A stretch of 64,000 nucleotides of DNA from Chitinophaga niabensis (lineage in GTDB: Bacteria; Bacteroidota; Bacteroidia; Chitinophagales; Chitinophagaceae). The stretch is from NCBI GenBank assembly GCA_017849435.1, contig JAFIGY010000002.1, forward strand, positions 310,001 to 374,000. The letters are read 5' to 3'. Below the pieces are notes generated by a model that was given only the letters and a program-made list of their open reading frames with translations, searched no databases and was not told where the DNA came from. The position numbers and the translations under genes are program-made. Below, in pieces: positions 1 through 64,000 of this stretch; the first letter of the stretch is position 1, and each line of letters opens with the position of its first letter.

Positions 1-511
1 TGTTCCAGAAGCGCGCTAGTGCAAGCAGCTGGTAGTGCGGGTTCGGATACGCGAGGTGTTCGTAAAATGGTTCATTCAGATTCCCTTCAAACGCGTTGTA
101 CATGTAGCGGTGCTTCTTTCCCTGAAAGCGGTTCTGTTCCACATTCAGCAGGGCGCTGCGGAGAGGTTCGTTCAACTGCTTCAGCCAGTCGTTATCCAGG
201 TTTTTGGAAAAGAGGTCGTCAGACGGTGGTTTGCAGGTGGAGCAAGGGGGTATGGGGCCGAGGGTTTGGATCATGCCCGTCATCTCCTGATCAAACGCCT
301 TTTGATGCTTCGCCTGCATCACGGGCTGGAGGTAATGCAGGAACAGGGAGTCCACATCAAAATCCCCGCGGGCCACATTCGGGTGATAATATTTCAGAAA
401 ACCCCAGACCTTGATGTATTGGAAAAGATAATCCGGTGTTTTTTGCTGCCGGGCAAACAGGAATTGTGTTGCAAATACCGTGGGCAGCAACAGGGCGATC
501 ATTTTTCTCAT
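1..511 (-). CDS. S41-family peptidase, N-terminal part (runs off window)
   Basis: Reading leftward from the ATG at 511, the frame stays open to base 1, so about 170 residues are visible and the C-terminal part is outside. The start gives a short basic then hydrophobic leader (MRKMIALLLPTVFATQ), a likely signal peptide. It is followed by VWGFLKYYHPNVARGDFD, a motif I associate with the N-terminal region of Bacteroidota S41 (C-terminal-processing-like) proteases. The catalytic Ser/Lys region is not in view, so activity cannot be judged. It lies 26 bp downstream of the SNF2 gene in the same direction and may be cotranscribed. Family assignment rests on the N-terminal motif only. Confidence 0.65.
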   Translation of the reverse strand, partial: MRKMIALLLPTVFATQFLFARQQKTPDYLFQYIKVWGFLKYYHPNVARGDFDVDSLFLHYLQPVMQAKHQKAFDQEMTGMIQTLGPIPPCSTCKPPSDDLFSKNLDNDWLKQLNEPLRSALLNVEQNRFQGKKHRYMYNAFEGNLNEPFYEHLAYPNPHYQLLALARFWN

Positions 512-537
512 GCAGTGTAAATTAGGGAATAATTTAT

Positions 538-3500
538 CTAGCTAAAAAGGTACAGCACGTCTTCCTTGGTCAGTTTCTTGATGAAACCACTGTCATCCGC
601 AATGATGTCTTTCACGAGGGATTTTTTCCTTTCCTGCAGCTCCAGTATTTTTTCTTCTACCGTATCCTTACAGATCATACGATAAGCGAAGATGTTTTTC
701 GTTTGGCCGATACGGTGTGTACGGTCAATGGCCTGCTGCTCTACGGCGGGGTTCCACCAGGGATCTACGATGTACACATAATCCGCCGCTGTAAGGTTAA
801 GACCTACGCCCCCTGCTTTCAGGGAAATGAGGAACACCCGGCATTCTTCATTCTGCTGGAAATTCTGGATCGCCTTTTCCCGGTCAATGGTAGACGTGCT
901 GCCATCGAAATATTCATAAGGGATCTTCATATGCGCAAGCCGGTCGCGGATAAGGCCCAGCATGCCGAGGAACTGGCTGAACACAAGTACTTTATGGTTT
1001 CCGATATTTTCTGCAATCTCCCGTGTGAGCTCATGCAGCTTCACGGAGTGGTTGGGGTATTTTTCCGCTTCGTTGAGGATGGCCGGTGAATCACAGATCT
1101 GGCGCAGCTTCATCAGGCCCTGGAGAATGGTCAGCTGACTGCGTTCCATGCCCTGATCTTCGATCACACCCAGTATTTTGGAACGATAGGTATTGCGGTA
1201 AGCATCGTAAATATGCCGCTGTTCGGCATCCATTTCGCAGAAGATCACCGTTTCAATCTTATCCGGCAGATCTTTGGCCACCTGTTCTTTTGTTCTCCGG
1301 AGGATGAAAGGGTAGATCAGTTTTTTCAGATGCTCTTTCCTTTCTTCGTCCTGGAACTTGTCGATCGGCGTGGCGAATTCATTGCGGAAGAAGTCCACCG
1401 TACCGAGCATGCCGGGGTTGAGGAAGTTCATCTGTGCATAGATATCGAAGGTGTTGTTCTGCATAGGTGTACCGCTGAGCGCCAGCCTGTTGCGGGTGTG
1501 TAACAGTTGGGCAGCTTTGGTGACCTTGGACTGAGGGTTCTTGATCGCCTGAGATTCATCCAGCACCACGTAGTCAAGCTCGAGCTTCATCAACAGCTGC
1601 ACATCACTGCGCAGGGTACCGTATGTAGTGATGATCACATCGTATGCATTCAACTCTTCCGCATTGCGCAAACGGGCGGGGCCGTGATGGATATGATAGG
1701 AAATGCCGGGGGTGAATTTCCGGATTTCGTTCTCCCAGTTATAGATCAGCGTAGTGGGACAAACCACCAGCACAAGGCAGCCTTCGTTCGAGTTCTTGTA
1801 ATGCTGGATGAAGGTAAGCGCCTGTACGGTTTTACCAAGACCCATATCATCCGCGAGGATGCCACCCCATTTCACTTCGTCCAGGTAGTTCAGCCACTGG
1901 AACCCGCTTTCCTGGTAGGGGCGCAGGTTGGCCTGTACATTACCCGGGAGTTGCACGCTCCGGATCTCATCAAACTGCAGGAGCTTGCGGCGTTTTTCAT
2001 CCAGTTCCACCAATATCGCCTCATCGTCAATGAACTCATACAATTCATCGATTACGGAGAAGTTATATTTACTCAGTTTAAGACCGGCACCTTTATCTTT
2101 TTCTTCCCCGATCTTGAAAAGGAGGGAATATTTTTTCAGCCATTCTTCCGGCAGCAATCCCAGCGTGCCATCTGCCAGCTGCACATAGTTCTGCTTGTTC
2201 GCGAGCGCGCGCTTGATATCCCGGATGCCTACTTTCTGGTCTCCGTACAACACCTCCACCTGTGCATCAAACCAGTCGATGCCGGAGCTGATCTGCAAAT
2301 TGGTGACCGGTTTATGGGAAGAGAACCGGAAGTTGCGGAGTTGTTCAAACCCGAAAACGCGCACGTCCATTTCCTTCAGCGCATCAAAGAAAAGGAAGAA
2401 CCAGTTGTTCTTCAGTGCATCCTTGGCGCGGAGGAAGAAATAGTTATAGTTCGTGATATTCGCGAAGTTCGTGTGAAGGGTGCGCAGCCTGGCTACGAAA
2501 GCGTTTTCGGCCTCCTTGTTCCGGTGAATGACCAATACCTTATGGCCTTCCTGCACGATGATACGCGTTTCATCATTCCATTCCACTTCATGGCCATGAT
2601 AAGAGAATCCGGGTTGAACCACGAAAGTTTCTCCCAGCTCTTTCAGGTAAACCCTGTTTTCCGGGGCCACATCATCCACTTCTGCGAGTAACGCATCATC
2701 AAACTGCACGGCATATGCTTTGCCGAGCGGCAGCATTACATCTTTGAGAAAATCCTGCCATTCACCGGCAGGCACCCGGAGCGCGTTCATCTGCTGATAG
2801 CGCATGATATTGATACTGTCCTGCGGCTTTTTGAAATGATAAATCGTGCCGTTATGCAGGAACAGCATAGGGCTGGCCCACTGGTTGGCGGATACATTCA
2901 CCGCTTCCCCGTCAATATCCACCCAGGCGGTCACTTCCACATGTCCATCTATCTGGTCTGCTTTAAAATAAGGCTCCAATGGTTCTTCTTCCACCTGCAG
3001 AGGTTGCAGGTTCTTGGTTTTGAAAGACTGTCCGTCTCTCAACAGGAACACAAGCCGGTGTTCTGCGAGCATGGGGAACAGCTTCACCAGCTTGGGATGC
3101 AGATACTCCACGATCAGCTCCATGGTTTCCATGGGCAGGCCGTCTTCATTTTCATGCATGATATTTTCCCAGATGCCGGCAAAAGGAGAGTTCTTGTTGA
3201 GGAACTTGCTCACTTCCGCATGCTGCACCTTCCGGATGGGCGTGATCAGGTCGCGATCCCGTTCTTTGAATTGATAGAAATCAACATACTTTCCCAGGTC
3301 CACACGATTCACAAAGGAAACAAAAGCTGTTTCGTCTTCGCTGGCGTCACCGCTGACCAGCTCTGCCTGGAAGTAGGGAAAAAGGGTGTCGTTGGCATTG
3401 AGCACTACGCCCAGCCGCCGGGTGGCTGTGATCGTCTCCTCCACCGCAGGCTCCTCTTTCGCCGTCACCGGCGCCTCTACCTTTTTGATGCTGGGGTCCA

Positions 3501-4266
3501 ACACGCGCAGGAAAGGCTTTCCGTTCAGATAAGAAAAAGCAAACTTCCCATCCAGATCGTCACTCAGGGAATAACCGTAGGAGGAGAGGAGTTTATTCTT
3601 TTCCTTGTCCCAGTTCCGCAGGGTATCGAAGTAAAACGGTCCATGCGCGTTCAGCAATTGCAGAAACAGCGCTGTTTTATGGACACATAGCGGATGTTCA
3701 TGCTCATCGCAGGTGCAATGGGTATCGAAATTGCGTTCTTCATTCCGCTGCAGGATCAGCGGATATTTCTTCCCGTCCGCCAGCAATTCCGCCTCTACTT
3801 TTTCATCTTTCGCCGATTTGATCACTGCCTGCGATTTACGGAGGATCCGTTCCGCGTCCGCCATGATGTTTGCGGATGTGAGCAGCTTGATCGTTTTCAG
3901 GTCGATCGATTTCATTTTGACCAGTGTGTGCTGCTGGTCATATTGTGTTTCGAAAGATTCAAAATGGTTCCTGTCCAGCATCTCCTGGAGCTGGAACAGG
4001 GCGGCCGCTTCGTGGCGGCAAATATCCCCGAGGTTGTACGGACACTGGCACCGCACGCTCATGGAGGCAGGTTCGTGGTATTTATTGATGGATACTTTGT
4101 AAAAATTGGCGTGCGTGTCACTTTTTACCCGGAATGTGGCGGATTTAAGCACAGGATCCCCATCCAGCAGCTCTACCCCACCTGTAGCAAAGATGCGCTT
4201 GCCCCTCCGGATCACCTCGTCGGTGCCGTTATTATAAACATATTTCAACAAATGGGGTAGTGACAT
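538..4266 (-). CDS. SNF2/RapA-family helicase with SWIM zinc fingers
   Basis: A 1242-residue Swi2/Snf2-type ATPase, expected to remodel protein-DNA or RNA polymerase-DNA complexes. The N-terminal third has a SWIM zinc finger (CxC at 73-75, CxH at 83-85) and a second CTC...CVH pair near residue 190, typical of bacterial SWIM-SNF2 proteins. The ATPase core shows Walker A DDMGLGKT near residue 808, motif II as DESQ near 904, and SGTPMQNN as motif III. The C-terminal helicase lobe has SLKAGGVGLNL and DRTHRIGQ. All core motifs look intact. The start is the first ATG, directly giving MSLPHLLKYV. It is the longest gene in the window. Confidence 0.93.
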   Translation of the reverse strand: MSLPHLLKYVYNNGTDEVIRRGKRIFATGGVELLDGDPVLKSATFRVKSDTHANFYKVSINKYHEPASMSVRCQCPYNLGDICRHEAAALFQLQEMLDRNHFESFETQYDQQHTLVKMKSIDLKTIKLLTSANIMADAERILRKSQAVIKSAKDEKVEAELLADGKKYPLILQRNEERNFDTHCTCDEHEHPLCVHKTALFLQLLNAHGPFYFDTLRNWDKEKNKLLSSYGYSLSDDLDGKFAFSYLNGKPFLRVLDPSIKKVEAPVTAKEEPAVEETITATRRLGVVLNANDTLFPYFQAELVSGDASEDETAFVSFVNRVDLGKYVDFYQFKERDRDLITPIRKVQHAEVSKFLNKNSPFAGIWENIMHENEDGLPMETMELIVEYLHPKLVKLFPMLAEHRLVFLLRDGQSFKTKNLQPLQVEEEPLEPYFKADQIDGHVEVTAWVDIDGEAVNVSANQWASPMLFLHNGTIYHFKKPQDSINIMRYQQMNALRVPAGEWQDFLKDVMLPLGKAYAVQFDDALLAEVDDVAPENRVYLKELGETFVVQPGFSYHGHEVEWNDETRIIVQEGHKVLVIHRNKEAENAFVARLRTLHTNFANITNYNYFFLRAKDALKNNWFFLFFDALKEMDVRVFGFEQLRNFRFSSHKPVTNLQISSGIDWFDAQVEVLYGDQKVGIRDIKRALANKQNYVQLADGTLGLLPEEWLKKYSLLFKIGEEKDKGAGLKLSKYNFSVIDELYEFIDDEAILVELDEKRRKLLQFDEIRSVQLPGNVQANLRPYQESGFQWLNYLDEVKWGGILADDMGLGKTVQALTFIQHYKNSNEGCLVLVVCPTTLIYNWENEIRKFTPGISYHIHHGPARLRNAEELNAYDVIITTYGTLRSDVQLLMKLELDYVVLDESQAIKNPQSKVTKAAQLLHTRNRLALSGTPMQNNTFDIYAQMNFLNPGMLGTVDFFRNEFATPIDKFQDEERKEHLKKLIYPFILRRTKEQVAKDLPDKIETVIFCEMDAEQRHIYDAYRNTYRSKILGVIEDQGMERSQLTILQGLMKLRQICDSPAILNEAEKYPNHSVKLHELTREIAENIGNHKVLVFSQFLGMLGLIRDRLAHMKIPYEYFDGSTSTIDREKAIQNFQQNEECRVFLISLKAGGVGLNLTAADYVYIVDPWWNPAVEQQAIDRTHRIGQTKNIFAYRMICKDTVEEKILELQERKKSLVKDIIADDSGFIKKLTKEDVLYLFS

Positions 4267-4416
4267 GCTTTTCCTGCCATTGCCTCTTTTAGCACAAGCC
4301 CGGGTTTAAACAAGAAGTACTGTTATTTTTTCAATAACGGCTCATGAAAAGGCAATCCACAAAAGTAAGCATAAAAATTCAAATCAGCAGAGGGAGAGGG
4401 AGGAATAGCGGGCTTT

Positions 4417-5208
4417 TCATGAAAAGATGGACAGGTATCGTTGTACGGACCGTTCCATCACCTCCGCCGCTCCGGAAAGGATGCTCATCCCGAAGGCGCC
4501 GTGCATCGTATTGTATTGCAATAATTTAAGTTGTTTTGCAATATTCAGCACCGCTTGTTTGGAGAGCGGAATGTAATTGGGGTAGCTGTACATGAAGGAA
4601 ACGCTTTTCCGGCTGGGCGCCACCTGGATGGTATCCCCTACGAGGAGAGTGCCGTCGCCCTCAGGCCAGTACAGGATGCTGGCGCCGGGGAAGTGGCCGC
4701 CGCAGCGGACAATGCCGATGCCGTCCCACAAGGGCTCCATATCTCCCTCCCATAAACGAAGTTTTGCATTCCTCCGTCCCAGCCATTGCTCATCGGCCGC
4801 ATGCACATAAATATCCGCCCCAAATGCTTCGCTCCACTCCACGATGGTGCTGAAGTAGTGCGGGTGGGACAGGGCGATGGCCCTGATGCCGCCAAGTTTT
4901 TGTACCAGATCGATGGTACTTTCGTCCAGATGCGTGATGCAATCCCATAATACATTCCCGCCCGCACTTTGCACCAGAAACGCACGCTGCCCGATCGCGA
5001 ACTTTGGAGTGGTGTAAAGGGCGTAGAGGGACGGGGAGACTTTTTCTACAATATTCCTGTGCTGCCCGGCTATCTGCCGGAGCGTGGTCCAGCTTTGCCC
5101 GCCGGGGTTCACGTATTGCCGGTCATCTTCGCAGATGGGGCAGTGCGCCGGCGGGGTATCGCCGGCTTCATACTGAACACCGCAGGTGATGCAGATATAA
5201 TTTGTCAT
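4417..5208 (-). CDS. MBL-fold hydrolase with N-terminal rubredoxin-like knuckle
   Basis: A 263-residue protein. Residues 6-26 hold two CxxC pairs (C6/C9, C23/C26), a rubredoxin-like zinc or iron knuckle. The rest reads as a metallo-beta-lactamase fold. The HxHxDH motif is HPHYFS at 115-120, so the two first-site histidines are present but the Asp-His half is missing. GHFPGA (H172), GDT (D192) and a late histidine (H236) follow. The second metal site is therefore probably incomplete, and substrate and activity are unknown. The gene lies downstream of comB in the same direction, separated by a hairpin at 5300-5328. A 14-bp palindrome (4413-4426) overlaps its stop codon. Confidence 0.78.
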   Translation of the reverse strand: MTNYICITCGVQYEAGDTPPAHCPICEDDRQYVNPGGQSWTTLRQIAGQHRNIVEKVSPSLYALYTTPKFAIGQRAFLVQSAGGNVLWDCITHLDESTIDLVQKLGGIRAIALSHPHYFSTIVEWSEAFGADIYVHAADEQWLGRRNAKLRLWEGDMEPLWDGIGIVRCGGHFPGASILYWPEGDGTLLVGDTIQVAPSRKSVSFMYSYPNYIPLSKQAVLNIAKQLKLLQYNTMHGAFGMSILSGAAEVMERSVQRYLSIFS

Positions 5209-5220
5209 AGAACGAAATTA

Positions 5221-5295
5221 GTGCAACTCAAACGAAAAAAATCCCTGGACAGCTTATTACAATTGAAACAGCAGTTGCGCAACCTCGTAGCATAA
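5221..5295 (+). CDS. Possible 24-residue basic peptide ahead of a strong terminator
   Basis: On the plus strand, between two minus-strand genes, a GTG at 5221 opens 24 codons rich in K, L and Q (starts VQLKRKKSLDSLL) and stops at 5293-5295. A strong plus-strand intrinsic terminator begins five bases later. No TAnnTTTG box of exact spacing is upstream, only TATAATTTG at 5196-5204. It could be a short peptide gene, the coding part of a small RNA, or chance. Listed because the terminator orientation needs a plus-strand transcript. Confidence 0.25.
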   Translation: MQLKRKKSLDSLLQLKQQLRNLVA

Positions 5296-5299
5296 AGCG

Positions 5300-5331
5300 A
5301 AACGCCTGATCTTTCGGATCAGGCGTTTTTT
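5300..5331 (+). terminator. Intrinsic terminator (12-bp stem, U-tract on plus strand)
   Basis: Left arm 5300-5311 and right arm 5317-5328 form a perfect 12-bp stem (core CGCCTGATC/GATCAGGCG) with loop TTTCG, followed by a T-run on the plus strand. On the minus strand the hairpin sits just past the comB stop, but the following tract (TTTCGCTTT) is weaker. It may therefore work both ways, and best for rightward transcription. Confidence 0.8.
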
Positions 5332-6056
5332 TATTTTTCTACTATCAGTTCCCCGTTCCGGAGGATCGGCAGCACATTGGCGCCGTCAGGGGTAAGGCAG
5401 TATTTGATGTCTTCTTCAAGACCGTACCGGGCCAGCCGTTGATAGTGCGATGCTTTTTTCATGAACCCGAAGAGATCGCTTTTCGCGCTTTCATACAGGG
5501 TTTCAGCAGCAATGGCGGAATCGCAGTTCACATCGAAATGCTCTTTGATCCTGTTTACTACGGCACCTGCAAAGAGCGTATCTTCCATATTCACACGGTC
5601 TTTCCACGCTGCGCAACCCAGTATTACAGGCTGACCCTGTGCCACGAGGTAATCACATACAACGGAAATATTCGGGAAAGAGCCGGTAATGATCTGGATG
5701 GCGTCTTTGGCCATGTGGAGCAACTTTGTACCATTGGTGGTAGTGAGCACCAGCACTTTCCCTCCAATAAATTCATTCGGATATTCAAACGGAGAATTGC
5801 CGTGCAACAAGCCATCCGCAATTTTCCCGTCGCGCTCGCCGGCTGTAATGGCATCCAGCTGACGGCCGATGCTCACGCATTCTTCTACGGAAGCTACCGG
5901 TATCACTTTCGCGGCGCCATTATACAGCGCAGTGCAAATAGTGGAGGTAGCTCGTAATACGTCGATAATTACAACAATGCTGTTCTTTACGTCGAATAAA
6001 TGCAGCAAAGCGGGCGACAGACACACTTCCAGTCTTGGTTTGGTATTTTCGGTCAT
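5331..6056 (-). CDS. comB: 2-phosphosulfolactate phosphatase family protein (ComB)
   Basis: About 241 residues from the ATG at 6056 (MTENTKPRLEVCLSPALLHL). A longer start at 6074 would overlap the upstream stop and adds only six residues. IIDVLRATSTICTAL and GERDGKIADGLLHGNSP are characteristic ComB-family segments. ComB hydrolyses 2-phosphosulfolactate in archaeal coenzyme M synthesis. In bacteria that make no coenzyme M the true substrate is unclear, so only the family is firm. The gene follows the SRPBCC gene by about 10 bp and is followed by a hairpin. Confidence 0.85.
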   Translation of the reverse strand: MTENTKPRLEVCLSPALLHLFDVKNSIVVIIDVLRATSTICTALYNGAAKVIPVASVEECVSIGRQLDAITAGERDGKIADGLLHGNSPFEYPNEFIGGKVLVLTTTNGTKLLHMAKDAIQIITGSFPNISVVCDYLVAQGQPVILGCAAWKDRVNMEDTLFAGAVVNRIKEHFDVNCDSAIAAETLYESAKSDLFGFMKKASHYQRLARYGLEEDIKYCLTPDGANVLPILRNGELIVEK

Positions 6057-6066
6057 GCTGTAAAAT

Positions 6067-6540
6067 TTAATCAAGGATCACGCGCCACTTTTCGCTTTCC
6101 GCATATTCCTTGATGATCTTGTTCCGCAGCTGCAACAGCCGCTTCATGTATTTTTTAAGATAGAGTCTTTCAAACCAGCGGCCCATACGGCCATATGGCG
6201 TTCCAAACTCGAATTTGTCAATCACTACGGTTCCGTTTTCAATCTCCCGGAAAAAATGTTCATGCCTGATAAAAGAAAAATCTCCCTCTAACATTTCATC
6301 ACAAAAATAGTGATGCTTTTGCATGGCGGTCATCTTCATGGTGAGCAGCCTTACTTTGTTCAGGTGTTTTGCCCGCCAGGTAACGGTATCGTCATATTCC
6401 ATCAAACCACTGGTTCTTCCTTTCACCGCTTCTTCCTTGTTATGTTCCATACTGCGCTTGTGCAGCGTGATGCTCCTGCTGAGGTCAAAGACCCTGTCCA
6501 TCGGGGCATGAATTACCGTGGTAAGATGAATAAGAGGCAT
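6067..6540 (-). CDS. SRPBCC (START-like) family protein
   Basis: 157 residues from the ATG at 6540 (MPLIHLTTVIHAPMDRVFDL). The opening strand, 'hAPhdrVFdL' helix and C-terminal amphipathic helix (MKRLLQLRNKIIKEYAES) match the ligand-binding SRPBCC/polyketide-cyclase-like fold. A longer reading from 6591 adds 17 poorly conserved residues. No catalytic residues are defined for this group, and a role in binding a small hydrophobic ligand is only generic. The -7-like box TATCTTTA (one mismatch, 6556-6563 on the minus strand) lies about 16 bp upstream and supports the short start. It is probably cotranscribed with comB. Confidence 0.78.
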   Translation of the reverse strand: MPLIHLTTVIHAPMDRVFDLSRSITLHKRSMEHNKEEAVKGRTSGLMEYDDTVTWRAKHLNKVRLLTMKMTAMQKHHYFCDEMLEGDFSFIRHEHFFREIENGTVVIDKFEFGTPYGRMGRWFERLYLKKYMKRLLQLRNKIIKEYAESEKWRVILD

Positions 6541-6555
6541 AGCAGTTATACTGTT

Positions 6556-6563
6556 TAAAGATA
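6556..6563 (-). promoter_or_regulatory. Near-consensus -7 box upstream of the SRPBCC gene
   Basis: On the minus strand the bases read TATCTTTA, one mismatch from TAnnTTTG, ending 16 bp before the ATG at 6540. It supports the shorter start of the SRPBCC-comB pair. Confidence 0.4.
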
Positions 6564-6632
6564 TGGTATAGACTAAGATACAGGTTTTCAATAACGCCGT
6601 CCTCTGCCGCTAAATTGTAAGCCGTCCCGGAT

Positions 6633-7721
6633 TTAACCCAGGAACGGCACTTTGGAAACTTTGGCTTTCAGGAGTTTGTCCCGTACGGCAATGTAGATGT
6701 CCGTATCCAGGGCGGCGAAAGCGGTTTTCACATACCCTAAACCAATTGCTTTTTGCAGGGATGGTGCCTGTGTTCCGGAAGTAACCCGGCCGATCACGTT
6801 GCCTGCTGCATCTTTGATCTCGTAATCATGACGGGGGATCCCTTTATCGATCATTTCAAAACCGACCAGTTTTTGTTGCACACCGTCCGCTTTCAGCTTT
6901 TCGATGATCGGGCGGGCCGTAAAATCTTTCGTGAACTTGGTGATCCATCCCAAACCTGCTTCCAGCGGGCTGGTACGGTCATCGATATCATTCCCGTAAA
7001 GACAGAAACCCATTTCCAGGCGAAGCGTATCCCTCGCCCCCAGTCCGATCGGCTTAATGCCTTTGGAAGCGCCGGCCGCGAAAATGGCATCCCATATCTT
7101 GTCCGCCGCACCGTCCTTATCCTCAAAATAAATTTCCACGCCACCGGCGCCGGTATAACCGGTAGCACTGATCAGTACATTCTCCACGCCGGCAAAAGTA
7201 CCTTTCACGAACGTGTAGTATTTCAGGTTCACGATATCCTTGTCCGTCAGCGGCTGCAGAACGCTGGTTGCATTCGGCCCCTGGATGGCCAGCAGACAGG
7301 TTTTGTCGGAAATGTTGTGCATCTCCACACCATTCGTGTTGTGCGCGCTGATCCAGTTCCAGTCTTTTTCAATATTGCTGGCATTCACCACCAGCATGTA
7401 TACTTTATTCTCTTCAACGCAATACACAAGCAGATCGTCCACGATCCCGCCATTTGCATTGGGCAGGCAGCTGTACTGCGCTTTACCCGCTGTGAGCTTA
7501 GAGGCGTCGTTGCTCGTTACCCGCTGGATCAGGTCCAGCGCATGCTCTCCTTTCAGGATGAACTCACCCATATGGCTTACGTCAAACACACCCACACTGT
7601 TACGGACGGCCGCATGTTCATCGTTGATGCCGCTATAGGAGATCGGCATGTTGTACCCGGCAAAAGGAGCCATCTTTGCTCCCAGCGCAATGTGTTTGTG
7701 CGTAAAAGGCGTGTTTTTCAT
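6633..7721 (-). CDS. gcvT: Aminomethyltransferase, glycine cleavage T protein
   Basis: 362 residues, the normal length for GcvT. It transfers the aminomethyl carbon from the lipoyl H protein to tetrahydrofolate and releases ammonia. Visible family segments are [23 protein letters not shown] (residues about 43-53), [14 protein letters not shown] in the folate-binding region, and [17 protein letters not shown]. The C-terminal barrel is also present ([21 protein letters not shown]). No gcvH or gcvP lies nearby, so the system is dispersed. An exact TATTTTTG -7 box lies 46 bp before the start on the minus strand. Confidence 0.96.
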
Positions 7722-7767
7722 CTGTTTGCTTTTCTTGAGTTTTGTTGTAAGCCCTTTTCAGGCCCGG

Positions 7768-7775
7768 CAAAAATA
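7768..7775 (-). promoter_or_regulatory. -7 promoter box of gcvT
   Basis: The minus strand reads TATTTTTG, an exact match to the Bacteroidota -7 consensus TAnnTTTG. A start of transcription near 7761 would give gcvT a leader of about 40 nt. The box lies back to back with the M28 peptidase promoter at 7848-7855. Confidence 0.65.
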
Positions 7776-7847
7776 GTATTTAATCCCCGGATAAAACAAA
7801 GCCGGTGGCGGAGCCAGACATTCCCATGATAAATAACCCTTTTACGC

Positions 7848-7855
7848 TATTTTTG
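7848..7855 (+). promoter_or_regulatory. -7 promoter box of the M28 peptidase gene
   Basis: TATTTTTG is an exact TAnnTTTG match. The predicted transcription start near 7861 lies 13 bp before the GTG at 7874 and downstream of the ATG at 7805. This decides in favour of the GTG start. Confidence 0.65.
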
Positions 7856-7873
7856 CTCCAAAATTCACCTTCT

Positions 7874-9496
7874 GTGAAAAAGATTTACCTGCTTAGCCCA
7901 CTTGTTTGTATAACATTATCCGCTTTCCCGCAAAAGAAAGCTGACCGCAAAACATTACAGAACCTGCAACAGCATGTGACCTACCTGGCAGACGATAAGC
8001 TGGAAGGCCGCCGCACCGGCACTCCCGGAGAACAGCTCGCCGCTGCCTACATTGCCGAACGGATGAAAGAAGCCGGTCTCAGTCCGAAAGGCGATAACGG
8101 CTATATGCAGACCTTCACCGTCAGGGAAGGAAAAGAACCCGGCACCCGCACCCGGCTCAGCATCAATCACCAGACCCTGAAAACCGGGGAACAGTTCGTG
8201 CCGCTCCCGTTCAGCGCCACCAAATCCGCCAGGGGAGAGGTATTACCCAATGTCAATGAGCTGGATAATATCTGGCTGATCAATGTGAAGTCATGGGAGG
8301 AGGAAGCCAGTCCACACGCCCGGCCGCTGGACATCTACATCAAAAAAACAAAAGAGGCCAAACAGAACGGCGCCACCGGCGTTGTGTTCTTCAATGGCCC
8401 GGAAGATAACAATACCGTCACCCGCTGGCTCGATGAAAAAACAGACATCCTGCCCATTCCGGCCATCTGGGTGGGCGCCGAAGGAAGCAAAACCCTTTCT
8501 TCCGACGATGCCAACGGTTATCAGCTGGAAATGGAAGTGGATTTCAAACCCAGCAAACGGACGGGCACCAACGTGATCGGCTATGTGGACAACGGAGCGC
8601 CCGGAACCGTAGTATTGGGTGCGCATTACGACCACCTCGGCCATGGAGAAGACCACAACTCCCTTGCGCCAAATGATAAGTCCATCCACAACGGCGCCGA
8701 TGATAATGCCAGCGGAACAGCCGCATTACTGGAGCTCGGCCGCATACTCAAATCCTCGAAGCTCAAAAACAACAATTACCTGCTGATCGCTTTTTCCGGG
8801 GAAGAACTGGGCCTTTTCGGCAGCAAGTACTTTACCGAGAATAGTACCATTTCCATAAAAGATGTGAACTACATGGTGAATATGGATATGGTGGGCCGGC
8901 TTTCCACCGAAAAAGGCCTCCAGATCGGGGGTGTGGGTACTTCCCCGGCCTGGGGCAATATCCTCAAAAACACCGTGCCGGCGTCTCTGAAGGTAAGTTA
9001 TGACTCCTCCGGCACAGGGCCCTCCGACCACACTTCGTTCTACAGGAAAGATATTCCCGTGCTCTTTTTCTTCACCGGCACACATCCTGATTATCACAAA
9101 CCCGGTGATGATGCAGATAAGATCAATTACACCGGTGAGCTTAGCGTACTCAGGCTGGTATACAATATCATAGAAAAAGCCAATACCCAGCCCAAACTGA
9201 CCTTTTCCAAAACCCGCGAACAACAGGTCAGCAGTGCACGCTTCAGCGTAACGCTCGGCATCATGCCTGACTACACCTATAACAAAGGCGGTGTGAAGGT
9301 AGATGGTGTGTCCGACGGAAAGCCGGCTAAGAAAGCAGGGCTGCAGGCCGGAGATGTGATCCTGCAGCTCGGGGACTTCCCCGTATCCGATGTGGAAAGC
9401 TATATGGGCGCGCTCGGAAAGTTCAAAGCCGGGGACAAAACGACCGTAAAGGTGAAACGGGGAAAGGAGGAGAAAGTTTTTGCCATCAGTTTTTAA
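7874..9496 (+). CDS. M28-family aminopeptidase with PDZ domain, exported
   Basis: 540 residues from a GTG start, which yields a clean signal peptide (VKKIYLLSPLVCITLSAFPQ). A longer frame from an ATG at 7805 would begin upstream of the predicted promoter. Residues about 80-200 resemble a protease-associated insert. The M28 zinc ligand segments follow: GAHYDHLG near 248, NGADDNASG near 272, SGEELGLFGS near 309 and NMDMVGR. A late DHTSFYRK supplies the last histidine. A PDZ domain closes the protein (GVSDGKPAKKAGLQAGDVI). It is probably a periplasmic or secreted aminopeptidase feeding amino-acid uptake. A small lipoprotein and the NrtR-like gene follow 22 and about 420 bp downstream and may be cotranscribed. 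Confidence 0.93.
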   Translation: MKKIYLLSPLVCITLSAFPQKKADRKTLQNLQQHVTYLADDKLEGRRTGTPGEQLAAAYIAERMKEAGLSPKGDNGYMQTFTVREGKEPGTRTRLSINHQTLKTGEQFVPLPFSATKSARGEVLPNVNELDNIWLINVKSWEEEASPHARPLDIYIKKTKEAKQNGATGVVFFNGPEDNNTVTRWLDEKTDILPIPAIWVGAEGSKTLSSDDANGYQLEMEVDFKPSKRTGTNVIGYVDNGAPGTVVLGAHYDHLGHGEDHNSLAPNDKSIHNGADDNASGTAALLELGRILKSSKLKNNNYLLIAFSGEELGLFGSKYFTENSTISIKDVNYMVNMDMVGRLSTEKGLQIGGVGTSPAWGNILKNTVPASLKVSYDSSGTGPSDHTSFYRKDIPVLFFFTGTHPDYHKPGDDADKINYTGELSVLRLVYNIIEKANTQPKLTFSKTREQQVSSARFSVTLGIMPDYTYNKGGVKVDGVSDGKPAKKAGLQAGDVILQLGDFPVSDVESYMGALGKFKAGDKTTVKVKRGKEEKVFAISF

Positions 9497-9518
9497 AGCA
9501 GGTTTTATAACTTGCATT

Positions 9519-9902
9519 ATGCGATACCTGTTACTTGCCTTTGCCATACTTACTGCGTGTAACCCTACCCGTGAGCGGACGGATACCAGCCATTATGACC
9601 TGATCAGTGAAAAATGTTTTGTGTTGCGGGAAAAGCCCGTTTCAACGGACAGTGCGGTGAACACCGGGCGGGACAGCATTATCCGCTTCCTGCAGCAGCA
9701 CGATTTTCAGGCCAGGTATATTCAGAAAGACAGCCTGTTGTTCCGCCGCAAGAACGGATTGCAGGTGGAGATTGTACTGCCAACGCCGCAGGATGCCTGG
9801 GAGTCCAATACCATCATCGTATTTGATCCCGCCAAAAATCCCTTGTTCGTGAACCTGCATAAAGGCACCGCACAGGTGCTGCAATATATCAGCGAAAAAT
9901 AA
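9519..9902 (+). CDS. Small lipoprotein of unknown function
   Basis: 127 residues starting at the ATG at 9519. The leader MRYLLLAFAILTAC is a lipobox (LTAC), so the mature protein would be lipidated at Cys14. The remainder is a compact, charged domain of about 110 residues with the segment NGLQVEIVLPTPQDAWESN. I recognise no family. A frame extension to 9480 lies inside the preceding gene and is unlikely. It sits 22 bp after the M28 peptidase and 20 bp before the Nudix regulator. Confidence 0.7.
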   Translation: MRYLLLAFAILTACNPTRERTDTSHYDLISEKCFVLREKPVSTDSAVNTGRDSIIRFLQQHDFQARYIQKDSLLFRRKNGLQVEIVLPTPQDAWESNTIIVFDPAKNPLFVNLHKGTAQVLQYISEK

Positions 9903-9922
9903 CCGCGCAAAATCTATATCCC

Positions 9923-10615
9923 TTGCCAGTTCATCAACATATCAGGGTGACTGCGGATGCCGTTGTACTCCGCTTCAATGCCAAAGAAGGCATCATGGTG
10001 CTGCTGAGCAAACGCAGCATTCCGCCGCACATCTTTAAATGGGGCCTTCCTGGCGGTTTCGTCCGCAACGACGAGCCCATCGAAACAACAGTGCACCGGG
10101 AGATACTCGAAGAAACAGGCCTGCGGGTGAATTACCTCGAGCAATTCCAGACCTTCGGAGAGCCGCAGCGGGATCCCCGTGGAAGGATTCTCTGCGTAGC
10201 GCACTTAGGGCTTATGAAACCCAACGCTACCAGACTCACGCCAGGCGCCGGCAATAAGGAAGCCCGCTGGTTTCCGGTCAGGGAGTTGCCGCAGACCGCT
10301 TTCGATCATGCCGAAGTGATCGCCACCGCGCTGGACCATATGCGCCTCCGGCTGCGCAATGAACCCCTCGCTTTTGAACTCCTCGACCCCAAGTTCCCCG
10401 TTTCGGAATTGGAAAAGCTCTATGAATGGCTATATGATCGGCCTGTAGACCGGCGGAATTTCCAGAAAAGGATCCATAACCTCGGTCTGCTGACGTTGCA
10501 ACAGGAAAAGTTGAAGCATCCGCTGCAAGGGCGCCCCGCTCAATTATTTAGCTTCAATCGGGATAAATTCACGGAATTGAAGGATAAAGGCACCTTCATC
10601 GAGATTTTTTCTTAA
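9923..10615 (+). CDS. nrtR: NrtR-type Nudix transcriptional regulator
   Basis: 230 residues. The N-terminal Nudix domain keeps a complete Nudix box: G45-x5-E51-x7-R59-E60-x2-E63-E64-x-G66. The C-terminal 80 residues form a winged-helix-like domain (FPVSELEKLYEWLYDRP...NFQKRIHNLGLL). This architecture defines the NrtR/AraR-like repressors, which sense ADP-ribose or related metabolites through the Nudix fold. The next gene is nicotinamide phosphoribosyltransferase, which argues for NAD control rather than sugar control. The start is uncertain: TTG at 9923 keeps the usual lead-in strand, and a GTG at 9947 would trim it. The intact Nudix box leaves residual hydrolase activity possible. The symbol is inferred from fold plus context. 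Confidence 0.85.
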   Translation: MPVHQHIRVTADAVVLRFNAKEGIMVLLSKRSIPPHIFKWGLPGGFVRNDEPIETTVHREILEETGLRVNYLEQFQTFGEPQRDPRGRILCVAHLGLMKPNATRLTPGAGNKEARWFPVRELPQTAFDHAEVIATALDHMRLRLRNEPLAFELLDPKFPVSELEKLYEWLYDRPVDRRNFQKRIHNLGLLTLQQEKLKHPLQGRPAQLFSFNRDKFTELKDKGTFIEIFS

Positions 10616-10794
10616 TGTAATGATTATCAATTTTTAGCCCCTTCAACACAAATAATGATATTAAAAATAAATAAATATTTTCATTTTGTGTAAAACACAC
10701 AATATATAACGCGAAATCCTTATCCGTATTGGGTTTCATAAATCCCTCTCCCCAAAGCACATACGAACCCCTTCGATTCACTAAATTCGTGAAT
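10616..10794 (+). promoter_or_regulatory. AT-rich NAMPT promoter region with candidate NrtR operators
   Basis: This stretch is much more AT-rich than its flanks. It contains TTGTGT-AAAAC-ACACAA (10686-10702), an inverted repeat with 6-bp arms. It also holds a looser outer pairing of ACACAAATAATGA and TCATTTTGTGT flanking an A/T core. TAAATTCG at 10782-10789 is one mismatch from the -7 consensus but ends only about 5 bp before the ATG. Operator function is inferred from position next to the NrtR-like gene. Confidence 0.45.
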
Positions 10795-12210
10795 ATGGAG
10801 AACATCATTTTACTCGCGGATGCTTACAAGTACTCTCATCATAAATTATATGTGCCCGGCACGCAGTACATTTATTCTTATCTGGAAAGTCGTGGTGGGA
10901 TGTTTGAGGAGACGGTTTTCTACGGGCTGCAATATTTTTTAAAGGCTTACCTGGAAGGGCCGGTGATCACTGCCGAAAAAATAAAAGAAGCCGGAGAGAT
11001 GTTGCCGGAAGTTTTCGGCAGGAACGATGTGTATGACGCCACCCGCTTCGAATATATTTTGCGGGAACATGGCGGCCGTTTGCCGGTGCGCATCCGCGCT
11101 GTACCGGAAGGCACCGTGGTGCCGGTCAGAAATGTGCTGATGACGATCGAGAACACGGACCCCGCCTGTTACTGGCTCACGAATTTCCTGGAAACCCTGC
11201 TCATGCAGGTCTGGTACCCCTGTAGCGTAGCAACGCTTTCGAGGGAGATTAGGAAAGTAGTGCGCCGGTTCTACGAAGCCACCGCCAGCACAGCGGCTTT
11301 TGCAGGTATCGATCTTGTGCTGAACGATTTCGGCTTTCGCGGAGCAAGCTCCGTGGAAGCAGCAGGGATCGGAGGAAGCGCGCATCTCGTGAACTTCAGC
11401 GGAAGTGATACGCTGGTGGCTTCTACTTTCGCGAAACGGTACTATCATGCGAAAACCGCACCGGGACTATCCATCCCCGCCACAGAACATTCCATCGTAA
11501 CGCTCCTCGGCGAAACGGGAGAGGCTTCCATCTTTGAGCATGTATTGAACACCTTTCCCGAAGGCATCGTAGCCTGCGTATCTGATTCCTACAATATTTT
11601 CCGCGCCTGTGAAGAATACTGGGGCACTTTGCTGAAGGACCAGGTGCTGGCCAGGAACGGCACGCTCGTGATCCGCCCGGATTCCGGCGATCCCGTGAAA
11701 ACCCTGTTGGAAGTATTCCGCATCCTCATGGATAAGTTCGGGTTTTCCCTCAACGAAAAAGGATACAAGGTGCTGCCGCCGCAAGTGCGCGTGATACAAG
11801 GCGATGGCATCAGCTATCATTCCATTCCGCAGATCTATGAAGCCTTGCAGCAGGCCGGCATCAGCGCGGAAAATCTCGTGCTGGGCATGGGAGGAGCGCT
11901 GCTGCAGCGAGTGAACCGGGACACGCAGGAGTTTGCACTCAAATGCTCCTACGCGGAGATCAACGGGAAAAAGGCAGATGTACAGAAATTGCCCGTAGAA
12001 CTTGATGCAGACGGTCATCTGCGCACGTCTTTCAAAAAATCGAAAGCAGGAAAGCTGCGGCTGATAAAAGATGCGGAAGGATGGAAGACCGTAGCGGAAG
12101 GGGAGAGGCCCGGGGAGGAAGATGTACTGGAAACCGTATTTGAGAATGGAACTATCATAAAAGATCAGTATTTTGAAGATATTCGTAAAAGAGCCCGCAT
12201 TCCCGTATGA
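10795..12210 (+). CDS. nadV: Nicotinamide phosphoribosyltransferase
   Basis: 471 residues from the ATG at 10795 (MENIILLADAYKYSHHKLY). The frame is open 22 codons further up but that stretch is promoter-like. The enzyme joins nicotinamide to PRPP to give NMN, salvaging nicotinamide into NAD. Family marks seen: DAYKYSH near the start, NDFGFRGASS and GIGGSAHL in the middle, PATEHSIV carrying the histidine that is phosphorylated in NAMPT, RPDSGDPV for phosphate binding, and LGMGGALLQRVNRD near the end. The length is close to animal and bacterial NAMPT. It is preceded by the NrtR-like regulator and overlaps the next gene by 4 bp (ATGA), so the two are translationally coupled. Confidence 0.93.
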   Translation: MENIILLADAYKYSHHKLYVPGTQYIYSYLESRGGMFEETVFYGLQYFLKAYLEGPVITAEKIKEAGEMLPEVFGRNDVYDATRFEYILREHGGRLPVRIRAVPEGTVVPVRNVLMTIENTDPACYWLTNFLETLLMQVWYPCSVATLSREIRKVVRRFYEATASTAAFAGIDLVLNDFGFRGASSVEAAGIGGSAHLVNFSGSDTLVASTFAKRYYHAKTAPGLSIPATEHSIVTLLGETGEASIFEHVLNTFPEGIVACVSDSYNIFRACEEYWGTLLKDQVLARNGTLVIRPDSGDPVKTLLEVFRILMDKFGFSLNEKGYKVLPPQVRVIQGDGISYHSIPQIYEALQQAGISAENLVLGMGGALLQRVNRDTQEFALKCSYAEINGKKADVQKLPVELDADGHLRTSFKKSKAGKLRLIKDAEGWKTVAEGERPGEEDVLETVFENGTIIKDQYFEDIRKRARIPV

Positions 12211-12662
12211 AACAATTTTTATCCAGGCCCAAACGGATCATCCTCGCAGTAGCACTGCTGACAATTGCCCTGGGGCTGCTTTCCGGTCGCTCCACCGTAG
12301 ATATGCATCTGCAGGATACTTATTTTGTTATCGCTGCCTGGCATCTATTCGCAGTGCTGGGAACATTATTTCTTTTCGAGGCGGCCATCTATTACCTCAC
12401 CGATAACTACCGGCAACGGCGCGCCCTTCAGTATATTCATATTATCAGCATCCTCCTGTTTTGCATCGCTGTCATCATCTTTCAATCAACTGGTACAAGC
12501 GGACCGCCAACCCGCTACTTCCAGGTTTCAGACGCCCCCCGGTTTGACCGGGTTGAAATGTTGATGATCATTGCGGCCATCCTCTTCTTTATCGGACAAA
12601 TCATCTTTTTAATTAATCTGATCATCGGCTTCATCCTTGGTAAGAAACTGTTAAATCGCTGA
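12207..12662 (+). CDS. Small membrane protein resembling the C-terminal part of cytochrome oxidase subunit I
   Basis: 151 residues with four predicted membrane helices (about 9-27, 41-63, 75-92, 115-145). Residues 37-50 (DTYFVIAAWHLFAV) match the Cox1 helix-X pattern DTYxVVAHFHYV, with the first haem-ligand histidine replaced by Ala and the second kept as His46. Residues 99-112 (GPPTRYFQVSDAPR) followed by a final helix and GKK recall the Cox1 GMPRRYxDYPDAF...GKR end. No other Cox1 helices are present. The function is unknown, and activity as an oxidase is impossible from this fragment alone. It starts inside the NAMPT stop codon, so it is probably expressed with it. Confidence 0.72.
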   Translation: MKQFLSRPKRIILAVALLTIALGLLSGRSTVDMHLQDTYFVIAAWHLFAVLGTLFLFEAAIYYLTDNYRQRRALQYIHIISILLFCIAVIIFQSTGTSGPPTRYFQVSDAPRFDRVEMLMIIAAILFFIGQIIFLINLIIGFILGKKLLNR

Positions 12663-12715
12663 ACGGCCCCCCTTGCCCATATCGCGAAATCCGGATTTTT
12701 TTGCATATTGCACGA

Positions 12716-13855
12716 ATGCGGAAGGCGATATCAGCGTTATCTCTTTGTATTTTGGCGGGATCGGGAGTAAAAGCACAGGATTCCATTCCTGTGCGCAGGA
12801 ATAGTTTCTTCCCCGTGCCCGTTGTTGGGTATTCTCCTGAAAAGGGTTTTGAATTTGGCGTTGCTGCTTTGTACTCCTATTACTCGGACAAGAAAAACCC
12901 ATCGCCTTTCACCCGCAACTCCACGATAGGTGTGCTTTCTACGTTCACTACCAATCATCAGTTCAAGTTCGATGTCCGTTTTGAGAACTGGACGAGGAAT
13001 AACGACTTCCACATCAAAACGAACTTCCGTTATCATAACTTTCCGTTCTATTTCTACGGAATGGGCGATACCACACATTACGCCAACCGTTCCCTCGTGG
13101 GCAACATCCGCTATAAATTCACGGTGGAAGCGGAAAGACGCATCACCCGCAATTTTTACGGCGGGCTTTCCCTGCTCTACCAGAAGGATGAATTCAAGGC
13201 AGATGACCCGAAAGGCGTCTATCCACTGATGGATCTGCAGGATAAAGATGGGGGCTACGCCACTTTTATTGGTATCACCGGTGTATATGACAGCCGGAAT
13301 AACCAGAATTATTGCACTGAGGGCTCTTACATAAGATTTAATGCCGCCTATGCCCCGTCTTTCCTTAGCAAGCACCCGCTGTGGCGCCTGGAAATGAAAG
13401 CCAGTCACTTTATCCCGCTTTCAAAGAAAAGCACTTTGGGATTGAATGTATATGGGAACTCCCTGCAAGGAAAAGTGCTTCCGTTTTATTTGCTGCCCGA
13501 ACTGGGAAGCGATAACATTATGCGTGGATATTACACAGGCCGCTACCGTGGCCAGAACTATCTCGCCGCTCAGGCGGAATACCGATACCTCCTCGATCCT
13601 AAGATGCACATCAAAATATGGTTCGTAGACATGCGCCCCACCTTTGCACTGGCGGGTTTTGCAGGTACAGGATCCATTTTCGGCAATCATGATTTTGAGT
13701 TGTCCCGGTTCAAGCCGAACTACGGGCTGGGCGTCCGCTACTTCTATGATAAAGCCGCACGGATTACGATAAGAATGGATTACGGATGGGGTGAAAAAAG
13801 ACAGGGGGAAAACCGTCAGCATGGATTCTACCTTTCTCTGGCAGAAGCGTTTTAG
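12716..13855 (+). CDS. BamA/TamA-like outer-membrane beta-barrel protein
   Basis: 379 residues from the ATG at 12716, with signal peptide MRKAISALSLCILAGSGVKAQ. Almost the whole mature protein is barrel-like: alternating aromatic/polar strands, GYSPEKGFEFGV at the first strands, a Bam-type final segment (RITIRMDYGWGEKR) and a C-terminal aromatic residue (LSLAEAF). No POTRA domains precede the barrel, so it belongs to the short surface-antigen/D15-like group rather than BamA itself. Its role, whether pore, lipid handling or protein export, cannot be read from sequence. It is 54 bp after the small membrane protein. Confidence 0.85.
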   Translation: MRKAISALSLCILAGSGVKAQDSIPVRRNSFFPVPVVGYSPEKGFEFGVAALYSYYSDKKNPSPFTRNSTIGVLSTFTTNHQFKFDVRFENWTRNNDFHIKTNFRYHNFPFYFYGMGDTTHYANRSLVGNIRYKFTVEAERRITRNFYGGLSLLYQKDEFKADDPKGVYPLMDLQDKDGGYATFIGITGVYDSRNNQNYCTEGSYIRFNAAYAPSFLSKHPLWRLEMKASHFIPLSKKSTLGLNVYGNSLQGKVLPFYLLPELGSDNIMRGYYTGRYRGQNYLAAQAEYRYLLDPKMHIKIWFVDMRPTFALAGFAGTGSIFGNHDFELSRFKPNYGLGVRYFYDKAARITIRMDYGWGEKRQGENRQHGFYLSLAEAF

Positions 13856-13866
13856 TCAAATGAAAA

Positions 13867-13891
13867 AGTCCGGATACATGGTACCCGGACT
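13867..13891 (-). terminator. Intrinsic terminator of the 43-residue membrane protein gene
   Basis: Arms 13867-13877 and 13881-13891 pair over 11 bp with one wobble. On the minus strand a TTTTT run follows directly. It ends leftward transcription of the gene at 13915-14046, and also lies just past the stop of the barrel gene. Confidence 0.75.
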
Positions 13892-13914
13892 ATCAAATAT
13901 GCTGATCTGAGAGA

Positions 13915-14046
13915 TTATTTCTTCGCGTATTTTATCATCGCATAGATGAACATGGCCCCGAACAGGATGATAAAGAACCAAACACCGTAATAGCCGATCT
14001 GGTCGCCAGCATCAAAGAAAGAGTTGAGTAAAACGTTCAACAGCAT
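13915..14046 (-). CDS. 43-residue single-pass membrane protein
   Basis: A short minus-strand gene: ATG at 14046, TAA at 13915. The peptide begins MLLNVLLNSFFDAGDQIG. It has one strong membrane helix (about residues 21-37, YGVWFFIILFGAMFIYA) and ends in a basic tail (MIKYAKK), suggesting an N-out/C-in topology. It is followed at once by its own intrinsic terminator, and the reading frame is free of rare codons, so I take it as real. I do not recognise a family. Small membrane peptides of this kind often modulate larger membrane complexes, but no partner is evident here. Confidence 0.65.
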   Translation of the reverse strand: MLLNVLLNSFFDAGDQIGYYGVWFFIILFGAMFIYAMIKYAKK

Positions 14047-14208
14047 GATATACAGTTTTTATAAATTCAGCGGCAAGTTAGCGTTTTATATGGAAATAGA
14101 CAACGGATTTCCTCTCCCCGCGGCTTAAAAACTTTTTCCCTCCTGACATAATGCCGTCATTCACCTGCATGAAATTTGTGCTGTTACTCATAATAAAAGC
14201 ACACGCAC

Positions 14209-14805
14209 ATGAAAACCAGGCAATGTTATCTTTTTGTGTTCAACGGGTATTCTGATTGGGAACCGGTGCTCGCGGCGGCGGCGCTTCAGCAGTTCACGGA
14301 TTTTGAAGTGATCCCGTTCTCGGTGGATGGGAAGCCCGTTACTTCCGCTGCTAACCTCAGGATCGTTCCGCAACGCTCCCTTTCACAGCTGAACCCTGTT
14401 GAGGCAGAACTGTTGATACTACCGGGCGGAACCGCCTGGTCAGCAGGCAGGAACCGTGAAATATCCCCCTTCGTTCGCGAAATGTTGCGATTGGAAAAAG
14501 TAGTGGCCGCTATCTGTGATGCCACGCTGTATATGGCTTCCGAAGGCTTTTTGGACAATGTGAAACATACCAGCAACGATCTTGGGCTACTCAAACAGTT
14601 CGTTCCCGGATACCGGGCTGAGGTGAACTACCTCCAGCGGCCTGCCGTGGCGGATGGATCGGTGATCACGGCCAATGGCACTGCTGGTGTAGCATTTGCT
14701 TTGGAGATCATCCGCAGGTTCGGGCTGGAAAAGGATAATGCGCAACTGGATTTCTGGTTTGGGTTTTTCCATAAGCCTGAATTCAGGTCGCTGCAATTCT
14801 CCTGA
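14209..14805 (+). CDS. DJ-1/PfpI-family protein
   Basis: 198 residues of the ThiJ/DJ-1/PfpI class-I glutamine-amidotransferase-like fold. The nucleophile elbow is VVAAICDATLYMAS with Cys103. LLILPGGTAWSAG (69-80) forms the strand-loop next to the site, and Glu18 is positioned like the acidic partner of the cysteine. Length and motif order resemble YdeA-type deglycase/protease relatives. Members include chaperones, glyoxalases and hydratases, so activity is unassigned. The ATG at 14209 follows a 160-bp gap with no clear promoter. The stop lies 2 bp from the end of the convergent lipoprotein gene. Confidence 0.88.
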   Translation: MKTRQCYLFVFNGYSDWEPVLAAAALQQFTDFEVIPFSVDGKPVTSAANLRIVPQRSLSQLNPVEAELLILPGGTAWSAGRNREISPFVREMLRLEKVVAAICDATLYMASEGFLDNVKHTSNDLGLLKQFVPGYRAEVNYLQRPAVADGSVITANGTAGVAFALEIIRRFGLEKDNAQLDFWFGFFHKPEFRSLQFS

Positions 14806-14807
14806 TG

Positions 14808-15506
14808 TTATTTGGCCTGCTCTTTCGAAAGCACCTCAATGAGCTTGTATTCGTACGCACCAACATCCTGAATGCGCGGATCACGCGGAATGCGGTTCAC
14901 TTTCAGCTTGTAGCGGTTGCCCTTTTCAAACCTGAATCCATCGATAGGTTCTGAAAGCTTTTCCCAGGGCTCCATGAGTTTATCACCATAGATCACCTCA
15001 TAGCATTTGGTTTTCCCAAAGCCCGGTCCGCGGTCGCATTCCGCTTCGCTTTTCACCCAAATGATCAGTTCCTTGGCCGCCGGGGCGGGTTTTTCTTTTT
15101 TGATCAGTGTAAGACCATCCGATCCGTATTCCGTTCCCGTGTACACAAGGCCGTTCTCTGCCTTTTTGAAGGTCAGTGAATCCTTCGCCGGGTTGCCACT
15201 ACCAACGGTTATCAGCGTTACCAGGTATTTTCCGCCCTCCTGTGCAGACCAGTTCCCGATCTGCAGAACTTCCGGAGTACTGTTCATATAGTCGGTTGTC
15301 ATTTCCGCGTCGTGCGTGCTTTTTAATGTAAGGCCGATCAACCGGCCAGGACTGGAGGCGGCTGGTAAACTGGCTTCATAATATCCTACTGGCGGTGATG
15401 CAACGGCTTCCGGCATTTGCGTACTATCGCTGGCGGCGGATTTTTTAGGTGTATTCTGACAGGACGCAAGAATAGCGATCCCTGAAAGGAGGAGCAGTGC
15501 TTTCAT
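14808..15506 (-). CDS. Lipoprotein with NlpE-like and DUF4377-like domains
   Basis: 232 residues with a lipobox (ILASC, Cys16). Residues about 38-130 resemble the NlpE N-terminal barrel: GYYEASLPAASSPG occupies the place of the usual GxYxGxLPCADCPG. Both cysteines of that CxxC are replaced (Ala49, Ser52). The C-terminal 90 residues (IIWVKSEAECDRGPG...GFRFEKGNRYKLKV) resemble DUF4377. NlpE senses surface contact and copper in Enterobacteria; loss of the CxxC argues against copper binding here. The protein is probably anchored in the outer membrane. The gene is the first of a convergent pair with the DJ-1 gene. Confidence 0.75.
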   Translation of the reverse strand: MKALLLLSGIAILASCQNTPKKSAASDSTQMPEAVASPPVGYYEASLPAASSPGRLIGLTLKSTHDAEMTTDYMNSTPEVLQIGNWSAQEGGKYLVTLITVGSGNPAKDSLTFKKAENGLVYTGTEYGSDGLTLIKKEKPAPAAKELIIWVKSEAECDRGPGFGKTKCYEVIYGDKLMEPWEKLSEPIDGFRFEKGNRYKLKVNRIPRDPRIQDVGAYEYKLIEVLSKEQAK

Positions 15507-15566
15507 AAAAAAGGTCGTTTAATAATACTATGTTATAACATCCGGATGGCTGATGTGTTTACCATT

Positions 15567-16178
15567 TCATCGGGATATAACAGTGTCCAGCAGTGGGCTG
15601 TCAAATATATTACCTGGTGAAACCATTTTTTCATCGAGGGGAACCTTGTTGCCGTACCGCTCCCGCATCACGGCTTTCACCAGGGGATGACTGAGATCGT
15701 ATTCCCGCATGGGTTGCAAATTGCCCACCTCTATCCCGGTTGCTGCTTTGTAAACTTTCCAGACCAGCTCCGAACAATAGATCTGATCATCGGACCAGCC
15801 AAAATAAATATCATAGTCCTTCCCGATATACTGTTTCCCCGCCGCTTTCATTTTCTCCACCACTGCGGGAGTCATCAGGGAGTCCGCCCCTTTCAGTCTT
15901 TTTACCACAAAATGTCCGTTCCCGCGCGCTACCCACTCATCATAAGGTGTTTCCGAAACCGGTTGAACCGCCTCCAGCACATACCAGGCATTATTTCGGG
16001 AAAAAATCAGACCGCAATGGCTGTATTTCGAGTGTGTTGCCAGTTCAATCGCCTTGCATTGGGGTGAAATATTGGATTGAAAAATGATATCTCCCTCAGC
16101 CAAAACGCCCCCTTGAGCCTTTAATAAGCCAAACGAGGTTATCATTAACAATCCGGTCAAAACAAGGCTTCTTTTCAT
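15567..16178 (-). CDS. YiiX-like permuted NlpC/P60 amidase, exported
   Basis: 203 residues from the ATG at 16178, giving signal peptide MKRSLVLTGLLMITSFGLLKAQ. The frame is open upstream but that part overlaps the preceding gene. The permuted papain-like order is visible: LAEGDIIFQ, then YSHCGLIF with His54, and QIYCSELVWKVY with Cys135 as the likely nucleophile. YiiX/YebB relatives act as amidases or lipid-linked hydrolases at the envelope; the substrate here is unknown. The gene follows DUF4241 by 17 bp and is probably cotranscribed with it. Confidence 0.85.
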   Translation of the reverse strand: MKRSLVLTGLLMITSFGLLKAQGGVLAEGDIIFQSNISPQCKAIELATHSKYSHCGLIFSRNNAWYVLEAVQPVSETPYDEWVARGNGHFVVKRLKGADSLMTPAVVEKMKAAGKQYIGKDYDIYFGWSDDQIYCSELVWKVYKAATGIEVGNLQPMREYDLSHPLVKAVMRERYGNKVPLDEKMVSPGNIFDSPLLDTVISR

Positions 16179-16195
16179 TAACATATTTTTAAATC

Positions 16196-16885
16196 TTAAA
16201 TAACCATAAAATCGATCACCAGGCTGCAAATCGTTCCGCTTTCCGATACCCCCCAATAAGCAGGATAGATACCATCTCCGTAACCGGTATGGAACATGAT
16301 CACATTCTGCCTCGGGTGGGCCGGTAAATGAAAATTAAAGCTATGATTTTCTTCTATTACATGCTTCCGCGCAAAGGCCCGTGCAAAAAGTGAGTCGTAA
16401 ATATCACCATTGGGATGATCCCTGAAGAATCGCTCCAGATAAGCGTTGTAATGCTTTTGCGTATGTGCGTCACAGAGGCATCCAATGCCCGCATCTGTCG
16501 TAAAGCCGCAAAAGATATTATTATCATGCGTGCCGCCGGCGGCCTGGCCTGGTACATAAGCAAGTTCCCACTGCGCGGCCTTCTCATCGGAAAAGATCAC
16601 CTTCAGCAAAGCATTCCTGCGGCGATTATAACTTCCGGCAACGATCATGAACACGGGATATTCACCCGGCGGCATCCTGCGGGTAAAGGGCAGGGCGTCA
16701 TGCAGGCCCAGCAAGGGATCGCAAGCTACGATAAACCCGCTGGGCAACGCCAGCTTACCCAGGTAACGCTTCTCCAACCGCACGCCACCAGCCGCCTCTT
16801 CTTCGAAATAGGGGTTGTAGTCAAGCATGGCATACCTGACCTTAGTGCTCTTGTACTGTCCCAGTAAGCGTTTCAAAAATTTCAT
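16196..16885 (-). CDS. DUF4241 family protein
   Basis: 229 residues from the ATG at 16885 (MKFLKRLLGQYKSTKV). A further ATG at 16924 is possible but its 13 extra residues look unlike the family. Features I associate with DUF4241: GFIVACDPLLGL, PPGEYPVFMIV, a central acidic GCLCDAHTQ, and the C-terminal GYGDGIYPAYWG...IDFMV. The protein has no signal peptide and is probably cytoplasmic. Function is unknown. It forms an apparent pair with the exported YiiX-like amidase 17 bp downstream. Confidence 0.8.
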   Translation of the reverse strand: MKFLKRLLGQYKSTKVRYAMLDYNPYFEEEAAGGVRLEKRYLGKLALPSGFIVACDPLLGLHDALPFTRRMPPGEYPVFMIVAGSYNRRRNALLKVIFSDEKAAQWELAYVPGQAAGGTHDNNIFCGFTTDAGIGCLCDAHTQKHYNAYLERFFRDHPNGDIYDSLFARAFARKHVIEENHSFNFHLPAHPRQNVIMFHTGYGDGIYPAYWGVSESGTICSLVIDFMVI

Positions 16886-17171
16886 GTTGGCCTTTTTGGC
16901 TTGCAATACAGAATAGTAGCCCATTCGCTTGCAGGCGAACTTTGCTCCGTCCGCCCAAAAGCAGACCAGCAGCCGTTTTTCATCTATTATTTATCATAGG
17001 AAATTTGAGGTTGCCGTGTACAGGCGGTGTGTCCTAGTCATATAAATTATTCATGTGATATAGTAAGGAATAAAAATACGATCAAACGATCGATTAACTC
17101 AAATTCCAGACCTGCTATTTATCCACGATCTGACATATAATTTTTTATATTTTATAATAATTACATATATT

Positions 17172-17179
17172 TACTTTTG
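17172..17179 (+). promoter_or_regulatory. Distal -7 box upstream of the CAP genes
   Basis: TACTTTTG is an exact match to TAnnTTTG in an AT-rich context, about 340 bp upstream of the first CAP gene. Confidence 0.4.
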
Positions 17180-17349
17180 TTTAATTATTAGATTGCTTAT
17201 TCCGGTCAGATGCAGCGACAATCCTATGCCTTTTTTCCTGTCCTGCATGCTGATCAGGAAGCTCGGAAGTCCTATTCACAAGTCATTAACGACCAGCGCG
17301 TTAACAGGAATTTCACATCACGGAAGGCTGAATTTTTCTGTTTAGGCAC

Positions 17350-17357
17350 TAGCTTTG
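17350..17357 (+). promoter_or_regulatory. Proximal -7 box upstream of the CAP genes
   Basis: TAGCTTTG is an exact match to TAnnTTTG. Transcription from about 17364 would leave a leader near 155 nt before the start at 17520. Confidence 0.4.
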
Positions 17358-17519
17358 CAATTGTTAATCATGCTTTCTGATATCAATTAGCAAACAGTCC
17401 ATGGATAGTAAGCCCAGAGCATTCATCCACCTTATCTAACCCCGTACACTAATATTTTAAGCCGTAGCCTTCCGTAAAACCAGTCGGGTTCTTAATTACT
17501 CATTCTAAACTTTTTAGAT

Positions 17520-18074
17520 ATGATGCGAATCGTACGCACCGCTGCGATAATCGTAGTGACATTCGTATGCCTCGTTGGCATGGCCGCGTGTTCAAAAGAT
17601 GCTTTAACGCAAATGACTCCGCCGCCCCCTCCTCCTATAAAGGATACCACCTTCCTGATGAACAATCCGGTTGATAAAGCGCTGTTGCTGCAATTAGTGA
17701 ACGATACCCGTTCCAAAGGATGCAATTGCGGCGATACTTTCATGGCGCCCGCACCGCCCATCACCTGGAACACAGCACTGGAAAGAGCTGCATGGCTCCA
17801 TAGCAAAGACATGAATGAGGATAATTATTTTAGTCACTATGACTCTACCGGCGCAGATGGCGGCAAACGTATCACCAGTATGGGCTACTTCTGGAGAGCA
17901 TGGGGTGAAAACATTGCCCTTGGTGTGTTGACGGAAAAAACGGTGGTAGACGGCTGGTTCAAAAGTCCTACCCATTGCAAAGTGCTGATGAACAGCACCT
18001 TCAAGGAAATGGGCGTGGCGAAGGTGGATAATTTCTGGACACAGGAAATGGCTGTTCCCAAGCCTACTCCCTGA
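17520..18074 (+). CDS. CAP-domain (SCP/PR1-like) lipoprotein 1
   Basis: 184 residues. The leader ends in GMAAC, so Cys24 is the likely lipidation site, and a poly-proline linker (34-39) follows. The CAP domain shows the usual marks: HSKDM with His94, NYFSH with His106, GENIA at 129-133 and SPTHC with His152. An odd GCNCG at 67-71 between the first helix and PAPPITWN adds two closely spaced cysteines. Bacterial CAP proteins are secreted proteins of mostly unknown activity (sterol or lipid binding, proteolysis). A close paralogue follows 218 bp downstream. Confidence 0.9.
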   Translation: MMRIVRTAAIIVVTFVCLVGMAACSKDALTQMTPPPPPPIKDTTFLMNNPVDKALLLQLVNDTRSKGCNCGDTFMAPAPPITWNTALERAAWLHSKDMNEDNYFSHYDSTGADGGKRITSMGYFWRAWGENIALGVLTEKTVVDGWFKSPTHCKVLMNSTFKEMGVAKVDNFWTQEMAVPKPTP

Positions 18075-18095
18075 TCCAGCCAAAGGGCTACATAT

Positions 18096-18133
18096 ACAGA
18101 TTACAGATCATAGTATGTTGATCTGTAATCTGT
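18096..18133 (+). terminator. Intrinsic terminator after CAP gene 1
   Basis: A perfect 15-bp stem (18096-18110 with 18119-18133) and an 8-base loop, followed by TATTTCTATT. It separates the two CAP genes into different transcription units. Confidence 0.75.
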
Positions 18134-18292
18134 TATTTCTATTAACATATTTTTTGCAAGTCCGCTGCATTTTATTTTTACCTTTACGATCTATTGTTGT
18201 TGTTTTAGCCCTTTCCTCTGAAAAGCTAACGTGCTTTAACCTCTTTCCTATCAAAGACCCAGTATCAATTTTTTAATTAACTGGGATTTTTC

Positions 18293-18844
18293 ATGTTAGC
18301 GACTGCAAAGCGTTTTATACCTGTTTTATTTTCTATTGCATTCCTGGCTACAGCCTGCGAAAAAGAAGCCTCCGTTACGCCTGCGCCTGTTCAGCCGGAG
18401 CAGCCTCAACAACCGGGAACAGTGACCGTGATCGTGAATAATGTAAATAAAGATCTGCTGTTGCAACTGGTGAACAATGTACGCGCCAAAGGATGCAATT
18501 GCGGCGGAACGGCTATGCCGCCGGCGCCTCCCCTTAGCTGGAATGTATTGCTGGAGCTGGCAGCGGCCAATCACAGCAAGGATATGAACAGCCGTAAATA
18601 TTTTGATCACAACAGTCCTGATGGCGAAACGCCCCAGGCGCGCATCAAAGCGGCCGGTTATAACTACAGCTGGTCAGGCGAGAATATTGCTTCCGGGCCC
18701 ACTACGGAAGCAGCGGTAATAGATGGCTGGCTGAAAAGCGAAAGACATTGCAAAAATATCATGAGCGCCAATTACAAGGAAATGGCGGTGGCCCGGTCCG
18801 GGAACCTTTGGACCCTGGTTTTCGGCACCCCCTCACCCAAATAA
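18293..18844 (+). CDS. CAP-domain (SCP/PR1-like) lipoprotein 2
   Basis: 183 residues, a tandem paralogue of the preceding CAP protein. The lipobox is LATAC (Cys22), and the linker is rich in Pro and Gln. The GCNCGG segment sits at 67-72, the same position as in the first copy, followed by PAPPLSWN. CAP residues are kept: HSKDM with His94, FDH with His106, GENIA at 129-133 and ERHC with His152. The two copies share order and spacing throughout but differ in the linker and in surface residues. This suggests an old duplication with separate expression, since a terminator lies between them. Confidence 0.9.
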   Translation: MLATAKRFIPVLFSIAFLATACEKEASVTPAPVQPEQPQQPGTVTVIVNNVNKDLLLQLVNNVRAKGCNCGGTAMPPAPPLSWNVLLELAAANHSKDMNSRKYFDHNSPDGETPQARIKAAGYNYSWSGENIASGPTTEAAVIDGWLKSERHCKNIMSANYKEMAVARSGNLWTLVFGTPSPK

Positions 18845-18848
18845 TCCC

Positions 18849-19100
18849 TCAGGGAGGCGGCATTTTCCTCCGCCAGGTACGCCAAATGAAGTAGATGTAG
18901 CCAGCCAGGCTTAGCCCAAGCCAGCTATAGAACAAGGTCATCCGGAGCGGCGTGGATTCTTCCGGCACACCGAAACCCAGGTAAAGCCCCAGGAAGATGT
19001 TGATCAACATCCAGAACAATCCGATGAATACGGTTCGGATGATCTTGATGAAGAATTGCAGTAACTGCCAGTCAAAATTTCCTTTTTGTTCTTCATCCAT
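18849..19100 (-). CDS. Small two-helix membrane protein
   Basis: 83 residues with an acidic N terminus (MDEEQKGNFDWQLLQF), two predicted membrane helices (about 22-45 and 54-71) and a basic C-terminal tail (RTWRRKMPPP). I recognise no named family. It lies 19 bp downstream of the GH25 gene in the same direction, so it is probably in one operon. It ends 4 bp from the convergent CAP gene. Confidence 0.7.
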   Translation of the reverse strand: MDEEQKGNFDWQLLQFFIKIIRTVFIGLFWMLINIFLGLYLGFGVPEESTPLRMTLFYSWLGLSLAGYIYFIWRTWRRKMPPP

Positions 19101-19119
19101 AGTGTAAAGGTCCTAATTT

Positions 19120-19884
19120 TTAAGGAATACACAGCTTCATGAGATCGGCGCTGTCGCCACGAAATACATTAAAATCCACGGTGGTGCGGACACCGTTTAC
19201 CCGCCCGGCATCACTATGCTGCCAGAAGACCCAGTTGCGTACACTGCGGGGTTTGTCTTTCTGATAATAATGCGCCACCCACAGGGGATAATCATCAAAC
19301 TCTTCTCCGAGGTATTTTTCGTAGAAATGAATATTGGTGTAGATAATGGGTTTCACACCATAGGCTTTCTCCATTTCCTCCAGCCAGATGCGGGCCGTGC
19401 TGCGAATCACGGCGGGAGGCTGGTTGTTATGCACTTCAATGTCCAGCACAGGCGGAAGGTCCCCCGACTGCAGGTGCACGACGTTGCGGAAATTAATAGC
19501 CTGTTTCTGCGGATCACGGGTGGAATAAAAGAAATGGTAGGCTCCGCGGATAATGCCGGCTTCACGGGCTTTATCCCAGTTCTGCCGGAAAGATGCATCC
19601 TGCCTTGTGATCCCTTCTGTCGCCTTTATAAATGCAAAGGATATACGAATATCTTCCACCTGCATCTGCCTCACCGCCATCCAGTTCACATTTCCCTGGA
19701 ACTTTGAAATGTCGATCCCATGTATGGAATAATTCACGGGAATATCGATTCCGAATTCTTCATACCGTACAAATTCCATCTGTCTTCTTTCCCGGAGGAT
19801 CCACCATGCAGCCACCGCTCCCGCAATGGAAACAAAGAGAAGGATGTAAATAAGGGGGCGGCGAGCGCGTTTCTTTTTGGCCAC
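19120..19884 (-). CDS. GH25-family lysozyme, membrane anchored
   Basis: 254 residues. A basic N terminus precedes one hydrophobic segment (11-30, IYILLFVSIAGAVAAWWIL), an uncleaved anchor or signal. The glycoside hydrolase family 25 barrel follows: GIDISKFQG with Asp58, FAFIKATEG, GAYHFFYSTRDP, and the catalytic DIE at 148-150. WVFWQHSDAGRVNGV near the end is the conserved last strand. GH25 enzymes cleave the MurNAc-GlcNAc bond of peptidoglycan. The short basic head and anchor place the domain in the periplasm. All catalytic acids appear present. It is a housekeeping or remodelling lysozyme rather than an obvious toxin, because no immunity gene is recognisable. Confidence 0.92.
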   Translation of the reverse strand: MAKKKRARRPLIYILLFVSIAGAVAAWWILRERRQMEFVRYEEFGIDIPVNYSIHGIDISKFQGNVNWMAVRQMQVEDIRISFAFIKATEGITRQDASFRQNWDKAREAGIIRGAYHFFYSTRDPQKQAINFRNVVHLQSGDLPPVLDIEVHNNQPPAVIRSTARIWLEEMEKAYGVKPIIYTNIHFYEKYLGEEFDDYPLWVAHYYQKDKPRSVRNWVFWQHSDAGRVNGVRTTVDFNVFRGDSADLMKLCIP

Positions 19885-19972
19885 GGTGACGGGTGCTTAC
19901 GGTTGTACGGTGAAAATCCGCAGCAAGTATAGGGCAATTTTGTAAATTTATCCTCCAAAAGAGACCCGGAAT

Positions 19973-20998
19973 ATGCCGAAACTGAATCTGAACGATGCGC
20001 TCAACTTCCTGTCGAAATTCACTTTCCGGCGTGCCTGGAATGCTGGTAAGGTGCTTGGCAGTTACTATTGGAGTAAATGGCGGCAACAGCCGGTGCAATG
20101 GGGTTTCCCGATCTCCATTTCCTTTGAGCCCACTACATCGTGCAACCTGCGTTGTCCGGAATGCCCCAGTGGCCTAAGGGCCTTCACCCGCCCAACCGGC
20201 ATGCTTCAGAATGATTTTTTCCGTAAAACCATCGATGAACTGCATCGCGATCTGCTGTACCTGATCTTCTATTTCCAGGGAGAGCCTTATCTCAATCCCG
20301 CGTTCCTGGAGATGGTGAAGTACGCTTCGGGGAAAGGGATCTATACCGCCACCTCCACCAACGCACACTATCTCACAGATGAGAATGCCCGCAAAACGGT
20401 GGAAAGCGGGCTGGACCGGCTGATCATCTCCATCGACGGCACCACGCAGGATGTATACACACAATACCGTGTAGGCGGAAACCTCGAAAAAGTGATCCAG
20501 GGGGCAAAGAATATTGTGAAATGGAAAAAAGAGCTCGGGTCTAAAAAACCGTTCGTGTTCTTTCAGTTCCTCGTGGTGAAGCCCAATGAGCATCAGATAG
20601 CGGATATCAAACTGTTGGCGAAAGAGATCGGGGTGGATGAGGTGCGCTTCAAAACCGCGCAGGTATATGATTACGAGGAAGGCAACCGCCTGATCCCGAC
20701 AATCGATAAATATTCCCGTTACAAAAAACAGGACGACGGCACTTATACGATCAAGAACAAATTAGGCAACCACTGCTGGCGCCTCTGGCATTCCCCGGTA
20801 ATCACGTGGGACGGACTGGTGGTGCCCTGCTGCTTTGACAAAGACGCACAGCATCGCCTCGGGGACCTCAAGAGCAGCACTTTCAAGACCCTCTGGCACA
20901 ACGAGAACTATGTGCGCTTCCGCACCCAGCTCATGAAAGGACGTAAACATATTGATATTTGCGCGAATTGCAGTGAAGGAACAAGGGTTTGGGGTTAA
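19973..20998 (+). CDS. Radical SAM enzyme with SPASM domain
   Basis: 341 residues. The radical SAM cluster motif is CNLRCPEC (Cys57, Cys61, Cys64). The C-terminal SPASM region has cysteines in NHCWRLWHSP, VVPCCFDKD and DICANCSEG for auxiliary clusters. SPASM enzymes often modify peptides or proteins, but no short substrate peptide gene lies next to it. The N-terminal 45 residues are helical and basic. A near -7 box (TAAATTTA, one mismatch) lies about 25 bp before the ATG. The end overlaps by 4 bp the convergent gene at 20995. The substrate is unknown. Confidence 0.9.
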   Translation: MPKLNLNDALNFLSKFTFRRAWNAGKVLGSYYWSKWRQQPVQWGFPISISFEPTTSCNLRCPECPSGLRAFTRPTGMLQNDFFRKTIDELHRDLLYLIFYFQGEPYLNPAFLEMVKYASGKGIYTATSTNAHYLTDENARKTVESGLDRLIISIDGTTQDVYTQYRVGGNLEKVIQGAKNIVKWKKELGSKKPFVFFQFLVVKPNEHQIADIKLLAKEIGVDEVRFKTAQVYDYEEGNRLIPTIDKYSRYKKQDDGTYTIKNKLGNHCWRLWHSPVITWDGLVVPCCFDKDAQHRLGDLKSSTFKTLWHNENYVRFRTQLMKGRKHIDICANCSEGTRVWG

Positions 20999-21375
20999 TC
21001 CTGATCCGCGCGCTGTTCTTTGCTGCCGGCAGCTTTGGCCGCCGCTTTCTTCCGATGTCTTCTGTTCCTGTAATGATCTACCAGCTTGATACCCAGGCGC
21101 ACGCCGAGGAATTCCAGCGCCGTTACCAGTGCGTGAGAAAGCACTGATTTTGCTTTACCGCTTTCCCAGGCCAGCTTCGCCACTCTGCCCACAAAGCCCA
21201 TTACACCGTTATTGGCGATGCCGGGCACCACGGTGTTCATCGCCATGGTCTTATAGTTTCCCTTCAGATGATCAAACCGTTTCCCCAGCTGCGCTTCCAG
21301 CTTGCGGCTCTTCGTACGCAGCCGCGTAACTTCTGCTTCCAGCATGGCAAGGTTTTTTACTTTTTGTTTCGGCAT
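20995..21375 (-). CDS. Basic hypothetical protein of the holin/YtxH cluster
   Basis: 126 residues, strongly basic at both ends (MPKQKVKNL and RNRRHRKKAAAKAAG), with a helical N-terminal stretch (LEAEVTRLRTKSRKLEAQLGKRFDHLK) likely to form a short coiled coil. The middle (GIANNGVMGFVGRVAKLAWESG) may be a membrane-associated helix. No family is recognised. It is the last gene of a three-gene minus-strand cluster with a holin-like and a YtxH-like protein, a grouping that recurs in Bacteroidota as far as I recall. Confidence 0.72.
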   Translation of the reverse strand: MPKQKVKNLAMLEAEVTRLRTKSRKLEAQLGKRFDHLKGNYKTMAMNTVVPGIANNGVMGFVGRVAKLAWESGKAKSVLSHALVTALEFLGVRLGIKLVDHYRNRRHRKKAAAKAAGSKEQRADQD

Positions 21376-21387
21376 ACGTGTCGGATA

Positions 21388-21777
21388 TTATTCTTTGATC
21401 TTTTCTTCCGCATGCTCTTCCATATCTTCGATCTCATCTATCAACTCCGCCGCCAGCATATTCGCCAACGGGCGTTCGATAAGGCTTTTGCGAAACAGTA
21501 ACACCAGTATCAGCAACAACACAAAAAAACCTGCCGCACACGAAAAGCCGATCGTGAAACTGTTCACCATCTCTCCGATCCAGAAGCCCATCACCATGCC
21601 CAGGAATACGATCACAAAGAAGAACAGCAGGAAAGCCATGATCAGCGAAAAGAACAAACCTAACGCCTTCGACAACTTTCCTGCTGCCTGGTACTTGATC
21701 AGGTTAAGGCGGGTCTCCACATACTCCCTGGCCACCTTTCCTGTTTCCGTAAAATAATTGGAAAAATTATCTTCCAT
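21388..21777 (-). CDS. Phage-holin-superfamily-like membrane protein
   Basis: 129 residues. An N-terminal amphipathic segment (YFTETGKVAREYVETRLNLIKYQAAGK) precedes two membrane helices (about 40-68 and 76-98) and an acidic C-terminal tail (DEIEDMEEHAEEKIKE). This is the pattern of the Phage_holin_3_6/DUF1469 group, chromosomal proteins that despite the name are not clearly phage holins. No lysis cassette or phage genes are near, so a stress or envelope role is more likely. It lies 12 bp before the next gene of the cluster. Confidence 0.8.
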   Translation of the reverse strand: MEDNFSNYFTETGKVAREYVETRLNLIKYQAAGKLSKALGLFFSLIMAFLLFFFVIVFLGMVMGFWIGEMVNSFTIGFSCAAGFFVLLLILVLLFRKSLIERPLANMLAAELIDEIEDMEEHAEEKIKE

Positions 21778-21808
21778 GCATGTGTTTTTAAGATGCTATA
21801 AAGGAACT

Positions 21809-22003
21809 TCAAGTTAATTCATTTTCCATAGCATCTTCAAAATGTTGCTTCTTTGCACGGAACTTATCCTTCAACTTGTCAGCCTGAAATTTCAGCTTGT
21901 TCACCAATTCGTCCTTCTTGTCTGAATTCAGAAAATAACCAACGGCTACGCCTACGGCAGCTCCTACGATAAATGATACAACTGCTTTTGAACTTCTGCT
22001 CAT
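21809..22003 (-). CDS. YtxH-like small membrane-anchored protein
   Basis: 64 residues from the ATG at 22003 (MSRSSKAVVSFIVGAAVGVAVGYFLN). A glycine-zipper-like membrane helix is followed by a lysine-rich soluble helix (KLKFQADKLKDKFRAKKQ), as in YtxH general-stress proteins. An upstream in-frame ATG at 22063 adds 20 residues without family features. First gene of the three-gene cluster. Confidence 0.78.
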   Translation of the reverse strand: MSRSSKAVVSFIVGAAVGVAVGYFLNSDKKDELVNKLKFQADKLKDKFRAKKQHFEDAMENELT

Positions 22004-22154
22004 AGTAAAGAGTTTTAAGGTGAAAGATTCGGGTTTGGGGGAGTACAGGGGGAATTCTGTCAACTCCGCATTATTGGCTGCAAACTTTGTTCCATAATTG
22101 TTTAGCAGGATAAATAAATTGTTAAAACAGCGCCGCCGTCCGCCGAAAAACCCG

Positions 22155-22162
22155 TAGGTTTG
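22155..22162 (+). promoter_or_regulatory. -7 promoter box of the AI-2E-family permease gene
   Basis: TAGGTTTG is an exact TAnnTTTG match. It ends 24 bp before the ATG at 22186 and overlaps the region just before the alternative start at 22165, so it supports the shorter protein. Confidence 0.6.
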
Positions 22163-22185
22163 GGGTGTTCACCCATACTGTCGCT

Positions 22186-23250
22186 ATGAGTTACCTGGAC
22201 AACGAACGCCTCAAGCAGATCATTTTCCTCCTGCTCATCGCATTCCTCGGCATCCTGCTTTTTAAGGAGCTGTATGGTTTTTTCCCTGGTTTCCTCGGAG
22301 CGGTGACGCTATATATCCTTTCCCGTAAGTGGATGTTCCGGCTGGTGGAAGTGCGCAAATGGGGCAAAAGTTTTGCCGCGTCCGTGATCATGATCCTGTC
22401 TTTCCTCATCATCCTGTTACCCATCGGCGGACTGGTGAACATGCTCACCACCAAGGTAAGCTATGCGATCGCACACTCTTCTGAACTGATCAAAGGGCTG
22501 GAGAATATCAACCGGCAACTGGAGGAGGCGCTGCGGGTGGACCTGATGTCCGACGCCCGTTTGCAGAAATTACAGGAATACATCACCAATGTGCTGCCCG
22601 GCTTTGTGGGCGCCACATTCAACACGCTCACCGCTATCGCCATAATGTATTTCATTCTTTACTTCATGCTCGTGAATGGCCGCAGGATGGAAGAGGCCCT
22701 GTATGAATATATTCCGTTCAAGGATGAAAATGTGGAGTTGCTGGGCAAGGAGGTGCGGAACATGGTAGTGAGCAATGCCATAGGGATCCCGCTGATCGCG
22801 TTGATACAAGGGGTTGTGTCGTTGATCGGGTATTTGATCTTTGGAGTGCCGGAACCGGTTTTCTGGTTTGTGGTCACCTCTTTCACGGCCATGCTGCCCG
22901 TGATCGGCGCCGCAGCGGTGTATGTGCCGATGGGTGTTTTTCTGCTGTCTGCCGGGCAAACCTGGCAAGGGATCGCGATCCTGGTGTATGGGTTCGGGGT
23001 GGTAGGTACGTCAGATAATATTTCGAGGATGTTGCTGGCGAAGAAGATCGGGGATGTGCATCCTTTGATCACGATCTTCGGGGTAATCATCGGGGTAAGT
23101 CTTTTCGGGTTCATCGGCCTGATCTTCGGTCCGCTCCTTATATCGCTCTTTATCGTGCTTCTTCAGATCTACTCCAACGAATATCTCGTGAAAAAAAGAG
23201 AGGTACGGGTCGTGAAAACCCATTCTGCCAAAGAAAAAGCGGGGGGATAA
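22186..23250 (+). CDS. AI-2E-family (PerM/YhhT-like) membrane transporter
   Basis: 354 residues from the ATG at 22186. Eight membrane segments can be seen: two near residues 10-45, one at about 60-85, and the remainder after 150. The soluble helical region between the third and fourth segments (SSELIKGLENINRQLEEAL) and the conserved GxPxxFWFVVTSFTAMLPVIG block are typical. Members export or exchange small solutes. Some carry autoinducer-2, others act in Na+/H+ exchange, so the substrate is unassigned. The C terminus is short and basic. It ends 18 bp from the convergent nadD. Confidence 0.9.
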   Translation: MSYLDNERLKQIIFLLLIAFLGILLFKELYGFFPGFLGAVTLYILSRKWMFRLVEVRKWGKSFAASVIMILSFLIILLPIGGLVNMLTTKVSYAIAHSSELIKGLENINRQLEEALRVDLMSDARLQKLQEYITNVLPGFVGATFNTLTAIAIMYFILYFMLVNGRRMEEALYEYIPFKDENVELLGKEVRNMVVSNAIGIPLIALIQGVVSLIGYLIFGVPEPVFWFVVTSFTAMLPVIGAAAVYVPMGVFLLSAGQTWQGIAILVYGFGVVGTSDNISRMLLAKKIGDVHPLITIFGVIIGVSLFGFIGLIFGPLLISLFIVLLQIYSNEYLVKKREVRVVKTHSAKEKAGG

Positions 23251-23267
23251 TTCTACAATCTGTGGTA

Positions 23268-23837
23268 TTACCTGTAATAATTGTTCTCGGAAATGTACTT
23301 CCAGACGTTATCCGGCACCATATAGCGAATGGATTTCCCTTCCTGTATCCATTTCCGGATATTGCTGGATGAGATCTCCAGCAGGGGCGCATCCACGATC
23401 TGTACATTCGCTCCGTAGGTTTCCGTTACGGGATGCCCGGGCCGGTTGTAGACGTAAACAGGGTAATGGGCGATCAGTTGCTCGTAATTTTTCCAGCGGG
23501 AAATATTCTGAAAGCTGTCGCTTCCCATGATCACAACAAACTCCTGGGTCGGGAACTTCTCTGTGAGATACGTGAGCGTATCGATGGTAAAAGAAGGGCG
23601 AGGGAGGGAGAATTCAATATTGCTGACCCGCAGCCGGGGCTCATCCTGTACCGCCATTTCGGCAAGATGCAGGCGATGATGCTCATTCAGCAGGGAAGAG
23701 GATGCTTTCAGCGGATTGTGCGGAGATACCACCAGCCATACCTTGTCGAGGTCCGTATGATAGGCCATAAAATTGGCGATGATCATATGGCCTGTATGTA
23801 TAGGGTTGAAAGAACCGAAATATAGACCGATTTTCAT
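23268..23837 (-). CDS. nadD: Nicotinate-nucleotide adenylyltransferase
   Basis: 189 residues from the ATG at 23837 (MKIGLYFGSFNPIHTGHM). It adenylates nicotinate mononucleotide to deamido-NAD in NAD synthesis. The HxGH nucleotidyltransferase motif is HTGH at 14-17. VVSPHNPLK and MGSDSFQNISRWKNYEQL follow. ISSSNIRKWIQEGKSIRYMVP near the end is the conserved ISSTxIR motif. An upstream start five codons earlier is less likely. nadA and a NAMPT gene are in the same window but not adjacent. It lies 18 bp downstream of paaD. Confidence 0.96.
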   Translation of the reverse strand: MKIGLYFGSFNPIHTGHMIIANFMAYHTDLDKVWLVVSPHNPLKASSSLLNEHHRLHLAEMAVQDEPRLRVSNIEFSLPRPSFTIDTLTYLTEKFPTQEFVVIMGSDSFQNISRWKNYEQLIAHYPVYVYNRPGHPVTETYGANVQIVDAPLLEISSSNIRKWIQEGKSIRYMVPDNVWKYISENNYYR

Positions 23838-23855
23838 GCCGCCAATATACAAAGA

Positions 23856-24347
23856 TTACTCCAACGGCTTGAAATGCTCGAATACATGTCCGCAATCCCT
23901 GCAATAGTGGATCGCACGGCAGAGTGTGGAGCCGAAAGGCGAGCGCAGATAGGTATTTGTGCTGCTACAATGGGGGCAGGGCGTACCAAGCATGATCTCC
24001 GAGTAGGCTTCTCCGTTATAGATCTGCGGCGGCGCAATGCCGAAGTTCCGTAATTTTTCTTTCGCTGTTTCCGTCATGCGGTTGCTGCTCCAGTGCGCCT
24101 CTTTATCGATCTCTACCGTTACGGGCATGTGCAGTTGTTCTTCCAGTACGGTGCGGATGTTACGGCGGATCAGCTCCACGGCGGGACAGGCGGAAAAGGT
24201 CGGGATCATTTTGACCTGCACGGCATCTGCAGAAAACGTTACCCCGGTGATCATGCCAAGGTCCAGCACGTTCAGTACGGGGATCTCCGGGTCCATCACC
24301 TGTTCCAGGGCTTTATAGATATTTTCGCTCGTCACTTCCATATACAT
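23856..24347 (-). CDS. paaD: 1,2-phenylacetyl-CoA epoxidase subunit PaaD
   Basis: 163 residues. The N-terminal MIP18/DUF59-like domain (VMDPEIPVLNVLDLGMI) is followed by a zinc-ribbon-like end with CPHC and CRDCGHVF. PaaD is needed for maturation of the phenylacetyl-CoA epoxidase, probably iron-sulfur or diiron centre assembly. A start two codons later (24341) is equally possible. It is the fourth gene of paaABCD and begins 3 bp after the paaC stop. Confidence 0.93.
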   Translation of the reverse strand: MYMEVTSENIYKALEQVMDPEIPVLNVLDLGMITGVTFSADAVQVKMIPTFSACPAVELIRRNIRTVLEEQLHMPVTVEIDKEAHWSSNRMTETAKEKLRNFGIAPPQIYNGEAYSEIMLGTPCPHCSSTNTYLRSPFGSTLCRAIHYCRDCGHVFEHFKPLE

Positions 24348-24350
24348 GCA

Positions 24351-25127
24351 TTACCAGGTAGCCGTAGGGTCCATGCGGAATACGGCACCCATTTCTTCCA
24401 AAAGCGGCTGCAAATAAGCGGTATGATAACCTTTCCGGCCACCCAAAGCGGGTGGTATGTTCTTTTCATCCGGGAGGTTGAGGCCCGCTGCCGAGAGGAT
24501 ATTATAAATACGATCCATCCACTGTTCCTTCAACGCCTTTTCACCGGGGTAGACTTTCTCTGCTACCAGCAACGCTTCTGCTTCGCCGCCATCTTCGAAA
24601 AGGCCCAATGCCAGCGGGAAGCAGTTGTTCAGGGCTGACTGCATCCTGGCGTAGCTTTCTTCTCCGGCGCGACAAAGCTGTGAAATCCAGGCGTTGGCGT
24701 GGAGGATGTGGTATTTGATCTCTCCTTTGAGTTTGCGGGCGAGGGGAGGCAGCGGTTCGAAAGTACTGTGCTGCAGGGAATCATAGCGGATCGCTTCCGC
24801 ATGATCGAATAAAAAGTGGCGCATCAGGCTGAAATCATATTCGCCATTGGGTTGTTCTACGAGATGGCAGCACCGGTATTCTTTTTCATTCCGTAAAAAA
24901 GCGAACTGATCCGGGTCCGCGCCCTTCAGATCTTCCTGCAATATCCGGTACAACGCCCATGCATGGCCGATCTTGTCCTGCGCCATCGAAGAGAATGCAA
25001 TGTCTTCTTCCATGATAGGGCCGAGGCCGGTCCATTCGGAGTTGCGGTGCCCCTGTATCAGCGCATCATCTGCCATGCAAGTGAGCAGATAGGTGAGCGC
25101 CTGTTCCTGTTGAATGGATGCTGTCAT
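24351..25127 (-). CDS. paaC: 1,2-phenylacetyl-CoA epoxidase subunit PaaC
   Basis: 258 residues, the usual length. PaaC is the ferritin-like structural partner of PaaA in the epoxidase. Segments seen: LTYLLTCMADDALIQGHRNSEW, MAQDKIGHAWALYRIL, and LKGEIKYHILHANAW, a typical four-helix bundle. The start overlaps the end of paaB by 4 bp, which indicates coupling. Confidence 0.95.
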   Translation of the reverse strand: MTASIQQEQALTYLLTCMADDALIQGHRNSEWTGLGPIMEEDIAFSSMAQDKIGHAWALYRILQEDLKGADPDQFAFLRNEKEYRCCHLVEQPNGEYDFSLMRHFLFDHAEAIRYDSLQHSTFEPLPPLARKLKGEIKYHILHANAWISQLCRAGEESYARMQSALNNCFPLALGLFEDGGEAEALLVAEKVYPGEKALKEQWMDRIYNILSAAGLNLPDEKNIPPALGGRKGYHTAYLQPLLEEMGAVFRMDPTATW

Positions 25128-25498
25128 TCTTTCGATGATTTTTTGAAACGGTTGATCTTTTCCATGACTTTGAATCCGCTGGCATCGCGGTAGGTTTTCT
25201 CGAGGTTGTTAGCGAACATATCTTCATCCTCTGCATCAAACGCCAGAATATCCGCACTACGCACCACCCAGAGGTTCACACATTTCTTGCGGCGTCCGAA
25301 TTGTTCTTTTGCGAAAACCAGTGCCAGCTGAGCATTGGGAGCATGCACGCAGCCTACATGTTCGTGATGGGCGCCGCGTTTTTCCTGGTGAAATACTTCA
25401 AACACATTCCAGTTCTCTCCTTCCTGTACCGTCACCGCTTCGCCGGAGGCGTTCAGCTTCAGGCGGTTAACGCGGGGGTCTAATGATTGGTTATCCAT
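25124..25498 (-). CDS. paaB: 1,2-phenylacetyl-CoA epoxidase subunit PaaB
   Basis: 124 residues. WNVFEVFHQEKRGAHHEHVGCVHAPN and ALVFAKEQFGRR...NLWVVRSADIL are the conserved PaaB core. This small subunit bridges the catalytic heterodimers. The C terminus is extended by a basic tail (KINRFKKSSKE). The gene lies 22 bp downstream of paaA and overlaps paaC by 4 bp. Confidence 0.95.
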   Translation of the reverse strand: MDNQSLDPRVNRLKLNASGEAVTVQEGENWNVFEVFHQEKRGAHHEHVGCVHAPNAQLALVFAKEQFGRRKKCVNLWVVRSADILAFDAEDEDMFANNLEKTYRDASGFKVMEKINRFKKSSKE

Positions 25499-25520
25499 GC
25501 CGGTTCTTACGATTTATATT

Positions 25521-26519
25521 TTATGCAACGGGGGCGGCTATACGATCCGAAGGGTTCATCAACGCTTTACGCACCCAGCGGCCATGTGTTTCCGCCCATT
25601 TGCGTACATCCAGCCTTTCCTTGTTACAGGGGCCGCCGCCATTGATCACTTTCTTGAAGAGATCCCAGTCCGGATCAGAATATTCCCACCTGCCGGTGGT
25701 TTCATTCTTCTTCAGGTTCTCATCCGGCAGGGTCAGTCCCATATCCCAGATCTTGGGCACATAGGCATCCAGGAACTGGTTGCGCATATCGTCGTTGCTG
25801 GCCATTTTAACTTTCCATTGCATGAGTTTCCCGCTATGCACGGAATTTTTGTCCGGCGGGCCGAAGAAATGCATGATCGGTTGCCACCAGCGGTTGAGGG
25901 CGTCCTGCAACAGCTGCCGTTGTGCCGGTGTACCGGACGCCAGTTCTATAAATGCGTCATGCCCCTGCTTGAGATGGAAGCTCTCTTCATAACAGATCCT
26001 TTCCAGCGCGCGGCAATACGGACCATAGGAACCTTTTGAATTCGCGATCTGGTTCACAATGGCTGCGGCATCGATCAAAAAACCGATCACCGTCACATCG
26101 GCCCAGGATTCCGCCGGATAGTTGAAAACATTTGAGTATTTGGATTTTCCGTTCAACAGATCGTTGATCATCGTTTCCCGGCTTTTGCCGAGCGTTTCTG
26201 CTGCGTTGTACAACAGCTGTCCATGGCCGATCTCGTCCTGCACTTTTGCGATCAGCGCGAGTTTGCGCTTGAAGCCCGGTGCGCGGGTGATCCAGGTTCC
26301 CTCCGGCAGCGCGCCGATGATCTCGGAATGTGCGTGCTGTTCTATCAGCCGGATCAGCTGCCGCCGGTATTCAGACGGCATCCAGTCGCCCGGTTCGATC
26401 TTTTCGCCCCGTTCGATCTTTGCTTCAAACTCCTGTAGTTTTTCCGGGTCATCGTGCAAAGCTTCTTCCTTCAATTGCCTGTTGTTCGGCTCATCAAAAA
26501 TGTATCCGCCGCCGTACAT
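25521..26519 (-). CDS. paaA: 1,2-phenylacetyl-CoA epoxidase subunit PaaA (catalytic)
   Basis: 332 residues from the ATG at 26519 ([20 protein letters not shown]). The frame runs open far upstream to 27254, but that part is antisense to the DUF922 gene and is not protein-like. The diiron ligands lie in [17 protein letters not shown] and [16 protein letters not shown], the paired ExxH motifs. [11 protein letters not shown] near the C terminus is also conserved. PaaA epoxidises phenylacetyl-CoA with O2. First gene of the cluster; no exact -7 box was found upstream, only TAATTTAC. The reductase gene paaE and downstream paaFGHJZ are not in the window. Confidence 0.96.
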
Positions 26520-26633
26520 GGAATGATTGTTTTGGTAACTACGTAAATTACTGAATTTTGCCCGATCCCCCAATTTCCGCTGTGCTGCCGCTGCCGGCGG
26601 GATTCCGGAAAGATTCACGAACTTTATGATGTT

Positions 26634-27233
26634 ATGCGCCCGCTTCTGCTCCTCTGCTGCTGGGGCCTCCTCCAATCCGCCCCGTATCCCGCGCCCAAGG
26701 TGGTGAAGGTGGTCTTTACAGTGGATGACCGGCGGGAAGATCCGGGTTCCGACACCCTCTTTTATCACCAGCGCGCAGCAAGGGCGGAGGATTTCCGCGG
26801 GAGTCCCAGGAGGCCCGGGCCTACGGAGGCGGTGAGTTTCACCAGCTTGGGGTTCGATGGCGGCAGCCGGCAATACCGGGATACGCTCGAGGTCTTCCTT
26901 GTGCTGCAGGTTTTCTGGGTAAAAAGCGCATCCTGGGCGCGAACCCTCCCACCCGGCCGGCATACCCTGGAACACGAGCAACTGCATTTCGACATCACCC
27001 GGCTGGTGGCAGAGCGCTTCCGCCGGAAAGTGCTGCAGATGCCACTGACGACAGATGATCATGAAAGCCGTATCCAATACGAATACCTCGAGTCTTTCCG
27101 CGAAATGAATCATTTGCAGGAAGATTTCGATAACGCCGTGCACCAAGGGATGAATATTGCTGCGCAGGATGAATGGAGGCGGTGGGTGAGGGATTCCCTG
27201 CGCGCTGCCGGAGTAAGGCCGGCAGTGGAATAA
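26634..27233 (+). CDS. DUF922-type putative zinc protease
   Basis: 199 residues with a hydrophobic leader ([17 protein letters not shown]). The motif HEQLH at 114-118 fits HExxH metal-binding proteases, and HFDIT after it matches the DUF922 pattern as I recall it. The protein is arginine-rich and the DNA is visibly richer in G+C than nearby genes. It is transcribed divergently from paaA with about 115 bp between. Catalysis is not proven; a third ligand is not evident. It could be a periplasmic protease. Confidence 0.75.
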
Positions 27234-27282
27234 TACATGGCACGGATTGTGCATATTTTATGACAATAAAGCATTTGATCTC

Positions 27283-27756
27283 ATGAAGCTGCTTTTATGT
27301 TTCCTGCTTTCGGCCACAGCCCCCTCATCCCCGGGCGATACAGTTCCTCCGGCCAATAATCCGGGTGCATTGTTCGTTATCAGGGGAAGGGTAGTGGACT
27401 CCTCCGTCATGACCGGAGTAAAAGTGAAAAAAATGAAACCGCTGACGGGCGAGAAAGCCATCAGCCTATATGGCGAACGCGCGAAAGACGGAGTTGTGTT
27501 CGTGGAACTGGAAGATGAGACCTATAACGTAATGGGACTGGTGAAAGATAAAAAAGGCAAGCCGCTTTCTAATGTAACCATAATCGCTGAAGGAGAAACG
27601 CAGCGCGCTTCCAGTGACGCATGCGGACATTTTCACCTGCGCGGCGTCAAAGCCGGTACGCGGTTAACGATCCGGAAAACAGGATACAGCGATCAGTTCC
27701 TGGATGTATACAAACAGCCGGATGACCTGCTGGAAATACGGCTCAGCAAAAAATAA
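27283..27756 (+). CDS. Secreted protein with TonB-plug-like segment and carboxypeptidase-regulatory-like domain
   Basis: 157 residues from the ATG at 27283, with signal peptide MKLLLCFLLSATAPSSPG. Residues about 38-75 contain MKPLTGEKAISLYGERAKDGVVFVEL, similar to the end of TonB-dependent receptor plug domains (the SxYGxRAxxGVxxI pattern). Residues about 85-155 form a CarboxypepD_reg-like beta domain (VMGLVKDKKGKPLSNVTII). In SusC-type receptors the order is the reverse: the regulatory domain comes first and the plug second. There is no barrel. It may act with an outer-membrane transporter, or be a signalling or adaptor protein. Confidence 0.65.
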   Translation: MKLLLCFLLSATAPSSPGDTVPPANNPGALFVIRGRVVDSSVMTGVKVKKMKPLTGEKAISLYGERAKDGVVFVELEDETYNVMGLVKDKKGKPLSNVTIIAEGETQRASSDACGHFHLRGVKAGTRLTIRKTGYSDQFLDVYKQPDDLLEIRLSKK

Positions 27757-27844
27757 ATCCCTCCAAAGGGGCAACCGCTACACCAAAATCATGCGTAAAT
27801 AACTTACATTCGGTATAGATTTCTGACACTTTGAACCCGCATTT

Positions 27845-29290
27845 ATGAAAAAGCTTTCCACATTATTCCGATACCTCCTGGTTTGTACTGCCGTGAGCGC
27901 CGTGCTTTTCAGCTGTAAGAAAAAGGATTCCGATACTCCCGCGCCCCCCGCAGATAATCCCAATAAATACGTGAATGACTGGATCTACTCCAATATGAAA
28001 GACGTGTATTATTGGACCGACAATATTCCGGCCAACCCGGATTATACCCTCACTCCGGACCTCTTCTTCAAAAGTCTCCTCAAACAACCGGATGATCGTT
28101 TCTCCTGGATACAGGATAATTTCCTGGACCTCCTGAACTCTTTGAGCGGCGTTAATAAAGAGGCCGGATATGAATACGTGCTGTTCCTGCACAGCAACGG
28201 CACAAAGATCGGGGGACAGATACAGTACGTGAAGAAAGGCTCTCCCGCCGCGGCGGCCGGCTTACAACGCGGGGATATGTTCTTTCAGGTGAACGGACAG
28301 GATATCAATTACAGCCAGGCCACTTCCCGCACAGATATCAATACGCTGCTGCAGAAACTTGGCGCGAATCATACCCTCACCATAGCTCCCTACATCAAAA
28401 CAGCCGCCGGGAAAGACAGTGTCGGCGACTCCCGCCAGGTAAACCTCACCGTTGTGGAATTAGCGGATAACCCGGTTTACTTCGACTCCGTTTATGCTAT
28501 GGAAGGCCGGAAGATCGGTTACTTTATCTACAACTTTTTCTCTCCGGATAAAGGAGACAGCTCCTTCACTTATGATAACCAGATGGACGCCGTTTTCGGA
28601 AGGTTCAGGGCTGCGGGCGTTACAGACCTGGTGCTGGATCTGCGGTACAACTCCGGAGGCGACCAGCGCTCTACCGTTAATCTCGGCAGCCAGATCGTGA
28701 AAGGATGGAGTGCGGACAAGCTCTTTTTCAAACGCCAGTTCAATACCCTTGTTACACAGGAGTTGACAAAAGCATACGGGGCCGATTACTTCAACATCAA
28801 ATTCACAAACAAGAGCAATAACGTCGGCAACAATCTCCAGAATTTCATCATCCTCACCTCCTCGCATACTGCGTCCGCCAGTGAATTGATCATCAATGGT
28901 CTCAAACCATATATGACGGTATGGCTGATCGGGGAAACAACAGCGGGCAAGAATTATGGCTCCTGGAGTATTTATGAAAAGAATGACCCGAAGAACAAAT
29001 GGGGCATGCAGCCGCTGGTTACCAAAACGTTTAACTCATTGAACCAGTCTGATTACAGCAGCGGGTTCACGCCGAATGAAACATACTCCGAAACCTTTGA
29101 CCTTGGTAAGCTGGGCGATTCCAAAGAGCCCATGCTCTTCAGAGCGCTTACAAAAATATTAGGCCACGCACCCGCAAGAATGGCGCTGCCGGAGAATGCG
29201 GCATTACGCACCCGCGTGGATGCGATCGGTTCATCCCGCGACTTCAAAGCATATAGCAATACATTGGTGGAACGCAAGCCGGTGTATTGA
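27845..29290 (+). CDS. S41-family protease with PDZ domain, lipoprotein
   Basis: 481 residues with a lipobox (VLFSC, Cys24). After an N-terminal helical domain (NDWIYSNMKDVYYWTDNIP) comes a PDZ domain near 110-190 (VKKGSPAAAAGLQRGDMFFQVNG). The S41 catalytic domain carries DLVLDLRYNSGG and TSSHTASASELIINGL, the latter with the expected Ser nucleophile. GETTAGKNYGSW supplies the lysine region. It is a tail-specific-protease relative anchored to the envelope. A near -7 box (TAGATTTC) lies about 30 bp upstream of the ATG. A strong terminator follows, shared with the convergent M28 gene. Confidence 0.92.
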   Translation: MKKLSTLFRYLLVCTAVSAVLFSCKKKDSDTPAPPADNPNKYVNDWIYSNMKDVYYWTDNIPANPDYTLTPDLFFKSLLKQPDDRFSWIQDNFLDLLNSLSGVNKEAGYEYVLFLHSNGTKIGGQIQYVKKGSPAAAAGLQRGDMFFQVNGQDINYSQATSRTDINTLLQKLGANHTLTIAPYIKTAAGKDSVGDSRQVNLTVVELADNPVYFDSVYAMEGRKIGYFIYNFFSPDKGDSSFTYDNQMDAVFGRFRAAGVTDLVLDLRYNSGGDQRSTVNLGSQIVKGWSADKLFFKRQFNTLVTQELTKAYGADYFNIKFTNKSNNVGNNLQNFIILTSSHTASASELIINGLKPYMTVWLIGETTAGKNYGSWSIYEKNDPKNKWGMQPLVTKTFNSLNQSDYSSGFTPNETYSETFDLGKLGDSKEPMLFRALTKILGHAPARMALPENAALRTRVDAIGSSRDFKAYSNTLVERKPVY

Positions 29291-29308
29291 TCAAATATCT
29301 TCCAGTGT

Positions 29309-29343
29309 AAAAAGCCCCCGGAAATATTTTCCGGGGGCTTTTT
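29309..29343. terminator. Bidirectional intrinsic terminator
   Basis: AAAAAGCCCCCGGAAA pairs with TTTCCGGGGGCTTTTT around a loop at 29325-29327. The A/T flanks provide a U-tract in both directions, serving the convergent S41 and M28 genes. Confidence 0.9.
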
Positions 29344-29345
29344 GT

Positions 29346-30236
29346 TTATTTATCGGCTTCCTGTATCACCATCAAAATGCTGCTGACGGCCTGGTAGTAA
29401 AAAGAAGGGTTGATCCTGCTGAACTCGTCGGATGGCTGATGATAATCCGGATGATCTTCTACGCCGAAATACAGAAAGGGAATTTTCTTTTGATGAAACT
29501 CGAAATGATCGCTCTGGTTCACCCAGTTCTGGCTGCCGTCTTCCGGCTTATCATGCCCCATCGGCATGAGGATGGAACTGCGTGCTGCGGCAGGTATTAC
29601 ATACGTTTTCAGTTCAGGATAAAGACTGGTGCCGCACACATACAGCTCCCGCTTGTCGTTATGGCTTACCATATCCATATTGATGTTAAGCAGAATCTGT
29701 TCGGCAGATACCGGGAGCTCCGCTACAAATGCCTTTGATCCCTGCAAACCCATCTCTTCCGCATCAAATGCCGCAAAGATAAGGCCGTGGTGAGGTCTAT
29801 GATCCTTATAATATTTCGCGATGGCCAGCAAAGCTCCTACCCCTGAAGCGTTATCATCCGCCCCGTTATAAATGCTGTCCGTCCCGTTCGCGGGTGTTTT
29901 AATACCGAGATGGTCGTAATGCGCACTGATCACGATAAAGCTGTCCACATTCCCTTTCACATAACCGTAGATGTTAGTTCCCATGATGCGCTGTTCTCCC
30001 CGGGAAAAGAAGAAAGATTGTTCATATGTGTTGTTGAAAGGCTTAATGCCAACTTCCCGGAAGCGTTGCAGCAGGTACAGCTGCGCCATACGATTGCCTC
30101 TGGTGCCCGTTTTGCGGCCCTCCATCTTATCGCTGGAAAGGATCTGCAGGTCTTTCATCAGCAATGCTGAATCTATTTGCGCGTATGCAGCAGAGCCCGC
30201 TAGGCAAATGAGGAGAAGGGGAAAAAGCTTCTTCAT
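29346..30236 (-). CDS. M28-family peptidase, exported
   Basis: 296 residues with signal peptide MKKLFPLLLICLAGSAAYAQ. Zinc ligand segments are intact: SAHYDHLGIKTP, NGADDNASGVGALL, FAAFDAEEMGLQGSKAF, INMDMVSHND and WVNQSDHFEFHQ. It is shorter than the M28 gene at 7.9 kb and lacks its PDZ and protease-associated parts. Likely a periplasmic aminopeptidase. It lies 38 bp downstream of feoB but has its own exact -7 box, so it is probably separately transcribed. Confidence 0.93.
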   Translation of the reverse strand: MKKLFPLLLICLAGSAAYAQIDSALLMKDLQILSSDKMEGRKTGTRGNRMAQLYLLQRFREVGIKPFNNTYEQSFFFSRGEQRIMGTNIYGYVKGNVDSFIVISAHYDHLGIKTPANGTDSIYNGADDNASGVGALLAIAKYYKDHRPHHGLIFAAFDAEEMGLQGSKAFVAELPVSAEQILLNINMDMVSHNDKRELYVCGTSLYPELKTYVIPAAARSSILMPMGHDKPEDGSQNWVNQSDHFEFHQKKIPFLYFGVEDHPDYHQPSDEFSRINPSFYYQAVSSILMVIQEADK

Positions 30237-30252
30237 ATGGTTAACATTTTTT

Positions 30253-30260
30253 CAAATGTA
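30253..30260 (-). promoter_or_regulatory. -7 promoter box of the second M28 peptidase gene
   Basis: The minus strand reads TACATTTG, an exact TAnnTTTG match 17 bp before the ATG, within the short gap after feoB. Confidence 0.55.
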
Positions 30261-30274
30261 AACCATATGAGCGA

Positions 30275-32401
30275 CTATTTGAATATTGAATAGATGAGCA
30301 AACTGCTGATGTATGCCAGCGAGGTCATGTAAGCGAACTGGATCAGCGGGAATTTCCAGCTGCGGGTTTCTCTTCTTACAACGGCCAGCGTACTCATACA
30401 TTGCATGGCGAAAGCATAGAAGATCATGAGCGAGAGCCCTGAGGCCAGGGTGTACACCGGCGTTCCGTCGATCCTTGTTGCCGAGGCCATTTTCTCCCGC
30501 AATGTTGCGTCATTCCCTTTTGCATCGCCAACGCTATACAATGTAGCCATCGTACCTACAAACACTTCCCGTGCGGCGAAAGAGGTGATCAGCGCGATAC
30601 CGATCTTCCAGTCGAAACCCAATGGCTTCACTACCGGTTCAATGGCATGCCCGAGAATACCGGCATAAGAGCTGGCGAGTTTCTCGGATTGCAGTTGTTT
30701 GTTCAGCTCCGCTTTCCGCGCGGAGTCCGTGGTTTGCGCCTGCAACTGCTCGTATTTGGCGTGCACGGTGGCCATTTGTTGACCCGGACCATAAGAAGAA
30801 AGGAACCAGAGGATGATGGAGATCACCATGATCACTTTCCCGGCATCGGTCACGAATATCTTCGCTTTTTCCACCATGGTAGTGCCTACGTTCTTCCAGC
30901 GCGGAGCGCGGTACACGGGTAATTCCATGATGAAATAACTTTTCTCTTTTATCCGGATGAACAGCTTCATCACCGCCGCCACCAGAATGGCCATAAAGAA
31001 CCCGAGCAGGTACAGGCCCATCATCACGAGCCCCTGCAGGCTGAGAATCCCCAGCACAGAGCGGTCCGGTACCACCAGCGCAATCATGATAGTATAGATC
31101 GGGAGGCGGGCAGAGCAGCTCATGAGCGGTGTGATGAGAATGGTAATCAGTCTTTCTTTCCGGTTCTCGATATTACGGGTGGCCATAATGGCCGGCACAG
31201 CACAGGCAACGCCGCTGATCAGTGGCATCACAGACTTCCCGTTCAGGCCCACCTGCCGCATCAGCCGGTCTGTCAGAAAGCTGATACGGGCCATGTAACC
31301 GGTGTCTTCGAGGAGGGTAATAAGGCCGAAGAGGATCATGATCTGCGGCACGAACACCGCGATCCCGCCAATGCCGGCAATAATACCGTTGATGAAAATA
31401 TCGCTCACCTTGTTATCCGGCAGTACCTGGGAAAGCCATCCGCTCAGGGAGCCGAAGCCGGCTTCGATGAGGTCCATGGGGTAGGAGGCGATCCAGAAAA
31501 TGCTCTGGAAGAGCAGGAAGAGCACGGCCAGGAGAATGAGGTAGCCCCAGAAGCGGTGCAGGAGCAGGTGATCGATGCGCTCCGTTTGTAATTGTTGCTG
31601 CAAGGGGTCTGTTTCCACCACGGTGCCGTTCATGATATGCTTGATGCGGGCATAACGCTGCATGATTTCCTCTGCCTGCACTTTCGTTTTGTTGAACGTA
31701 TGCTGTTGGAGGGACGTACGGATGGATGCTTTGCAGTGTTTGTCCAGGAAATCCAGCTCCTCGTAATTCACAGCCACATGTAACGCCGCATAGTCGCTGG
31801 AAACCGGGAAGATCCGTTTAACGTCCGCGATCACGGCGGGAGCGAGCTGCTGGTTCTCGATAAAGTCCCGGGCGGGTGTTCCGAATTTCTCCTGTGCGAT
31901 CAGCTCGATATTCTTTTTTAACGCCGGCAACCCCTTGTTCTTGCGGGGGTTGATCGCTACCACCGGTACGCCGAGTTCCCGCTCCAGACCCGCGAGGTCG
32001 ATCTCCACACCTTTTTTCTTGGCGAGGTCCATCATGGTAAGCCCGATAATCACGGGCATTTTCAGGTCTATGATCTGGGAGCAGAAAAGCAGGTTACGTT
32101 TGAGGTTGGATGCATCCGCAATGATGAGGATCATGTCCGGATGGTCAGTGCCCTGGGGGTTGAGGAGCACATCATATGTCACAAATTCATCCGCACTTTT
32201 AGGATACAGGCTGTAAGTGCCCGGCAGGTCAATGATATTTGCCTCCAGTTGGGAAGAAATACGGGCCGTACCGGTCTTTTTGTCGACGGTAACCCCCGGA
32301 AAGTTACTCACCTTCTGGTTCAGTCCCGTTAGCGCATTAAAAAGAGAGCTTTTACCACTATTCGGATTACCTACCAGTGCAATGTTAATGGGTGCCTTCA
32401 T
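30275..32401 (-). CDS. feoB: Ferrous iron transporter FeoB
   Basis: 708 residues, a full-length FeoB. The N-terminal G domain has GNPNSGKSSLFNALTG (G1, near 11), NFPGVTVDKK (G2), DLPGTYSL (G3) and a TMMD G4 motif in place of NxxD. The membrane part has two Gate regions (SFLTDRLMRQVGLNGKSVMPLISG and FAAREVFVGTMATLYSVGD) and about ten helices. It imports Fe2+ at the inner membrane. No feoA is adjacent: a separate FeoA-like gene lies at 59790-60032. Confidence 0.97.
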   Translation of the reverse strand: MKAPINIALVGNPNSGKSSLFNALTGLNQKVSNFPGVTVDKKTGTARISSQLEANIIDLPGTYSLYPKSADEFVTYDVLLNPQGTDHPDMILIIADASNLKRNLLFCSQIIDLKMPVIIGLTMMDLAKKKGVEIDLAGLERELGVPVVAINPRKNKGLPALKKNIELIAQEKFGTPARDFIENQQLAPAVIADVKRIFPVSSDYAALHVAVNYEELDFLDKHCKASIRTSLQQHTFNKTKVQAEEIMQRYARIKHIMNGTVVETDPLQQQLQTERIDHLLLHRFWGYLILLAVLFLLFQSIFWIASYPMDLIEAGFGSLSGWLSQVLPDNKVSDIFINGIIAGIGGIAVFVPQIMILFGLITLLEDTGYMARISFLTDRLMRQVGLNGKSVMPLISGVACAVPAIMATRNIENRKERLITILITPLMSCSARLPIYTIMIALVVPDRSVLGILSLQGLVMMGLYLLGFFMAILVAAVMKLFIRIKEKSYFIMELPVYRAPRWKNVGTTMVEKAKIFVTDAGKVIMVISIILWFLSSYGPGQQMATVHAKYEQLQAQTTDSARKAELNKQLQSEKLASSYAGILGHAIEPVVKPLGFDWKIGIALITSFAAREVFVGTMATLYSVGDAKGNDATLREKMASATRIDGTPVYTLASGLSLMIFYAFAMQCMSTLAVVRRETRSWKFPLIQFAYMTSLAYISSLLIYSIFK

Positions 32402-32504
32402 CCTTATCTGATCCTCTTGAATTTGGAATATACAAAACTAGCAATAATAAAGGGATAGGAATGATCGGATCGGGAAAAATCCGCGTTATCCCGCTTAAAT
32501 CCAT

Positions 32505-32530
32505 AAAAAAACCGCGGTCGATACCGCGGT
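32505..32530 (-). terminator. Intrinsic terminator of the PadR-PspC operon
   Basis: ACCGCGGT at 32511-32518 and 32523-32530, each self-complementary, form a hairpin with loop CGAT. On the minus strand it is followed by TTTTTT, suited to end the PspC gene transcript. Confidence 0.8.
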
Positions 32531-32572
32531 GATTATCAGTTTTTGTGAAACTAAACTTATTGTGACGAAATC

Positions 32573-34381
32573 TTAGGATCGAAGGTTTTTGAAGGTATTC
32601 TGGAAAAGGAAGGAGACAAAAGCGGCGGCCGTTGCTTTTCCGCTGCGTGGAGCGGGTTTCTTTTCGCTACTGTCTTCCACCGGAGTGGTGTTTTCCTTTG
32701 CCGGTTCCTTATAACGGTAATTGTTGCGGATGGAATCGCGCTCGTCTTTTTGCTCCTCTTCTTTTTTTACTTTTTCTTTCTTCTCTTTCCGCTCAAATCC
32801 GTCAGCATTCATTTTAATGTTGATCTGATCATTACTGTCCCAGTCATCATCCCGGCCATCCCACCATTCATGCCGCCATTTGCGGATGAAGCTGTAGTGA
32901 TTCCAGACATCCCGTTCTATGACAATGTTTTTGCCTACCGGCACACGCACGGTCACTTCCACACGCTGGTTACGATAGAGGGAATTCCGTGGGATCGAGA
33001 ACCCGGAGGGGATGAAGAGCACGGAATCCTGCTGTTTGATCTGGAATTGTATCTGGCCGGCCAGCTTTCTGGCCTGTGCCACGGTTCTGCCGCGGGAGCT
33101 TTTCTCCACTTCTACGGCAAAGCTGTCCGTATCGCTTTTCCGGATATCGAGGCGGATATCTCCGATAACGGCTGTGTCATCCATTACACGGAGGTTACCG
33201 TCCAGCAGATTGATCCGTTCCATTTCGAGGATATCGTCCGCTTTGCGGATGATCAGTTTACCATTGGAAGGCTGGTTGATGGTTACCGTCTCCGGCTGGG
33301 AAATGCGGGGCGCTTTGAAGTCGCCTGACAATGAAATGGCCAGGCAAACGGAGAACACCACACCCAGCAGCCAGAAGAACCCCAGCGTATACCCTGCATA
33401 TTTGTTCGTTTGGCGCGCCCCTGTCATTTTACGGATGATGAAGAGGATCAATGCCAGGATCGGAATACCGATCAGCAGGGATATCGCGGGCCAGAATAAC
33501 ATGGTTTGGGTACCGGCATCCAGCAAAAGGCTTTTTATCGGGATGAGGACCGCGGAAAAAAGTGCGGCCACAATAAGGCCCACTACCAATGTGAAGAGTA
33601 TCACCACTGCCAGGAACATGAAGAACCCTTTCGCCAAAAATGCAATGACATTGGCGAGTCCCCGGAAAAACCCTTCTATTGCAGATCCGGCATCTCTACC
33701 GAACTGTCTCCCGCGGCCCTGCGAAAAATTTTTGACATCCTCCCCCATTTTTTCCACCTTGGAACGAAATGAGTTCATCTCTTCCTGCACGGTTGCCTTG
33801 ATGTTATTCAGGTCCACCCGTTCTCCGCGCATCTCCAGCTTCTCTGCCGCTGTGATGGCCTCCGGCGTGGCAATCCAAAGGATGAAATAAAGCAGGATCC
33901 CGCCGCCCCACAAACCGATGGCCATAAGGGCGAAAATGATACGGAACACGATGGGATCTACATTGAAGTATGCACCCAATCCGCTACAGATACCACCCAA
34001 TACCTTACCGTCAGGATCGCGGTAAAAACGCTTACGGGGCCGCACGTACGGAATGAAGCTTTCGCCGGAGGAAGATGACTGGGATTGTTTTGCACTATCG
34101 GCAGCAGCAGCGGCGGGTTCGTCCCCGAATTGCTCCGGCGTGCCCATGGAGGTCTTAATGGCCTGTACATCATCATCTGTAATGCAATGGGCGCCTTTCC
34201 GGATCTTGTCCTGGAAGACTTCCGCAATGCGGCTTTCTATATCTCCCACGATCTCGTCCGCACCTTCCTCTTGCGAAAAGTAGCGCCTGAGGCTGTCCAG
34301 GTACTGCCGCAGTATCTCGTAAGCGCTGTCTTCGATGGGGATCAGGCGACTGGAGAGGTTTATGTTAATAATCTTTTTCAT
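32573..34381 (-). CDS. PspC-domain membrane protein
   Basis: 602 residues. Residues 1-85 form a conserved N-terminal module (VGDIESRIAEVFQDKI), then a low-complexity linker (AAAAADSAKQSQSSSSG). The PspC domain runs about 115-175 (DPDGKVLGGICSGLGAYFNVDP), followed by three or four more membrane segments. A periplasmic beta-rich domain follows, then a lysine/glutamate-rich tail (EKKEKVKKEEEQKDERD). PspC proteins sense envelope stress in the Psp response. Here the direct upstream partner is a PadR regulator 43 bp before, which suggests a PadR-controlled stress sensor. No PspA or PspB is near. Confidence 0.88.
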   Translation of the reverse strand: MKKIININLSSRLIPIEDSAYEILRQYLDSLRRYFSQEEGADEIVGDIESRIAEVFQDKIRKGAHCITDDDVQAIKTSMGTPEQFGDEPAAAAADSAKQSQSSSSGESFIPYVRPRKRFYRDPDGKVLGGICSGLGAYFNVDPIVFRIIFALMAIGLWGGGILLYFILWIATPEAITAAEKLEMRGERVDLNNIKATVQEEMNSFRSKVEKMGEDVKNFSQGRGRQFGRDAGSAIEGFFRGLANVIAFLAKGFFMFLAVVILFTLVVGLIVAALFSAVLIPIKSLLLDAGTQTMLFWPAISLLIGIPILALILFIIRKMTGARQTNKYAGYTLGFFWLLGVVFSVCLAISLSGDFKAPRISQPETVTINQPSNGKLIIRKADDILEMERINLLDGNLRVMDDTAVIGDIRLDIRKSDTDSFAVEVEKSSRGRTVAQARKLAGQIQFQIKQQDSVLFIPSGFSIPRNSLYRNQRVEVTVRVPVGKNIVIERDVWNHYSFIRKWRHEWWDGRDDDWDSNDQINIKMNADGFERKEKKEKVKKEEEQKDERDSIRNNYRYKEPAKENTTPVEDSSEKKPAPRSGKATAAAFVSFLFQNTFKNLRS

Positions 34382-34424
34382 CGTCTAATTCTAATTTAGG
34401 TTTTAGGTAAGCTCGGATATATAA

Positions 34425-34763
34425 TTATTGGATGGTGTCTGGTTTTGTTAATTGATGCACGGCGTTGGCCAGCTCATTCCATGTACTCTCCAGGTCCAGA
34501 TAAAACGCTTCCCCTTTCTCTGTCATGGAAAAATACTTGCGCGGGGGGCCGGAGCTGCTTTCCACCCAGCGGTAGGTGAGCAGTTCTGCATTCTTGAGCC
34601 GTGTCAGGAGCGGATATAATGTTCCTTCGAGGATGTCCAGCTTCGCTTCTTTCATTTTTTCTATAATGTCCGAAGGATAAGCCTCGCCTTGCTTGATGAT
34701 GGAAAGAATGCAGAATTCCAGCACGCCTTTCCGCATCTGAGATTGTGTGTTGTCTATATTCAT
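34425..34763 (-). CDS. PadR-family transcriptional regulator
   Basis: 112 residues. The winged helix (VLEFCILSIIKQGEAYPSDIIEKMKEA) and the wing (GTLYPLLTRLKNAELLTYRWVESSSGPPRKYFSMTEKG) are the PadR signature. The C-terminal dimerisation helix is short. It is cotranscribed with the PspC gene and probably autoregulated. Its promoter is the best-formed Bacteroidota promoter in the window (34828-34857). Confidence 0.93.
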   Translation of the reverse strand: MNIDNTQSQMRKGVLEFCILSIIKQGEAYPSDIIEKMKEAKLDILEGTLYPLLTRLKNAELLTYRWVESSSGPPRKYFSMTEKGEAFYLDLESTWNELANAVHQLTKPDTIQ

Positions 34764-35118
34764 GGCAAGTGCGCTTTAAAAAATCTTTTTGTTCTGATGC
34801 TTGAACGGTTCTCCGTCAATCACAATACAAAGATAGAAAGAATTTACTACTATGCAATACACAATACTGTTTAATGCAAAATAATTTGTTTTGAACATTA
34901 CCGGTTTCTTGTTCCAAACCCTTTGCGGTATTAGATTCCATCGTGCGAAAACGCTTTTGCAATCGGGGGAGAATTGTGATGAGCGGTTCTGGGAGAGGAT
35001 GAACCACCCGGAAGCATAAACAGCTATAAGTGACGGGTTTATAGGTCATTACGTCCGATTTAACATTTTTTTGACCCTCCGGAATATGATATTTGGATTT
35101 CCGGCGGTAATTTGCAGC
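34764..35118. other. Intergenic region between padR and a small secreted-protein gene
   Basis: Apart from the padR promoter I see no feature. Reading frames here are short and not protein-like. Confidence 0.4.
34828..34857 (-). promoter_or_regulatory. Promoter of the PadR-PspC operon
   Basis: On the minus strand TTG is followed by 19 bases and then TATCTTTG (34828-34835), an exact -7 match with good spacing to a -33 element. A TATTG-TG-TATTG direct repeat overlaps the upstream part and could be a PadR operator. The leader is about 58 nt. Confidence 0.65.
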
Positions 35119-35421
35119 GTGATAAAAAAGGTACTCAGTATATTTCTTTTCAGCTTGATGTGCATTCAGCTGCTGCCTATCAAAGAGGTGGGGAAATTGC
35201 TGTTTACGAATCAGATCGTGGAGGAGCATGTGGACAGTGGGTGCATTTCCAAAGTGAAACTCAGCTATGGGGACATTAACTGTTACCGTCATCCGGAGCT
35301 GGAACCCCGTTTTAATGCCGATCTGCTGCTCTGCACACTTTCTTACAGTTTCCATGAAAACATTCCTGTCAGCCCCATACAGGAAATACAGACCCCGCCT
35401 CCGAACCCGTACATTGGTTAA
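35119..35421 (+). CDS. Small exported protein of unknown function
   Basis: 100 residues from a GTG start giving VIKKVLSIFLFSLMCIQLLP, a credible signal peptide. ATG starts at 35071 or 35086 would put the hydrophobic stretch further in. The mature part contains KEVGKLLFTNQIVEEHVDSG and ends in a proline-rich tail (IPVSPIQEIQTPPPN). It resembles, loosely, short Bacteroidota proteins with an 'LPxLxxHYxEH' pattern, possibly exported accessory proteins. Two cysteines (in SGCIS and DINCYR) could form a disulfide. Start and reality are uncertain. Confidence 0.5.
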   Translation: MIKKVLSIFLFSLMCIQLLPIKEVGKLLFTNQIVEEHVDSGCISKVKLSYGDINCYRHPELEPRFNADLLLCTLSYSFHENIPVSPIQEIQTPPPNPYIG

Positions 35422-35586
35422 TTACGCTTTCCGCATGGCGCCATAGCGCATGCCTGTTCCATTTTATTTTACTGTACTACAGATCTCGTTCCGGGCCGTA
35501 GCTCTGCTGCTGTTTTCGGTTGTTCGCGTTGCTTATAACAAAGCATGCTGCGCGGTGGGTAGCGATCTGAACAAACCAATGTAATC

Positions 35587-37236
35587 ATGAGCAAGAAAAC
35601 TGCTGTTTTTTCAAATATTAAAGGCGATTTGTCGGCCGGCCTCGTTGTTTTCCTGATCGCCGTTCCGTTGTGTCTGGGGATAGCGCTTGCTTCAGGGGCG
35701 CCCTTGTTCTCGGGAATGATCGCCGGTATTGTGGGGGGTATAGTGATCGGTTTCTTCAGCGGCTCCCATCTCAGCGTGAGCGGCCCGGCTGCCGGTCTTA
35801 CCGCCATTGTGCTCGCCGCTGTCACCAAGCTCGGTGCCTTTGACGCTTTTTTGCTGGCTGTTGTGCTGGCCGGCGCCATGCAGCTGATCCTCGGTTATCT
35901 CCGGGCGGGGGTTGTGGCCAATTATTTTCCTTCCAATGTGATCACCGGTATGCTCACAGCCATCGGCGTCATCATCATTCTGAAACAAATCCCGCATGCA
36001 TTCGGTTATGATGCCGATTCCGAGGGAGACTTCGCATTCATCCAAACCGACGGGGAAAATACATTTTCCGCGTTACTGGGCACACTTAATCATATACACC
36101 CTGGGGCCATCATCATCACGATCGTTTCGGTGTTGATCCTTCTTTTCTGGTCAAAGATCCCTAAACTCAAGGTGCTCCCGGCTCCGCTGGTTGCCGTACT
36201 CGCCGGGGTAGGGCTTAATCAGCTCTTCATCGCCGCAGGCTCCAAACTGGGTCTGGCACAAAGCCATCTCGTGAATCTGCCGGTAGCAGGATCATTCTCT
36301 GAATTTGCAGGACAATTCACGCTGCCCAACTTCAGCCAGCTGGCGAACCCGGATGTTTGGGTGATCGCCGTCACCATTGCCATCGTAGCGACCGTGGAAA
36401 CTTTGCTGAACCTCGAAGCCACCGATAAACTGGACCCTCTGAAAAGGTATTCTTCCCCTAACCGGGAATTGAAGGCGCAAGGGATCGGCAACATGGTCAG
36501 CGGTCTCATTGGCGGGATCCCCATCACTTCCGTGATCGTACGCTCTTCCGCCAACATCAATGCCGGCGGCCGCACGAGACTGGCTGCTATCGTACATGGT
36601 GCTCTTTTGCTGATCTGCGCAGCGCTCATCCCTGTTGCACTAAATAAGATCCCGCTCGCTACGCTGGCGGCGGTGTTGCTGGTAACAGGCTTCAAGCTTT
36701 GCAAACCGGCGATCTTCAAACAAATGTTCAGCAAAGGCAAATACCAGTGGATCCCCTTTGTGGTAACCGTTGCGGTGATCGTATTCACGGACCTGCTGGT
36801 AGGCGTGGGCGTTGGTTTGGCGGTGAGCATCCTCTTCATCATGTGGGGGAACATGAAGAGCCCTTACTTTTTCCACAAGGAGAAATACCGCACCGGAGAC
36901 CTCTTCCGGCTGGAGCTTTCGCAGGAAGTTTCCTTCCTCAACAAAGCAAACATCCTGCTAACGCTGGACAGTCTGCCGGAGAACAGCACCGTTGTGATCG
37001 ACGCGGGTAAGACCCTGTACATCGACCAGGACGTACTGGACATCATCCGTGAATTCGCCCAGATCAAAGCTCCGCAGAACAAGATCAAAGTAGTGCTCAA
37101 AGGCTTCAAGGATGCGTACAAGATCAACAACACCGATCATCTTTTCCTGGACCTCCCGGAAAAGGAGGGAAATCCGGTGAGTGTGATCATTAATGGCTCC
37201 CACAAAGAATTACTGAAAGAACTGAACGTGAACTAA
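35587..37236 (+). CDS. SulP-family anion transporter with STAS domain
   Basis: 549 residues. The transmembrane core has the SulP opening (GLVVFLIAVPLCLGIALASGAP), SVSGPAAGLTAIVLAAV, and NLEATDKLDPLKR, with about 10-12 helices. A C-terminal STAS domain runs from about residue 440 (LLTLDSLPENSTVVIDAG). SulP members carry sulfate, or bicarbonate in the BicA group. The carbonic anhydrase gene 28 bp downstream argues for bicarbonate/CO2 handling here; this is inference from context. Confidence 0.92.
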   Translation: MSKKTAVFSNIKGDLSAGLVVFLIAVPLCLGIALASGAPLFSGMIAGIVGGIVIGFFSGSHLSVSGPAAGLTAIVLAAVTKLGAFDAFLLAVVLAGAMQLILGYLRAGVVANYFPSNVITGMLTAIGVIIILKQIPHAFGYDADSEGDFAFIQTDGENTFSALLGTLNHIHPGAIIITIVSVLILLFWSKIPKLKVLPAPLVAVLAGVGLNQLFIAAGSKLGLAQSHLVNLPVAGSFSEFAGQFTLPNFSQLANPDVWVIAVTIAIVATVETLLNLEATDKLDPLKRYSSPNRELKAQGIGNMVSGLIGGIPITSVIVRSSANINAGGRTRLAAIVHGALLLICAALIPVALNKIPLATLAAVLLVTGFKLCKPAIFKQMFSKGKYQWIPFVVTVAVIVFTDLLVGVGVGLAVSILFIMWGNMKSPYFFHKEKYRTGDLFRLELSQEVSFLNKANILLTLDSLPENSTVVIDAGKTLYIDQDVLDIIREFAQIKAPQNKIKVVLKGFKDAYKINNTDHLFLDLPEKEGNPVSVIINGSHKELLKELNVN

Positions 37237-37264
37237 AACAATCATCGATTAAAATATTCATATA

Positions 37265-37936
37265 ATGAAAGCGCACAATAAAATCTCTCAAAGCAATCTG
37301 ACCCCCGAAACAGCCTTGGAGGTCCTCCGCGAAGGCAACGAGCGTTTCGTCAACAACCTTCGCATCAACCGCAACCTGCTGCAACAGGTGAACCAGACCA
37401 AAGAAGGACAGTGGCCCTTCGCGGCAGTCGTGAGCTGCATGGACTCCCGTACGTCCGCAGAGCTGATCTTTGATCAGGGGCTGGGAGATATTTTCAGTAT
37501 TCGTTTAGCCGGTGCCGTTATTTCAGATAATGTGCTGGGCAGCCTGGAATATGCCTGCAAAGTGGCTGGTTCAAAAATAATCGTGGTACTGGGCCATACG
37601 CATTGCGGGGCGATCAAGGGGGCCTGCGACAATGTGGAGATGGGCAATCTCACCGGTTTGCTGGGCAAGATCCGGCCGGCCATTTTCCAGGAAAAGACCA
37701 TTCGCGAAAACCGGACTTCCAGGAATGAAGCATTTGTGGAAGCCGTTACGCATATTCACACGGAGCGTTCTGTGCAGGCGATCATGGAACAAAGCGTGAT
37801 CCTCGCAGAAATGATTGACAAAGGCGAGGTCGGTATTATCGGGGCCATGTATGATGTAGAAACAGGCGTTGTTACTTTCCATGAACACACCCGGCGGATT
37901 GGACAACCGCTGGAAGTTACGGAAGCGAAGGCATAG
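37265..37936 (+). CDS. Beta-class carbonic anhydrase
   Basis: 223 residues. Zinc ligands fit the beta class: VVSCMDSRT with Cys58, Asp60 and Arg62, and GHTHCGAIKG with His111 and Cys114. SIRLAGAVISDNVLGSLEYAC is also conserved. It interconverts CO2 and bicarbonate in the cytoplasm. No signal peptide is seen. It is the second gene of a SulP-carbonic anhydrase operon and is followed by a strong terminator. Confidence 0.95.
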   Translation: MKAHNKISQSNLTPETALEVLREGNERFVNNLRINRNLLQQVNQTKEGQWPFAAVVSCMDSRTSAELIFDQGLGDIFSIRLAGAVISDNVLGSLEYACKVAGSKIIVVLGHTHCGAIKGACDNVEMGNLTGLLGKIRPAIFQEKTIRENRTSRNEAFVEAVTHIHTERSVQAIMEQSVILAEMIDKGEVGIIGAMYDVETGVVTFHEHTRRIGQPLEVTEAKA

Positions 37937-37947
37937 CCTGTTATATG

Positions 37948-37980
37948 AAAAGCCGGAAGCAATGTTCTTCCGGCTTTTTT
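37948..37980. terminator. Terminator between carbonic anhydrase and manC
   Basis: A perfect 12-bp stem (37948-37959 with 37967-37978) and a 7-base loop, with T-rich sequence on both outer sides. It probably serves both convergent genes. Confidence 0.85.
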
Positions 37981-37985
37981 ACTCC

Positions 37986-39077
37986 TTAGAGGTATTTTTC
38001 TCCTTTATGCCGTTTTACTTCGGCCACATATTCCTTGATCTGCTGTTCATTATCTTTTTTGCAGATCAGTAAAACATCCGCCGTATCGATCACGATGAAA
38101 TCTTCCAGCCCCTGCAATAGTACCAGCTTGTCGTTAGGGGCCTTTACCATACAATTGGCGGCATCTATCACCATTACATTTTTCCCCTGAACGGCATTAC
38201 CGAGATAATCTTTTTCCAGGTTCTCGTATGCGGAAGCCCAGGTCCCCAGATCGCTCCAGCCAAAATTGGAGGGTATCACATATACGTTATCTGCTTTTTC
38301 CATAATGCCGTAGTCGATGGAAATATTGGTACACTGGGAGTAGATCCGCTCGATCACATCTTTCTCCGCAGGCGTGTTCAGTGCTGCGGCCTCCTGTACA
38401 AACAGCTCATCCATTTCCGGCAGATAGGTTGCGAAGGCCTGGAGGATACTTTTGGTATTCCAGACAAATATTCCTGCATTCCAGAGAAAGTCTCCACTCT
38501 TGAGAAAGGTTTTCGCCAGTTCAAGGTTGGGTTTTTCTGTAAAGGTTTTTACCTGGTAGACATTATCCGCCACTTGCTGGGTTTCGTACTGGATATAGCC
38601 GTAACCGGTATCAGGGCGGGTGGGTTTAATGCCGAGGGTGAGCAGGGCATTATGTTTCTGCGCAAAGAGCAGGCCATTGAGACAGGTGCTGGTAAACTCC
38701 GTTGCGTCCATGATCAGGTGATCTGCGGGGGCGCAGATCATGCTGGCTTTGGGGTCCTTCTTGTGGACCTTATGGGAAATATAGGCGATACAGGGAGCCG
38801 TATTTTTCCGGGATGGTTCACTCACAATGTTTCCGGGCTTCAGATCGGGTAATTGTTTGCTGACAATAGATGCATACTGATGATGGGTTACAACGTAAAT
38901 ATTCTCTGCAGGCACAAACTGCGCAAACCGCTCATAGGTCCATTGCAGCAACGTTTTTCCTGTATTCAGGATATCCAGGAATTGTTTCGGATAGTCTGTG
39001 CGACTATACGGCCAGAAACGGCTGCCGATCCCCCCGGCCATGATGGCCACATAAAAATGTTTGTTCAACGGTGTCAT
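37986..39077 (-). CDS. manC: Mannose-1-phosphate guanylyltransferase
   Basis: 363 residues. The nucleotidyltransferase signature is VAIMAGGIGSRFWPYSRTDYPKQFLD near residue 10. ICAPADHLI, GYGYIQYE, FTEKPN and NAGIFVWN follow in order. It makes GDP-mannose from GTP and mannose-1-phosphate for surface glycans. Length fits the monofunctional enzyme; no C-terminal phosphomannose isomerase domain is present. It begins 4 bp after kdsD ends, so the two share an operon. Confidence 0.94.
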   Translation of the reverse strand: MTPLNKHFYVAIMAGGIGSRFWPYSRTDYPKQFLDILNTGKTLLQWTYERFAQFVPAENIYVVTHHQYASIVSKQLPDLKPGNIVSEPSRKNTAPCIAYISHKVHKKDPKASMICAPADHLIMDATEFTSTCLNGLLFAQKHNALLTLGIKPTRPDTGYGYIQYETQQVADNVYQVKTFTEKPNLELAKTFLKSGDFLWNAGIFVWNTKSILQAFATYLPEMDELFVQEAAALNTPAEKDVIERIYSQCTNISIDYGIMEKADNVYVIPSNFGWSDLGTWASAYENLEKDYLGNAVQGKNVMVIDAANCMVKAPNDKLVLLQGLEDFIVIDTADVLLICKKDNEQQIKEYVAEVKRHKGEKYL

Positions 39078-39080
39078 CGC

Positions 39081-40055
39081 TCAAATAATTCCTTCTCGGA
39101 TTAAATCATGTAAATGTATAATTCCATGATACTGATCATCTTTCATGACCAGTAGCTGGGTAATGTCAAATTCACGCATCAGTTCCAGGGCATTAACGGC
39201 CAGTTCGTTGTACTGAATGGTCTTAGGGTTACTGCTCATGATATCCCTTGCCTTCACGCCTGCCGCATCCATGTTCTTTTCCAGCATCCTTCGGAGATCG
39301 CCATCTGTGATAATTCCTTCCAGCCGGCCATCTTCTCCTACTACGCCGGTAACGCCCAGCATTTTGGAAGAGATCTCCACGATCACTTCCCGCAGGCTGC
39401 TCCCGGGTTTCACGGCCGGAACCTGATGCTGGCGGCTCAAATCCTCCACTTTCAGGTAGAGCTTCTTTCCGAGCGTTCCGCCGGGGTGAAACTTAGCGAA
39501 ATCTTCTGCCGTAAATCCCTTCATCTCTATCAGACAAACCGCCAGTGCATCGCCCATCACGAGCTGCGCAGTGGTGCTGGAAGTGGGGGCCAGGTTGTTG
39601 GGACAGGCTTCCTGGGTCACAAACGTGCTCAGCACAAAATGTGCCGATCGCGCCAGGAAAGAATCCGTTTTGCCGACGATGGCCACCAGCGTATTCCCCA
39701 TGTTCCTGACCAGCGGCGCCAATACTTTTATTTCCGGCGATTCCCCGCTTTTAGAGATGCAGATCACCACATCATCCGGAGTGATCATCCCCAGATCGCC
39801 ATGTATGGCATCCGCGGCATGCATGAATAAAGCAGGAGTACCGGTAGAGTTGAGAGTAGCTACGATCTTCTGGGCTATTACGGCGCTTTTGCCGATACCG
39901 GCGATCACCACACGTCCGGGGCAACGGGCTATCAGTTCCACAGCCTGCTCAAAGTCATCATTGATATATTGCTCCAAACTTTCAATGGCAGCAGCTTCCA
40001 GCCTGATGGTCCTTTTAGCCGTTTCGCGGATGTTTACTATGGTTTTCTCTTTCAT
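39081..40055 (-). CDS. kdsD: Arabinose-5-phosphate isomerase (KdsD/GutQ family)
   Basis: 324 residues: an N-terminal SIS domain (GRVVIAGIGKSAVIAQKIVATLNSTGTP, ISKSGESPEI) and two C-terminal CBS domains (DGRLEGIITDGDLRRML and ELMREFDITQLLVM). It converts ribulose-5-phosphate to arabinose-5-phosphate, the first step to Kdo for lipopolysaccharide. Cotranscribed with manC. An exact -7 box ends only 10 bp from its start, implying a very short or absent leader. Confidence 0.93.
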   Translation of the reverse strand: MKEKTIVNIRETAKRTIRLEAAAIESLEQYINDDFEQAVELIARCPGRVVIAGIGKSAVIAQKIVATLNSTGTPALFMHAADAIHGDLGMITPDDVVICISKSGESPEIKVLAPLVRNMGNTLVAIVGKTDSFLARSAHFVLSTFVTQEACPNNLAPTSSTTAQLVMGDALAVCLIEMKGFTAEDFAKFHPGGTLGKKLYLKVEDLSRQHQVPAVKPGSSLREVIVEISSKMLGVTGVVGEDGRLEGIITDGDLRRMLEKNMDAAGVKARDIMSSNPKTIQYNELAVNALELMREFDITQLLVMKDDQYHGIIHLHDLIREGII

Positions 40056-40064
40056 GAGCGGCTA

Positions 40065-40072
40065 CAAATTTA
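40065..40072 (-). promoter_or_regulatory. -7 promoter box of kdsD-manC
   Basis: The minus strand reads TAAATTTG, an exact TAnnTTTG match. The distance to the ATG at 40055 leaves room for a leader of only a few bases. Confidence 0.55.
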
Positions 40073-40228
40073 TCAATTTTTAAGCAAGCCCAACGATCAT
40101 ATAATTTATATTGACACAAAGGGGTTTTTTAAGTAATTTCGTGTCCCCCAAAAATACATGTTGAAAATATTTCATCTATCAGTCTTGTGAATTCGCTCTA
40201 GATTACACTAGTATTAAACAAATATGTG

Positions 40229-42430
40229 ATGGCTGTTGCAAAGGTAAGTTTGTTGGATGCATTACGCGAACACTTTGGTTTTGATTCCTTCAAGGGGAAT
40301 CAGGAGAAGATTATTAAAAGCATACTTTCCGGAAAAGATACTTTCGTGATCATGCCAACAGGCGGTGGTAAATCACTGTGTTACCAGCTGCCCGCACTGA
40401 TGAGCCCCGGAGTGGCGCTCATCGTAAGTCCCCTCATTGCCCTGATGAAGAACCAGGTGGACCTGGTACGGTCGTATAGCAGCAAGGACAATGTAGCGCA
40501 TTTTTTGAATTCCACGCTCACCAAAGCGCAGATCAAAAAGGTGCGGGCCGATCTTTTGTCCGGCAAAACGAAGATGTTGTATGTAGCGCCGGAAACGCTC
40601 ACCAAGCAGGAGAACCTCGATTTTTTCCGGGAGCTGCAGATATCGTTCATTGCAGTGGACGAGGCCCATTGTATTTCCGAGTGGGGACATGATTTCCGCC
40701 CGGAGTACCGTCGTTTGAAGGAAATGATCGACATGATCGATGACAAGCTGCCTGTGATTGCATTAACGGCCACCGCTACGCCGAAAGTGCAGAGTGATAT
40801 TGTGAAGAACCTGGTGCTGAAGGCGCCGGAGATCTTCATTTCCTCCTTCAACCGCCCCAACCTGTATTACGAGATCAGGCCCAAGCGGAAAAAAGACCAG
40901 ACGATCCGGGAGATCGTCAAATTCATTCATCAGCACAAAGGCAAAAGCGGCATTATCTACACCCTCAACCGTAAAACCACAGAGGAGCTGGCAGATATGC
41001 TCGTAGCTAACGGTATTAAAGCCGTGGCTTATCACGCCGGTCTGGATGCCACCACCCGCGCGCAACGGCAGGATATGTTCCTGCTCGAAGAAGTGGAGGT
41101 GATTGTGGCCACCATTGCCTTCGGGATGGGAATCGATAAGCCGGACGTACGTTTCGTGATCCACTATAACATCCCGAAAAGCCTGGAAAACTATTACCAG
41201 GAAACCGGTCGCGGCGGAAGAGACGGCCTCGAGGGCATCTGCGTTTGTTTTTATTCTTACAAGGACGTGCAGAAACTCGAGCATTTGATGCGGGATAAAC
41301 CCCTGTCAGAGCGCGAAATGGGCGCCCAGCTGATCAATGAAACCGTGGCATATGCGGAAAGCGCTGTTTGCCGCCGGAAAGTGATCCTGCATTATTTCGG
41401 GGAGAAGTATGAGCAGGAAAACTGCGGTAAATGCGATAACTGTCAGAACCCGAAAGAGAAAATAGAGGTCAAGAACCGCGTAGTGATAGTGCTGAAAGCC
41501 ATTCAACAGCTGGAAGAGCGCTTCGGGACGGATTACGTGGTGAACATCATCACCGGCAAATCCAATCCACAGATCACCACATTCCGTCATGATAAACTCG
41601 ATGTGTTTGGCGAAGGCAGGGAATTTGATGCGCATTTCTGGAATTCCCTCATCCGTCAGATGATGCTGGAAGGTCTTATCGAAAAAGACATCGAAGAATA
41701 TGGTCTGCTCAAGATCACCGAGAAAGGCCGTAAGTTCATGAAAAAGCCGTTCTCCATCTGGGTATCGCTCAATCATCAGTTCGATGAGGATGGTGGGGAA
41801 GAAGAAGATGGCGCAACCGGCGAAGCACAGGCCTCCGCGGATCCGGTGCTATTCGAAATGCTGAAAGACCTTCGCAAGAAAGTAGCGAAAGAAAAGAACC
41901 TGCCACCTTTCGTCATCTTCCTCGAAACATCCCTCGAAGATATGGCTACGCAGTATCCTACCACCGTTCAGGAGTTGGAAAAGATCCAGGGCGTGAGCAA
42001 GGGCAAGGCCATTCGTTACGGGAAGAAATTCGTGGACGTGATCTCCAAATATGTTGAGCAAAACGACATCGTGAAACCCGATGATTTTGTGATGAAGAGC
42101 GTGGTGAACAAAAGCGGGTTGAAAGTTTTCATCATCCAGAACATCGATAAAAAAATGCCGCTCGAAACCATCGCGAAAAACAAAGAGCTGAGCATTCCCC
42201 AACTGCTGGACGAAATGGAGACCATCGTTGCCAGCGGTACACGCCTGAACCTGGATTATTGCATTGATGAAGAACTGGACGATTATGCGCAGGACGAGAT
42301 CATAGAATATTTCAAAGGTTGCGAAACCTCCAGCCTGCAGGTGGCCAAAGACGAACTTACAGAAGGAAATTATACAATTGAGCAATTAAAGCTCATGCGG
42401 ATCAAGTTTTTAGTGGAATATGGGAATTAG
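40229..42430 (+). CDS. recQ: ATP-dependent DNA helicase RecQ
   Basis: 733 residues from ATG 40229 (a GTG just before is in frame). The helicase core has VIMPTGGGKSLCYQLPALM (Walker A near 45), DEAHCISEWGHDFRPEY, TATATPKV and YYQETGRGGRDG. The RQC zinc site is CRRKVILHYFGEKY...CGKCDNC. A HRDC domain follows (ILFEMLKDLRKKVAK in the region near 540-615), then a C-terminal helical extension (CIDEELDDYAQDEIIEYFKGC). RecQ unwinds recombination and replication intermediates. TAATTTCG, one mismatch from the -7 consensus, lies at 40134-40141. The 3' end overlaps the DUF3050 gene by 11 bp. Confidence 0.96.
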   Translation: MAVAKVSLLDALREHFGFDSFKGNQEKIIKSILSGKDTFVIMPTGGGKSLCYQLPALMSPGVALIVSPLIALMKNQVDLVRSYSSKDNVAHFLNSTLTKAQIKKVRADLLSGKTKMLYVAPETLTKQENLDFFRELQISFIAVDEAHCISEWGHDFRPEYRRLKEMIDMIDDKLPVIALTATATPKVQSDIVKNLVLKAPEIFISSFNRPNLYYEIRPKRKKDQTIREIVKFIHQHKGKSGIIYTLNRKTTEELADMLVANGIKAVAYHAGLDATTRAQRQDMFLLEEVEVIVATIAFGMGIDKPDVRFVIHYNIPKSLENYYQETGRGGRDGLEGICVCFYSYKDVQKLEHLMRDKPLSEREMGAQLINETVAYAESAVCRRKVILHYFGEKYEQENCGKCDNCQNPKEKIEVKNRVVIVLKAIQQLEERFGTDYVVNIITGKSNPQITTFRHDKLDVFGEGREFDAHFWNSLIRQMMLEGLIEKDIEEYGLLKITEKGRKFMKKPFSIWVSLNHQFDEDGGEEEDGATGEAQASADPVLFEMLKDLRKKVAKEKNLPPFVIFLETSLEDMATQYPTTVQELEKIQGVSKGKAIRYGKKFVDVISKYVEQNDIVKPDDFVMKSVVNKSGLKVFIIQNIDKKMPLETIAKNKELSIPQLLDEMETIVASGTRLNLDYCIDEELDDYAQDEIIEYFKGCETSSLQVAKDELTEGNYTIEQLKLMRIKFLVEYGN

Positions 42431-43184
42431 AAGGATCGAAGAGGAGATCGCCCCCGTGCGGGCGCGTATCCTGGAACACCCGTTATACGGACAATTACAG
42501 ACCATCGCCGATGTACGCCTTTTCATGGCGCATCATGTGTTTGCAGTATGGGATTTTATGAGCCTGTTGAAAGGCCTGCAACGAGCACTCACCTGCGTAA
42601 CCATTCCCTGGGTACCAATGGGCTCACCGGACACCCGTTTTCTCATCAATGAAATTGTAGTAGGAGAAGAGAGCGATGTGGATGCCGATGGCAGGCGCTT
42701 CAGCCATTTTGAATTGTATCTCCGCGCGATGGAGCAGGCCGGTGCCGATACAGCCGCCATCAGGGGGCTCGTAAACGGAGTGCTGAATGGACAAAGCATC
42801 TCTGCATTAACAAGCACTTTGCCTCCTTCCGTAAAAGGATTCCTGGACTTTACCTTCGAAGTGATCGCCACTGGCAAAGCACATGTAATGGCAGCGGTTT
42901 TCACGTACGGCCGGGAAGACCTGATCCCCGGCATGTTCTACGCGCTGGTGAAGGATCTGAACAGGCAGTTCCCCGGAAAGCTGGATATTTTCATCTATTA
43001 CCTCGAGCGGCATATTGAAGTGGATGGCGACCATCACAGCCCGCTTGCACAGCAAATGGTAAAAGAGCTTTGCAGGGAAGATGAGGCGAAATGGGCGGAA
43101 AGCGCCATCTATGCAAGAAAAGCGCTGGAGTGGAGGAACGAATTGTGGAGTGGGATACTGGCGGGGCAGGAAATTATTCAATAA
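42420..43184 (+). CDS. DUF3050 family, haem-oxygenase-like fold protein
   Basis: 254 residues, all helical in appearance. HHVFAVWDFMSLLKGLQR (near 37-54), PDTRFLINEIVVGEESDV and YLERHIEVDGDHHSP are the recognisable DUF3050 segments. The histidines and acidic residues in these could bind a metal pair as in haem-oxygenase-like diiron proteins (HDOs); this is inference. Its start overlaps recQ by 11 bp, so expression is probably coupled to the helicase, which is an unexplained pairing. Confidence 0.85.
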   Translation: MGIRRIEEEIAPVRARILEHPLYGQLQTIADVRLFMAHHVFAVWDFMSLLKGLQRALTCVTIPWVPMGSPDTRFLINEIVVGEESDVDADGRRFSHFELYLRAMEQAGADTAAIRGLVNGVLNGQSISALTSTLPPSVKGFLDFTFEVIATGKAHVMAAVFTYGREDLIPGMFYALVKDLNRQFPGKLDIFIYYLERHIEVDGDHHSPLAQQMVKELCREDEAKWAESAIYARKALEWRNELWSGILAGQEIIQ

Positions 43185-43188
43185 ACTT

Positions 43189-43218
43189 TTTGTTTTTTAA
43201 AAGATTATCTTACTTTTG
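43189..43218 (+). promoter_or_regulatory. Promoter of tRNA-Phe
   Basis: TTTG at 43189-43192, an 18-base spacer, then TACTTTTG at 43211-43218 (exact TAnnTTTG). Transcription would begin near 43225, 20 bases before the tRNA. Confidence 0.7.
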
Positions 43219-43244
43219 CAGTCCCCTGAACAAAATGGGGCACT

Positions 43245-43317
43245 GGTGCGGTAGCTCAGTTGGTAGAGCAAAGGACTGAAAATCCTTGTGTCGCCGGTTC
43301 GATCCCGGCCCACACCA
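43245..43317 (+). tRNA. tRNA-Phe (anticodon GAA)
   Basis: A 73-base cloverleaf: acceptor GGTGCGG (43245-43251), D-arm GCTC-AGTTGGTA-GAGC, anticodon arm AAGGA-CTGAAAA-TCCTT with GAA, variable GTGTC, T-arm GCCGG-TTCGATC-CCGGC, 3' acceptor CCACACC and discriminator A at 43317. CCA is not encoded (CGA follows). The acceptor stem has one mismatch, C49-type base at 43249 opposite A at 43312; a G there would pair. All other stems are perfect. Confidence 0.97.
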
Positions 43318-43320
43318 CGA

Positions 43321-43353
43321 AAAAAAGGTCATCATAATTGATGATCTTTTTTT
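43321..43353 (+). terminator. Terminator of the tRNA-Phe gene
   Basis: AAAAAAGGTCATCA and TGATGATCTTTTTTT form a 14-bp stem with one wobble around loop TAAT, followed by a T-run. It lies directly after the tRNA. Confidence 0.8.
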
Positions 43354-43679
43354 ATGCTTTTTACCGCCATTGACAAGTATTCCAACCCGCACAGAACGAC
43401 CTCAATTACGTTCAACAAATGAGCAAATGAATAATAATTGATAGACTCCAATAGTGAAGACAAATAGAAGAGGATTTGTTTGATATCTCCTCATTTCCGG
43501 CCACCAGAATAGATAAGGATTTGACACGATATGTGATGCCAATTCTATCCGCGAACATAAAAACAGAGGCAAGAGAGTTTTTACGCTTAGGAACAATATT
43601 AACGTTTCCTTAAACACTTATTAATTGGAGTTGTTTATTCTAATTAGGAAGAAAGTTGCACAACTTCTATCTTTATATC
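43354..43679. other. Left end of the accessory island, no gene recognised
   Basis: The G+C content drops here. Only short frames occur, for example a 22-codon ATG frame from 43355 (MLFTAIDKYSNPHRTT) and an antisense 71-codon frame without family features. A near -7 box TATCTTTA (43668-43675) lies just before the DUF488 gene. No integrase remnant was recognised. Confidence 0.45.
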
Positions 43680-44564
43680 ATGTTTTATAGACGTAAAATC
43701 ATTCTTGCTTTGTTAGAGCTTTTTGAAGGCGAACTTGAGAAAATCCGCCTGCAAAAGCTTTTATTCTTGTTTTGTCAGAAACAGGAAAAGGCTGATTATG
43801 ATTTTATCCCTTACAAGTATGGTTGCTATTCGTACTCTGCAAATGCCGATATGGCTGCAATGGTAACAAAGGGCTTATTAGCAGAAACTGCCAAGAGTTT
43901 TCACAAAATTGACGACGTTAATTATTTGAAGTTACTGAAAACACCTGATCTTTCTAAGCTCAGAAGTATAAAGGCCCTTTATGGTGAGATGGACAGCTCT
44001 GCGCTGATGAAGCACACATATAGGAATTTCCCATATTGGGCTATCAATAGCGTTAAAGCTCCTTCTATCTTATCAAAAGAAGAGTTGGACAAAGTAGAAA
44101 AGCAAAAGACTTTATCTGATCAAACGACCTTATACACAATTGGTTATGAGGGAGGAAGTTTAGAAAATTATTTAAATCGACTACTGAGAAATGATGTCAA
44201 GGTTTTAGTTGATGTCCGCAATAATCCTTTAAGTATGAAATTTGGCTTTAGTAAGAGTCTGCTTAAACGCTATTGTGAAAGCCTTGGTATTCTCTATATG
44301 CATTTTCCTGAGGTCGGAATTGTGTCAGATAAAAGACAGGCATTGAACACTCAAGCGGACTACGATAGATTATTTGCGGATTATCTTGAGAATGATATTC
44401 CCAAAACAATTGATACTCAAATGACTATCTTAAACGTTTTGCGGAAGTATAAGCGAATTGCTTTAACTTGCTTCGAGGCAAACCATTGCCAATGTCACAG
44501 AAGCCATTTAGCAAATGCAATAAAAACGCTGCCGGGCTTCGAGTATGAAGTAAAACATATATAG
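43680..44564 (+). CDS. SocA/YwgA-like N-terminal domain fused to DUF488
   Basis: 294 residues from the ATG at 43680. Residues about 1-75 (KIRLQKLLFLFCQKQ, FIPYKYGCYSYSANADMAAM) resemble the antitoxin-like SocA/Panacea (DUF4065) or YwgA folds, with the typical LQKLL and PYKYG motifs. Residues about 155-290 are a DUF488 domain: LYTIGYEGGSLENYLNRLL, VLVDVRNNPLSMKFGFSKS, and the late ALTCFEA...CQCHRSHLA. The fused order is unusual. The codons are AT-rich compared with flanking genes. The partner gene starts 7 bp after its stop. DUF488 is of unknown function. I infer a two-gene module, possibly toxin-antitoxin or defence. Confidence 0.82.
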   Translation: MFYRRKIILALLELFEGELEKIRLQKLLFLFCQKQEKADYDFIPYKYGCYSYSANADMAAMVTKGLLAETAKSFHKIDDVNYLKLLKTPDLSKLRSIKALYGEMDSSALMKHTYRNFPYWAINSVKAPSILSKEELDKVEKQKTLSDQTTLYTIGYEGGSLENYLNRLLRNDVKVLVDVRNNPLSMKFGFSKSLLKRYCESLGILYMHFPEVGIVSDKRQALNTQADYDRLFADYLENDIPKTIDTQMTILNVLRKYKRIALTCFEANHCQCHRSHLANAIKTLPGFEYEVKHI

Positions 44565-44571
44565 AGTTTAT

Positions 44572-45429
44572 ATGCCCCGAAAAAAAGTCCTTATAACTGT
44601 CACTACGTATCCCCTTCCATCAAGAAGTCACGACGAATTGGTTTGTACAGCTGGCATGCTTGAAACCGGGGAAATGATTAGAATTTATCCCGTTCCTCTT
44701 AGTTTTTTAGGAGACCTTAAAGGAAGTGGACAAGTCAAAAGCGTTAAGTATACCTGGATAGAACTGGACCTTAGAAAAAGAGCTGACGATTTCAGGCCAG
44801 AAAGCCATTCCCCAGTAAATTATGATTTCCACGATCTGCAAATAATAGGCGAACGTCTAGATACTAAAAATAATTGGCAGGCTCGTAAAGATGTTTGTCT
44901 CCGTAATGTTTACATAAATATGGACACACTTATTGCGGATTCAAGAGCCCCTAAAAATATATCCCTCGCTGTATTCAAACCTGCAAGTATTGTTAAATTA
45001 CATTGGGAAGAAACCGATAGAGAGTGGAAAAACGAATGGAAGGAGTTACGCAAGCAAGGCGATTTATTCCTTCCTGATAAAGACCCTGAAATAGTAATTC
45101 CTAAACTTCCTTATAAATTCAGCTATGTTTTTACTGATGAAACCGGTAAAGAACGGAAATTAATGATTGAGGATTGGGAAATCGGAGCGTTGTATTGGAA
45201 TTGTTTGAAATCAACCAATGGAAATGAAGAAGATACGCTTCAAAAAGTAAAGACAAAATATGAGGACGAGTTTAAAGAAAAAGACCTTCATTTTTTTATG
45301 GGGACAACTAAGCAATGGCATATGCGTCGTGCTACAAACCCATTCGTGATTATTGGTGTTTTCTACCCCAAGAAAGAAATTCCTAAAAAGGAACCATCCA
45401 AGAATGATATACAAGCATCATTGTTTTAG
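44572..45429 (+). CDS. Unrecognised partner of the DUF488 fusion
   Basis: 285 residues, no family recognised. It opens with a beta-strand-like KKVLITVTTYPLPS and an SHDELVCTAGMLETGEMIRIYPVP segment. This reads like a nucleotide- or nucleic-acid-associated alpha/beta domain in which a genomic-context 'request' protein is read, but that is a guess. Charged, Lys/Glu-rich linkers follow (EETDREWKNEWKELRKQG), with a conserved-looking WHMRRATNPFVIIGVFYP near the end. AT-rich codon use matches the DUF488 gene. The 7-bp gap says the two are made together. Confidence 0.72.
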   Translation: MPRKKVLITVTTYPLPSRSHDELVCTAGMLETGEMIRIYPVPLSFLGDLKGSGQVKSVKYTWIELDLRKRADDFRPESHSPVNYDFHDLQIIGERLDTKNNWQARKDVCLRNVYINMDTLIADSRAPKNISLAVFKPASIVKLHWEETDREWKNEWKELRKQGDLFLPDKDPEIVIPKLPYKFSYVFTDETGKERKLMIEDWEIGALYWNCLKSTNGNEEDTLQKVKTKYEDEFKEKDLHFFMGTTKQWHMRRATNPFVIIGVFYPKKEIPKKEPSKNDIQASLF

Positions 45430-45592
45430 GATTTCAAATCGGAACTATTACATTCATATATATATTGACAATTAACCCCGGAAAATAAAAGATACGAGCA
45501 CTTACTTAGTGTAATTAACAAGCGAGTTAGTACTGAATTCTCATTGCTATCTGTAGCATGAAAGTTTATTATAAAATGGTAAATTCGTTTAT

Positions 45593-46636
45593 ATGAAAAT
45601 GGATGGTTTGTTACTCACTCCCGATTCCCTGGATTTAGTGAAAATGTTTAATGAAATACATAAGTACATGAACGATCCGGCATTTATGGAGCTCCGTTCT
45701 AAAAAGCAACTGGAAGAGCTTAAGCAGCTCAATGAACATTCAACAAATGCATTATTTGATTGTTTTCAGGTAGATCTGAATGAGATTTTAGAAGATCGAA
45801 CGATAGGTGCAGATGATACAGTAACAACAAACAAAAAAATATTTCAAACATTCTGTTCATATAGCAATACTTGCAGGGGGATATCCAACAACCTATTGGA
45901 GTTGTGTGACAAGGAAGGTACAGGAAGAGATCTCATAATTGTTTGCAATGTAGGTCATATTATACGATTGATGGATCAACTGGAAGTCATGCTGATGTAT
46001 GGATATCCAGATGGAGCTTTCCGTGCATGGCGATCACTGTATGAAAATATTGTAGTAACTACGATCCTCCTTCACAGCCACGACAAAGATGTTTTTATGC
46101 GCTACAATGAACACAACCGCAAAAAAGAAAAAAGGCGGATCGACTTATATGAAGAATTGCGTACTAACCCCGGAGTTCTGGAGCATAACTTACCTTCAAT
46201 AAATCAAGAGGTAATAAATGAAAAATTCGAAAGAATCAGACAAAAGAATGGAAAGGACTTTTTTAGCGGTGAATACTCGTGGGCTTCGTCAATAATCGGA
46301 AAAAACAGAGTTACATTTAGAGAGCTGGAAGATTTTGCCGGATTTTCACTTCTACGCCTATTTTATGTAATAGCAAGCGATTATTCACATTCCAATTTTA
46401 ATAACATAGCAGATCATTTAGTACTTGAAGGTATTCATGTTGGCAACTTATCCTCGAAAGAAAAAAGTAATCGGATGCTTTTCTTGCCAATGGCGGCGGC
46501 AATACTTAGCCTTGACCCCCTCATCAAAAAGCTGATTACTGACTATTCCAATATATGTGAACAGGACTTCAATCTTACTGTCATTAAGGGGCTACAGACA
46601 GCTTTTTTTGAATGCCTCAAAGAAACTGTGTTATGA
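45593..46636 (+). CDS. DUF5677-like protein
   Basis: 347 residues, helical. The segment YGYPDGAFRAWRSLYENIVV with an arginine and Glu, and the DYSHSNFNN segment containing a histidine near residue 260, are what I associate with DUF5677. Function unknown, with relatives often in mobile or defence-rich regions. It is transcribed separately from the DUF488 pair (163 bp gap without a clear -7 box) and shares their AT-rich composition. Confidence 0.7.
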   Translation: MKMDGLLLTPDSLDLVKMFNEIHKYMNDPAFMELRSKKQLEELKQLNEHSTNALFDCFQVDLNEILEDRTIGADDTVTTNKKIFQTFCSYSNTCRGISNNLLELCDKEGTGRDLIIVCNVGHIIRLMDQLEVMLMYGYPDGAFRAWRSLYENIVVTTILLHSHDKDVFMRYNEHNRKKEKRRIDLYEELRTNPGVLEHNLPSINQEVINEKFERIRQKNGKDFFSGEYSWASSIIGKNRVTFRELEDFAGFSLLRLFYVIASDYSHSNFNNIADHLVLEGIHVGNLSSKEKSNRMLFLPMAAAILSLDPLIKKLITDYSNICEQDFNLTVIKGLQTAFFECLKETVL

Positions 46637-46779
46637 AGAACGAAAAAGAAAACTAGATAAGCAGAAACAATTTTCACTTATAAAAATGACACCTGAACTT
46701 CCCATATCCAATCGTAAATAACTTGTTCAGGTCGAAAAACAAATGTTATAACAGGGTCACGACCTCTCGGTTGAACGTT

Positions 46780-47793
46780 CTATGCAAATTCACGCCGCAA
46801 ACTACTGGCGCATATTTCCATTTCTGTTTCCAGCGTCAGGGTTTTGAATTGCATTTCGTCTCCGGGATTTTCAATCTGTTCGATCAACAATTCCGCTGCT
46901 TTTTGACCGATCTCGAAAGTAGGTTGGCGGATGGATGTAAGGGCAGGAGCAAGGTAAGGGTTGAGGGGATTGTCTGAAAACCCGGCAAGAGCAACGTCTT
47001 CCGGGATACGTAATCCCTGTTCCTTCAATACTTTCTGGCAGCAGAGCGCAGCCCGTTCTACAGCAAAGAAAACAGCGTCGGGCTGATCAGGACCGGAGAA
47101 AAGGCCGCGGATAGCCGTTTCCATATCTTCCGTCTGTACAATCCACTTTTCCTGCAGTTGCATCCCGTGTTTATGCAGGGCATCTTCATACCCTTTCAAA
47201 CGGTTCTGCGTGACAGAGAGCCATGGTGCCATAGAAACGAATGCGATACGCCGGAACCCTTGCCCCAACAAGTGCTCCACTCCCCTGAACGCCCCCGCCC
47301 GATCGTTCACCACCACCTTGTGCGATGGGATCGCTTCATTCACCCGGTCGAACATCACAAGCGGCGCATTCATCTCCAGTAAATGATCATATTGGCGGGT
47401 TTGTGCCGACATCGAAATGATCAATCCTTCAATCCTCCGCGATGCCAGCAGCCGTACACTGGCCACCTCACGCTCATAAGTCTCATGACTTTGAAAGATC
47501 ATCACATGATACCCGCGTTGGTAGGCTATATCTTCAATTCCCGCAATGGTAGCGGAACAGAACGTATTGGCAATTTCCGGAACAATCACCCCGATGATCT
47601 TGCTGCGTTTCTCTTTCAGTGAAAGCGCAATCGGGTTGGGACTATATTGCAGCTCTTCCGCCACCTGCCGCACCAGCTCCCGCGTTTCGGCATTGATGTC
47701 CCCGCTGCCCCGCAACGCGCGGGACACGGTAGATGGCGAAAGCTTCAATTGCTGCGCGATATCCTTGATGGTGACGGAACTTCGTTTGTTCAT
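46780..47793 (-). CDS. LacI-family transcriptional regulator
   Basis: 337 residues. The helix-turn-helix and hinge are VTIKDIAQQLKLSPSTVSRALRG (8-30) and NPIALSLKEKRSKIIGVIVPEIAN. The sugar-binding domain is complete, including GVEHLLGQGFRRIAFV and LAGFSDNPLNPYLAPALTSIRQP. It reads divergently from the ThuA/oxidoreductase operon, and an inverted repeat of the LacI type lies between them. I therefore infer it represses that operon and itself; the effector is not known. Confidence 0.95.
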   Translation of the reverse strand: MNKRSSVTIKDIAQQLKLSPSTVSRALRGSGDINAETRELVRQVAEELQYSPNPIALSLKEKRSKIIGVIVPEIANTFCSATIAGIEDIAYQRGYHVMIFQSHETYEREVASVRLLASRRIEGLIISMSAQTRQYDHLLEMNAPLVMFDRVNEAIPSHKVVVNDRAGAFRGVEHLLGQGFRRIAFVSMAPWLSVTQNRLKGYEDALHKHGMQLQEKWIVQTEDMETAIRGLFSGPDQPDAVFFAVERAALCCQKVLKEQGLRIPEDVALAGFSDNPLNPYLAPALTSIRQPTFEIGQKAAELLIEQIENPGDEMQFKTLTLETEMEICASSLRREFA

Positions 47794-47886
47794 TTCTTGA
47801 AAGTTCTGTAAAAAGCGGGCGCTTTTTGCCTGACAGATTGATGTAATCTTAATTTTTTATCCATTTAAATGTAATATTTTTAACGC

Positions 47887-47906
47887 AAACGTTGTCGATA
47901 ACGTTT
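47887..47906. promoter_or_regulatory. LacI-type operator palindrome
   Basis: AAACGTT (47887-47893), 6-base spacer GTCGAT, AACGTTT (47900-47906): perfect 7-bp inverted arms around the kind of half-site many LacI proteins bind. It lies about 94 bp from the regulator start and 86 bp from the ThuA start. Confidence 0.7.
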
Positions 47907-47991
47907 TCATAAAAGGTGATTGAAACGGCCCGACAGCAGCTGTTGCATGTCTCTCGCGGGTTCGTTACTTTTAATGTTTGGAGCAATCGTT

Positions 47992-48846
47992 ATGAAAATA
48001 TCTACCTCTTGTATCCGCCTGTTGTTATGTTGCTGGCTTTTTGCCGGTATGGCATGCCGTTCCGCCGGAAAGATCGAAAGCACTGCAGTGAACTGGAAAA
48101 AGATCCGGGTACTGGTATACACTAAGAACGGCAAGGGTTTTGTGCATGACAACATTCCCAGCGCTGTGGCCGCTTTCCGTAAAATGGGGCAGGATCACGG
48201 TTTTGCGGTAGATGTTTCCGATACCCCCACTGTATTCACGGAAAAGAACTTACAACAATACACCGCACTTGTTTTCACGAGCACCAACAATGATGTTTTT
48301 GATACGGATGCGCAGAAAGTGGCATTCATGCGGTATATCCAGTCGGGCGGCGGGTTCATGGGCGTACACTCCGCGATCGGCACGGAGCGCAACTGGCCCT
48401 GGTTCAAGATGATGATCGGTGGCACATTCTCCTGGCATGAATCCTTCCAATCTTACACAATAAAGGTGATCGATCCGCAACATTCTTCTGTACAGGGTTT
48501 GCCAAAAGAATGGACGAAAAAGGATGAATGTTATTTTTCGAAAGAATTATATCCCGGCATCCGTGCAGTGATGGCGCACGACGTTTCCAGCCTCAAACAA
48601 CGGCGGGAAGCGCTCATTGAAAAAAACCGGGGGTCATATGGTGATCTTTACCCCGCCGTATGGTACCAGCATTTCGACGGTGGGCATATTTGGTTCACGG
48701 CGCTGGGGCATGATAAAGGGGATTACCAGGATCCGGTATTTGTGCAGCATCTCTATCAGGGTTTACGCTGGGTGGTGGAACAGAGCGGGAAACGGGATCT
48801 TTCGAAAGCCTATGCGACTACGCCCGCCACACCGGTGCATTATTAA
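47992..48846 (+). CDS. ThuA-domain lipoprotein
   Basis: 284 residues from the ATG at 47992 with lipobox GMAC (Cys20). A longer frame to 47920 lies upstream and gives no signal. The ThuA (trehalose-utilisation-like) fold is shown by IRVLVYTKNGKGFVHDNIPSA, YTALVFTSTNND, GGGFMGVHSA, the TFSWHES segment and PAVWYQHFDGGHIWFTALGH. ThuA-like proteins act with Gfo/Idh/MocA oxidoreductases on sugars; 3-keto-glycoside hydrolysis is one known role. First gene of the LacI-flanked operon. Confidence 0.92.
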   Translation: MKISTSCIRLLLCCWLFAGMACRSAGKIESTAVNWKKIRVLVYTKNGKGFVHDNIPSAVAAFRKMGQDHGFAVDVSDTPTVFTEKNLQQYTALVFTSTNNDVFDTDAQKVAFMRYIQSGGGFMGVHSAIGTERNWPWFKMMIGGTFSWHESFQSYTIKVIDPQHSSVQGLPKEWTKKDECYFSKELYPGIRAVMAHDVSSLKQRREALIEKNRGSYGDLYPAVWYQHFDGGHIWFTALGHDKGDYQDPVFVQHLYQGLRWVVEQSGKRDLSKAYATTPATPVHY

Positions 48847-48853
48847 TGGAGAA

Positions 48854-48920
48854 GACAAACAACTACAGATGAAACAACGTTACATCTGGCAACTGAAATG
48901 ACAAACAACTACAGATGAAA
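48854..48920 (+). repeat. 21-bp direct repeat around a duplicated start region
   Basis: A 21-bp sequence at 48854-48874 recurs exactly at 48900-48920, each copy ending in ATGAAA. The second copy is the start of the oxidoreductase gene. The first opens a 10-codon frame (MKQRYIWQLK, 48869-48901) whose stop overlaps the second copy. It looks like a duplication of a translation start. Confidence 0.75.
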
Positions 48921-50276
48921 TATTCGTATTTACTGGTGGCAGGTTTGCTCGCCACCGCTTGTAATCAGCCAACGGCAAAAGAAGACAAAGCAATGGTACA
49001 ACTGATCACATTGGATCCGGGGCATTTTCATGCTGCGCTTGTGCAGAAATCCACCACACCGGGGATTGATTCCGTGGTACACGTTTACGCGCCCGATGGC
49101 CCGGAACTGGAAGCACACCTCGCGCTGATCCAACAATACAATACGCGTGCGGACCAGCCCACGCATTGGAAGGAAGAAGTGTACAAGGGCAAGGACTTCC
49201 TCGAAAAAATGATCGCAGAGAAAAAAGGGAATGTGGTTGTGATCGCCGGTAACAACCAGAAGAAAACCGCTTATATACACGCATCTGTCGATGCCGGGTT
49301 GAATGTATTGGCAGACAAGCCCATGGCCATTTCTGAAGCCGACTTCAATCTCCTGAAAGAAACGTTCGAAGCCGCCCCCGGAAAGAAAGCCCTGCTATAT
49401 GATATCATGACGGAGCGCTCCGAGATCACCAATATCCTGCAGAAAGAATTCCTGCACCAGTCCGCTGTTTTCGGCGAACTGCTGAAAGGTTCCGCAGAAC
49501 AACCTGCCGTGGAAATAGAAAGCGTACACCATTTCTACAAATACGTTTCCGGCAAAACGCTGAAGCGCCCTACCTGGTTCTTTGACCCCGCCCAGCAGGG
49601 CGATGCACTGGCGGATGTAAACACACACCTCGTAGACCTTGTGCAATGGATCTGCTTTGATACCACGATCATCAATTATGAGAAAGATATACAACTGACC
49701 CGGGCTGAAAAATGGCCCACGCCATTAAGCTTTTCCCAGTTCTCCACAATCACCGGAGCAACGGCTTTCCCTGATTTCCTGAAAAGCTTCGTGACAGACA
49801 CTGTGCTCAAAGTTCCAGCCAATGGTACCGTGTACTATGCCGTCAATGGCGTGCACACCCGGTCCACCGCGCTGTGGAACTACCAGGCACCCGAGGGTGG
49901 AGGAGATACCCACTATGCCCTGATGCGCGGCACCAAAGCCAACCTGGTGATCCGTCAGGGTAAAGCGGAAAAATGGAAACCGGAACTGTATATCGAACCG
50001 CAAACAAAAGAAAGCGGTTATGAGGAGGCCCTTCAGGCAGCGGTAAAACAATTGCAGGCGAAATATCCGGGCCTTGGCGTGGAAAAGAACGGGGCCAACT
50101 GGAAGGTCCTTATTCCTGAAAATCTCAGAACCGGCCACGAGGCCCATTTCGCGGAAGTATTACAGCGATTCCTGCAATTCCTGAAAGCCGGCAAAGTGCC
50201 GGAATGGGAAGTGAAGAATATGCTGGCAAAATACTACGTGACTACAAAAGGGCTGGCCATGGCCAAACAACGATAG
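48915..50276 (+). CDS. Gfo/Idh/MocA-family oxidoreductase, lipoprotein
   Basis: 453 residues with lipobox ATAC (Cys16). The NAD-binding domain is modified (VQLITLDPGHFHAALVQ), typical of the putative oxidoreductase group with a C-terminal extension. DKPMAISEADFNLLKETF holds the conserved lysine-proline catalytic motif. WFFDPAQQGDALADVNTHLVDL is in the active-site region. It probably oxidises or rearranges a sugar in the periplasm. Second gene of the operon, with a peculiar duplicated start region. Confidence 0.88.
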   Translation: MKYSYLLVAGLLATACNQPTAKEDKAMVQLITLDPGHFHAALVQKSTTPGIDSVVHVYAPDGPELEAHLALIQQYNTRADQPTHWKEEVYKGKDFLEKMIAEKKGNVVVIAGNNQKKTAYIHASVDAGLNVLADKPMAISEADFNLLKETFEAAPGKKALLYDIMTERSEITNILQKEFLHQSAVFGELLKGSAEQPAVEIESVHHFYKYVSGKTLKRPTWFFDPAQQGDALADVNTHLVDLVQWICFDTTIINYEKDIQLTRAEKWPTPLSFSQFSTITGATAFPDFLKSFVTDTVLKVPANGTVYYAVNGVHTRSTALWNYQAPEGGGDTHYALMRGTKANLVIRQGKAEKWKPELYIEPQTKESGYEEALQAAVKQLQAKYPGLGVEKNGANWKVLIPENLRTGHEAHFAEVLQRFLQFLKAGKVPEWEVKNMLAKYYVTTKGLAMAKQR

Positions 50277-50281
50277 TGCAT

Positions 50282-51037
50282 ATGAGCATCTTCAATTTGT
50301 CGGAGAAACTGGCGTTGATAACAGGCGGAGGATCCGGGCTCGGGTTCGCGATCGCGCAGGCGTTTGTGGAGAACGGCGCGCGGGTTGTGATCGCGGGACG
50401 ACGGGAAGAGATGTTGAAAGCGGCTGTGGAGCGGTTGGGGGAGAAGGCAGGCTACAAGGTTTGCGACCTTTCGCAGCTAAGCGGGATCGCTGCTTTCGTG
50501 GCGGAAGTGGAAAACGGATCCGGGCCACTGGATATTCTCGTGAATAACGCCGGCATCCACCTCAAAAAAGATGCGCTGGAAGTGGAAGATGCAGAATTTG
50601 AATCTGTGGTGCGGGTAAATCAGCAGGCAGTATTTGCATTGACGCGGGAAACCGCCAAAAGGATGATCGGCCGCAAAAAAGGTTCCATCTTGATGATCAG
50701 CTCAATGGCCGCTCACTACGGCATCCCGAAAGTGATTGCTTACACGGCCGCCAAATCCGCTATTGAAGGCATGACGCGTGCGCTGGCTGTGGAGCTTTCC
50801 CCGCTGGGTGTGCGGGTGAACTGCATTGCGCCGGGTTTTATTGAAACGGATATGTCCGCAAAGGCATTAAATAACGATGTTGAAAGAAAGAACCGCGTAT
50901 TGGCAAGAACGCCGATGCAGCATCTGGGGAAACCGGAAGATGTGGGCCACGCCGCTGTATTCCTGGCTTCCGATGCCGCAAAATATATAACCGGCGCTAT
51001 TCTGCCGGTAGATGGAGGTAACGCAATCGGATTTTAA
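50282..51037 (+). CDS. SDR-family oxidoreductase
   Basis: 251 residues from the ATG at 50282, 6 bp after the previous stop. The cofactor motif is TGGGSGLGFAIA (TGxxxGxG near residue 15). NNAG appears in ILVNNAGIH, the catalytic tyrosine-lysine is YTAAK, and a serine precedes it in LMISSMAAHYG. AYTAAKSAIEGMTRALAVE and ILPVDGG complete the classical SDR pattern. No signal peptide, so cytoplasmic, unlike its neighbours. Substrate unknown, a sugar acid or alcohol by context. Confidence 0.93.
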   Translation: MSIFNLSEKLALITGGGSGLGFAIAQAFVENGARVVIAGRREEMLKAAVERLGEKAGYKVCDLSQLSGIAAFVAEVENGSGPLDILVNNAGIHLKKDALEVEDAEFESVVRVNQQAVFALTRETAKRMIGRKKGSILMISSMAAHYGIPKVIAYTAAKSAIEGMTRALAVELSPLGVRVNCIAPGFIETDMSAKALNNDVERKNRVLARTPMQHLGKPEDVGHAAVFLASDAAKYITGAILPVDGGNAIGF

Positions 51038-51049
51038 AACATATTCCAC

Positions 51050-52459
51050 ATGCATACAAAAAATGCCGGTAAGGAATCTTCCCGCAGAAAATTCCTCAAA
51101 AATTCTATCAAAGGCGCAGTGGGTACGCTGGCGCTTTCGCATCTTCCCACTATTGTTCCCGCGCATGTTGTGCGCGGACCGCTTGCTCCCAGTAACCGGA
51201 TCAATATCGGTGCTATCGGCAACGGCCGTATTTCCCGGGAACATGATATGCCGGGTGTCTGGAAATATGATCTGGCAAGGATCATGGCGGTATGTGACCT
51301 GGACAGGAACCGGGTACAATCCGCCCAGAAACTTGTGAATGATTATTACACGAAAAAAACCGGGCAGGCATCCAGCGCGGTGAAGATGTACGACGACTAC
51401 CGTGAGTTACTGAATAACAAAGATATCGATGCGGTGCTCATCAGCACACCGGATCACTGGCATGTGTTACCGGCCATTCACGCCGTGCGCGCAGGGAAAG
51501 ACGTGTACATGCAAAAGCCCGCGGCCTTGACCATTTCGGAAGGACGTTTGCTCAGCAATGAAGTACATAAAAGCGGACGTATCCTGCAGATCGGCAGTCA
51601 GCAGCGATCCATGCCACAATTCAAAAGAGCCTGCGAACTGGTGCGCAATGGGCGTATCGGAAAACTGCACACCATTTATGTGGGCCTTCCGATAGACGAT
51701 CCTTCACAAAGCACTGTGGAAAAAGAAATGCCGGTACCGGCAGGGTTTAATTATGAAATGTGGTTAGGGGAAACGCCCTACGTCCCCTATACCCTCAAAC
51801 GCGTACATCCCACCAACGATTTCTCCAGACCGGGATGGTTGCGCATCGAGCAGTTTGGTGCCGGCATGATCACCGGTTGGGGTGCGCATCATTTCGATAT
51901 TGTGAACTGGGGCATGGGAACGGAATATACAGGTCCCATCGAGATCACGGCCAGCGCGGAGTTTCCGCCTGCCGGCAGCTTATGGGATGTGCATGGTCCG
52001 TTCAAATCCGAAAACCTCTACGCCAACGGCGTGAAAGTGCTGGCAAGTAATAGCTATCCCAATGGTGTGAAGTTCGTAGGGTCCGAAGGCTGGATCTTCG
52101 TTTCCCGCGGCAGTTACAGCGCTACGGCCAACGATCCGGCTACAGCCGCGAAAAACAGCAAGGCCCTGGATGCCAGTGATCCGAAAATACTCACCTCCGT
52201 GATCGGGGAAAATGAAATAAAACTTTATGACAGCAAGGACCAGCACGGGAACTGGCTCGATTGTATCGTAAGCCGGCAGGCGCCAATAGCCCCCATCGAA
52301 GTAGGGCACCGTGCCTGTTCGGTATGCCTGCTGAATCATGCAGGCATGAAGCTCAAACGGAAACTATATTGGGATCCGGTAAAAGAACGATTTAAAAATG
52401 ATGATGAGGCCAACGCACTGCTTTCCCGCCCGCAGCGCTCTCCTTATATACTGGATTAA
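51050..52459 (+). CDS. Gfo/Idh/MocA-family oxidoreductase, Tat exported
   Basis: 469 residues. The leader has a twin-arginine motif (SSRRKFLKNS at 10-19) and a hydrophobic stretch ending in AHVV. INIGAIGNGRISREHD is the NAD-binding Rossmann motif, and DHWHVLPAIHAVRAGKDVYMQKP the catalytic region with a lysine-proline. The C-terminal half carries WGAHHFDIVNWGMGTEYTGP. It is thought to be folded and cofactor-loaded before export, consistent with Tat use. Fourth gene of the ThuA/oxidoreductase operon. Confidence 0.93.
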   Translation: MHTKNAGKESSRRKFLKNSIKGAVGTLALSHLPTIVPAHVVRGPLAPSNRINIGAIGNGRISREHDMPGVWKYDLARIMAVCDLDRNRVQSAQKLVNDYYTKKTGQASSAVKMYDDYRELLNNKDIDAVLISTPDHWHVLPAIHAVRAGKDVYMQKPAALTISEGRLLSNEVHKSGRILQIGSQQRSMPQFKRACELVRNGRIGKLHTIYVGLPIDDPSQSTVEKEMPVPAGFNYEMWLGETPYVPYTLKRVHPTNDFSRPGWLRIEQFGAGMITGWGAHHFDIVNWGMGTEYTGPIEITASAEFPPAGSLWDVHGPFKSENLYANGVKVLASNSYPNGVKFVGSEGWIFVSRGSYSATANDPATAAKNSKALDASDPKILTSVIGENEIKLYDSKDQHGNWLDCIVSRQAPIAPIEVGHRACSVCLLNHAGMKLKRKLYWDPVKERFKNDDEANALLSRPQRSPYILD

Positions 52460-52477
52460 AAAAAGTACGGCCGCTGA

Positions 52478-52747
52478 TCAAAACCCGGTGTCGGGCATTT
52501 GTAAAGGATCCGCTGTAAGCGCCTCCTGCTCCCTGCGATAACTGTGGGTCAACGCGAAGATCTCTGTGAATCCTGCGGGCTTCGACCACATGTCCTGCGT
52601 TTCTTTCATGATCGCGGAGATTTGTTTGAGGCCCTCATTCCAGGGCCGCTCCCATTTCTGCAAACACATCTTTGCCTTACGCAGATCGCTGTTCGATATC
52701 ATCATCTGCATTTGCAACATCTTCTTGCTACGTTGCCGGTTAACCAT
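52478..52747 (-). CDS. Short hypothetical protein
   Basis: 89 residues on the minus strand between two plus-strand genes. It is met-rich at the start (MVNRQRSKKMLQMQMM) and helical (NSDLRKAKMCLQKWERPWNEGLKQI). No family recognised and no promoter box found. It could be a small DNA-binding or regulatory protein, or a chance frame; the plus strand of the same region has competing but less credible frames. Confidence 0.45.
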   Translation of the reverse strand: MVNRQRSKKMLQMQMMISNSDLRKAKMCLQKWERPWNEGLKQISAIMKETQDMWSKPAGFTEIFALTHSYRREQEALTADPLQMPDTGF

Positions 52748-52836
52748 ATTCTTTTATCTTTTTACATCCGCATATTCCCATTCCTGCCTGGAACTTTTTG
52801 CTAAATACTTGTTAACAACATTGCCCCGGGATTAAT

Positions 52837-52844
52837 TATTTTTG
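52837..52844 (+). promoter_or_regulatory. -7 promoter box of the MHS transporter gene
   Basis: TATTTTTG is an exact TAnnTTTG match. It ends only 4 bp before the ATG at 52849, so transcription may start at or in the start codon. Confidence 0.5.
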
Positions 52845-52848
52845 GAGT

Positions 52849-54150
52849 ATGACCTCTCATACCATCCCGCAAAATGCGTCCACCGCCTGGCGATTGAAAG
52901 CGATATTCACCGGATCCATCGGGAACCTGGTGGAGTGGTACGACTGGTACGCGTATGCAGCATTCGCACTTTACTTCGCACCGGTCTTTTTCCCGGAAGG
53001 AAATTCCACGGCCCAACTGTTGAGCACCGCCGCTATTTTCGCGGTCGGTTTTCTTATGCGGCCGATTGGAGGATGGCTCTTCGGCAGCATTGCGGACAGA
53101 CGCGGCCGCAAAACCGCCATGACGCTTTCTGTGTTGCTGATGTCATTCGGTTCGATGTTGATCGCGGTTACACCCTCCTACAGATCGATTGGATTGTTGG
53201 CGCCGGCATTGCTGCTGGGCGCGCGACTCATGCAGGGCCTAAGCGTAGGAGGGGAGTACGGCACATCCGCCACTTATCTTAGTGAAGTGGCTACGCCGGA
53301 GCGCAGAGGATTTTTTTCCAGTTTTCAATATGTGACGATGATCGGCGGTCAGCTGATCGCATTGGGGATACAGCTTTTGTTACAACGGGTTTTTCTCACG
53401 CCGGAACAATTAGGCGACTGGGGATGGAGGATCCCTTTCGTCATCGGTGCATTACTTGCCTTCGCTGCTTTGTACCTGCGAAGGAACATGCAGGAGTCTG
53501 TTTCACTCGAGGATCAAAAGAAGGAACGGGGATCTGTGATGGTGCTGATCCAAGAGCACCCGAAAGCGGTGTTGACGGTAGTAGGACTTACCCTCGGCGG
53601 CACCCTCGCGTTTTATACCTACACCACCTACATGCAAAAATTCCTGGTGAACACCGTGAAGCTCTCAAAAGAACATTCTACGATGATCTCTTTCGTGCTG
53701 ATGCTGATCTATGCCGCTGTACAGCCGGCCTTCGGCTGGTTGTCAGACAAGATCGGCCGAAAACCGCTGCTGATAGGCTTTGGCGTATTGGGTACATTGT
53801 TCACGGTTCCTATTCTCACTGCTGTAAGTCATGCTGCTTCTGCCTGGACTGCTTTTTTTCTCATTCTCGCCGCACTGATGATCGTAAGTGGCTATACCTC
53901 TATCAATGCTGTAGTGAAAGCGGAATTATTTCCCGCAGAAGTGCGCGCGCTGGGTGTTGGATTGCCCTACGCCTTAACGGTGGCCCTGTTTGGAGGAACG
54001 GCCGAACCGCTTGCGCTCTACTTTAAAAAGATCGGCCATGAACCGCTGTACTACTGGTATGTGACGATCTGTATATCTGTATCGCTGCTGGTTTATATTA
54101 CAGCGAAAGACAGTCGCAAGAATTCGTTCATGGATAAAGAACAACTATAA
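52849..54150 (+). CDS. MFS transporter, MHS (alpha-ketoglutarate/proline symporter-like) family
   Basis: 433 residues with twelve predicted helices. GNLVEWYDWYAYAAFALYFAP and GSIADRRGRKTAM mark the metabolite:H+ symporter family (KgtP, ProP, ShiA group). RLMQGLSVGGEYGTSATYLSE is the conserved loop. The substrate cannot be named, an organic acid being the usual. It follows the sugar oxidoreductase operon but has its own promoter. The gap to the next gene contains an open frame continuing past its stop. Confidence 0.93.
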   Translation: MTSHTIPQNASTAWRLKAIFTGSIGNLVEWYDWYAYAAFALYFAPVFFPEGNSTAQLLSTAAIFAVGFLMRPIGGWLFGSIADRRGRKTAMTLSVLLMSFGSMLIAVTPSYRSIGLLAPALLLGARLMQGLSVGGEYGTSATYLSEVATPERRGFFSSFQYVTMIGGQLIALGIQLLLQRVFLTPEQLGDWGWRIPFVIGALLAFAALYLRRNMQESVSLEDQKKERGSVMVLIQEHPKAVLTVVGLTLGGTLAFYTYTTYMQKFLVNTVKLSKEHSTMISFVLMLIYAAVQPAFGWLSDKIGRKPLLIGFGVLGTLFTVPILTAVSHAASAWTAFFLILAALMIVSGYTSINAVVKAELFPAEVRALGVGLPYALTVALFGGTAEPLALYFKKIGHEPLYYWYVTICISVSLLVYITAKDSRKNSFMDKEQL

Positions 54151-54204
54151 AACACCCGACAATGCTGGCTTTTCGGCGCGGGATTTTATCTGGAAAATCG
54201 ATGG

Positions 54205-54315
54205 ATGACCTTCTGGAGCGTCATTAATTTTCTTGCAGGCGTTTTGATCCATTGGTGGCTCTTGCGGTATCTTTCCCGTGAAAGCCGTGTAACAGCGCAA
54301 CCTGAATTTATGTAA
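54205..54315 (+). CDS. Possible 36-residue membrane peptide
   Basis: Open in the same frame as the MHS transporter, directly after its TAA. An ATG at 54205 gives MTFWSVINFLAGVLIHWWLL, one membrane helix with a basic end (RYLSRESR). Without the stop at 54148-54150 the frame would add 54 residues to the transporter. Either a small membrane protein gene or a fragment left by a mutation. A -7-like TAATTTTA overlaps its stop. Confidence 0.3.
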   Translation: MTFWSVINFLAGVLIHWWLLRYLSRESRVTAQPEFM

Positions 54316-54326
54316 TTTTACAGGAT

Positions 54327-54860
54327 ATGTACTTCTACATCAAGGCCCTCCATATCATCTTCATCGTTACCTGGTTCGCGGGACTTTTTTACATGGTTCG
54401 CCTTTTTGTGTATTATACGGAAGCGCAGGATGCGGAAGAGCCGCGGAAGAGCATCCTCCAGGATCAGTTCAGGATCATGATGAAAAGGCTCTGGCTCGGG
54501 ATCACCTGGCCATCCGCCATACTAACCCTGATCTTCGGTCCCTGGATGTTGATCCTTTACGGCAGTGTTCCTTTGTGGTTGTGGATAAAGCTGGCTTTTG
54601 TATTGGGGTTGTACATTTATCATTTTCTGCTGCACGATATTTATAAAGGATTGATGAAGGGCAATATCCGTTATACTTCTACGCAGCTAAGGATCTGGAA
54701 TGAAGTGGCCACACTTTTACTGGTAGCGATCGTTTTCCTCGTGGTATTGAAAAGCTTGCTGAGCATGGTTTGGGCGATCATCGGCCTGATTATTTTCGCG
54801 GTGGTACTTCTTATCGCGATCAAAGTTTACAAATCCATCCGCGAAAAAAAATCCCGTTAA
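54327..54860 (+). CDS. hemJ: Protoporphyrinogen oxidase HemJ
   Basis: 177 residues with four membrane helices. ALHIIFIVTWFAGLFYMVRLFVYY (near residues 7-30) carries the HemJ histidine and the hallmark of the family. GITWPSAILTLIFGPWML and IYHFLLHDIYKG follow, the latter with further haem-coordinating histidines. HemJ oxidises protoporphyrinogen IX to protoporphyrin IX in haem synthesis. The C-terminal basic tail (KVYKSIREKKSR) is cytoplasmic. It is convergent with the anti-sigma gene, overlapping it by 4 bp. Confidence 0.9.
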   Translation: MYFYIKALHIIFIVTWFAGLFYMVRLFVYYTEAQDAEEPRKSILQDQFRIMMKRLWLGITWPSAILTLIFGPWMLILYGSVPLWLWIKLAFVLGLYIYHFLLHDIYKGLMKGNIRYTSTQLRIWNEVATLLLVAIVFLVVLKSLLSMVWAIIGLIIFAVVLLIAIKVYKSIREKKSR

Positions 54861-56053
54861 TCTTTTTTACCCATTGTCAGCTGCAGGTTTATGCCTGCTG
54901 AATATAAACGTACTTTCCCCTGACCAACACCTCCAAGCGGCACTTTCACGTAAGGCTGCAACCCCCATTTCAATCTTCCCGTTGTTTTCTTTTCCCAGTT
55001 CACCCCGAGATTCAGCACAGAGAAGTAATGCTGGTTCTCATTGTTGTATTCTCTTGAGCGTTTAACATCGTTCGGATAATAGTATTCATATTTTTCCTTC
55101 ACCATGAAATAAGACGATGCGCCTGCCATCACGCTCCAGGTGCTGCGTGGATGTTCTGCAAAGGTATAATGCACATTGAGCGGAACATCCAGTACATTAC
55201 AATTTGCATCGATCTTCGTGAAGTTCACGGGGTAGGGAGTGCTGTAGTCTGTTGAAGTAGCTCCGTATATTTTTTTCGTATAGACGGCACCGGTACTCAG
55301 GTACCATTTGTTATTGATGTGGTAACGCAACAAAATACCTGCTCCCATACCAATCCTTCCCATTTTAAGAGAAGAAGCAATGTTAAAATCCGGGCCCAGT
55401 GTAATTCCGCCATCAAATCCCTTGCGCTGCGGCTTCTTTATTTTCCGTTCGGTTTTTAGCGCATCCGTTTGTTGTTTTGAAAGAGAATCCACGATGGCGT
55501 TTACAGGTTGATCTTTTTTCACCGGCAGCGGGTTTGTTTGCGCTGGTACGGAAGTGACCTTATTATCAACTGGCATTTTTTTATCGACAGCATCGAAAGC
55601 CGGTGCTTTGTTTACTGTGATTTTCTCTGCCGCGGGGTGCTTTGTTGATCCTAAGAAAGGAACTGGTTCATTGGCTTTTTGACTGATTGTTTTTACCGGT
55701 GATCGCTGTTCATTTTTATTCTCTGTTGCGGATTGTGTTGCTCTTTCAAGAGGTGTAATTTTACTGGATACTTTCTGTTGGGAGGAGGATGAGCTGTTAT
55801 TACTATCTTTAGCGATCACACGTTCTTCTTTCGCAACAGGTACAATCTTATCCTGTGTACGATTCGCCAGCCACCACCAGCTTCCTGCTCCGGTGAACAG
55901 CAACAGCAGTCCTCCAACCCACCACCATAAAACAGGGCGGCGCCGGTCGGAATCATCCAGCCGCTTTTTCATTTTTTCCCAGGCATCGGGATCGAAAGGA
56001 GGCTCTGCTTCCTGCAGCTTTTTACGGATAATATTTTCAAACTGTTCACTCAT
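54857..56053 (-). CDS. Anti-sigma-like protein with C-terminal outer-membrane-barrel-like domain
   Basis: 398 residues. The first 40 residues (IIRKKLQEAEPPFDPDAWEKMKKRL) resemble a cytoplasmic anti-sigma head, followed by one membrane helix (about 41-63, WWWVGGLLLLFTGAGSWW). A low-complexity Lys/Ser/Gln-rich region runs to about 220, and the remainder is a barrel-like domain of strands (GFDGGITLGPDFNIAS, GMGAGILLRYHINNKWYLSTGAVY) ending in LQLTMGKKD. An inner-membrane helix and an outer-membrane barrel-like domain in one chain is odd; the latter may be a soluble periplasmic relative. Overlaps the ECF sigma gene by 4 bp. Confidence 0.78.
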   Translation of the reverse strand: MSEQFENIIRKKLQEAEPPFDPDAWEKMKKRLDDSDRRRPVLWWWVGGLLLLFTGAGSWWWLANRTQDKIVPVAKEERVIAKDSNNSSSSSQQKVSSKITPLERATQSATENKNEQRSPVKTISQKANEPVPFLGSTKHPAAEKITVNKAPAFDAVDKKMPVDNKVTSVPAQTNPLPVKKDQPVNAIVDSLSKQQTDALKTERKIKKPQRKGFDGGITLGPDFNIASSLKMGRIGMGAGILLRYHINNKWYLSTGAVYTKKIYGATSTDYSTPYPVNFTKIDANCNVLDVPLNVHYTFAEHPRSTWSVMAGASSYFMVKEKYEYYYPNDVKRSREYNNENQHYFSVLNLGVNWEKKTTGRLKWGLQPYVKVPLGGVGQGKVRLYSAGINLQLTMGKKD

Positions 56054-56643
56054 GACTGCATGGTTGCTCCGATTCTGCCGGTATCATTGTTATCATTGTT
56101 CTGATTATTTATAGTTGAAAGTGCCGCGATCTTTTCTTTGAGAATTCGTTTTGCTTTGAACAAATTGGATTTGGATGTGCCTTCGGAAATGCCGAGCATC
56201 TCGGCTATTTCCTGATGCTGAAATCCTTCCATCACGTATAGGTTGAAAACTGTTTTGTAAGCAGGAGGTAAATGCTGAACAAGTTGCAGTATCTCATCGT
56301 AAGAGAGTTTGTCCAGAGCTTTTTCATCGGAAACACCGAGATCATAAGCCTTGGTGATATCTTCCGAGAATGAAATTTTTTTCTTGCTTCGCAGATGATC
56401 GATAGCCGTGTTTGCCATGATCTTACTAAGCCAGCTTTTAAACGGTCGGGATGGATCGTATGAATGAATGTGGTAGAATATTTTCAAAAACCCGTCATTT
56501 AATATTTCAATCGCCTCACTTTTATTATTGGCGTAACGCAAACAGATAGCCATGGCATACCCGAAGAACTGCCGGTAAAGTGCCTCCTGGCTGCTGCGTT
56601 TCCACTGCCTGCAACCATCGATGATATCTGATATGTCCTGCAC
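56050..56643 (-). CDS. ECF-subfamily RNA polymerase sigma factor
   Basis: 197 residues. Region 2 is DPSRPFKSWLSKIMANTAIDHLR with upstream ICLRYANNKSEAIEILNDGFLKIF. Region 4 is LVQHLPPAYKTVFNLYVMEGFQHQEIAEMLGISEGTSKSNL. These are typical of Bacteroidota ECF factors paired with membrane anti-sigmas. Coupled by a 4-bp overlap to the anti-sigma-like gene. An inverted repeat lies in its leader (56661-56698). Confidence 0.93.
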   Translation of the reverse strand: MQDISDIIDGCRQWKRSSQEALYRQFFGYAMAICLRYANNKSEAIEILNDGFLKIFYHIHSYDPSRPFKSWLSKIMANTAIDHLRSKKKISFSEDITKAYDLGVSDEKALDKLSYDEILQLVQHLPPAYKTVFNLYVMEGFQHQEIAEMLGISEGTSKSNLFKAKRILKEKIAALSTINNQNNDNNDTGRIGATMQS

Positions 56644-56660
56644 AGTTTTGTTACTACCTT

Positions 56661-56698
56661 AACTTATGAGGCAAACAAATATCTGCCTCTTATAAGTT
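56661..56698. repeat. Imperfect inverted repeat upstream of the ECF sigma gene
   Basis: AACTTATGAGGCA (56661-56673) pairs with TGCCTCTTATAAGTT (56684-56698) with a 2-base insertion. It is 18 bp upstream of the sigma start on the minus strand, so it could be an operator or an RNA hairpin in the leader. Confidence 0.5.
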
Positions 56699-57006
56699 AC
56701 TGAATCTTTTTTTAAACGCCTTTGACTCCATTCACTTTTCACTTTCTTTTTACGAGGATGTGGTAAATGGGGTTGCCTTTCCATTCACTTTTTCGGGTCG
56801 GAATGAAAAATGAAGGCTTCAAAACACCTTTTTTCATCTTCCTCTTCAAAAACCCGCTTTTCAGGCGATTTTTCCGCCTTTTTCTTTTTTTGATACTGCT
56901 ATTCCAGTGATACGACGATCGTTGAAATTTGAGGGGCTGATTTTTTAGGTTTTTTTGCTGAAAATCAATGTTTTAAGCTTCTATCGGTTTTTTCGGGGTA
57001 AAAAGA
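56699..57006. other. Intergenic region between the sigma factor and mnmG
   Basis: AT-rich, with no gene recognised. It has long T- and A-runs (for example near 56870-56960). No TAnnTTTG box for the sigma gene was found, which would fit self-activation by the ECF factor from a non-standard promoter. Confidence 0.4.
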
Positions 57007-57034
57007 AAAAGACACCCGGTTTTGGATGTCTTTT
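57007..57034 (-). terminator. Intrinsic terminator of mnmG
   Basis: AAAAGACACCC pairs with GGATGTCTTTT (one mismatch) around GGTTTT. On the minus strand a T-rich tract (TTTTTCTTTTT) follows, about 25 bp past the mnmG stop. Confidence 0.7.
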
Positions 57035-57058
57035 CTTGTATAGATATTTTTTCTTTCT

Positions 57059-58927
57059 CTAACGTCCCATGTAAACCATGAGTATTTGCACATCGCTCGG
57101 ATTCACTCCGCTGATCCGGCTGGCTTGTCCCAAAGTACGTGGTTTGATTCGCGTGAATTTCTGCCGCGCTTCATTGGAAAGTGAAACGAGTTTCGTATAA
57201 TCAAAAGTTTCCGGGATCACGAGATCTTCCAGCTGGCTCATTTTTTTCACCAACTCATTTTCTTTTTCGATATACACATCGTACTTCACCTGTATCTCTA
57301 CCTGTTCCAATACTTCCCGGCTATATTTTGAAAGCGCGTTTGCCACTTTAGGGAGATTGTTTTTCATAGACATGATATCCAAACCCGGGCGAAGCAACAC
57401 CTGATGTGCTCTTTGTTTTTGTGTCAGTGGAGCAGATCCGTTCGCCTCCAGCCAGGCATTTGTTTCCTCCGGCTCAAGGGAAAGTTCTTTCAGGATCGTT
57501 TTTACCGTTTCCACACCTCCAAGTTTCTCCGCTGTTTTTCCCATTCTTTCTTCTGAAGCAAGACCGAGTCTGTAGCTTCTTTCCGTTAAACGGAGATCAG
57601 CATTGTCCTGACGCAGCAATGTTCTGAATTCCGCGCGGGAAGTGAACATGCGGTAAGGTTCGTCCGTTCCTTTGTTGATCAGGTCATCGATCAGCACACC
57701 GATGTAGGCTTCACTACGTTTCAGGACGAGGGGTTCCTGTTCCCTTACTTTCAAATGTGCATTGATCCCGGCCATCAAACCCTGGCAGGCAGCTTCTTCA
57801 TACCCGGTAGTTCCATTGATCTGGCCTGCAAAAAAGAGGTTAGATACTTGCTTCGTTTCCAAAGAAAACTGCAGCTGGGTAGGGGGGAAGTAGTCATATT
57901 CGATCGCATACCCGGGCCGGAACATCCTGGCGTTCTCAAAACCGGGTACAAGGCGAAGGGCTTTTTGTTGTACATCTTCAGGGAGGGACGTAGAAAATCC
58001 ATTCACATAGATTTCCACCGTATTCCATCCTTCCGGCTCTACGAACAGCTGATGCCGCTCTCTTTCCGCAAAACGGTTGATCTTATCTTCAATACTCGGG
58101 CAATAACGGGGTCCCACTCCCTGTATCCGACCCTGGAACATGGGGGACCGGTCAAAACCCGTACGAAGAATCTCATGTACCTGCTCACTTGTATAGGTAA
58201 TGAAACAACTTCTTTGTTGCTCCGGTTTTATCTTCTCCACATCCATATATGAGAAGCCGGTAATTTCTTCGTCTCCTTTTTGTTCCTCCATTTTGGAATA
58301 ATCCAGGCTCCTTCCATCAATACGGGGTGGGGTTCCTGTTTTGAGACGATCGCTTTCAAAGCCCAGGGAAACGAGTTGTTCTGTTATTCCCGTTGCCGCT
58401 TTTTCTGCCACCCGGCCTCCGCCAAACTGTTTATCTCCGATGTGAATCACTCCATTCAGGAAGGTTCCGTTTGTCAACACCACTGCTTTTGCCTGTATCT
58501 CATGCCCCAACCCGGTGATCACCCCGTGGCAAACACCGTTTTTTATGAGTAGTCCTTTCACCATATCCTGGTAAAAATCCACATTCGGGGTATTTTCCAG
58601 GGCTTCCCGCCACTTAGCCGCGAAAAGCATACGGTCGTTCTGGGTACGTGGACTCCACATAGCGGGACCTTTACTCCTGTTCAGCATCCGGAACTGGATC
58701 ATGGATTGATCCGTAACGATCCCGGAATATCCCCCGAGAGCATCTATTTCACGAACAATCTGGCCTTTTGCAATACCTCCCATGGCCGGGTTACAGCTCA
58801 TTTGGGCTATCGTCTGCATATTCATTGTCACCAGCAGAACTTTTGACCCCATATTTGCTGCAGCGGCAGCCGCCTCGCATCCTGCGTGTCCGGCACCAAC
58901 AACAATAACATCGTAAGATGGAAACAT
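57059..58927 (-). CDS. mnmG: tRNA uridine-5-carboxymethylaminomethyl modification enzyme MnmG
   Basis: 622 residues from the ATG at 58927 (MFPSYDVIVVGAGHAGCEAA). The frame stays open to 59023 but that part translates a parS site (the telltale FHVEH) and is not protein. Key motifs: GAGHAGCE for FAD, CNPAMGGIAKGQIVREIDALGG, GGRVAEKAATGITE, TGTPPRIDG and EAACQGLMAGINA. With MnmE it installs the cmnm5 group at U34. mnmG (gidA) is often near the replication origin, which fits the rest of this end of the window. Confidence 0.97.
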   Translation of the reverse strand: MFPSYDVIVVGAGHAGCEAAAAAANMGSKVLLVTMNMQTIAQMSCNPAMGGIAKGQIVREIDALGGYSGIVTDQSMIQFRMLNRSKGPAMWSPRTQNDRMLFAAKWREALENTPNVDFYQDMVKGLLIKNGVCHGVITGLGHEIQAKAVVLTNGTFLNGVIHIGDKQFGGGRVAEKAATGITEQLVSLGFESDRLKTGTPPRIDGRSLDYSKMEEQKGDEEITGFSYMDVEKIKPEQQRSCFITYTSEQVHEILRTGFDRSPMFQGRIQGVGPRYCPSIEDKINRFAERERHQLFVEPEGWNTVEIYVNGFSTSLPEDVQQKALRLVPGFENARMFRPGYAIEYDYFPPTQLQFSLETKQVSNLFFAGQINGTTGYEEAACQGLMAGINAHLKVREQEPLVLKRSEAYIGVLIDDLINKGTDEPYRMFTSRAEFRTLLRQDNADLRLTERSYRLGLASEERMGKTAEKLGGVETVKTILKELSLEPEETNAWLEANGSAPLTQKQRAHQVLLRPGLDIMSMKNNLPKVANALSKYSREVLEQVEIQVKYDVYIEKENELVKKMSQLEDLVIPETFDYTKLVSLSNEARQKFTRIKPRTLGQASRISGVNPSDVQILMVYMGR

Positions 58928-58994
58928 ACTTGAATTTTGAAAGTGCAAAGTTAAGTATAAAAGAGGTTTGGTAGGGAGAAAGAAAGCGGGGAGA

Positions 58995-59010
58995 TGTTCC
59001 ACGTGGAACA
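58995..59010. promoter_or_regulatory. parS: parS site 1
   Basis: TGTTCCACGTGGAACA, a perfect 16-bp palindrome identical to a known ParB binding site form (extended to 20 bp, 58993-59012). Lies between mnmG and ybeY, 67 bp upstream of the mnmG start. Confidence 0.93.
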
Positions 59011-59208
59011 TCGAATTAAGCACGAAGTATGCGAAGTATTCAAAAAGGAATATGAACCTTCATGCGAGTATCTAATGGGATAAGAATCTGCTAAACGATC
59101 AAAGGAGATTCGAGACAGAGGCGCTTGCACATCAAGTAGACATTAATCAAACTGGAAACCTTAAGAGGAAGCTATGAACTTAAACGAATTCCCCATCGAA
59201 AACCCGAA

Positions 59209-59224
59209 TGTTCCACGTGGAACA
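59209..59224. promoter_or_regulatory. parS: parS site 2
   Basis: The same 16-bp palindrome TGTTCCACGTGGAACA, extended to 22 bp (59206-59227). It is 214 bp from site 1 and ends 8 bp before the ybeY stop. Between the two sites I recognise no gene. Confidence 0.93.
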
Positions 59225-59231
59225 TTCCTTC

Positions 59232-59657
59232 TTACTCCTCAAAGTATCGTTTCAAATATTCATCTTCCTTCTCCCTCATTAATTGTTCCTCCTTCTTTGT
59301 CTTATCTTTATACCCACACAAGTGCAAAGCACCGTGGAAAATAACCCGGTGTAACTCATAATTGATGGTCACACCAAAAAGTGCGGCATTCTCTTTCACC
59401 CGGTCAATACTAATATAAATCTCTCCCTCTGTCACTTCCGGATCATCGGAAAGTTCAAAGGTGACGATATCCGTATAAGTATCATGCTGAAGAAATTCCT
59501 GATTGATCTGCAAAAGGTATTCATCGGTGCAAAAAACGTATTGAAGGTTATGTAAACCCTGTTCCTCCCGTTCAAACAATTCCTCAACGAACCCTTTTAA
59601 CCGGGTCCTGTTCTTTAACCCTACCTTTACTTCATGTTCCGAAAATTGTACTGCCAT
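59232..59657 (-). CDS. ybeY: Endoribonuclease YbeY
   Basis: 141 residues. The metal site reads HGALHLCGYKDKTK: His108, His112 and, in place of the usual third histidine, Asp118, which I have seen in Bacteroidota homologues. The preceding VTFELSDDPEVTEGEIYISIDR is the conserved core. YbeY matures rRNA 3' ends and takes part in ribosome quality control. It is followed by parS site 2 and then mnmG. Confidence 0.94.
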   Translation of the reverse strand: MAVQFSEHEVKVGLKNRTRLKGFVEELFEREEQGLHNLQYVFCTDEYLLQINQEFLQHDTYTDIVTFELSDDPEVTEGEIYISIDRVKENAALFGVTINYELHRVIFHGALHLCGYKDKTKKEEQLMREKEDEYLKRYFEE

Positions 59658-59789
59658 ATTGTAAAATTATAGTGAAAATTCGGATCGTTCATCCTCATTT
59701 TTTGCATATTGCGCTTTGTGCGATACCTTTGTTCTGTTATAGCTGGGGCCTTGGTCACAGATTGGTTTTAACTCGCTCAACATATATTT

Positions 59790-60032
59790 ATGATCAAACT
59801 TTCTTCCCTTACGATCGGTAAAAGTGCAGTGATCCGGGAATTTGAAAAAAGCGATATACACATCAAACTTATGGAAATGGGTTGTGTTCCGGGAGAAACA
59901 GTTAAAATAGAAAAGATCGCTCCCCTCGGTGATCCTATCTGTATCATTGTTGCCGGATACAATTTATCCCTTCGAAAAACAGAAGCAGATCATATCTGGG
60001 TAGAAGAGATTGCGGCAGAAGTCAGCAAATAA
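59790..60032 (+). CDS. feoA: FeoA-domain protein
   Basis: 80 residues. MIKLSSLTIGKSAVIREFEKSD and LMEMGCVPGETVKIEKIAPLGDP are the SH3-like FeoA fold. FeoA normally sits directly beside FeoB and helps ferrous iron uptake; here it stands alone, about 27 kb from feoB. It has its own terminator. No exact -7 box was found in the upstream 130 bp. Confidence 0.92.
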   Translation: MIKLSSLTIGKSAVIREFEKSDIHIKLMEMGCVPGETVKIEKIAPLGDPICIIVAGYNLSLRKTEADHIWVEEIAAEVSK

Positions 60033-60040
60033 TTAATCAG

Positions 60041-60067
60041 AAAGATGCTCCGGCATCTTTTTTTATT
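60041..60067 (+). terminator. Intrinsic terminator of feoA
   Basis: AAAGATGC and GCATCTTT form an 8-bp stem around TCCG, followed by T-rich TTTTATTT. It also lies across the 3' end of the convergent hydrolase gene. Confidence 0.8.
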
Positions 60068-60728
60068 TATCATCTTTTCCAAACCATTCCATAATAGGGT
60101 CTATCCAAACACTTCTTCCTTTATAAAAGAAACCATGGCTTAACCCCGTACTCAATTCTACTTCCCGGAAATCCTTTCCCGGCCGACCCTCAAATATTCT
60201 TCTGCAACTGATGGTTGCATCAGAAGTTTCTATGATGGAAAGAAACTTCCCTGAAAGATGGAGTCCCTCATATTCTTTATATGTATCCGGCCAACAACCG
60301 CCCATCATCACGTAATGCATTTCCTTATCTCCCAGTTTCCCGGCAACATGCAGAACAATGTTCCACCCGGCAGAAGCTCCAATCAATAGTATATGCCGGC
60401 TCTCCACTCCGGCTTTCAACAAGGTATCCAGCTGTTTCACGATCTTATCCGCATACACCGTATCCGGAACACGTTGGTCCCTGATCTCGCTGATCACATG
60501 AAAGCCTCTTTGCCGCAGGGAGTCCAGGATATTCGAATATTCGTAACGCCCCCACTTACGTGCCGCTGGATTGACAGCATTATCGCCATACCTGGAGACC
60601 ACTGCGCCATGCAGGTAGAATAAATACTTCCCCTCACGATCTATCTTCTCCGGAACCCCTCTACCCACCGTCTGCCCCATCCCCATCAAACAACTCATCA
60701 CCAGAAAAAAGGTCAAAACTACTTTCAT
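60063..60728 (-). CDS. Alpha/beta-hydrolase-like exported protein
   Basis: 221 residues with signal peptide MKVVLTFFLVMSCLMGMGQ. LFYLHGAVVS is the oxyanion-region HGA motif and LIGASAGWNIVLHVAG the nucleophile elbow (GASAG). An acidic residue and histidine (GLSHGF) follow, in the order of an alpha/beta hydrolase. Substrate unknown. It is convergent with feoA across the terminator and overlaps it slightly in the 3' region. Confidence 0.82.
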   Translation of the reverse strand: MKVVLTFFLVMSCLMGMGQTVGRGVPEKIDREGKYLFYLHGAVVSRYGDNAVNPAARKWGRYEYSNILDSLRQRGFHVISEIRDQRVPDTVYADKIVKQLDTLLKAGVESRHILLIGASAGWNIVLHVAGKLGDKEMHYVMMGGCWPDTYKEYEGLHLSGKFLSIIETSDATISCRRIFEGRPGKDFREVELSTGLSHGFFYKGRSVWIDPIMEWFGKDDK

Positions 60729-60785
60729 ATAACATTAATTATATGGTTATCAAAATTATATATAGTTAAAATATAGGTAACACAT

Positions 60786-60819
60786 ATAAAAATAAAAGGG
60801 CTGCCTCCCCGGCAACCCT
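60786..60819 (-). terminator. Intrinsic terminator of nadA
   Basis: AGGGCTGCC (60797-60805) pairs with GGCAACCCT (60811-60819) with one wobble around TCCCC. On the minus strand a TTTTATTTTTAT tract follows. Confidence 0.75.
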
Positions 60820-60844
60820 CTCCATTCCTTTTTGACAACAAATG

Positions 60845-61852
60845 TTATAACCCCGCCTGCGCACTGATCTCCAGCATCCGGTCGATTGGCTTCCGCGCTG
60901 CCAGTCGCAATGCTTCATTCATCGTGATCTCCGGTTCCTCATACTCCATACAGAGATACAATTTCTCCAGCGTGTTGAGCTTCATATGCGGACAGTCGTT
61001 GCAGGCACAAGCGTTATTCGGAGGTGCCGGTATAAATGTCTTATGCGGATTCTCTTTTTGCATCTGGTGCAGGATACCGGTTTCCGTTACCACAATATAT
61101 TCCTGCGCATCATCCCGCTGCGTGAATTTCAACAAACCGGTAGTAGACCCGATATAATCGGCAACAGCCAATATCGGCGCTTCACATTCCGGATGCGCGA
61201 TGATCTTCGCCTGAGGATGCTGCACTTTCAACCGTGTGATCTTTTCCAGACTGAAAATCTCGTGCACCATACAGGCACCGTTCCACAACACCATATCCCT
61301 GCCTGTTTTCTTCACTAAATAAGCACCCAGGTTCCGGTCCGGTGCAAAAATGATGGGTTGATCCTTAGGCACGCTTTCGATGATCTTTTCCGCGTTGGAA
61401 CTGGTGCAGATAATATCGCTCAGCGCCTTGATACCGGCGGAACAATTAATATAAGATATCACGATATGATCCGGATACTTGTCGCGGAACTTTTTGAACA
61501 GTTCCGGCGGCGCACTGTCTGCCAGCGAACAACCGGCCTTGAGATCGGGGAGGAGCACTTTTTTCTGCGGGCTGAGGATCTTCGCCGTTTCCGCCATGAA
61601 GTGCACGCCGGCGAACACAATAATGTCCGCGTCCGTTTTCGCTGCCTGCTGGCTCAAACCAAGACTGTCCCCGATGTAATCCGCCACATCCTGAATATCC
61701 GGTTCCTGGTAATAATGCGCCAGCACGATCGCATTCTTTTCTTTCTTCAGCCGTGCTATCTCAGCAAAAAGATCCAGCTTCACATCCACTTCCATATCTA
61801 AAAAACCTTTTTGCTGCAAATTTTTTTTCGCTTCCGTAATTGCCGTAAACAT
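60845..61852 (-). CDS. nadA: Quinolinate synthase A
   Basis: 335 residues. NadA condenses iminoaspartate with dihydroxyacetone phosphate to give quinolinate, using a [4Fe-4S] cluster. Visible motifs: [49 protein letters not shown], and the cysteines in CEAPI and [13 protein letters not shown]. The start is the first ATG, in a weak context. It is the gene immediately left of the origin-like region and is read away from it. Confidence 0.96.
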
Positions 61853-62604
61853 AGTTATAGAATTATTTTTCTTTTTAAAAAGAAGAAAAGCCCACTACTA
61901 TTAGGGGTGTGAATATGGGGGAAACTCATCTTTCCCACTATATACAAATGTACTTGTTATTATTTTTTTGTGTGCTATCCACATGGAATTAACAGCGCTT
62001 TTTCCCGCGGATGCTGGATTTGGCATGCTTTATCCACAGTGTGGACAGGGAAAATGTTGCATAACTTTTTATGGCTTTCAGTATTAAGAAAATGTTAAAA
62101 GAGGCAGGTTATGCACGGGTGCATCTCCCGGAATTTTCCGCCGCAGAAAAACAAATTTAGTTTTACCTCTTCCGGAAGGCATGTTTTCCCATCAAAATTC
62201 CGGTTTACCCCATGGTTATTAACAGGATTTGTGGAAAAAACACCCCGGTTTTCCGAAATCGTCCCGCGAAAGGATTTTTTATCTTTCAGCGATTTAATTC
62301 ACAAATTGTTGTGGATTATATCCGGCAGATGCTTATTTTGTGGATAACCCTCTAATTATGATCATCGGTGGCGTGACCGGAAACGATGGGATAGTCAGGG
62401 GAAAACAAGATTTTTAACAACCAATACCTGTGCATTAAAATTAAAAGAAATGTGGAAAAAGTGTGAATGAAGATAAAAAACGACCCACTCTAAATACTGC
62501 TCAAACCCTTTACTGTATTGGCTTTGAAGGCTAAAAAACCTATTTTGCAGTTACAACTATTTTATTCTATTTTTGCTACCTCTAAAATTTAGACAATATA
62601 TTAT
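61853..62604. other. oriC: Probable chromosomal replication origin (oriC)
   Basis: 752 bp with no credible gene. It contains DnaA boxes: two exact TTATCCACA (62030-62038 plus; 62339-62347 minus) and two TTTTCCACA fitting TTWTNCACA (62230-62238 and 62451-62459, both minus). Near matches are CTATCCACA 61975-61983, TTATGCACG 62109-62117 and TAATCCACA 62310-62318 (minus). Left-hand boxes point right and right-hand boxes point left. AT-rich candidate unwinding stretches flank the cluster (61861-61971 and 62400-62450). Flanking genes read outward; mnmG and two parS sites lie 3 kb away. No GC-skew was computed. Confidence 0.8.
62544..62575 (+). promoter_or_regulatory. Promoter of ppiD
   Basis: TTTG at 62544-62547, a 20-base spacer, then TATTTTTG at 62568-62575 (exact TAnnTTTG). 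Transcription would begin near 62582, leaving a leader of about 23 nt. Confidence 0.72.
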
Positions 62605-64000
62605 ATGTCAGTTATTCAGAAAATCAGGGACAAATATGCTATCGTTATCATTGTATTGATATGCGTGGCTATTGTGAGCTTTTTGCTGCAGGACGTTTTT
62701 TTCGGTAAGAACTCTATGTTCAGACAGTCTACCTCCGTTGGTAAAGTGAACGGTGTGGATCTGGATTACCGCGAATATGTTCAGCGGATAGAAAACGCGC
62801 AGAACCAAGCGCGCCAGCAGATGCAGGGTGCTTCGCTGGATGAGCAGACGCAGCAATACATCCGTGAGCAGGCATGGGATCAGTTCCTCCGTGAGCATAT
62901 CATGCAAGAGCAGTATGAAGAACTGGGCATTGAAGTAACACAGGCAGAGGTGGCTGACCAGATCACGGGTAAAAACCCTCACCCCCTGGTGCTCCAGAAT
63001 TTCACCAATCCCCAAACCGGGAAATTCGATCCTACTATCCTGGACCGCGTAAGAGAGAACGCCCGCCAGGATCAGTCCGGTCAATTGAGCCAGCAATTGC
63101 TGGCCTTTGATCAGATGATCGCGGAATATCAGAAGAACCTCAAATATATCACGTTGGTACATCAGGGTATTTATTATCCGAAATGGCTTGCACAGATGCA
63201 GATTGCTGATAATGCACAGACCGCTAACATCGGTTATGTACAGGTTCCTTATGCCAGCATCTCTGACAGCACCATTAAAGTGACCGATGATGAACTGAAT
63301 AAATATATACAAGACAACAAAGCGCGCTTTGAAGTTCCCGAGAGCCGCAAAGTGGAATATATTTCTTTCGATGCGATCCCTTCCGCTACGGATTCTACTG
63401 CTACGCTCACAGAACTGAACAAGCTGAAAGCTGAACTGGATTCAACGCCTGACATCGCCGGTTTCATGAAACTGAATTCAGAACTCGGTTATTATGACGG
63501 GTATGTTTCCCGCACTGCGGTTCAGTTCCCGCTGAAAGATTCTGTGATTGACCTGCCTGTTGGTAAAACATTCGGACCTTACCGCGATAACAACCTCATG
63601 GTATATGCCAGGATGATGGACCGTAAAACATTGCCTGACACCGTGAAGTTTCGTCAGATCCTGATTGCGATGCATCAGGGTATGACGGATTCTGCTGCAA
63701 AACGTCGCGCAGATAGTCTCGAAGCGGTTGTTCGTGGCGGTGGAGATATCGCCGCACTGGCAAGAGAATTCTCCGATGATCCCGCCGGTAAACAAAATGG
63801 CGGGGAGTATACCCTTACGCCCAACGGTTATTTTGCCAATGAACTGCAACTCGTGAAAGACTTCGCTTTCTCCGGTTCCAACGGACAGTTGAAAGTGGTG
63901 AAAATGCCGATTGGTTATGCCGTAGTAAAAATCACGGAGCAGAAAAATTTTGGCCCCGCTATTAAAGTTGCCTATCTCGCCAAACGTGTAGACGCCAGCT
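62605..64000 (+). CDS. ppiD: PpiD-type peptidyl-prolyl isomerase chaperone (runs off window)
   Basis: At least 465 residues from the ATG at 62605; the 3' end is outside. An N-terminal membrane helix (residues 12-29, AIVIIVLICVAIVSFLLQ) anchors it. Then a SurA/PpiD-like helical domain (VGKVNGVDLDYREYVQRIE, IREQAWDQFLREHIMQEQYEELG) and a parvulin-like domain beginning near residue 345 (TVKFRQILIAMHQG...DIAALAREFSDDPAGK). It is an envelope folding catalyst for newly exported proteins. The promoter is well formed and lies at the right edge of the origin region. Confidence 0.92.
   Translation, partial: MSVIQKIRDKYAIVIIVLICVAIVSFLLQDVFFGKNSMFRQSTSVGKVNGVDLDYREYVQRIENAQNQARQQMQGASLDEQTQQYIREQAWDQFLREHIMQEQYEELGIEVTQAEVADQITGKNPHPLVLQNFTNPQTGKFDPTILDRVRENARQDQSGQLSQQLLAFDQMIAEYQKNLKYITLVHQGIYYPKWLAQMQIADNAQTANIGYVQVPYASISDSTIKVTDDELNKYIQDNKARFEVPESRKVEYISFDAIPSATDSTATLTELNKLKAELDSTPDIAGFMKLNSELGYYDGYVSRTAVQFPLKDSVIDLPVGKTFGPYRDNNLMVYARMMDRKTLPDTVKFRQILIAMHQGMTDSAAKRRADSLEAVVRGGGDIAALAREFSDDPAGKQNGGEYTLTPNGYFANELQLVKDFAFSGSNGQLKVVKMPIGYAVVKITEQKNFGPAIKVAYLAKRVDAS

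Follow-up and report, generated by a model that had tools for sequence, protein, structure and literature searches.

The classical dnaA-dnaN origin carries DnaA boxes and an AT-rich unwinding region, and has parS nearby. In the oriC of Bacillus subtilis a basal unwinding system (BUS) has been described, in which tandem DnaA boxes (boxes 6/7) are followed by a short GC-rich spacer, DnaA-trios and AT-rich DNA (PMC8287927, PMC10721633, PMC6669920). According to the sections of these papers used here, DnaA-trios are defined as 3'-GAT-5' type and at least three of them are required at most 16 bp from a DnaA box, a potential BUS is predicted in 1755 of 2070 origins (PMC8287927), and Asn187 of B. subtilis DnaA is a trio-contacting residue (PMC10721633). 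In Bacteroidetes, oriC commonly lies far from dnaA according to DoriC, and the predicted oriC of Prevotella intermedia chromosome 1 combines a skew transition and multiple DnaA boxes with dnaA elsewhere; the sections of that paper used here do not mention a BUS or give the neighbour genes (PMC4755523).

Both the BUS and origin positions remote from dnaA are therefore known already. Among the papers listed by our literature search on Chitinophaga or nadA and the replication origin, there was no report of the site described below, of a family-wide core or of a link to nadA (DoriC may hold Chitinophaga predictions), and no paper on the DnaA-trio in Bacteroidetes was found.

A predicted origin between nadA and a ppiD-type gene

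Here, we analysed a stretch of 64,000 nucleotides (the window; G000:C16:310001-374000) from a Chitinophaga bacterium, whose genome of 5,002,990 bp is a draft of 23 contigs; contig C16, which carries the window, is 792,586 bp long. From its sequence, a 752-bp gap in the window is predicted to be the chromosomal origin oriC, with a probability of about 95%. The gap and its surroundings contain the following features.

61853..62604, no strand: oriC region (predicted), 752-bp non-coding gap between the divergent nadA and ppiD-type genes
60845..61852, minus: nadA, quinolinate synthase (PF02445, E 6.6e-125)
62605..64000, plus, running beyond the window end: ppiD-type peptidyl-prolyl isomerase (SurA_N_2, Rotamase_3)
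58996..59009, no strand: parS-like palindrome GTTCCACGTGGAAC, first of the genome's two GTTYCACGTGRAAC sites
59210..59223, no strand: parS-like palindrome GTTCCACGTGGAAC, second of the genome's two GTTYCACGTGRAAC sites

The original prediction had read this gap as a probable chromosome origin, and the skew minimum of the contig, the box cluster, the parS-like sites, the BUS and its conservation all support that reading. The flanking genes face outward as it described, and mnmG (57059-59023) and the parS-like palindromes are indeed close by. Its view that the setting is not the classical one also holds, since in contrast to a dnaA-dnaN origin the gap is flanked by nadA and a ppiD-type gene and dnaA is on another contig. 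The genes nadA, ppiD-type, mnmG and ybeY around the gap are core genes. No Rfam match was found across 60800-63000.

The cumulative GC-skew minimum of contig C16, expected here by the original prediction, falls within the gap at C16:371898 (window 61898), while the maximum is the right contig end. The best two-segment change point of the skew is C16:372000 (t = 10.7). As the genome is a draft of 23 contigs, this minimum is that of the contig. The sole Bac_DnaA match of the genome is at C2:310272-310757, so dnaA is not adjacent to the gap. On this contig (C2; 864,607 bp), 11 of 13 sampled stretches are skew-positive and the negative ones are the first and the last sampled, thus no skew switch around dnaA appears among the 13 stretches. 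The 20 kb around dnaA contain one TTTTCCACA.

Exactly two GTTYCACGTGRAAC sites exist in the 5.0-Mb genome, at distances of 2.7-2.9 kb to the first trio of the BUS, and ParB_N has one match, on contig C15. In relatives, parS-like sites were found in 12 of 15 genomes, 2-4 in each and all at most 20 kb from the BUS (3.7-19.1 kb for the first-listed sites); the other three of the 15 have no parS-like site.

Elsewhere in the window, the GC content of 43200-46700 is 36-39% against about 50%, just past a tRNA-Phe gene (43245-43318). This low-GC stretch is possibly an inserted island; one of its frames, among others, is presumably DUF488-like.

Spread DnaA boxes in the gap

Six DnaA boxes are spread over the gap, the first of them kept across the genus and the other five also covered by the genus alignment.

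61975..61983, plus: DnaA box CTATCCACA, one mismatch
62030..62038, plus: DnaA box TTATCCACA, exact
62230..62238, minus: DnaA box TTTTCCACA, exact
62310..62318, minus: DnaA box TAATCCACA, one mismatch
62339..62347, minus: DnaA box TTATCCACA, exact
62451..62459, minus: DnaA box TTTTCCACA, exact, followed by a conserved TGTGAAT

All four exact boxes of the original prediction (two TTATCCACA and two TTTTCCACA) are present, and the left-hand boxes are on the plus strand and the right-hand ones on the minus strand, as it stated. It had also counted three near matches; at the level of one mismatch to TTATCCACA, two are present. The motif TTWTCCACA occurs 7 times in the window, compared with a mean of 1.44 after shuffling (7 or more in 0 of 100 shuffles). 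The cluster in the gap is the densest of contig C16, and when 24 sites were scattered at random 20,000 times, four within 750 bp were obtained 0 times.

The box order was compared within Chitinophaga. Among 24 relatives, chosen from loci matched by the 22-base pattern TYCACANCCNTAATAGTARTRG (see below), four (L222, L224, L228 and L231) share all four strict boxes of the gap, in matching order and at nearly the same places. The other 20 differ: two strict boxes are present in 15, three in 3, one in 1 and four rearranged boxes in 1. In the alignment of 25 Chitinophaga sequences (window included), the left boxes persist as near matches and the spread boxes are recognisable. Outside the genus, strict boxes are variable and the constant core is the BUS adjoining nadA. 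Over 57 loci, the mean number of strict TTWTCCACA is 1.05 on the upstream side of ppiD, taken up to 1.5 kb, and 0.018 downstream. Strict counts were dropped as a conservation test because they are too variable beyond the genus, and motif discovery was used instead.

A predicted basal unwinding system at the left edge

At its left edge, the gap carries a BUS on the minus strand that the original prediction overlooked. It is made of two weak boxes and DnaA-trios and reads TTTCCCCCATATTCACA-CCCC-TAATAGTAG from 61924 to 61895.

61895..61924, minus: BUS core (match of profile R1, 40-locus family alignment and 25-sequence Chitinophaga alignment)
61924-61916, minus: BUS box1 TTTCCCCCA, three mismatches to TTATCCACA, weak
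61916-61908, minus: BUS box2 ATATTCACA, two mismatches to TTATCCACA
61907-61904, minus: GC spacer CCCC, 4 bp between box2 and the trios
61903-61895, minus: DnaA-trios TAA TAG TAG, 4 bp past box2
61845..61894, no strand: AT-rich DNA beside the trios, presumed strand-opening site (nearest-neighbour energy), entering the first bases of nadA

Like the BUS of B. subtilis, this one has tandem boxes, a short GC-rich spacer, trios and AT-rich DNA, and its three trios lie within 16 bp of a DnaA box. It differs in that it adjoins nadA, its own box1 is weak, the trios are TAATAGTAATAG or TAATAGTAG, and 3 of 40 relatives are irregular. The upstream one of the tandem boxes is usually nearer to the consensus; here it is the poorer one (TTTCCCCCA), whereas the family majority (TTTTCCACA, sometimes TTATCCACA) fits. 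Profile R1 of the BUS, whose training set included the window's own BUS sequence, has one strong match in the genome (window 61879-61926; 42.5 bits), and the second-best match scores 12.7.

By nearest-neighbour energy, a property of the sequence only, the 40-bp stretches with the lowest stability within 61700-62700 are those starting at 61845-61851, and the AT content is 79% over 61853-61894. The DnaA of this genome has the usual set of domains (N-terminal, AAA+ and helix-turn-helix), and in alignment with B. subtilis DnaA (8btg) it carries Asn at the Asn187 position, as counted manually on the alignment.

Conservation of the BUS in relatives

Of the family genomes, 58 have ppiD, and 57 loci from these were examined (G033 has a partial ppiD match only). 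The nadA-gap-ppiD order is found in 39 of the 57 loci, with gaps of 456-905 bp, and the words enriched over these 39 gaps are DnaA boxes, CTATTTTTGC near ppiD, and TAATAGTAATAG. The last of these words lies some 50 bases ahead of nadA on the minus strand (the distance is 51 in the window and 42-56 in 93 of 105 listed loci) and directly follows TTWTCCAC, ANTYCACA and four GC-rich bases. All 39 divergent nadA/ppiD loci contain the BUS, as does one further locus.

The 40 aligned family loci (window included) have a common BUS spacing, apart from an irregular trio run in L061, L072 and L092 which needs one extra base in the alignment. In most aligned relatives the trios are TAATAGTAATAG, compared with TAATAGTAG in this genome. 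These loci were picked with a pattern, on which alignment columns -11 to -5 are conditioned, as is the start of the trios; in columns independent of this pattern, -20 is T in 40 of 40 and -18 is T in 38 of 40. Three loci (L040, L042 and L077) were placed by hand, and the window locus (L039) was corrected by hand after a wrong pattern pick. In the 25 Chitinophaga gaps (window included) the BUS block is nearly invariant.

In 20 family genomes outside the training set, R1 matched at E<=0.05 in 19 and at E<1e-7 in 12; none was found at E<1e-7 in the remaining 8, one of which has none at E<=0.05 either. In 13 of these 20 genomes, nadA lies within the 1.5-kb flank of the match.

We also scanned the species genomes with TYCACANCCNTAATAGTARTRG, a pattern chosen after the family was seen, and found at least 119 matching stretches (L219-L337). 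Among these listed matches, the start of nadA is within 1 kb in 106, ppiD is on the opposite side in 96, and either gene is present in 115; two have neither gene, and two lack nadA in a stretch too short on the ppiD side. By taxon, the 80 that were named are mostly Chitinophaga, further genera which we take to belong to Chitinophagaceae, and MAGs labelled Bacteroidetes or Sphingobacteriales; one is labelled Flavobacteriales (with neither nadA nor ppiD) and one Sphingomonadales.

Over the class, 91 of 197 genomes have an R1 match at E<=0.1, most of them weak and short and not counted as BUS. The two listed genomes that share the order but not the family gave no match, and good scores are rare among the members of the class. 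The best match outside the family is in G146 (3.6e-9), followed by G075, G248, G228 and G174 (2.5e-5 to 3.4e-4). Frames read beside the BUS of G146, G075 and G228 include neither nadA nor ppiD, and tblastn found neither gene at L153-L157. The BUS of G146 (L153; G146:C2:219486) adjoins an acyl-CoA-synthetase-like gene by frame reading, and the skew changes sign there. As this locus belongs to another family, the BUS may mark origins more widely in the class. In the family member G031, a weak BUS-like match (L155; G031:C1:1082667-1082720) lies between an ABC transporter gene and a polyhydroxyalkanoate-synthase-like gene by frame reading, away from ppiD, and is possibly a relocated origin.

GC skew around the BUS of relatives

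In several relatives the skew changes sign at the BUS or close to it. The local minimum of G004 is 5.1 kb off (42 kb examined). In G022, where ppiD is 28 kb away, the local minimum (640,660) is about 0.5 kb from the BUS (640,180). G018 has ppiD at a distance of 107 kb; its five samples left of the BUS are negative and the three on the right positive. In these two genomes, where ppiD has moved, the switch of the skew stays with the BUS. G146 belongs to another family, and its skew is -0.065 on the left and +0.055 on the right, from one 15-kb sample per side. G014 is weakly in line (-0.006 and +0.007), and G055 is broadly in line but noisy, with a local minimum 18.6 kb from the BUS (41 kb examined). 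No confirmation at the BUS came from G006 of the same genus, in which five of five samples are negative, or from G021, in which the skew is positive on both sides. Nor did G031, whose BUS match is itself weak, give confirmation, as its samples are mixed.

Promoter-like elements and the link to nadA

Three promoter-like elements are located in the gap; the two that point towards nadA are of the TAnnTTTG type, which we take to be the Bacteroidota promoter motif.

61945..61952, minus: TAnnTTTG-type -7 element TACATTTG of a probable promoter for nadA, with the first trio 49 bases downstream
62152..62159, minus: TAAATTTG, possible second nadA-ward promoter (conserved block in the 25-sequence Chitinophaga footprint alignment)
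62568..62575, plus: TATTTTTG, probably the -7 element in the promoter of the ppiD-type gene (genus conservation, family word enrichment)

On the ppiD side, CTATTTTTGC is present in 28 of 39 family gaps, compared with 0.0 expected from shuffles. The conserved TAnnTTTG inside the predicted oriC, TAAATTTG, possibly belongs to a second promoter or a short RNA.

Among the listed loci (at least 119 matches), a TAnnTTTG precedes the trios by 47-50 bases in 68 of the 105 with nadA adjoining and in 3 of the 13 with nadA not found, overall in 71 of 118, against a background of 0.0016 per position. At those three loci the stretches break off 12-23 bases beyond the first base of the trios, too early for nadA to be visible. 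Three other loci (L225, L254 and L307) keep the BUS, and no nadA was found in the 772-2915 bases within reach; there the TAnnTTTG element is missing too; G057 likewise keeps the BUS with no nadA found. The promoter thus seems to be tied to nadA while the BUS can persist without it, which indicates that the BUS serves the origin. As the nadA promoter precedes the BUS, the BUS is probably transcribed together with nadA.

Upstream of the trios in L219-L337, sites resembling DnaA boxes (GTGGATAA-like) are most frequent at -67 to -70 and at -78 to -80, near the promoter, in counts of overlapping words in which one site may count twice; the two peaks are about 10 bases apart, which is one helical turn. 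It is conceivable, if rather unlikely, that the unwinding element in the transcribed leader of nadA forms a family-wide link between NAD supply and initiation, one that might run both ways: expression of the NAD synthesis gene may open or obstruct the origin, and nadA may in turn be controlled by DnaA on these sites.

Alternative explanations and proposed mechanism

The gap might instead be merely a regulatory region shared by nadA and ppiD, on whose boxes DnaA acts as a transcription factor. Conserved promoter-like elements for both genes do lie in the gap, and the BUS nearly always has nadA as a neighbour (in 106 of at least 119 listed matches). Such a region would not account for the coincidence of the GC-skew minimum and the parS-like sites with the gap, for the BUS retained at L225, L254, L307 and G057, in the first three of which the promoter element has gone as well, or for the BUS of G146, which is beside other genes and where the skew still switches; we regard this explanation as very unlikely.

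A locus that titrates DnaA (datA-like), near the origin rather than at it, would also hold several boxes within a short gap, but it requires neither trios nor a skew switch, whereas this gap has a BUS of fixed spacing that is unique in the genome and the skew minimum inside it, which leaves this explanation highly improbable. Box clusters can be plasmid-borne too, so an integrated plasmid or other mobile replicon might have brought its own origin; with core genes on the flanks and the nadA-gap-ppiD order in 39 of 57 family loci, this is hardly credible at all.

If the gap is the chromosomal origin, DnaA-ATP would gather at two places, the boxes spread over 61975-62459 and the tandem boxes of the left edge. 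From the latter, a DnaA filament would extend along one strand over the DnaA-trios (61903-61895) and may open the AT-rich DNA just before nadA. Helicase would then be loaded at the opened DNA and two forks would depart in opposite directions, and ParB, presumably bound to the two nearby parS-like sites, would segregate the origins.

Significance

In summary, the analysis proposes an origin at base level, together with its unwinding element, for the large family Chitinophagaceae, in a phylum with origins away from dnaA. The 22-base pattern would locate the origin in many draft genomes, which may serve growth-rate estimates from coverage and oriC vectors. Moreover, with a nearly constant BUS beside nadA, the idea that NAD synthesis is linked to initiation becomes testable.
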